Shown in pieces: positions 1 to 22,023 of a stretch of DNA of 22,023 nt. Source of the DNA: a virus; IMG/VR virus record IMGVR_UViG_3300042114_000014, positions 1 through 22,023 of that record. One strand, given 5' to 3'. The position numbers were made by a program, and so were the translations under genes. Under the pieces are notes generated by a model. The model was not told the DNA's origin. It saw nothing but the letters and a program-made list of their open reading frames with translations, and made no database searches. The stretch's first letter is position 1. Each line of letters begins with the position of its first letter.

Positions 1-9
1 AAAGACAAA

Positions 10-37
10 ACACTTGGAAAGAGACACTTGGAAAGAC
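10..37. repeat. 14-bp tandem direct repeat, two copies
   Basis: Two adjacent copies of a 14-bp unit (ACACTTGGAAAGA followed by G or C) lie at 10-23 and 24-37, differing only in the last base. They sit in a 204-base stretch with no convincing gene, downstream of the leftward gene at 205-651. They could be a protein-binding site or chance. The window edge prevents seeing whether more copies follow to the left. Confidence 0.6.
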
Positions 38-154
38 TAAGTACAAAATGTCAACACCGCGGACGGGAACTAGACCTAGATTGATGGATTAATGTATAGA
101 TTTACAACTATAAATGACCATTTTCCCAGTTTCTCAATTTTAGAATCTTACATC

Positions 155-181
155 AAACCTGAGCTTTATTATCCCTTTCAG
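155..181 (-). repeat. Left arm of a 27-bp inverted repeat flanking the leftward gene
   Basis: On the minus strand this arm reads CTGAAAGGGATAATAAAGC and then TCAGGTTT. It matches the plus strand at 698-724 in 26 of 27 positions. The arm lies 24 bp downstream of the stop codon of the gene at 205-651, so the two arms bracket that gene. No target-site duplication is seen outside the arms (left flank TTACATC, right flank ACTTTTA). The arms could be element ends, or a recurrent intergenic hairpin of the leftward operon. Confidence 0.8.
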
Positions 182-204
182 TTCCCTTTGTCCTATCAAA
201 AACT

Positions 205-651
205 TTAACTTTTGAACAATCCCAGTTGTTTCAACAGCGCCATAGCTTGTTCTTGTGTAACGCCTTCTGGCAGTTCGACACCACCAAGTTTTACGGCATC
301 AACTCTCTCCACTTTCCCATTTCCAGATCTTTTACCAGCATTCCATTTTCCAACTACCAGTCGGCTGTTTAAGTCAGCCAACCATGTAACAGCTTCAGAA
401 ACAGTTGTGACATCTTTTTCTTCTGTCGTGCATGCCAGTTCATCGCCGAACTTTTGACTCAGGCCATGCAACAGTGCCTGTGTTTGTATTGCATCTGAAA
501 AGTCGTCGGCCGAGATAGTGAAGGTTTCAATGATTCTGCCAGTTTCCGTCTTTTCACCCTTCACCTTTGACAATACTTCCACAAAGTCAATGGTGATTGT
601 TTGGGCTTCTACGTTAACAGTTTTACTGATTTTCACGTTTGAAAGTTTCAT
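205..651 (-). CDS. Leftward phage protein of unknown function, 148 aa
   Basis: This is the only gene on the minus strand I can support. The start ATG at 651 is preceded by AGGGAG about ten bases upstream, a good ribosome binding site. The 148-residue product is soluble with no membrane segment. Its N-terminal half looks beta-rich (residues 1-50, alternating hydrophobics in VEAQTITIDFVEVL). Its middle is helical and includes a KWNAGKRSGNGK basic stretch near residues 102-113. A short C-terminal helix contains EGVTQEQAMALLKQLGLF. I do not recognise a family. Its divergent orientation from the late genes and the leftward sigma-54-like sites upstream suggest an early or middle gene. It is bracketed by 27-bp inverted repeats at 155-181 and 698-724, so it could be a small inserted cassette. 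Confidence 0.75.
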   Translation of the reverse strand: MKLSNVKISKTVNVEAQTITIDFVEVLSKVKGEKTETGRIIETFTISADDFSDAIQTQALLHGLSQKFGDELACTTEEKDVTTVSEAVTWLADLNSRLVVGKWNAGKRSGNGKVERVDAVKLGGVELPEGVTQEQAMALLKQLGLFKS

Positions 652-697
652 GGTTCTTTTCTCCCTTTTGGTTGAGGTTTTATTGCCATACCAAAAC

Positions 698-724
698 CTG
701 AAAGGGATAACAAAGCTCAGGTTT
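698..724 (+). repeat. Right arm of the 27-bp inverted repeat
   Basis: This arm matches the reverse complement of 155-181 in 26 of 27 positions, with one transition. It also forms a hairpin by itself: AAACCTGA at 694-701 pairs with TCAGGTTT at 717-724 around a 15-base loop. It lies in the leader of the leftward gene, 45-75 bases before its start codon. A second overlapping pairing (GGTTTT 676-681 with AAAACC 693-698) would compete with it. In a leftward transcript the two arms could pair with each other and loop out the gene. Confidence 0.8.
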
Positions 725-864
725 ACTTTTATTCAGTTTTCAAAGACCTGCCGTTTCAATCCTTCGATGCGTCGGTGCCAGCGGTTTTCACCCTGTACAT
801 TTAACCAATGCCAGATTGTCGCGGATTCCAAAGAGCCATTTCTCATTCGTTACAACATACATAT

Positions 865-880
865 TGCAGGCATCATGCCA
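865..880 (-). promoter_or_regulatory. Sigma-54-like -24/-12 site, leftward, copy 1
   Basis: The minus strand reads TGGCATGATGCCTGCA. The GG and GC dinucleotides are separated by exactly ten bases, as in the sigma-54 consensus TGGCACG-N4-TTGCW. Transcription would start near 853 and run toward the gene starting at 651. The site is preceded by TTT like the other copies. Its internal inverted repeat is imperfect (GCATG against CCTGC). The promoter identity is inferred from spacing and repetition only. Confidence 0.45.
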
Positions 881-951
881 AAACCAGCTGGCGGGGACAA
901 AAAAAAATTTATTCAATAACTCCAACCAGTTACACAACCACCCAACCAACT

Positions 952-967
952 TGCATGAAGTGTGCCA
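952..967 (-). promoter_or_regulatory. Sigma-54-like -24/-12 site, leftward, copy 2
   Basis: The minus strand reads TGGCACACTTCATGCA. It has the GG-N10-GC spacing and the TGGCAC form closest to the classical -24 box. A run of T precedes it. It is the copy least like a palindrome (GCACA against CATGC), which argues that the promoter-like positions rather than the palindrome are what all copies share. Confidence 0.45.
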
Positions 968-1087
968 AAAACAACTTTGACAAAACTTACCACACTGCTT
1001 TGACACAAAACGTCAGCTAACCAAAACTCCAATGATATTGCACACTTACCACTGCCATTTATTGTCACACCCAGTGACAAACATTTA

Positions 1088-1103
1088 CACAAAAACCATG
1101 CCA
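1088..1103 (-). promoter_or_regulatory. Degenerate copy of the TGGCATG site
   Basis: The minus strand reads TGGCATGGTTTTTGTG. The first ten bases are identical to the site at 1118-1133, 30 bp to the right, but the -12 position is GT instead of GC and the palindrome is lost. It may be a decayed or weak half-site of the same family. Confidence 0.3.
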
Positions 1104-1117
1104 GTTCATCACGTCCC

Positions 1118-1133
1118 TGCATGAACCATGCCA
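1118..1133 (-). promoter_or_regulatory. Sigma-54-like -24/-12 site and perfect small palindrome, leftward, copy 3
   Basis: The minus strand reads TGGCATGGTTCATGCA with GG-N10-GC spacing. The inner bases GCATG-GTT-CATGC form a perfect 5-bp inverted repeat with a 3-base loop. The flanks resemble those of the copy at 1213-1228 (both continue GGG after TGCA). It could be a sigma-54 promoter, a repressor operator, or a hairpin promoter of the kind used by the N4 virion RNA polymerase. The sequence alone does not decide. Confidence 0.5.
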
Positions 1134-1181
1134 AACAGAACTCCATTAAAACCGAATCCAGCCATGTAACCAAACGCCTGT

Positions 1182-1197
1182 TGGCATAGCGTATGCA
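1182..1197 (+). promoter_or_regulatory. Sigma-54-like -24/-12 site and perfect small palindrome, rightward
   Basis: The plus strand reads TGGCATAGCGTATGCA, with the same GG-N10-GC spacing as the four leftward copies but the opposite direction. The inner GCATA-GCG-TATGC is a perfect 5-bp inverted repeat with a 3-base loop. As a promoter it would fire rightward from about 1209, through the C-rich tract toward the small terminase gene. It lies only 16 bp from the leftward copy at 1213-1228. Confidence 0.4.
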
Positions 1198-1212
1198 GTA
1201 ACTACATCGCCC

Positions 1213-1228
1213 TGCATGAGTCATGCCA
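1213..1228 (-). promoter_or_regulatory. Sigma-54-like -24/-12 site and perfect small palindrome, leftward, copy 4
   Basis: The minus strand reads TGGCATGACTCATGCA with GG-N10-GC spacing. GCATG-ACT-CATGC is a perfect 5-bp inverted repeat with a 3-base loop. It is the rightmost of the leftward set, whose starts are spaced 87, 166 and 95 bp apart. Transcription would run leftward through the other copies. Confidence 0.5.
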
Positions 1229-1296
1229 AGTCAGATTTTAATCCGCTCAGACTTCCGCCTTTCACACCTCCACCTCCACCTCACCGACGTACCAGA

Positions 1297-1325
1297 CCCC
1301 CCCGCCGAGCCCCAACCCCACCCCC
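1297..1325 (-). other. Putative G-quadruplex motif in a C-rich tract
   Basis: The plus strand has C runs of 7 (1297-1303), 4 (1310-1313), 4 (1316-1319) and 5 (1321-1325), so the minus strand has four G runs of at least four separated by 1, 2 and 6 bases. That meets the usual G-quadruplex rule with short loops. It is the strongest composition outlier in an otherwise moderate-GC window. On a leftward transcript the RNA would carry the G runs; on a rightward one the template strand would. It sits between the sigma-54-like array and the late-gene promoter. Role unknown. Confidence 0.6.
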
Positions 1326-1346
1326 GTCTGGAGAAAGACGGACTCC

Positions 1347-1402
1347 GTTTTACATAGACTCCATTTTTTCAGTTTTACATAGACTCCGTTTTATGTAGAC
1401 TT
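1347..1402. repeat. 16-bp direct repeat, two perfect copies and one degenerate
   Basis: GTTTTACATAGACTCC occurs at 1347-1362 and again at 1372-1387. A third degenerate copy, GTTTTATGTAGACTT, follows directly at 1388-1402. A partial copy (GACTCCGTTTT) overlaps the first at 1341-1351. The unit does not match a known promoter consensus I can name. It could be binding sites for a phage regulator or decayed duplications in a fast-evolving control region. Confidence 0.65.
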
Positions 1403-1450
1403 TATTTTTCCAGAACAACCCACTGAGACGATGTGGCAATGTAAGTTGAT

Positions 1451-1474
1451 AATGTAAATAATTTACATTTCTGG
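1451..1474 (+). promoter_or_regulatory. 24-bp palindromic element, copy 1 (upstream of late operon)
   Basis: AATGTAAATAATTTACATT is a perfect 8-bp inverted repeat (AATGTAAA / TTTACATT) around TAA and is followed by TCTGG. It matches the copies at 10687-10710 and 17736-17759 in 23 of 24 positions; the one change makes this copy the more perfect palindrome. Unlike those two it is not directly before a gene. It lies 222 bp before the proposed small terminase start. It may be a phage-specific promoter or operator for late genes. Confidence 0.7.
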
Positions 1475-1525
1475 CTTGTGGCGAATGGCGGAGGGATGAG
1501 GGCTGGGGCTGAGATGATGGACGGG

Positions 1526-1551
1526 CATGACAATGACAATGACATGACATG
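1526..1551. repeat. Short ATGACA hexamer repeat
   Basis: Three perfect ATGACA units at 1527-1544 are followed by TGACATG. The stretch directly follows a G-rich segment (1487-1512). It is probably a simple-sequence repeat from slippage. It may space or bind regulators of the late promoter about 75 bp downstream. Confidence 0.55.
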
Positions 1552-1626
1552 TTCCCGCCCGCCACAGCTCCGGTTGCAACATCAGTATCTTACGCGGCCC
1601 ACATAAGGGAACCTATAAAATAGTTG

Positions 1627-1655
1627 TTGACAAACTGCCAAAAGTAGTGTATCGT
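1627..1655 (+). promoter_or_regulatory. Sigma-70-type promoter for the rightward late operon
   Basis: A perfect -35 box TTGACA (1627-1632) is followed after exactly 17 bases by TATCGT (1650-1655), which keeps T1, A2, T3 and T6 of the -10 consensus. Transcription would start near 1661-1663, about ten bases before the ATG at 1673. This is the best host-type promoter in the window and reads into the terminase/lysis operon. It makes the TTG at 1655 an unlikely start codon for the first gene, because that codon overlaps the -10 box. Confidence 0.55.
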
Positions 1656-1672
1656 TGGATCAAAGCTACAAA

Positions 1673-2158
1673 ATGATTCTGCAGAAGGAAGAGGCCGTGG
1701 GAAGAAATAAACTTCCATTCGACGAAATGGCGTATTTTGACATGGCCAGCGTCGGTATGACACAAAAAGATATAGCGCAAGAACTTGGTCTGTCTATTCC
1801 TACCCTTGAAAGGAATATCACAGAACTTTCTGCTGAGCAAGGTGTCATTCTTAAATACCGTGAACTGCAGAGTTTGCAGCTTACTAAGATACAGGCAAAA
1901 ATTCTAGACGCAATTACGCCGGATAAGATAGCAGAGGCATCCTTGCACGATCTGGTTGTAGCGTTTAAGGTACTGAAAGACAAAGAACTTGTAACTGACG
2001 GCAAGCCGAATGAGATACATGGTCTGGTTGGGTATTTGATTCAGCTGGAAAAGGCCGAGCTAGCAGCTAGTACAGCCGCCTTGGTACAGAAGAATGGTGT
2101 GCAAACAGTGGTTATTGACGGCGAAGAACTGGAAGTAGATGACATTCCTAACCTGTGA
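1673..2158 (+). CDS. Putative terminase small subunit (HTH DNA-binding protein), 161 aa
   Basis: The product is proposed to recognise the packaging site on phage DNA and hand it to the large terminase. A helix-turn-helix is visible near residues 28-50 (MTQKDIAQELGLSIPTLERN). A helical oligomerisation-type segment follows (residues about 60-140), and the acidic tail ends DGEELEVDDIPNL. Size and the HTH-plus-helical-core layout fit small terminases. I chose ATG 1673; the frame stays open to a TTG at 1655, but that lies in the predicted -10 box and neither start has a strong ribosome binding site. The stop overlaps the next gene's reading frame. The large terminase lies 8.5 kb downstream, which is unusual, so a late transcriptional regulator is the main alternative. 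Confidence 0.55.
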   Translation: MILQKEEAVGRNKLPFDEMAYFDMASVGMTQKDIAQELGLSIPTLERNITELSAEQGVILKYRELQSLQLTKIQAKILDAITPDKIAEASLHDLVVAFKVLKDKELVTDGKPNEIHGLVGYLIQLEKAELAASTAALVQKNGVQTVVIDGEELEVDDIPNL

Positions 2159-2166
2159 GGCCTCCC

Positions 2167-2739
2167 GTGAACAATCGCTTTGATGCGTGTATTCCTTTCA
2201 TACTGGAGCATGAAGGCAGTAAGTTTACAGATGACCCAGTGGACCCCGGCGGAGCCACAAAGTGGGGCATTTCTCTTCGCTTCCTGCTGCAGCAAGACCA
2301 TGACTTTGTGTACCATTACGACCTTGACGGTGATAACGACGTAGATGGTGATGACATACGGCTACTGGATAGGGCGCGTGCTATTGAGATTTATCGTGCT
2401 AAGTTCTGGGCACCAGTCTTCGAAAAGGTTTTAAGCCTCCGCATTGTCTGTAAGATATTCGACATGGCTGTGAATATGGGCTATACCCAGATGGTAAAGT
2501 TAGTCCAGCGTTCAGTTGGCGCAACAGTGGATGGTGTGCTTGGGCCTAAGACTCTAGCTGCCATTAACAGAGAAGATAGTGCTGCTATCCTTTTTGGAAT
2601 CTGTAACGCTCAAGCAGCATTCTATACCGTTCTGTCTGAACGGAAACCAGCACTGAAGAAATACATAAAAGGGTGGTTGAACAGAGCAAACTGGGTTCCA
2701 CCTATTTCATTAAATACTACTGAGGTGCCTAATGCCTGA
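2167..2739 (+). CDS. Endolysin, GH108-type N-acetylmuramidase with C-terminal peptidoglycan-binding region, 190 aa
   Basis: The enzyme should cleave the glycan backbone of peptidoglycan at lysis. The N-terminus has the family signature: HEG with the catalytic Glu at residue 16, then DDPVDPGGATKWGIS at 22-36. A C-terminal segment (FDMAVNMGYTQMVKLVQRSV, then DGVLGPKTLAAIN) matches the peptidoglycan-binding half common to this family. No signal peptide is seen, so release probably depends on the holin two genes on. Between them is a dockerin/EF-hand-like acidic loop at residues 52-67 (DLDGDNDVDGDDIRLL). I prefer GTG 2167, preceded by GAGG at six bases, over GTG 2155, which overlaps the previous stop. 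The usual GGY after the catalytic Glu is GSK here. Confidence 0.85.
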   Translation: MNNRFDACIPFILEHEGSKFTDDPVDPGGATKWGISLRFLLQQDHDFVYHYDLDGDNDVDGDDIRLLDRARAIEIYRAKFWAPVFEKVLSLRIVCKIFDMAVNMGYTQMVKLVQRSVGATVDGVLGPKTLAAINREDSAAILFGICNAQAAFYTVLSERKPALKKYIKGWLNRANWVPPISLNTTEVPNA

Positions 2740-2977
2740 CCGCACACTAACCGAAGCTGATATAGCCGCAATCGTCGAAGCTATGCACGTTAAGCAACAG
2801 TGTTCATGCCCATTTACAACTGAAGAGTACACACTTATGAAACGGTTTGTAAGGGTATTCAACGGAGCTGCTAATGCTGTCGGAGTGATAATATTAACAG
2901 CTTTTGTCGGCGGTATAATCGCCTTACTCACCAAGGGTTTCTGGGTTACAGCCTCACAAAAAATCATAATGAGGTGA
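2732..2977 (+). CDS. Small one-TM phage membrane protein in the lysis region, 81 aa
   Basis: The N-terminal half is soluble with a short Cys/His cluster (HVKQQCSC, residues 16-23) and a helix. One hydrophobic segment spans about residues 49-67 (AVGVIILTAFVGGIIALLT), followed by a short basic end. This layout is common for small conserved phage proteins next to endolysins and holins. The start ATG overlaps the endolysin stop by eight bases, with GAGG upstream. It may be a holin-like or antiholin-like protein or an anchor for another lysis factor. The function is not shown by the sequence. Confidence 0.7.
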   Translation: MPDRTLTEADIAAIVEAMHVKQQCSCPFTTEEYTLMKRFVRVFNGAANAVGVIILTAFVGGIIALLTKGFWVTASQKIIMR

Positions 2978-2982
2978 GGGCC

Positions 2983-3114
2983 ATGACCGCTACGGTGTGT
3001 AAGAAGTGTAATCACTTTGTCCTAGGTAAAACTGGTGTACTAAACGAGGGGTATTCAGAACCCCTTGGGATACAATGTGCGAAGAGGGTTTGTTGGAACG
3101 GGCAGCTAAAGTAG
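2983..3114 (+). CDS. Cys-rich microprotein, 43 aa
   Basis: A strong ribosome binding site (GAGGTGAGGG) lies just before ATG 2983. The 43-residue product has CKKC at 6-9 and further cysteines at 32 and 37, a layout that could bind one zinc ion. Small proteins of this type occur between lysis genes of many phages with no assigned role. An alternative frame starting at ATG 3075 overlaps the end of this gene. It would encode a 25-residue peptide (ending WLDGHGKGKI) whose stop overlaps the holin ATG. A frameshift joining the two frames is therefore possible. Confidence 0.6.
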   Translation: MTATVCKKCNHFVLGKTGVLNEGYSEPLGIQCAKRVCWNGQLK

Positions 3115-3148
3115 ATGAGTGGCTTGATGGACATGGAAAGGGAAAGAT

Positions 3149-3568
3149 ATGAGTATACTTGGGTTAATTCTCCCCGCGTTAATGCCAGCAGTAGCCGATG
3201 GCCTTAAGGGTGTTTTTCAAAAGTTCTTTGGTGGTACAAAGCCAGTAAATGTAGATGAACAAATTAAGCTCATGCAGGCTGAAACGGATAAACTTCGTGT
3301 AATTGCTGAGTTAGATAAACCAGCTGGGAATATATCCCAATGGGTAGCTGACCTTCGTGCTAGTTTCAGATATGTAGCAGCCGGGTTTATCCTAGTTACA
3401 GCTATGGGATTCGTAGTGTATTACTTCAATCTTGTCTACGTTGATCCAACTAATAAGGCATTGGCAACATTGCTACCTATTCTTGATATGCTTCTCCAAC
3501 TTGCAGCTAGTGTGTTCAGCTTTATGTTCGGTGACAGAGTTTATCTTGGTTTGAAAGGTGCTAAGTAA
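3149..3568 (+). CDS. Holin, 3-TM family type, 139 aa
   Basis: The protein should form the membrane lesion that lets the endolysin reach the cell wall. The N-terminus is hydrophobic (MSILGLILPALMPAVADGL). A soluble helical stretch with the conserved-looking KPAGNISQWVADLRASFRY (residues 57-75) follows. Then come two clear membrane segments, about residues 76-92 (VAAGFILVTAMGFVVYY) and 108-127 (LLPILDMLLQLAASVFSFMF), and FGDRVYLGLKGAK at the end. The NISxWVADLRxSFR and FGDRxYL motifs are typical of the phage 3-TM holin family related to gene-transfer-agent holins. GGAAAGGGAAAG lies just before the ATG. Confidence 0.8.
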   Translation: MSILGLILPALMPAVADGLKGVFQKFFGGTKPVNVDEQIKLMQAETDKLRVIAELDKPAGNISQWVADLRASFRYVAAGFILVTAMGFVVYYFNLVYVDPTNKALATLLPILDMLLQLAASVFSFMFGDRVYLGLKGAK

Positions 3569-3804
3569 TGTGGCGACTCAAGCAAACTGCTATTGCACTG
3601 GACCAGTTTTTAAACACATTCATAGGGTCTGGTTGGGCAGACGAAACTCTTTCGGCGTACTACTTTAGGAGAAGGCACATGCTTAGGCCAGCTGTAGACA
3701 TTCTTTTCTTTTGGCAAAAGAATCACTGCGAAAAGAGTTATCTAAACGAGAAGGAAAGATTGCAGCTTCCACCTGAGTATAGGGTTGTAAAGGAGGTAAT
3801 CTAA
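3568..3804 (+). CDS. Small conserved phage protein beside the holin, 78 aa
   Basis: The start overlaps the holin stop by one base (TAATG), so translation is probably coupled. The product is aromatic-rich and basic in the middle (WADETLSAYYFRRRHMLRPAVDILFFWQ, about 23-50) and ends LPPEYRVVKEVI. Small proteins with this WADETLSA...LPPEYR pattern are common in phage lysis/tail regions, where I recall automated labels such as helicase that have no support in the sequence. There is no ATPase motif here. The function is unknown. The ribosome binding site of the next gene lies inside its final codons. Confidence 0.75.
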   Translation: MWRLKQTAIALDQFLNTFIGSGWADETLSAYYFRRRHMLRPAVDILFFWQKNHCEKSYLNEKERLQLPPEYRVVKEVI

Positions 3805-4154
3805 TGACATATACCATCAACAACAAAGAGTTCACGCAGCCTAAGCTGAGTCTGTTCAGTATCCCTGCGTTGGTCACACTTATGAAGAGTGTGCCGACCA
3901 ACATCGTTACTACAGATGAAGCAGTCAGTGTCTTGGGTGAAGTCCTGCCTGATGCAGTGACTTTGGTCTTGAAGCCTACTCCTACGGCAGAGGACATCCA
4001 GAGTATTGACCTTGAAACCGCTGCTACGATCATCGAAGATTTCCTTGCGTTGAACAACATCGAGGTGGTGGTTGATAAGTTCACGGCCTTGTTTGCAAAA
4101 TTGAAAACACTGCTGGATAAGATCAAGAGCCTCTTCGGTGTCGCGGTACAGTAA
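3804..4154 (+). CDS. Phage protein of unknown function, 116 aa
   Basis: An AAAGGAGG ribosome binding site precedes the ATG, and the start overlaps the previous stop by one base. The protein has no membrane segment. It begins MTYTINNKEFTQPKLSL, which resembles the opening of small tail-assembly chaperone-type proteins. A helical C-terminal part (about 65-112, ending KLKTLLDKIKSLF) is amphipathic. The next gene overlaps its end by 17 bases in another frame. A role in tail assembly is possible from position alone. I do not recognise a family with certainty. Confidence 0.75.
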   Translation: MTYTINNKEFTQPKLSLFSIPALVTLMKSVPTNIVTTDEAVSVLGEVLPDAVTLVLKPTPTAEDIQSIDLETAATIIEDFLALNNIEVVVDKFTALFAKLKTLLDKIKSLFGVAVQ

Positions 4155-4344
4155 AGCGTTTTGGGCTGGTGTTAAGGAAGAGCTAAAGTCCAGAGTAATA
4201 GTTAAGCATCACATGAAAGGGTGGACTTGTGGTACTACCGGACACTATCACGATTCTAAAAGAGATGCTGAAAAATGTTTTGCTGTTTGGTGGACTCTTA
4301 ATCGTCGTCGCAAGTTTGTTGCTCTTGGGTTGCGGAGATCCTGA
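4138..4344 (+). CDS. Small Cys/His phage protein, 68 aa
   Basis: GTG 4138 is the only reasonable start, preceded by AAGAG at eight bases. The protein is basic, with no membrane segment. Residues 24-46 hold HHMKGWTCGTTGHYHDSKRDAEKC, a Cys/His arrangement recalling small zinc-binding phage proteins (WTC..GHYHDSK.DAEKC). Its last 27 codons are read in a second frame as the signal peptide of the lipoprotein at 4265-4405, so its RRR-rich end may be constrained by that overlap. The out-of-frame overlap resembles Rz/Rz1 spanin pairs, but this protein lacks the membrane anchor expected of an inner spanin. Confidence 0.55.
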   Translation: MSRYSKAFWAGVKEELKSRVIVKHHMKGWTCGTTGHYHDSKRDAEKCFAVWWTLNRRRKFVALGLRRS

Positions 4345-4405
4345 CCATAAGGATGAACCAGATCCAAGTACAATCAAGGTTATCAAGGCAGGAGCGGGCC
4401 AATGA
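4265..4405 (+). CDS. Small outer-membrane lipoprotein, candidate o-spanin, 46 aa
   Basis: This gene is shorter than usual ORF cut-offs and overlaps the previous gene by 80 bases in another frame. It has a Lys at residue 3, a hydrophobic core (residues 5-21, VLLFGGLLIVVASLLLL), and a lipobox ending LLGC with the Cys at 23. A 23-residue charged mature part (CGDPDHKDEPDPSTIK...) follows. With Gly at +2 it should be sorted to the outer membrane. Tiny lipoproteins in lysis cassettes are usually o-spanins (Rz1-like), though this one is not proline-rich and no i-spanin partner is evident. The stop overlaps the next ATG (ATGA). A weak AAAAGAG precedes the start. An immunity or exclusion lipoprotein is the alternative. 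Confidence 0.65.
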   Translation: MLKNVLLFGGLLIVVASLLLLGCGDPDHKDEPDPSTIKVIKAGAGQ

Positions 4406-4827
4406 AACTCTATATAAAAGATAACAATATCTACTGGCTGGATGAACCTCTTGCTGATGCCGATGCAGAGCGGGATGTCAACGCAGTGCAGGAAGAGATT
4501 CTTCGTAACGGTGGCACTGCTGAATGGCGGGATGGAGTTATCAAGATCATCCCGAAAGCTGCTGAGACGGCTGAAGAGATCCAGAGTGCTGGCTTGACTA
4601 AGCTGGAGTTTATGCAGCGATTTACCGATGCTGAACTAGATGCACTTTATACTGTTGCCAAGACAAATGTAGCTGTTGAAATCTGGCTTGCCAAGTTCAA
4701 TGCCACTACACCAGATGATAATGGTTATTCTGTCTATCTTGACGACCAGCGTACTATTGAATCTGTATATATGCTGGAACAAGCTGGCTTAATTGCAACT
4801 GGCAGGGCTGCGGAGATCCTTAGCTAA
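4402..4827 (+). CDS. Tail-region protein of unknown function, 141 aa
   Basis: The start overlaps the lipoprotein stop (ATGA), and GGAGCGGG is upstream. The protein is acidic and soluble. It opens with a small beta unit (MKLYIKDNNIYWL). Its second half is helical (EFMQRFTDAELDALYTVAKTN, then SVYLDDQRTIESVYMLEQAGL, ending GRAAEIL). That half resembles a family of small phage proteins found next to tail fibre genes, whose members share the FTDxELxxLYxxAKTN and LEQAGLIxxGRAxEIL patterns. A chaperone or connector role for the following fibre is inferred from position only. Its stop overlaps the fibre ATG by one base. Confidence 0.7.
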   Translation: MKLYIKDNNIYWLDEPLADADAERDVNAVQEEILRNGGTAEWRDGVIKIIPKAAETAEEIQSAGLTKLEFMQRFTDAELDALYTVAKTNVAVEIWLAKFNATTPDDNGYSVYLDDQRTIESVYMLEQAGLIATGRAAEILS

Positions 4828-7800
4828 TGGCAACCCTTACCTCTGGAAATCATTATCTCGACGAAGGCACTGCTCGCACTGCTGGTGAGGCATGGACGAT
4901 CAACGGCCCCGGCACGTCGCTGACTGTGAGAACCGACACTCGCTGGCATTCTAACAGTCCAGCTTCAATGGCTGGCTCCCTCGGTTCCATTACTCTCACA
5001 GAAGGCCAGTGGAACATAGACGCAACGACTGTCAGGTGGCTGCCGATCAACGGTGGTTCTGGCGCATGCGCTGTTGGAACCACTGTCTCACAGGGCGGAG
5101 TATCTGGTTATTGTCTGGGCTATTGGGCAACCCTCGCATCTGCGCCCTCGACAACAGTAGGGGCAACAGGCTGGCTTAAATTCCGAGAGGTGTCTGGCGG
5201 TAATTTCGCATCAGGAGCTTTGACTGGTGTAACTGCCAGTGCAACAGGGCCGGATGTCACCGGCTGGATTGAGGTAGTTTGCGATCAGGCAGCAAATATC
5301 ACTGTGCCACGTCTGGGTAAATTCCAGACAAGGGGTGACTGGTTTTATCTGGACGATACCACTGGCTCAGTCGGGCAGGTTATGCAACTCCCCACAAACG
5401 GTGGCGGTGCTGGCACTACTCCTGTAGGGGCGTGGATTGAAACAGGTGTAGGCACAAATGAGTACGATCATTACCCTTCTCTGAACGGTGCCACGAACGG
5501 ATGGGCTTATCAGCATATCGGTATGCCTCCCGGACAGTCAGATGTACGGCAGCGGTTTGTAAAAGACATCGGCTCCGGTCAGATGCAGATCGGGGAGAAC
5601 GTATCCCTTACGGGTGCTACCTATGCAGGTACAGCAGCAACAACAGGGACGTATATAGAGCAGAATCAGGTGCTTTACTATGTTTGGTCGAACAATGAAG
5701 TAACTTTGTATGGTACTCATTACTATGAAACAGGCGAGTCTGTAGGGATAGATTTCCCCTCTGGTGGCCCTGCTGATGGAACGTACACCATTACAGATGT
5801 ACTTGGCTACCAGTGTTTCAAAGTCGCTGCAACAGGTTCAGGGCCGGGCAACTCTTGTACATGTAGAAGCAGGCTCTCTTTGACAGTAACTGCATCAACA
5901 ATCAACGTGGCCGATAACGTCTACTGTGATTTTACAACAGGTACAGGCGTGGATGGCTCGTTTGTAGTTAAAGGCTATAACACCACAAACAGTTGGGATA
6001 TCCACTACCCCAGAACAGCAGCATTAACCGTCGGTAACGTATCTGTGTACTACGGGATTACCGTTACTACAGCAGCGGTGCATAACTTACAGATCGGCCA
6101 CAGGGTAAAACTTACCTTTACATCTGGCACTGCAACCACTGGTAATTATACAGTAATAGCTATACCGACAACTTCTACTTTTGTTGTCAACGTACCTTTT
6201 AATAGCGGCACAGGCGGTAACTGTACGGTAGATTTCCAGCTTGGCTTTGTACCTGTTTCCGGCTGCAAAGTACGGGTGCCTAATATATTCCTGAGGCAAT
6301 GCACAACAGCAGCGAGAGCAAGCAACGCAACACCTCACGCTACTATCGCTTCTCGTCCTGAGTTTGTCACGACATCAGCCGGTGCTATTGATATTGAATA
6401 TACCTATGGGGATTGGTACTGGAACTTTGTTCAGCCCTACTCATTCAGCGCAAAGCATAACGCAATATCAGATACGTGTATTATTCAGGAGGTTGCAACA
6501 GCCCCTGTGGTTGATGATATGCTGGTGGGAATGTACGGGAGCTTGGACTTAGCAACTTTCACAGCCAGTACGTTATTGTCTGGTTGTACGTTTAGCAACA
6601 TTACGGCCATGCGAGGCAATACACCCGGAACTAACGACCACGCCATCAACATAAGCACCATTAACGGCGGTACATTTACCAACATAGCTGGTGGTATCAT
6701 CCAGTATGTACGCAGCTCCGGCTTGCCTATTTCTGTGTCTGCGTGTAACGAAACTACGTTTGATGGAATCACAGCTATAAATGGCACACTCAGTAGCGCT
6801 TACGGCCCAACATACATCTACAACGTAAATTACTGTGACAGGATGACAGGCTGGCAAGGCGGGGCTATCAACGCCATGTCTGCCGTCACATGGGGAAACA
6901 ACCCGAACGGCTCAATTCTTGATGGTTTGGCTTTCGGCTTTAACGGTACGATCCCGAATCAGATGCCGCATGGCTATATCGTGAATGGTAACGCCCAAAA
7001 TACAAGAGTTCGTAATATAGGAACTGCTGCTGCTCCACTACAAGGCCGATCCTCGTTCAGGCCTTACGCCTATGGTGTCACCAACTTGATAGTTGGTTCC
7101 GCCTTTCCGGGCTACAAAATCCAGCGAGTATATGTAGATCAGGCAAGTACGGCACCGATCTACTTATTAAACAGCCACATCGGTATGCTTGTAGAATCAG
7201 TGTTCACCGATCATTGGACTGCTGGCAGGGCGATACTGTACGGCTCGCCTGAGTCTATTAACCTGACTATGAAAGGCGTAGGTTGTGCTTACCTTTCTGG
7301 TAGTGGTGTTTCTGACTATGGTGTTCATTTTGTAGATTCTTTCCAGCGTAAAGAGGGGCAGTATGCACTAGTGATGCATGAGCCTACAGCAGCTACATCC
7401 TCCTACTATACAGTACTCTCAGGCAATCCACGCTTTAACTCTGCCGGTGGTATCGTTATGTATGTTGTTGGCGATTCTGCACAATGGGAAGATCAGTATT
7501 TTAGGAAAGGTCATACAGGATTCTTTAGTGGAACTGCGGCTCCTATCGCTTGGATGGATGGGGGATCTTATAACTATAATTACCTCGTGGAGTATCAGAT
7601 AGATAAAGGTACTGGCTTCAGTGGATGGAAGAACTTCAGCCGCGCCAAGCAGATTACCTGTAGCTCCGGTGCTTATACCGCAACAGTAGCTGATGCGACA
7701 GGTCTGGCTATTGGTGACTATGCCCAGTATTACTCATTCACCACGCAGCATATAGCGTTCGGTGCTAAGATTACGGACATAGTTGGTAATACGCTGACGT

Positions 7801-8264
7801 TTGATAAAGCCAACTTTGCTGCTGGCACAAGCCAGCGGTACGTGTTTACTACTTTGCCTACAGAAACAGATATTGATCCGTCCATAGGGTTCAAACTCAA
7901 AATCAGGATTACTACACAAATAACCTCAACTGTAGCTATCAATGCTGTAAGGGCGAGAACAAGTTGTACAGCAACCAGCAAGGCGCAGTGTTTGTACTCT
8001 CTGGATGTGAATACGATCAGCTTTACTGGATTACCAACTGGTTGCGATATGGTGGTGCTTGATGCAGGGACAACTAATGTGCTGTACCAACTCGATGCTT
8101 ATGCTGGCACAACACTCACGTATACTTACGAAGGGGCAGACACTATTGATGTAGGATTTATCAAGCCGGGGTATGTTCCTTACTACATCAGGAACTTAGC
8201 TCTTGCAACAACCGACAGTTCAATCCCTGTAACACTTACAGCAGACAGAAACTATATCGTTTAA
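4827..8264 (+). CDS. Large tail fibre / receptor-binding protein, 1145 aa
   Basis: This is the largest gene in the window. The N-terminal domain (about 1-200: DEGTARTAGEAWTINGPGTSLTVRTDTRWH..., later GKFQTRGDWFYLDDTTGS) matches the opening of large tail fibre proteins in podovirus- and siphovirus-like phages and probably attaches to the tail. Three beta modules of about 61 residues follow, with the cores DGTYTITDV (~315), GSFVVKGY (~376) and GNYTVIAI (~438). The Asn/Gly/Ser-rich middle (~520-900) looks like a beta-helix. The C-terminal part ends DSSIPVTLTADRNYIV. It should bind the host surface; no enzymatic motif is seen. TAATG coupling joins it to the previous gene. Confidence 0.85.
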   Translation: MATLTSGNHYLDEGTARTAGEAWTINGPGTSLTVRTDTRWHSNSPASMAGSLGSITLTEGQWNIDATTVRWLPINGGSGACAVGTTVSQGGVSGYCLGYWATLASAPSTTVGATGWLKFREVSGGNFASGALTGVTASATGPDVTGWIEVVCDQAANITVPRLGKFQTRGDWFYLDDTTGSVGQVMQLPTNGGGAGTTPVGAWIETGVGTNEYDHYPSLNGATNGWAYQHIGMPPGQSDVRQRFVKDIGSGQMQIGENVSLTGATYAGTAATTGTYIEQNQVLYYVWSNNEVTLYGTHYYETGESVGIDFPSGGPADGTYTITDVLGYQCFKVAATGSGPGNSCTCRSRLSLTVTASTINVADNVYCDFTTGTGVDGSFVVKGYNTTNSWDIHYPRTAALTVGNVSVYYGITVTTAAVHNLQIGHRVKLTFTSGTATTGNYTVIAIPTTSTFVVNVPFNSGTGGNCTVDFQLGFVPVSGCKVRVPNIFLRQCTTAARASNATPHATIASRPEFVTTSAGAIDIEYTYGDWYWNFVQPYSFSAKHNAISDTCIIQEVATAPVVDDMLVGMYGSLDLATFTASTLLSGCTFSNITAMRGNTPGTNDHAINISTINGGTFTNIAGGIIQYVRSSGLPISVSACNETTFDGITAINGTLSSAYGPTYIYNVNYCDRMTGWQGGAINAMSAVTWGNNPNGSILDGLAFGFNGTIPNQMPHGYIVNGNAQNTRVRNIGTAAAPLQGRSSFRPYAYGVTNLIVGSAFPGYKIQRVYVDQASTAPIYLLNSHIGMLVESVFTDHWTAGRAILYGSPESINLTMKGVGCAYLSGSGVSDYGVHFVDSFQRKEGQYALVMHEPTAATSSYYTVLSGNPRFNSAGGIVMYVVGDSAQWEDQYFRKGHTGFFSGTAAPIAWMDGGSYNYNYLVEYQIDKGTGFSGWKNFSRAKQITCSSGAYTATVADATGLAIGDYAQYYSFTTQHIAFGAKITDIVGNTLTFDKANFAAGTSQRYVFTTLPTETDIDPSIGFKLKIRITTQITSTVAINAVRARTSCTATSKAQCLYSLDVNTISFTGLPTGCDMVVLDAGTTNVLYQLDAYAGTTLTYTYEGADTIDVGFIKPGYVPYYIRNLALATTDSSIPVTLTADRNYIV

Positions 8265-8276
8265 AGGAGCTGAATC

Positions 8277-9647
8277 ATGGCAAAAATAACCTCAAAAACA
8301 TCACTCATTGTTGGAACAGAGATCGTCATCAATGAGACAGCAAAGACAATCCAGCTTCTTGAAGCAGGCAATCTTGTATTCAAGGATGGAGTAACACTAC
8401 AGGCGGTTTACTCAAAACTGGTAGATTTGTGGGCCACATCTAGTTATCAAGACAGCCCTTTTCCTATGTACGCGATAGATGCGCTTTCTGGCCAGTTTCA
8501 GATTGGCACTGACGGTGCTAATGCTAACGGGTGGAACTGGGCAAACACGGCCACCAGAGATGCTTTAAAAGATGGAGGTTGGTCGGAATACAACGCTGCC
8601 GGAGTGGAGACTGCTCAGTATTGCGGATTTATCTGTTTGGGAACTATCTTCCCTGTGGGCACTGCTCAACCGTATTATCATATTGATGCTGCTGACGGGC
8701 CGACCAACTTTCCTTTCACCGATGAGTTTAACGTAGGTATCAAGGTCAAAGATAACGTATCACTTGATAAACGCACATACGCTAAAGCATACATCCGTGA
8801 GTACGGTAAGAAGTTCAAGAGTTCTATTCTGGCAGATACAGGTTCAGCAGCAACAGGCCCGTTCAAGCAGAACTTCCTGATTTCAAACGAAGACGACCTG
8901 AAGATTACCGGACTGCTTGGTACTGACCAAGCCACTGGTGATACAGCCATGTCAAGCGCACCGTATAGCGGCATTACCATAGCCTATTACACAGCCAACC
9001 AGACACGTTTAATCGGAGGCAGTAGCTACAACTTCAAGATCATTATCGAAGGCAATGGTGGCACGCTGGAGCAAGTTTACGCAAAGGTTCAGTACCTGCT
9101 TCGCCAGAACTCAGATATTAACACAGGCGGGACAGCAGGCACCAAAACTGGCAAGGTTCAGTCAGACCTGCTTTCGTTTGTAGGCGATACACTGGTAACA
9201 GCTCAAAGTGTATATATCGATGACGTTCTCCCTGCTGACAGTAACCGTGTTGAGTTCTACGATGATTCCAACACCAAGCGTACAAACCCCTATACAGCAG
9301 CAGGAACCATGACGTTCAACTCCGCTCTTGTTGGTGGTGTCTATCGCTTGATGTATACTACTGGCCCGGGCGCAGGTGATGACTACGGTGAGTCGGGTGC
9401 TATCACAGTTCTGGATGCATCAGACGTGGCTATTGCAGGAACAATCACAGGGGCAAGTATTGATTTTACTTTTGACTACGATTCAGATACAGCCGGTGGA
9501 ACCGCAGGTACAGATAAGGCTGTGACTATTATCGGTATCGCTCCGGGAACGGGTAAGTTTGCATCATCAACAGGTACGTTAGCAAGAAGCAAGGCAATTT
9601 CCCTGTCGTTGGTTGCTGAAGCTGATCGTGTTTACTCTGCTGTTTAA
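8277..9647 (+). CDS. Tail fibre-associated structural protein, 456 aa
   Basis: AAGGAG seven bases before ATG 8277 gives a strong start. The protein is Gly/Thr/Ala-rich and beta-rich with no catalytic motif. Its N-terminus (TSLIVGTEIVINETAKTI) and middle (NVSLDKRTYAKAYIREYGKKF; LRQNSDINTGGTAGTKTGK) resemble structural proteins that accompany the large fibre in related phages. The end has an Ig-like stretch (GESGAITVLDASDVAIAGTI). The gene lies between the fibre and a second small fibre-region protein, all co-directional with gaps of about ten bases. It is probably a virion tail component; its exact place is unknown. Confidence 0.75.
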   Translation: MAKITSKTSLIVGTEIVINETAKTIQLLEAGNLVFKDGVTLQAVYSKLVDLWATSSYQDSPFPMYAIDALSGQFQIGTDGANANGWNWANTATRDALKDGGWSEYNAAGVETAQYCGFICLGTIFPVGTAQPYYHIDAADGPTNFPFTDEFNVGIKVKDNVSLDKRTYAKAYIREYGKKFKSSILADTGSAATGPFKQNFLISNEDDLKITGLLGTDQATGDTAMSSAPYSGITIAYYTANQTRLIGGSSYNFKIIIEGNGGTLEQVYAKVQYLLRQNSDINTGGTAGTKTGKVQSDLLSFVGDTLVTAQSVYIDDVLPADSNRVEFYDDSNTKRTNPYTAAGTMTFNSALVGGVYRLMYTTGPGAGDDYGESGAITVLDASDVAIAGTITGASIDFTFDYDSDTAGGTAGTDKAVTIIGIAPGTGKFASSTGTLARSKAISLSLVAEADRVYSAV

Positions 9648-9656
9648 GGGGTCATC

Positions 9657-10103
9657 GTGGCTAAGTTCAATTTTGACGGGCCAAATAAAAAGATCATCTT
9701 CAGGGACGATGCTGTTGTAGCGGGAGTTCAACAGTTCACTATTGCTGATCTCTGGAGAGAGTGGTGCGATTGGGCTGCTACGGGCGATAACCTGAAGTAT
9801 GCCCCGGCACTTGAGAGTCTCATGGTGCCGCTTAACGCTACAGAGTTCGTTGGGCCATACGTGTTTATCAGAAATGACCTGGGCTGGATAGGTGTGCCGC
9901 CAAACGTAGACCCTTGCACGATTGTAATTGAAGGCTCTTTCTTTGCGTCTGATCCATTGCTACCTGTAATGGAAAACAACTTGGGGCAAGCAACGAACTT
10001 GATTATTAACAGGTCAGTGTTGACAAATACAATGGTGACAAGTGGTACAGCAGGGCCAACAGCAGCAGAGATTGCTGCAGCGGTTTGGAACTACGAACGA
10101 TGA
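9657..10103 (+). CDS. Conserved tail-region structural protein, 148 aa
   Basis: The start is GTG 9657 with AAGGGG five bases upstream. The layout MAKFNFDGPNKKIIF... then IADLWREWCDWA, GPYVFIRNDLGW, and TSGTAGPTAAEIAAAVWNYER at the C-terminus is recognisable from a widespread small phage tail-region family. In relatives the AAEIAAAVW helix usually continues further. Here the frame ends straight after it and the next gene starts at the ATGA overlap with a related-looking AWEILVEHSAAGDAWE stretch. The gene may thus have been split by a frameshift, or the two parts are made as separate coupled proteins. Confidence 0.7.
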   Translation: MAKFNFDGPNKKIIFRDDAVVAGVQQFTIADLWREWCDWAATGDNLKYAPALESLMVPLNATEFVGPYVFIRNDLGWIGVPPNVDPCTIVIEGSFFASDPLLPVMENNLGQATNLIINRSVLTNTMVTSGTAGPTAAEIAAAVWNYER

Positions 10104-10354
10104 GCGATGCTTGGGAAATATTGGTAGAGCACTCAGCAGCAGGTGATGCTTGGGAGAGGCTGAACAGCTTAACAGGCGGGACAGGAGAAACTGTCTTAGT
10201 CGACGTATTTAATAGTACCACTTTTTCTGAATCGGTACAAGTCGCTACTTTCACGCAGTCAACTACTGAAAGTTTTATTGAATCGGTAGTAAGTGATATA
10301 TTCGTTCAGGCTGACCAAAGCATATTTACTGAAATCGACGCCGGAGAATTATAA
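10100..10354 (+). CDS. Small acidic tail-region protein, 84 aa, possibly the split-off end of the previous gene
   Basis: ATG 10100 overlaps the previous TGA (ATGA), which fits translational coupling; a TTG at 10085 is less likely. The product starts MSDAWEILVEHSAAGDAWERL, like the continuation of the helix that ends the upstream protein. It then becomes Ser/Thr/Asp/Glu-rich (VFNSTTFSESVQVATFTQS, then SVVSDIFVQADQSIFTEIDAGEL). The Ser/Phe periodicity suggests an imperfect repeat of about 17-20 residues. No known domain is recognised. I see no obvious slippery heptamer at the junction, so frameshifting is less likely than coupling. Confidence 0.6.
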   Translation: MSDAWEILVEHSAAGDAWERLNSLTGGTGETVLVDVFNSTTFSESVQVATFTQSTTESFIESVVSDIFVQADQSIFTEIDAGEL

Positions 10355-10680
10355 TGATAAAACTTGTAAAAGGAAACTCTTGGTGGCGCGATTACAGCAG
10401 TAATGTGACTGCCGCATTCACAGCTGATTGGGCCACATCATCCTGGGCTATAGCCGCAGCGGATGCTGATTTCGTAGCTGTAGCTCCATACACGGCATTA
10501 TCGTCAGGAGTGATGACTATCAGTGCAACGACAACACATTTACAAGTTAGAATACCATCTGCATCTACTATGCTAGACCCTGGTAACTACGTCATAGCCT
10601 TACAGTTTAAAAACACAGTAACTGGATTTTGTCAAGAGCAGCATTTGGCATTAACAATCTTCCCGCAAGTAATTACGTAA
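10354..10680 (+). CDS. Small beta-rich structural protein, 108 aa
   Basis: The start overlaps the previous stop by one base (TAATG), with GGAG upstream. The protein looks like a single Ig-like beta sandwich: MIKLVKGNSWWRDYSS, SSWAIAAADADFV, GVMTISATTTHLQVRIPSA, GNYVIALQFKN, QEQHLALTIFPQVIT. Such small proteins occur at the end of fibre modules in many phages and may decorate the tail or baseplate. It closes the fibre module; the next gene is preceded by the 24-bp palindromic element. Confidence 0.7.
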   Translation: MIKLVKGNSWWRDYSSNVTAAFTADWATSSWAIAAADADFVAVAPYTALSSGVMTISATTTHLQVRIPSASTMLDPGNYVIALQFKNTVTGFCQEQHLALTIFPQVIT

Positions 10681-10686
10681 GTGCAA

Positions 10687-10710
10687 AATGTAAATAATCT
10701 ACATTTCTGG
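10687..10710 (+). promoter_or_regulatory. 24-bp palindromic element, copy 2, before the large terminase
   Basis: AATGTAAATAATCTACATT forms an AATGTA/TACATT inverted repeat and is followed by TCTGG. It is identical to the copy at 17736-17759 over all 24 bases, and both are preceded by AA and followed by GG. The element begins exactly 32 bp before the terminase ATG, the same distance as in copy 3. No conserved -35 box lies upstream. It fills most of the only gap (38 bases) between genes in this part of the operon, so it probably starts or controls the packaging/head unit. Confidence 0.75.
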
Positions 10711-10718
10711 GTGGCTAA

Positions 10719-12143
10719 ATGAACGAGTTTATTTACAACAAACTTTCCGAGTGGAGGAAAAGCCCACTTTTGTTTGTGACTGAGTGTTTACAAGCTGTGC
10801 CTAGTGAGCAGCAAGCAGAGGCATTGGTAAGTTTTGACAAGAGTAAAAGGACTACTATACGATCTGGTCACGGCTGTGGAAAGAGTTCTTGCGCTAGTTG
10901 GCTAATACTGTGGTTTCTTTGTACCAGACCGTATGCCAAAGTAGCATGTACTGCACCGACAAGTAGGCAGTTATCTGACATCCTTTGGTCAGAATTATCA
11001 AAGTGGCTGCGTAAGAGTATCTTAGCTGATGAATTTGTAATTCAGAAGGATAAACTGTTCCACAAGTCTGCGCCTAAAGAATGGTGGGCTAGGGCTATTT
11101 CGCCGAGTGTTAAGGCCAGCAAAGATGAGCAGGCAGAGACACTAGCTGGACTTCACGGTGACCACCTTCTGATTGTATGCGATGAGGCGTCTGGTATACC
11201 AGATCCTGTGTTTATTCCACTTGAGGGTGCAATGACGCAGGATGATAACAAGGTTTTACTTATTGGAAACCCTACTAGAAACACAGGCTATTTCTACGAA
11301 ACGCATTTTAGAACTGGAGTAAGAGAAAACTGGAATAGGCTGCATTGGGACAGTAGGAAAAGTTCCAATGTAACTAAGGATATGGTAGACTACTTTGCGA
11401 AGAAATACGGAGTAGACTCGAATGTGTTTCGTATCAGGGTTATGGGTGAGCCGCCACTGGATAGTGAAAACACTCTTATACCCATGGCGTGGGCTATGCA
11501 GTGTATGGATAACGAAGTGGTTGTACCTGAAGACGAACCACTTTACCTTGGTGTAGATGTTGCTAGGTATGGAGAAGATAGTAGTGTTATACTCCCGCGT
11601 CAGGGGTTACTAATAAGCCCGTGGACTACTTACCAGGGTATGGATACAATTTCACTTGGTGGATTTATAAACCAAGAGTATATTGAACAAGCAGCATCCG
11701 GTATAGCAATAGATGAAATAGGTGTAGGTGCAGGAGTTACGGACTGGCTAATGAAGCATGGGCATTTAAAATGCTTTGGTGTTAATGTAGCCAGGGCTAG
11801 TAGTGATCTAGCAAAGTACGATAGACTACGTGATGAACTGTGGCTTCGTGTTCGTGATAAGTGTATGCGTAGCCAGTACCAATTTCCAGGCGGGGAGCTA
11901 GGGCAGTTACTCTGCGATGAGCTATCACAGCCTACTTACAGCTTTAACGCCCACGGCGGCATTAAGGTTGAAAGCAAAAGGGAGATGAAAACTCGTGGTG
12001 TTATGTCACCGAATATTGCTGACGCGCTTTGTCTTACTGAGTATTTTGCTCCTTTTTCCAATAGAGTGTTCGGGAGTAAGTCACCTAAAGATAAGAAAAA
12101 ACTTAGATCGTCAGTATCACCTGATGCTTGGATGTACGCATAG
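10719..12143 (+). CDS. terL: Terminase large subunit (packaging ATPase and nuclease), 474 aa
   Basis: This motor pumps phage DNA into the prohead and cuts the concatemer. The N-terminal ATPase has a Walker A at residues 48-57 (RSGHGCGKSS, Lys55). A Walker B follows at 150-156 (LLIVCDE, catalytic Glu156), and a coupling motif at 181-186 (LIGNPT). The C-terminal RNase H-like nuclease has acidic residues at Asp280 (YLGVDVARYGEDSS), Asp332 (GIAIDEIGVGAG) and Asp435 (NIADAL). Length and motif order are complete, with no intein. The ATG lies 32 bp after the start of the palindromic element, with GGGTGG as a weak ribosome binding site. The gene is 8.5 kb away from the candidate small subunit. Confidence 0.95.
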   Translation: MNEFIYNKLSEWRKSPLLFVTECLQAVPSEQQAEALVSFDKSKRTTIRSGHGCGKSSCASWLILWFLCTRPYAKVACTAPTSRQLSDILWSELSKWLRKSILADEFVIQKDKLFHKSAPKEWWARAISPSVKASKDEQAETLAGLHGDHLLIVCDEASGIPDPVFIPLEGAMTQDDNKVLLIGNPTRNTGYFYETHFRTGVRENWNRLHWDSRKSSNVTKDMVDYFAKKYGVDSNVFRIRVMGEPPLDSENTLIPMAWAMQCMDNEVVVPEDEPLYLGVDVARYGEDSSVILPRQGLLISPWTTYQGMDTISLGGFINQEYIEQAASGIAIDEIGVGAGVTDWLMKHGHLKCFGVNVARASSDLAKYDRLRDELWLRVRDKCMRSQYQFPGGELGQLLCDELSQPTYSFNAHGGIKVESKREMKTRGVMSPNIADALCLTEYFAPFSNRVFGSKSPKDKKKLRSSVSPDAWMYA

Positions 12144-12153
12144 GAGGGTAGTT

Positions 12154-12732
12154 ATGAAATTTATGCCTGATAAGTTAGCGGTGTCGACAGACAAAGTAAA
12201 AGATAAGTCAGGGTACTATGACCGCGAAGGTGCGGATAGGATAGAAAAAATTCACGAAGTTTTTAAAAATATGTCTGGATCCATTACGCAGGGAAAAGCA
12301 GAAAGTAGTGGCCTGCGTGAACAGGATATAATGAAGGGTGTTGGCATAAAGGAAACTGGTTTAGGCACCAGTAAAAGAGGGTATGTATATAACTTTGACG
12401 ATAGTGAAGAGCAGAAAAAATATAAAGACCAGGCTATGGTAAGAGGTAAAAATATTGCACTGGTAGCTGCTATGAAACAAAAAGCTAGTGATATTGCAAA
12501 ACCTGGGTTTCTGTTTAAATTAAGCGCGCCAACGTTTGCGAAAAAAGAACTTCAGCACGAAATGGACAGTATTAAAAAAGATACTGATATAGCAGCTGGT
12601 TTCACAGTTATGCAAGACAAAATGAGTAGAAGTAAAAATTTACGTGAAGGTCTTCAAGCTTGGCGTGGCCGAGGAAAAGAAAAAGCGTACCATTCTGATG
12701 TTATCGCACTTGCGAAGAGTATAAAGAATTAG
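12154..12732 (+). CDS. Phage protein of unknown function between terminase and portal, 192 aa
   Basis: The frame is open further upstream, but ATG 12154 follows a strong TAGGAGGG and starts ten bases after the terminase stop, so I take this start. The product is very basic and helical with many Lys residues and no Cys or membrane segment. Noticeable parts are KVKDKSGYYDREGADRIEKI near the N-terminus and a C-terminal GLQAWRGRGKEKAYHSDVIALAKSI. No known domain is recognised. A virion-internal or DNA-associated protein would fit its charge and its place among head genes. That is inference. Confidence 0.75.
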   Translation: MKFMPDKLAVSTDKVKDKSGYYDREGADRIEKIHEVFKNMSGSITQGKAESSGLREQDIMKGVGIKETGLGTSKRGYVYNFDDSEEQKKYKDQAMVRGKNIALVAAMKQKASDIAKPGFLFKLSAPTFAKKELQHEMDSIKKDTDIAAGFTVMQDKMSRSKNLREGLQAWRGRGKEKAYHSDVIALAKSIKN

Positions 12733-12742
12733 GGGTGTATAT

Positions 12743-14653
12743 ATGGCAGCTGAACTTACACAATCGTTAGTATGGCTTAGCGAAGCCGAACGCTCTTTGC
12801 CTGAGTCTACTGCACGCAAAGTCGGAATGGAAGATTATCGTTTTTACGCTGGGCGGCAGGACAGCCAGGATGTGATTGAAAAGCTGGCAGAGCAAAAGCG
12901 TCCGGCTACAGTGTATAACGAGGTTAAGCCTAAGATAGACATGCTTATAGGCTTAGCAGCGCAGAGTAAGCATGAGCCCGTTTTACTTCCGGTCGGTGGT
13001 GAAGATGAGGCATTTGTTCAGCTAATGCAGAGTGCAATGAAGTATTACCGTAAACAAACAAAGTTGACGCGCAAAGAACTAGAATGTTTTGCGCATACAG
13101 TTAAGTGCGGCCGCAGTCTTTTGCATTTTTGGGTTGATATAGCTAATCCGTACGACCCGAAGATAAAAGCAGTACGCATACCTACGTATAATTTTTACAT
13201 CGATAGTAATAGTAAAGAGTATGATCTTAGTGATGCCAGATTTTTGTTTATGGACAAATGGCTGGAAGCTAACGAGATAGCGTTTAGGTTTGGAACTGAC
13301 GAAGAAGAAGTAAAACAGATGGCTATGTACAGCGGGTCATTTGGCAACAGCTACGGTAGTACTACAAATTTTACGGATATGCCAGTGTTCTTTAACGAAG
13401 GCCGTAGGAAGTATAGGCTAGTTGAAAACTGGTATTACATGTACGAAAAGTTTATATATGTGTTGAACCCTGTTAGTGGAAAGCCCGAGCGTATGTGCGT
13501 AGATATGTTTGGTAAGTTTAAGGAAGCTATGTTGTCAGGTATTGATACACCTAAAGGAAGGGTTAAAATATCTACAGTTGATGAACTACAACCTGTTGAT
13601 TCTTTTGACAAGCAGTACTACTACCGCATTTTCAGTGGTGAGAAAGAGTACGCCGGTGGGAAAAGCCCTTATAAGTACCAAGGTTACCCATGTGCTTTTT
13701 ACGGAGCTTACAATGACGAAGATGAAAATACATGGTTTTCGGCTGTCAAGATGCAGAAAGACCCTCAAAAAGCTCTTAACACGATGCGTAGACAGTTACA
13801 GCATCTTCTCCAGACTTTACCAAAAGGAATACTTGCGCATGAGGCGGGAGCTATTATAAACATCGAGGAGTATGAACAGAGAAGTGCAGAGCCTAATTTT
13901 CATTTGGAACTTACTGGAGGCGGGCTGGATAAGTTTAAATTCATTCAACAACCTCAAATAAGTCCTATTTATCAGACTATTGATGTTACAATGTCGCAGT
14001 CAATGAAAGACGCATCAGGTATACAAAATGAAATGATGGGAGTGCAAACTACATCAAGAGAACCTGGCGTAACCGTACGGCAAAGGCAGGAAACAGGACT
14101 TGCTGTGTTGTATAGCCTGTACGATAATTTTAAGGAGTCGCGGTTGCAGGGTGACAAGATACTGCTAGGCCTAGTGCAACAGTACGTTACTACCGAAAAA
14201 GTTATGCGTATAGAAGGAACCGATGGCATAAATCTTATAAGTGTAAACACTCAAACGAATCCGCAGCTTGCAGGATTTAATGATATTTCAGCTGGGGAGT
14301 TTGACGTTGAAATTTCTGAGCAGATAGAAAGCCCGACGCAAAGAGCTACAACGGCGCAGATATTGACTGAGTTTAGTCAAAACAATCCTGGTGCCATACC
14401 GCCAGAGGTTATTCTTGATTACCTGGATGCGCCGTACACAGTAAAACAGCAAATAAAAGAGTATCGTGCGCAACAGCAGGAGGCAGCGGAAAAGCAAGCC
14501 GAAACCGAATTACAGTTGAAGTTACTTGAACTGGAGATAAAGGCAAACGGTGTTGAGTATAAAAAGGAGATAGAAGAAATAAAGGCCAGAAGTATGAGTA
14601 AGACTAAACAGACTGGAGGTGCAAATGGCAACAGCGGGAAGCAAAAAAAGTAG
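12743..14653 (+). CDS. Portal protein, P22-like, 636 aa
   Basis: The portal forms the dodecameric ring at one capsid vertex through which DNA enters and to which the tail attaches. The N-terminal region (DYRFYAGRQDSQ, then KRPATVYNEVKPKIDMLIGLAAQSKHEPVLLP, residues about 26-73) is typical of P22-like portals, as are the length and the sequence of central and crown segments (DASGIQNEMMGVQTTSREPGVTVRQRQETG at about 418-447). The last about 70 residues form a long charged helix rich in Gln/Glu/Lys, ending in GGANGNSGKQKK. Its end overlaps the next gene by 29 bases. Context, directly upstream of scaffold and capsid genes, supports the call. Confidence 0.88.
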   Translation: MAAELTQSLVWLSEAERSLPESTARKVGMEDYRFYAGRQDSQDVIEKLAEQKRPATVYNEVKPKIDMLIGLAAQSKHEPVLLPVGGEDEAFVQLMQSAMKYYRKQTKLTRKELECFAHTVKCGRSLLHFWVDIANPYDPKIKAVRIPTYNFYIDSNSKEYDLSDARFLFMDKWLEANEIAFRFGTDEEEVKQMAMYSGSFGNSYGSTTNFTDMPVFFNEGRRKYRLVENWYYMYEKFIYVLNPVSGKPERMCVDMFGKFKEAMLSGIDTPKGRVKISTVDELQPVDSFDKQYYYRIFSGEKEYAGGKSPYKYQGYPCAFYGAYNDEDENTWFSAVKMQKDPQKALNTMRRQLQHLLQTLPKGILAHEAGAIINIEEYEQRSAEPNFHLELTGGGLDKFKFIQQPQISPIYQTIDVTMSQSMKDASGIQNEMMGVQTTSREPGVTVRQRQETGLAVLYSLYDNFKESRLQGDKILLGLVQQYVTTEKVMRIEGTDGINLISVNTQTNPQLAGFNDISAGEFDVEISEQIESPTQRATTAQILTEFSQNNPGAIPPEVILDYLDAPYTVKQQIKEYRAQQQEAAEKQAETELQLKLLELEIKANGVEYKKEIEEIKARSMSKTKQTGGANGNSGKQKK

Positions 14654-14831
14654 CCTTTGGGAAGGTGTAAAAGAGACAGTTGTTAAAGCAGCTAAAACTG
14701 CGGTAGGCCCTGCGGAGGTGAAGGCAAAAAGTGCTGACGACGTGGCAAAGCCGGACTGGTACGGCCAGCCGGCGAGTTGGAAAAAGAACGCAGCAGATAA
14801 GAAGAAAGCACTAACTGAAAGTCAAAACTAA
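14625..14831 (+). CDS. Small basic protein between portal and scaffold, 68 aa
   Basis: GGAGG six bases before ATG 14625 gives the start. A GTG at 14619 is part of that ribosome binding site and is rejected. The product is Lys/Ala-rich (MATAGSKKSSLWEGVKETVVKAAKTAVG...), helical at the N-terminus and disordered-looking after, with PDWYGQPASWKK near residues 44-55. It overlaps the portal C-terminus out of frame. I do not recognise a family. It may be a small head or assembly factor. Confidence 0.65.
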   Translation: MATAGSKKSSLWEGVKETVVKAAKTAVGPAEVKAKSADDVAKPDWYGQPASWKKNAADKKKALTESQN

Positions 14832-14843
14832 AAGGAGTTTATC

Positions 14844-15704
14844 ATGTCCACTGTAGCTACGGAAATCGTGCAAGAGGCAGATGTTGTTAACCCATTATTC
14901 GCTGCGCTTGACTCTCCGCAAGATGTTGACGTTGACGTTACCGCTGGTGTTGATGTTGATCAGGTAACAGTAGAAGACAATACAGGTACAACTGCTAGTA
15001 CTGAGCAAACAGGCCTTGCGGTAAAGACAGAGCAGGTCGCCACACCTGACGCAGATCAGACCCAAGAGCCACAATCTGAGATTGTTCAATTACGGCAATT
15101 ACTCAGAAGCCAAAAAGTAGAACTTGAGGTGCTCAAGAACACAGTTAGTAGGCATGACCAAGTACAAAAAGGAGACATTGGAGATGATGTTCCATTGTCA
15201 GATCTGGAGCAGCTGCAGAATGACATCGCGGAACTTAGTTCGGCCAGAGGTTCTGAGATAACCAATCTTCTCGAGATGATGGAGCTGACACCTAAGTACG
15301 AAGATGTGAGAGCTGTGTGTACTCGCCAAAACTTTGATGACATTTTGGAACTAGCCTCAGTTGAGGTAGCTAAAGCCAAAGGTATCAATGAAACAGTAGC
15401 ACTGCTGGAATTGGAAAAAGAAGTCTGGGCACAGGGGAATCCGTATAGGTATATGTATGAGCTTATCAAGACATATCACCCTCGCTTCACAGTTAAAACC
15501 GATACGCCGGCAGTAGTAAATGATACTACAAAGCCAGTTCCAGTTGCGCACAAAGCACCTGTTAGTATCGCGTCTATTGCTGGTGGTGACGGTGGAATTA
15601 CTGAGGGTTGGACATCAAGCAAGATTGATGCATTAGCAGAGTCTGATCTTGGTAAAGTACCTGCGGATATTTATGAAAAGTACTTGCAAGGAACACTTGC
15701 GTAA
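14844..15704 (+). CDS. Putative capsid scaffolding protein, 286 aa
   Basis: AAAGGAG seven bases before the ATG gives a strong start. The N-terminal 70 residues are strongly acidic and low-complexity (DVDVDVTAGVDVDQVTVEDN). A coiled coil follows at about 79-105 (VQLRQLLRSQKVELEVLKNTV), then a helical region, and a C-terminal LAESDLGKVPADIYEKYLQGTLA. Acidic, helical, coiled-coil proteins directly between portal and major capsid genes are usually scaffolds that template prohead assembly and are then lost. No protease motif is seen. The assignment is from layout and position rather than sequence identity. Confidence 0.75.
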   Translation: MSTVATEIVQEADVVNPLFAALDSPQDVDVDVTAGVDVDQVTVEDNTGTTASTEQTGLAVKTEQVATPDADQTQEPQSEIVQLRQLLRSQKVELEVLKNTVSRHDQVQKGDIGDDVPLSDLEQLQNDIAELSSARGSEITNLLEMMELTPKYEDVRAVCTRQNFDDILELASVEVAKAKGINETVALLELEKEVWAQGNPYRYMYELIKTYHPRFTVKTDTPAVVNDTTKPVPVAHKAPVSIASIAGGDGGITEGWTSSKIDALAESDLGKVPADIYEKYLQGTLA

Positions 15705-15720
15705 CTGAAAGGAAAACATC

Positions 15721-16791
15721 ATGGCAGATCCAAAAACACAGTTTTTAACTAATGATCCACTTACCAGGAAACGCTGGGCGCGAGACCTATTCCAGGTAAT
15801 TCTTCCAAACGTCGAGTTTAATGACCTTATTGGCACAGGCTCTGACGCAATCGTACAGACCAGAACTGAACTGGGTAAAGGTGAAGGTGACAATATCAAG
15901 TTCGGTATTCGTTTGCCGTTGACTGGTGAAGGCGTTGTTGGTAATGATACTCTGGAAGGTAATGAAGAAAAGCTTCGCTTCCGTGACTTCAGTATGACAA
16001 TTGAAGAATTGAATCATGCTGTCGATACTGGTGGCAAAATGGAAGAGCAAAGAATTCCGTACAACTTGATGCAAGAAGGTAAAAATGCTCTGCAGGATTG
16101 GTGGAGCCAGAAACTGTCTGACGTTCTTATCAATACTCTGGCTGGCAATTCCGCTTACCGTGTGGCAGGTAAGGTGTTTGCTCAGGCCATTACTGAACCA
16201 GACAGTTACCATATGGTAACTCCAGGTAGTAAAGCAGAATCTGTACTTACCGTCGGTGATGAAATGACTCTGGATGTTCTGGATAAGATGAAGCAGCAAG
16301 CAGAGCTAATGAACAAAATTGGTGGGTACAAGATTCGCGGTTCTAACAAAGGTGGTAAGACCTATTACCAAGTCCTAATGCACAACTACGTATTTGACCA
16401 ACTGCGTAAAAACGTAAACATTGGTCAGTGGGGAGATCTGCTTCGCAGCGCCGGTAAACTTGGTATGCCGCAGATTGAACTGGAGTACAACGGCATGCTG
16501 ATTCGTCGGTCAGAGCGCTTGCCTATGACCTACGGCGCAGCTGGTGCTGGTTCTTACCGTACGCTGCTGCTGGGTTCACAAGCCGCCTGTTTTGCGTGGG
16601 GCGGTGCTGGTGAGTCCAAATCTACCACTATGTCATTTACTCCGTACACCCGCGACGCCGAGCGTTTTGTAATGGTGCGAGGTGGTGGTATCTTCGGCAT
16701 TAAGAAGACGCAATTCGACACCGCTGGCGCAGGCGTACAGGACTATGGTTGTTTGGTCGGTTCTACTTACGCAACTCCGCTGTCAGCATAA
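15721..16791 (+). CDS. Major capsid protein, N4-gp56 family, 356 aa
   Basis: This is the main shell subunit. The sequence shows the family pattern: an N-terminal RKRWARDLFQ arm; an LGKGEGDNIKFGIRLPLTGEGVVG segment (about 51-76) followed by RFRDFSMTIEELNHAV; a spine helix (QDWWSQKLSDVLINTLAG); and a C-terminal ERFVMVRGGGIFGIKKTQFD. Length fits the family. AAAGGA precedes the ATG. Codon use differs from the neighbours: Arg is mostly CGT/CGC and Leu mostly CTG in the second half, while later tail genes use many TTA, CTA, AGA and AGT codons. That is expected for the most highly expressed gene. Confidence 0.92.
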   Translation: MADPKTQFLTNDPLTRKRWARDLFQVILPNVEFNDLIGTGSDAIVQTRTELGKGEGDNIKFGIRLPLTGEGVVGNDTLEGNEEKLRFRDFSMTIEELNHAVDTGGKMEEQRIPYNLMQEGKNALQDWWSQKLSDVLINTLAGNSAYRVAGKVFAQAITEPDSYHMVTPGSKAESVLTVGDEMTLDVLDKMKQQAELMNKIGGYKIRGSNKGGKTYYQVLMHNYVFDQLRKNVNIGQWGDLLRSAGKLGMPQIELEYNGMLIRRSERLPMTYGAAGAGSYRTLLLGSQAACFAWGGAGESKSTTMSFTPYTRDAERFVMVRGGGIFGIKKTQFDTAGAGVQDYGCLVGSTYATPLSA

Positions 16792-16810
16792 CACGTAAAG
16801 GAGAAACACT

Positions 16811-17215
16811 ATGGCTAACGTAGCCAAACCCTGCAATGCCTACGCTGGTGGAGAAGCACTGCGTTGGGCCAAAAGCCGGTATGTTACAACCGCTGATGGT
16901 GACAACACATACCTGGTGATTCCAGTACCAAAAAAGGCTCTTGTAACAAGAGTACTGTTGGACACTAAAACAGGTCTAACCGCCGCCGGAACAGTAGCAG
17001 TTGGCTTTACTGGAAACGGTGAATCACAGTCTAATACTTATTTCAAAGCAGCAGCATTGGTGTCTACTGCAGGTATTACCGAGTGCGTAGCTACTGGTGC
17101 CGGTAATAAGTATTTTGAAACTGCTGGCGGTTCAATCACAATCACACTTGCTAAAAGTACATCGGTAACAGATTTTGAAGGCCGTCTGCTTATCGAGTAC
17201 ACAGTATTATACTAG
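16811..17215 (+). CDS. Probable capsid decoration/head protein, 134 aa
   Basis: The gene follows the major capsid gene by 19 bases, with AAAGGAG before the ATG. The product is beta-rich and Thr/Gly/Ala-rich (TYLVIPVPKKALVTRVLLDT, GTVAVGFTGNGES, GGSITITLAKSTSVTDFEGRLLIEYTVLY), consistent with a single beta-sandwich or barrel domain. Position and size fit a decoration or head-stabilising protein. The next gene encodes a protein of similar size and strand pattern that ends in a comparable way (NGKVRVNALLTKVPAYL), so they may be diverged duplicates. No sequence family is recognised with certainty. Confidence 0.65.
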   Translation: MANVAKPCNAYAGGEALRWAKSRYVTTADGDNTYLVIPVPKKALVTRVLLDTKTGLTAAGTVAVGFTGNGESQSNTYFKAAALVSTAGITECVATGAGNKYFETAGGSITITLAKSTSVTDFEGRLLIEYTVLY

Positions 17216-17225
17216 GAGGTAGTAA

Positions 17226-17687
17226 ATGGCTGCAAGCACTGCTGATAACCAACGCAACGATGTCAGGATTCAGACTCTTGAGAATCCTTATTGGCTTACC
17301 GGCCCGGAACTGGGCGTAAGCGAGCTTAAAAACAAAAAGTGCGTAATTGCGCTTTTGAAACCTGGTGCGTACCAAGTACAGGAGCTGTTTTATGACTTTG
17401 TAACTGCCCTGGCCGGTGTAGCTAGCATTGATGTTACTATTGCAGGGATTTTGCCGGCTGACATAAGCAACGGTGTAGTTGCTGCCGGAGCTGTACTGCA
17501 AAACGAAACTACACTTAAACTTGCGACAAGTGCTACTGGGTTTGGCGCAATCTCCGATGTAAACTTCGTATCAGCAACTAACTACGTAGCAATTATTGTT
17601 AAGGAGCTGACAGCTACTCCAGATACAATGACCAATGGTAAGGTACGTGTTAATGCTTTGCTGACAAAAGTACCTGCGTATCTGTAA
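17226..17687 (+). CDS. Second probable decoration/head protein, 153 aa
   Basis: AGGAGG six bases before ATG 17226 gives a strong start. The protein is Ala/Val/Thr-rich and beta-rich (KKCVIALLKPGAYQVQELFYDF, ASIDVTIAGILPADISNGVV, NYVAIIVKELTATPDTMTNGKVRVNALL). It has no enzymatic or membrane features. It is the last gene before a strong hairpin and the third palindromic element, so it ends the head-gene transcription unit. A minor head or decoration role is inferred from position. Confidence 0.65.
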   Translation: MAASTADNQRNDVRIQTLENPYWLTGPELGVSELKNKKCVIALLKPGAYQVQELFYDFVTALAGVASIDVTIAGILPADISNGVVAAGAVLQNETTLKLATSATGFGAISDVNFVSATNYVAIIVKELTATPDTMTNGKVRVNALLTKVPAYL

Positions 17688-17696
17688 ATAACTGAC

Positions 17697-17728
17697 GGGT
17701 GGTAGGTAGCTGCGGTTGCCTACCGCCC
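17697..17728 (+). terminator. Strong hairpin with UNCG tetraloop after the head genes
   Basis: GGGTGGTAGGTAGC (17697-17710) pairs with GTTGCCTACCGCCC (17715-17728) over 14 pairs, three of them G-U. The loop is TGCG closed by C-G, a UNCG-type tetraloop. Only a short T run (AGTTTA) follows, so it may be a weak or factor-assisted terminator, or an mRNA-stabilising 3' end. It lies nine bases after the stop of the last head gene and seven bases before the third palindromic element. The arrangement parallels the terminator after the T7 capsid gene. Confidence 0.65.
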
Positions 17729-17735
17729 AGTTTAA

Positions 17736-17759
17736 AATGTAAATAATCTACATTTCTGG
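17736..17759 (+). promoter_or_regulatory. 24-bp palindromic element, copy 3, before the tail genes
   Basis: This copy is identical to copy 2 over 24 bases (AATGTAAATAATCTACATT plus TCTGG). It begins exactly 32 bp before the ATG at 17768 and directly follows the UNCG hairpin. Together they mark a transcription-unit border between head and tail genes. The GGGGGA after it may serve as ribosome binding site. Candidates are a promoter of a phage RNA polymerase, a phage sigma or activator site, or an RNA hairpin controlling translation. Confidence 0.75.
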
Positions 17760-17767
17760 GGGATGTC

Positions 17768-18412
17768 ATGACGTACAGTGAGTTGGTTACAGAGACTATG
17801 AGTATGGTGCAGGACAGTAATAGGTACGAAGAAATACTCACGTATGTAAACATGGCTCTTGCTGAAGCTACAACTGAGGTTATGCTGCCGGAGTTTAAAT
17901 GCGCTGGTACTGTTAGTACTGCGGTAGACGCGCCGTTTGTAGCGCTACAGATTCAACCTGACAGATACGTGGCGGGTATTGTAAAGCTGTTCGGTGCGGC
18001 TATGGCTGATGTTAAAATTTACCTTTCGCTGGATGATATGATTGTTAGTGAAAGTATTGAGGATGTACTTACAACTGGCGACGCTGTTGTAGCTGTTGCT
18101 GTAGAGGGCAGTAATTTATGGTACTACCCAATACCAACAACACCAGTTACATTTGCATTCATTTACTATACAACGCATCCAAAGCTTGTTGATGTGTCTG
18201 ATAGTGTCACGTTATTTCCAGACTATATTCAACGTCTTGCCATTTGTGCTAAAGCAGCATCTATGTGTTTTGACAAAGTTGAGGATGGCGTAGACGGGGA
18301 GAAGGTAAACACAACTGCGTATGAGTTAAAAGGTAAAGAAGGTATTCAAAAACTGCATGAGTGGGTTGGTAAGAATAGGCGGCATTTCATTTCTAGTACG
18401 TGGGGTGAATAA
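17768..18412 (+). CDS. Putative head-tail adaptor protein, 214 aa
   Basis: ATG 17768 follows GGGGGA and the palindromic element. The N-terminus is helical (MTYSELVTETMSMVQDSNRYEEILTYVNMALAEA), a central beta region follows (about 40-130, with LWYYPIPTTPVTFAFIYYTTHP at about 118-139), and the C-terminus is helical again (LFPDYIQRLAICAKAASMCFDKVEDG...). Opening helices of this type, then beta, then a helical end with DYIxRLAI, are seen in phage adaptor proteins that bind under the portal (the P22 gp4 and SU10 adaptor groups). Place after the capsid genes fits. The stop overlaps the next ATG by one base. Confidence 0.6.
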   Translation: MTYSELVTETMSMVQDSNRYEEILTYVNMALAEATTEVMLPEFKCAGTVSTAVDAPFVALQIQPDRYVAGIVKLFGAAMADVKIYLSLDDMIVSESIEDVLTTGDAVVAVAVEGSNLWYYPIPTTPVTFAFIYYTTHPKLVDVSDSVTLFPDYIQRLAICAKAASMCFDKVEDGVDGEKVNTTAYELKGKEGIQKLHEWVGKNRRHFISSTWGE

Positions 18413-19749
18413 TGAAAGCTATTCCTGTATTTACTAAGTCACTTGGCTTAAACGACATGCGAGGTGGTACTGCAGCGCGGGTTAATTACGACACTGGCGA
18501 GTGCGAGTTACAAGAATGTTTTGGCGTTTCTGTTAGTAGTGATGGTGCGCTGGTGCTGGCTAATGGCGCAGTAGTTACGAACATAACTTTTGATAGTGCT
18601 GTTGTAAGTATATCATACAGTTCACGGCTTGTTGTGCACGCTGGTACGGGATTGTATGTTGTAAATAACTGGGATACACCACAACCAACTGCTGTAAAGA
18701 TAGCCACTGTGGTTGCTGCTACAATACCTGTTGTACATACTAACCTAGACTTTAGGTATTGCGATGGAAGTAATGTATTTGTCGTACTGAATGGAAGTAA
18801 CGTCGCAGTAGCAGCAGCGGCTGGAGTATATCCAGGGCCGGTTACAACTGTAACGTATAGCGCAATGCCTGCGTTTGACGGAGGCTTTGTGTATAATGGT
18901 ATACTGTACGTGTGGAAAGGTGAGTTTGTTTTACATTCCATGCCTTGGGCGTATGACTGCTGGAATATTGCAAATGACTTCCTGTGGCTGGGCGGTACAA
19001 TACTGAACGGTGTGGCCGGGACAGATGCTATCGTTTTTACAAAAGCGTCTGAAGTAGTAACACTTGTTGGTTCCAGCACACAAGATTTTGTTTACGTAGT
19101 GAGTAGTGTAGAGTATGTAACTAATTCATTGGCTGTAGCCAGTAGAGTAACGGCCGATCGTTGTTTTTACTTGCTAGGTCTGGACGGAGTATATGAAGTA
19201 TCAAGTGGCTCTGAGTGGAAAGCACGTAATGTAACTATTGATAAAGTTGAAAGTAGTTTTTGGCTGACTGCAACCGGAGCAGTTGCGCAGTCTACTATTT
19301 ACCACGTCCAAGGTGTGCCTTATTCAATTGACTTTGATATTGCATCTGCGGGAGTTTACAAAATACCTGCGGAGGAAGCAGTACCTGTTTGTGCAGTTGG
19401 TACGCAAGTAGTTACGTCGTATGGAACATCTATTGCAGTTTTTGGCAAAGTTCCTAACGAAGCAGTCATTACTTTTCCAAAGCTTGACTTTGCTATACCA
19501 AATTTGAAAAGGCTCCAGGCACTTACGATATCTGGTGTTATGGTAGGTGATCTTACTGTAAGTGTGCAAACAGAATCCGGGTCAATCATTTCTAGCATGG
19601 CATCGTTTACTGGCCTTGTAGACAGCTATAAGTTTAAGGAGTTTAAGTTACTTAAGGGCAATTCATTCACAGTTACTTTTGTGTTCGATGGTGAATATTT
19701 TATGCTGTCTAAAGTCTTTGCGTATGTCACAGCTCTAGCAGGGGTATGA
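18412..19749 (+). CDS. Putative beta-propeller tail hub/nozzle protein, 445 aa
   Basis: The start is TAATG-coupled to the adaptor gene. The N-terminal stretch (MRGGTAARVNYDTGECELQECFGVSVSSDGALVLANG, about 16-52) recalls the opening of beta-propeller tail proteins in podovirus-like phages, comparable in place and size to P22 gp10. The rest is a long series of short beta strands (SYSSRLVVHAGTGLYVVN; DFRYCDGSNVFVVLNGS; FVYNGILYVWKGEFVLHS; FYLLGLDGVYEVSSGSEW) that looks like propeller blades. A separate C-terminal beta domain follows (about 350-445). It should form part of the short tail below the adaptor. The assignment is by pattern and context. Confidence 0.6.
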   Translation: MKAIPVFTKSLGLNDMRGGTAARVNYDTGECELQECFGVSVSSDGALVLANGAVVTNITFDSAVVSISYSSRLVVHAGTGLYVVNNWDTPQPTAVKIATVVAATIPVVHTNLDFRYCDGSNVFVVLNGSNVAVAAAAGVYPGPVTTVTYSAMPAFDGGFVYNGILYVWKGEFVLHSMPWAYDCWNIANDFLWLGGTILNGVAGTDAIVFTKASEVVTLVGSSTQDFVYVVSSVEYVTNSLAVASRVTADRCFYLLGLDGVYEVSSGSEWKARNVTIDKVESSFWLTATGAVAQSTIYHVQGVPYSIDFDIASAGVYKIPAEEAVPVCAVGTQVVTSYGTSIAVFGKVPNEAVITFPKLDFAIPNLKRLQALTISGVMVGDLTVSVQTESGSIISSMASFTGLVDSYKFKEFKLLKGNSFTVTFVFDGEYFMLSKVFAYVTALAGV

Positions 19750-19750
19750 T

Positions 19751-21724
19751 ATGAGTAGTGGTAATATAATGGTTCCTACTATATCGAGGCCCGGAATGGG
19801 AGAGCGTGAAGCTCCGTACACAGGGTTTGCTAAAAGCCAACTTGCTATTTTACGCAGGCAGATGGAACTTGGTGGTCTAAAAATTGGTGAGCGTAGAATT
19901 AGGCTGGACGATGGCGCTGAGGTATTGTGCAGCATTAATTATAATTATGAAAGTGTTAGTATTAAAGTGCTAGCACCGGCGCTTACAGAACAACTGGCAA
20001 GGCTAGAAAAAGATTGCATTTTTTATGCCGAGATTGTACTTGGAGACTCTTATTCGTCAGATACTTTTACTATTTACAGCGTGCATGCAGTACCTGACGA
20101 CTATATAGGTATTCCTTACTCCAGAGGTAAGTGGTGTTATGCAGACTTTGAAAATGCTCTTATTAATATTATACCTGCAGGTATGCTTTATTTTGTGAAG
20201 TTTACGTACAACCACAAAACAAAAAATATTATTGCTGAGTTGATGGCTGATTATTCTGAAATTCAAAAAGGTAATAGAGATATGTGCAGGTGTCTATGCT
20301 ATGGTGGCACCATGCACTATCAGTATGGGCAGTTCAGGTACCATGTGTATCATCCGCTATTTGGTGATACACTCCCAAGCACAAATGCTTATGTTGTGTA
20401 TAACTATGAAAAGTATGACACTCCCGGCGGTGTATACGGGGCTGGTGGCTACAAAATGCTTGTTGTTGCAACAGAGACTAAGTTATATAGAATGGTTTTA
20501 ACTAATGGTGTAGCTACATTTGTAGAACTCACTGGGCCAATACTTAATGGCTGCCCTGTCTTTTTTTCCAGAAATAAGATGGAGGCTGTATATGTAGATA
20601 TTAGCACTTTTGAAGTATGCACTATATCGTACAATGATGAATCTTACTCAGTTAACAGAGTAAGTACATATAGTGACATAATTACAAACAGCACATACAA
20701 CACGCACACAATTAAATACGCAATAGCTGCTGATTATTATAACGGTGAGATAAATATAGCATATATTCAGATTGAGCAATTTGTAGGACTTTTACCAACT
20801 ACGTCAGTGTCTATAAGTGTTATCATAGATTATTTTGTAGCTCTCGCCACTACTGCTGGGTATACTACGGGTGGTAAAGTGCTTGAGATAAAGTTTATAT
20901 CTCGTAATATAAATTGTGTACTGTATTCGAGGACGTATTATAGTCACTATGGGGCTACCAGTGTGCATACAAACTGGGACTCTAGTGCTGGTGATTGGAC
21001 GCCAGCCGAGTGGTGCGATTGGGACTGGTTCTATGGTACAAGACCAACTGTGACAAATACATACGACACAGTATATACCCACACACTAATAGAAAACTTA
21101 CGTCTCGATAATGATAGTACAACACTAACTACTGTTACAGTTACTGGTTATACATCTACGAGTACAGCATACTCCGGTGAGGATGGAGGACCAACAGGAA
21201 CTATAGTTACTGAATACTTAAATATAAATGGTACACGCAGCATTTCAGTAACCGACCCGTTAGGAGGTTCTGAATACTTTAGTGGTGGTTATTCAAGTAA
21301 TACAGTTACCCGTGCGGGTTCTGTAATTTCGTATACGCCGCCAGTGTATCCTGTGTTTATGGAGGAGACTCAAGGGCCATATTACCTAACAATGCAGACA
21401 CTGTTTGGTATGGGTATACATGACAGTGCTAATATCCTAACACCAAGTATGGTGGATGGGTTAACGTGTTCAATGTCACCTCCTTGGGGACTTGCTCAGT
21501 ATTTTTGCACAGTGTTTAATAAGAGAGTAATTTTTAGTGACGTTGGTCTTATACTAGTATCACACGTTCTTAATGGTACAAAGACTGCAACATGCTCTCT
21601 TGATAGTAGTATAGTAGAGAAGGTTGCTGAATTATTAAACACTACGTATGAAACAAACTTTTCTGCAGCTGACATACATTTGATTTTTCACAATGCTTGT
21701 TACGATGTAAAAATAACTACGTAA
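19751..21724 (+). CDS. Large beta-rich tail protein of unknown type, 657 aa
   Basis: The gene starts one base after the previous stop, with GGGG just upstream of ATG 19751. The protein is Tyr-, Thr- and Ser-rich with no membrane segment or catalytic motif that I can identify. The first 250 residues contain a KIGERRIRLDDGAEVLCSI opening and strand-rich text. Later parts include GGYKMLVVATETKLYRMVLTNG and NKMEAVYVDISTFEVCTISYND, which could be propeller blades. A Thr-rich repeat-like section follows (TTLTTVTVTGYTSTSTAYSG, about 456-475). Codon use is more AT-rich than in the fibre module. It is probably a tail structural protein; I do not recognise the family. Confidence 0.65.
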   Translation: MSSGNIMVPTISRPGMGEREAPYTGFAKSQLAILRRQMELGGLKIGERRIRLDDGAEVLCSINYNYESVSIKVLAPALTEQLARLEKDCIFYAEIVLGDSYSSDTFTIYSVHAVPDDYIGIPYSRGKWCYADFENALINIIPAGMLYFVKFTYNHKTKNIIAELMADYSEIQKGNRDMCRCLCYGGTMHYQYGQFRYHVYHPLFGDTLPSTNAYVVYNYEKYDTPGGVYGAGGYKMLVVATETKLYRMVLTNGVATFVELTGPILNGCPVFFSRNKMEAVYVDISTFEVCTISYNDESYSVNRVSTYSDIITNSTYNTHTIKYAIAADYYNGEINIAYIQIEQFVGLLPTTSVSISVIIDYFVALATTAGYTTGGKVLEIKFISRNINCVLYSRTYYSHYGATSVHTNWDSSAGDWTPAEWCDWDWFYGTRPTVTNTYDTVYTHTLIENLRLDNDSTTLTTVTVTGYTSTSTAYSGEDGGPTGTIVTEYLNINGTRSISVTDPLGGSEYFSGGYSSNTVTRAGSVISYTPPVYPVFMEETQGPYYLTMQTLFGMGIHDSANILTPSMVDGLTCSMSPPWGLAQYFCTVFNKRVIFSDVGLILVSHVLNGTKTATCSLDSSIVEKVAELLNTTYETNFSAADIHLIFHNACYDVKITT

Positions 21725-21740
21725 AACGAAGGGAGTTACT

Positions 21741-22023
21741 ATGCTTGTTTTGTCTGATATTGGCGCAGAGGCTATGCTAAAAAGGTACTTTAAAAACGTA
21801 CAGCCAGCTGGTGGTGTAGACCTAACACTACGTTTGTTTGTTACTGATATTACACCAAGTGATTCTGATTCTGCTAGTGACTACACAGAAGCTACTGGTG
21901 GCGGGTATGCTGCCAAGACGTTGTTAAGTAGCAACTGGACAGTAGACATTTACGAGTCTATAGCAAGAGCCGTGTATGCTAATCAAGTTTTTACATTTAC
22001 AGGTCCATTAGCTACTAATCCAT
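21741..22023 (+). CDS. Structural protein, N-terminal part, cut by the window edge
   Basis: GGGAG six bases before ATG 21741 gives the start, 16 bases after the previous stop. The 94 residues visible begin MLVLSDIGAEAMLKRYF and continue VDLTLRLFVTDITPSDSDSASDYTEATGGGYAAKTLLSSNWTVD. The Leu-Arg-Leu-Phe, then Asp-Tyr-Thr-Glu-Ala-x-Gly-Gly-Gly-Tyr pattern is common in small phage virion proteins whose role is not assigned. The stop codon lies outside the window. Confidence 0.7.
   Translation, partial: MLVLSDIGAEAMLKRYFKNVQPAGGVDLTLRLFVTDITPSDSDSASDYTEATGGGYAAKTLLSSNWTVDIYESIARAVYANQVFTFTGPLATNP

Follow-up and report, generated by a model that had tools for sequence, protein, structure and literature searches.

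Phages are generally taken to rely, for the start of transcription, on the housekeeping sigma factor or on factors of their own. In phage repressor or stoperator arrays, a single asymmetric site recurs several times within regulatory gaps. In bacteria, promoters that depend on RpoN (sigma-54) follow the -24/-12 consensus mrNrYTGGCACG-N4-TTGCWNNw, of which the Geobacter sulfurreducens promoter TTGGCACGGTTTTTGCT is an example (PMC2725144). The open-access literature yielded reports of host RpoN or phage-encoded factors only, and none of RpoN-type promoter arrays in phages. The RpoN elements themselves are of a known kind; as far as we could find, what is new is that phages use them, that they form arrays and that they are so widespread.

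The window analysed here covers the whole of a 22,023-base viral record that is itself a fragment of a phage, and all window coordinates refer to this whole stretch. Five exact matches to TTGGCAYRNNNNNTGCA (GG-N10-GC) lie at 865-1229, four leftward and one rightward, and a pattern scan of the whole window returned none elsewhere. The leftward sites are TTGGCATGATGCCTGCA at 865-881 (16-base form TGGCATGATGCCTGCA, 865-880), TTGGCACACTTCATGCA at 952-968 (TGGCACACTTCATGCA, 952-967), TTGGCATGGTTCATGCA at 1118-1134 (TGGCATGGTTCATGCA, 1118-1133) and TTGGCATGACTCATGCA at 1213-1229 (TGGCATGACTCATGCA, 1213-1228). The rightward site, TTGGCATAGCGTATGCA at 1181-1197 (TGGCATAGCGTATGCA, 1182-1197), faces a terS-like gene. 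A degenerate sixth site, TGGCATGGTTTTTGTG at 1088-1103 on the minus strand, was read directly and combines a good -24 half with a broken -12 half. Direct reading and the pattern scan agree with the first-pass annotation on the positions of all six, and on exactly ten bases between the GG at -24 and the GC at -12 in each of the five exact sites. An extra T precedes every exact site (TTGG), and TTGGCAYR and TGCA are present in all five. The sites thus resemble bacterial RpoN promoters in GG-N10-GC, TGGCAY-R and TGCA. They differ in that position -15 is A or C (ATGC or CTGC) and T in none of the five, where the RpoN consensus reads TTGC, and in that the phage sites head an early operon and form multi-copy arrays.

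The region 865-1300 has a strong strand skew, and one explanation is that the sites are a chance or compositional artefact of a C/A-rich intergenic strand. The bare GG-N10-GC skeleton fits such an account, being unenriched in the surrounding 1 kb (10 seen, shuffle mean 6.2, maximum 13). The signal is therefore the extended motif, which occurs five times in this region and in none of 300 dinucleotide shuffles. Conservation was then measured over 44 non-redundant regions upstream of terS (82 kb) picked without reference to the motif, the relatives having come from a terL scan (32 viral loci) and a TerS alignment (55). TGGCA-N7-TGCW was found 36 times against 1.45 expected from shuffles, or ~25-fold (28 times without the window and the relative L034), while nine other spacings between 3 and 12 gave 0-5 each. 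A control of 109 kb downstream of the terS start held 4. At positions that the pattern leaves free, 97% of the relatives' sites have Y directly after TGGCA and 94% have R at the position that follows, as RpoN promoters do. Both the enrichment over shuffles and the conservation in relatives implied by the earlier promoter reading are thus found, the former for the extended motif and the latter only at that spacing. As the source of the motif, chance is ruled out by the shuffles, and we give an artefact of this kind practically no credence. The conserved site is not universal, and many of the 44 regions are incomplete or lack it. One relative without RpoN-like sites, L018, has instead a repeat of 20 bp, AGTTACAAGATATGTTTGTT, at 7308-7438 in the gap upstream of terS.

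Similar tandem arrays, close to perfect in their RpoN consensus, occur in other viruses. A scan for two sites 4-34 bp apart returned at least 120 viral stretches, against a rough chance expectation of ~0.1, and these form at least 57 sequence clusters. Among the matches listed, -15 is T in 79% of array sites, the two-way position -20 is G in 67%, and the bases left free by the pattern agree with the published RpoN consensus (PMC2725144). Most loci among these matches have 2-8 sites, mostly tandem, 25-50 bp apart and sometimes convergent; 26 of 36 non-redundant arrays with callable neighbours sit between divergent genes, and five of 57 clusters fall within predicted genes, where they may represent coding repeats. 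In whole-record scans nearly all sites fall in one or a few intergenic places, and the reversed pattern never matched. At no fewer than 52 loci the gene behind the array is terS-like and is followed by an M15-like peptidase and terL (names read from the sequences), with the array facing the other operon. The uncultivated-virus arrays L054-L177 share with the window the motif and an intergenic position, commonly between divergent operons beside terS. They differ from it in belonging to other phage groups, in having mostly T at -15, 25-50 bp spacing and often more copies, and in that some face against neighbouring genes. A search of two regions gave no arrays in known phages. Helical phasing of the array spacing is suggestive in the redundant set and weak in the non-redundant set, and the last site of these arrays is no more AT-rich than the rest. 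Dyads were also considered as enhancers of the other phages' arrays; they are equally common upstream and downstream, and this idea is unsupported.

The sites could instead be an operator array for a phage or host repressor or activator, with the quasi-palindrome GCATR-NNN-YATGC resembling an RpoN element by coincidence. The A rather than T at -15 would suit an operator, as would the perfectly complementary arms in three of the five window cores, one of them reached by changes on both sides (GCATA...TATGC). The outer TTGG...A, however, is conserved and lacks symmetry, and among the relatives' sites T is the commonest base at -15 (47%), ahead of A (31%), with the two-fold symmetric core kept in a minority. 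Arrays with A at -15, as in the window, are rarer among other viruses (L034, L174, L175, L176), and two of them, L175 and L176, break the palindrome; the unconstrained positions again follow the RpoN consensus. The phage sites are like stoperator or repressor arrays in having several asymmetric copies in regulatory gaps, and differ from them in exact RpoN spacing and consensus and in that no repressor gene was found adjacent. Taken together, we regard an operator array as improbable.

The sites occupy a gap between divergent genes, as the first-pass annotation had it. On one side lies a leftward gene at 205-651 (minus strand, 148 aa) with no assigned function, for which family searches gave no convincing match. 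Its position corresponds to that of the first early-operon gene of relatives, with homology between the two not established. On the other side, a terS-like gene with helix-turn-helix matches (1673-2158, plus strand) starts the rightward structural module, and endolysin, terminase, portal and capsid genes lie to the right. Orthologues of this terS-like gene sit just upstream of terL in relatives. Two minus-strand ORFs within the gap, 788-1006 and 913-1224, were not selected by a codon-usage caller. Single-sequence scans gave no homologues of the leftward gene or TerS, the window DNA had no match among 50,697 phage records, and among isolated phages TerS had no match and the best terL match was 39.5% identical. 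The large terminase gene of the relative L034 (2794-5283, 829 aa) is apparently split by an in-frame intein-like insertion.

Several other repeats were noted in the window. Inverted repeats of 27 bp, 96% identical, lie at 155-181 and 698-724 on either side of the leftward gene and possibly mark an invertible or mobile segment or paired hairpins. A near-palindromic repeat, AAATGTAAATAATYTACATTTCTGG, at 1447-1476, 10685-10711 and 17733-17759, stands ~200 bp before terS, just upstream of terL and just upstream of a gene at 17768, and is a candidate phage late promoter or operator. Tandem repeats of GACTCCGTTTTACATA occupy 1341-1413, ~260-330 bp before terS and beside a C-rich stretch.

Arrays upstream of terS, both in the window lineage and at the 52 or more loci of another phage group, would also be expected of terminase-binding (pac/cosB-like) repeats for the adjacent TerS. 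Position speaks against such a role. The sites lie anywhere between about 640 and 1920 bp from terS, and their distance to the leftward gene is steadier. The dissimilar TerS proteins of the two groups would need a common site, and the arrays of large phages are spread over several intergenic gaps. We therefore consider terminase binding very unlikely.

The relatives suggest what the sites do. At 14 loci, the window among them, a leftward site has a predicted start 57-234 nt before the first leftward gene. The -11 to -1 stretch of these 14 conserved sites has a GC content of 0.17, as compared to 0.36 at other sites of the lineage (p=5e-5) and a background of 0.41. Most phages of the window's own lineage carry 1-3 sites, promoter-like in placing and orientation, and rightward sites occur as well (for example in L213, L225 and L231). 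In a near-complete relative, G072, the site comes first in a long series of co-directional genes, among them those for DNA polymerase A, a DNA-ligase-domain protein, a PD-(D/E)XK nuclease, an AAA protein and a DNA methylase. Within the window, site 865 has the AT-rich -11 to -1 stretch AATATGTATGT; the other four sites have no such stretch, and the sequence downstream of site 1118 is GC-richer. Site 865 would accordingly be the promoter-like copy, its predicted start near 854 lying ~203 nt before the leftward gene and leaving a predicted untranslated leader at 652-854 (minus strand) by the -12 rule.

Enhancer-like parts accompany the conserved site in relatives. Counting inverted repeats upstream of it identified TCGACA-N4-TGTCGA, which with at most one mismatch has 15 copies in terS-upstream regions and none downstream; other spacers from 0 to 9 give 0-1 each. 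When 2.9 million viral contigs were scanned, twice, for this dyad with a site 52-116 bp beyond it, 13 stretches were found, mostly of the window lineage. The ten distinct gaps between dyad and site (54, 58, 64, 74, 95, 95, 96, 105, 105 and 116 bp) share one helical phase at 10.5 bp (p=0.001; p=0.01 in a stricter set), and at least nine relatives have the phased upstream dyad. An IHF site between enhancer and promoter is frequent, though not universal, at RpoN promoters. Here IHF-like sequences fall within 100 bp of the site at 10 of 16 loci, where 4.1 would be expected, and lie between the dyad and the -24/-12 site; five are at -38 to -40. These dyad and IHF-like motifs came to light post hoc, in loci that are related to one another. 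The relatives thus add to the likeness to bacterial RpoN promoters an AT-rich start, an inverted repeat upstream that keeps to one face of the helix, and IHF-like sites, and judged by its parts the arrangement of dyad, bend site, -24/-12 element and AT-rich start is that of an enhancer-dependent RpoN promoter. Neither the TCGACA dyad nor a good IHF-like site was found in the window. It has another inverted repeat, TTGTCAC-N5-GTGACAA at 1062-1080, as a possible activator (enhancer) site, 94 bp upstream of site 952, as compared to 95-96 bp in some relatives. This dyad is perfect, is not significant alone and could have arisen by chance.

These data lead us to favor, with some confidence, a reading in which the sites are host RpoN -24/-12 elements and site 865 is an enhancer-dependent promoter of the leftward operon. 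RpoN binding, the host activator and transcription are what we infer from the sequence. Host RpoN polymerase would wait on site 865 as a closed complex until a host enhancer-binding protein on the upstream inverted repeat acts on it and starts transcription, with IHF-like bending aiding that protein. The leftward operon, which carries the replication genes in the near-complete relative, would then be driven from 865. The extra sites (952, 1118 and 1213 leftward, 1181 rightward) would be further, or weaker, RpoN sites; these may add to the local occupancy by RpoN, work in the other direction or hold RpoN. Initiation at RpoN promoters depends both on RpoN itself and on an activator that uses ATP, with starts roughly 12 nt past the GC. 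A further difference from bacterial RpoN promoters is that no activator was found with the sites. The array-bearing and lineage records searched contain neither activator (PF00158) nor RpoN (PF04552) genes, so host factors would be needed.

The first-pass annotation had read the sites as tandem promoters facing the leftward gene. The part of this that stands is a promoter-like leftward site, conserved in relatives and accompanied there by an enhancer-like dyad and IHF-like sites. The array part is probably too simple because relatives usually have a single promoter-like site, site 865 is the only AT-rich one in the window, the sites depart from the RpoN consensus at -15, and in some large phages such arrays point against the genes beside them.

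An alternative is an array of decoys, in which the sites bind free RpoN or RpoN polymerase without useful transcription, so that the phage genome, as it replicates, would soak up host RpoN and silence RpoN-dependent host genes. RpoN does not need core polymerase to bind promoter DNA (PMC2725144), and array-bearing records searched have no activator gene. Arrays have multiple copies close together (25-50 bp apart), some of them opposed or convergent; in L242 (8891-9009) three nearly identical convergent pairs of perfect sites recur every 43 bp with ~1 bp between partners. In several phages (among the large ones, G014, G015 and G032) the sites run against neighbouring genes that are themselves co-directional. 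The three sites of L034 lie downstream of its leftward gene, beside a terminator-like hairpin. Against decoys, the window lineage mostly has 1-3 promoter-like sites with an AT-rich start and a phased dyad, none of which a decoy needs. As the leading account of the window's sites we consider decoys unlikely; the opposed sites of G014, G015 and G032, the placement in L034 and the four window sites without an AT-rich stretch keep them a serious rival. The window sites differ from the consensus at -15 and come with only a candidate enhancer, and promoter and decoy roles may coexist. In two large phages (L238, 2560-3070; L241, 7960-14000), GTTATGTAAA lies 7-8 bp upstream of nearly every RpoN-like site; these sites face against the flanking genes, and in one of the two phages AAGTTTGTTAAA AT-rich repeats lie between them.

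Relatives keep one copy at the head of the early operon, and similar arrays are found in many unrelated viruses, so host RpoN may act as a switch for part of what these phages express. More broadly, and with rather less assurance than the reading of site 865, we suggest that RpoN-site arrays could be a general device of many unrelated phages. Their early expression would depend on host RpoN or titrate it, coupling infection to the nitrogen, motility or stress state of the host without encoding RpoN machinery. If so, a host signal-gated switch could decide when or whether the phage programme runs, or the phages would soak up RpoN. The sites would also be a host clue for these viruses, as their hosts should have rpoN. 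The relative L178, itself without sites, is carried by one metagenome bin that has rpoN.
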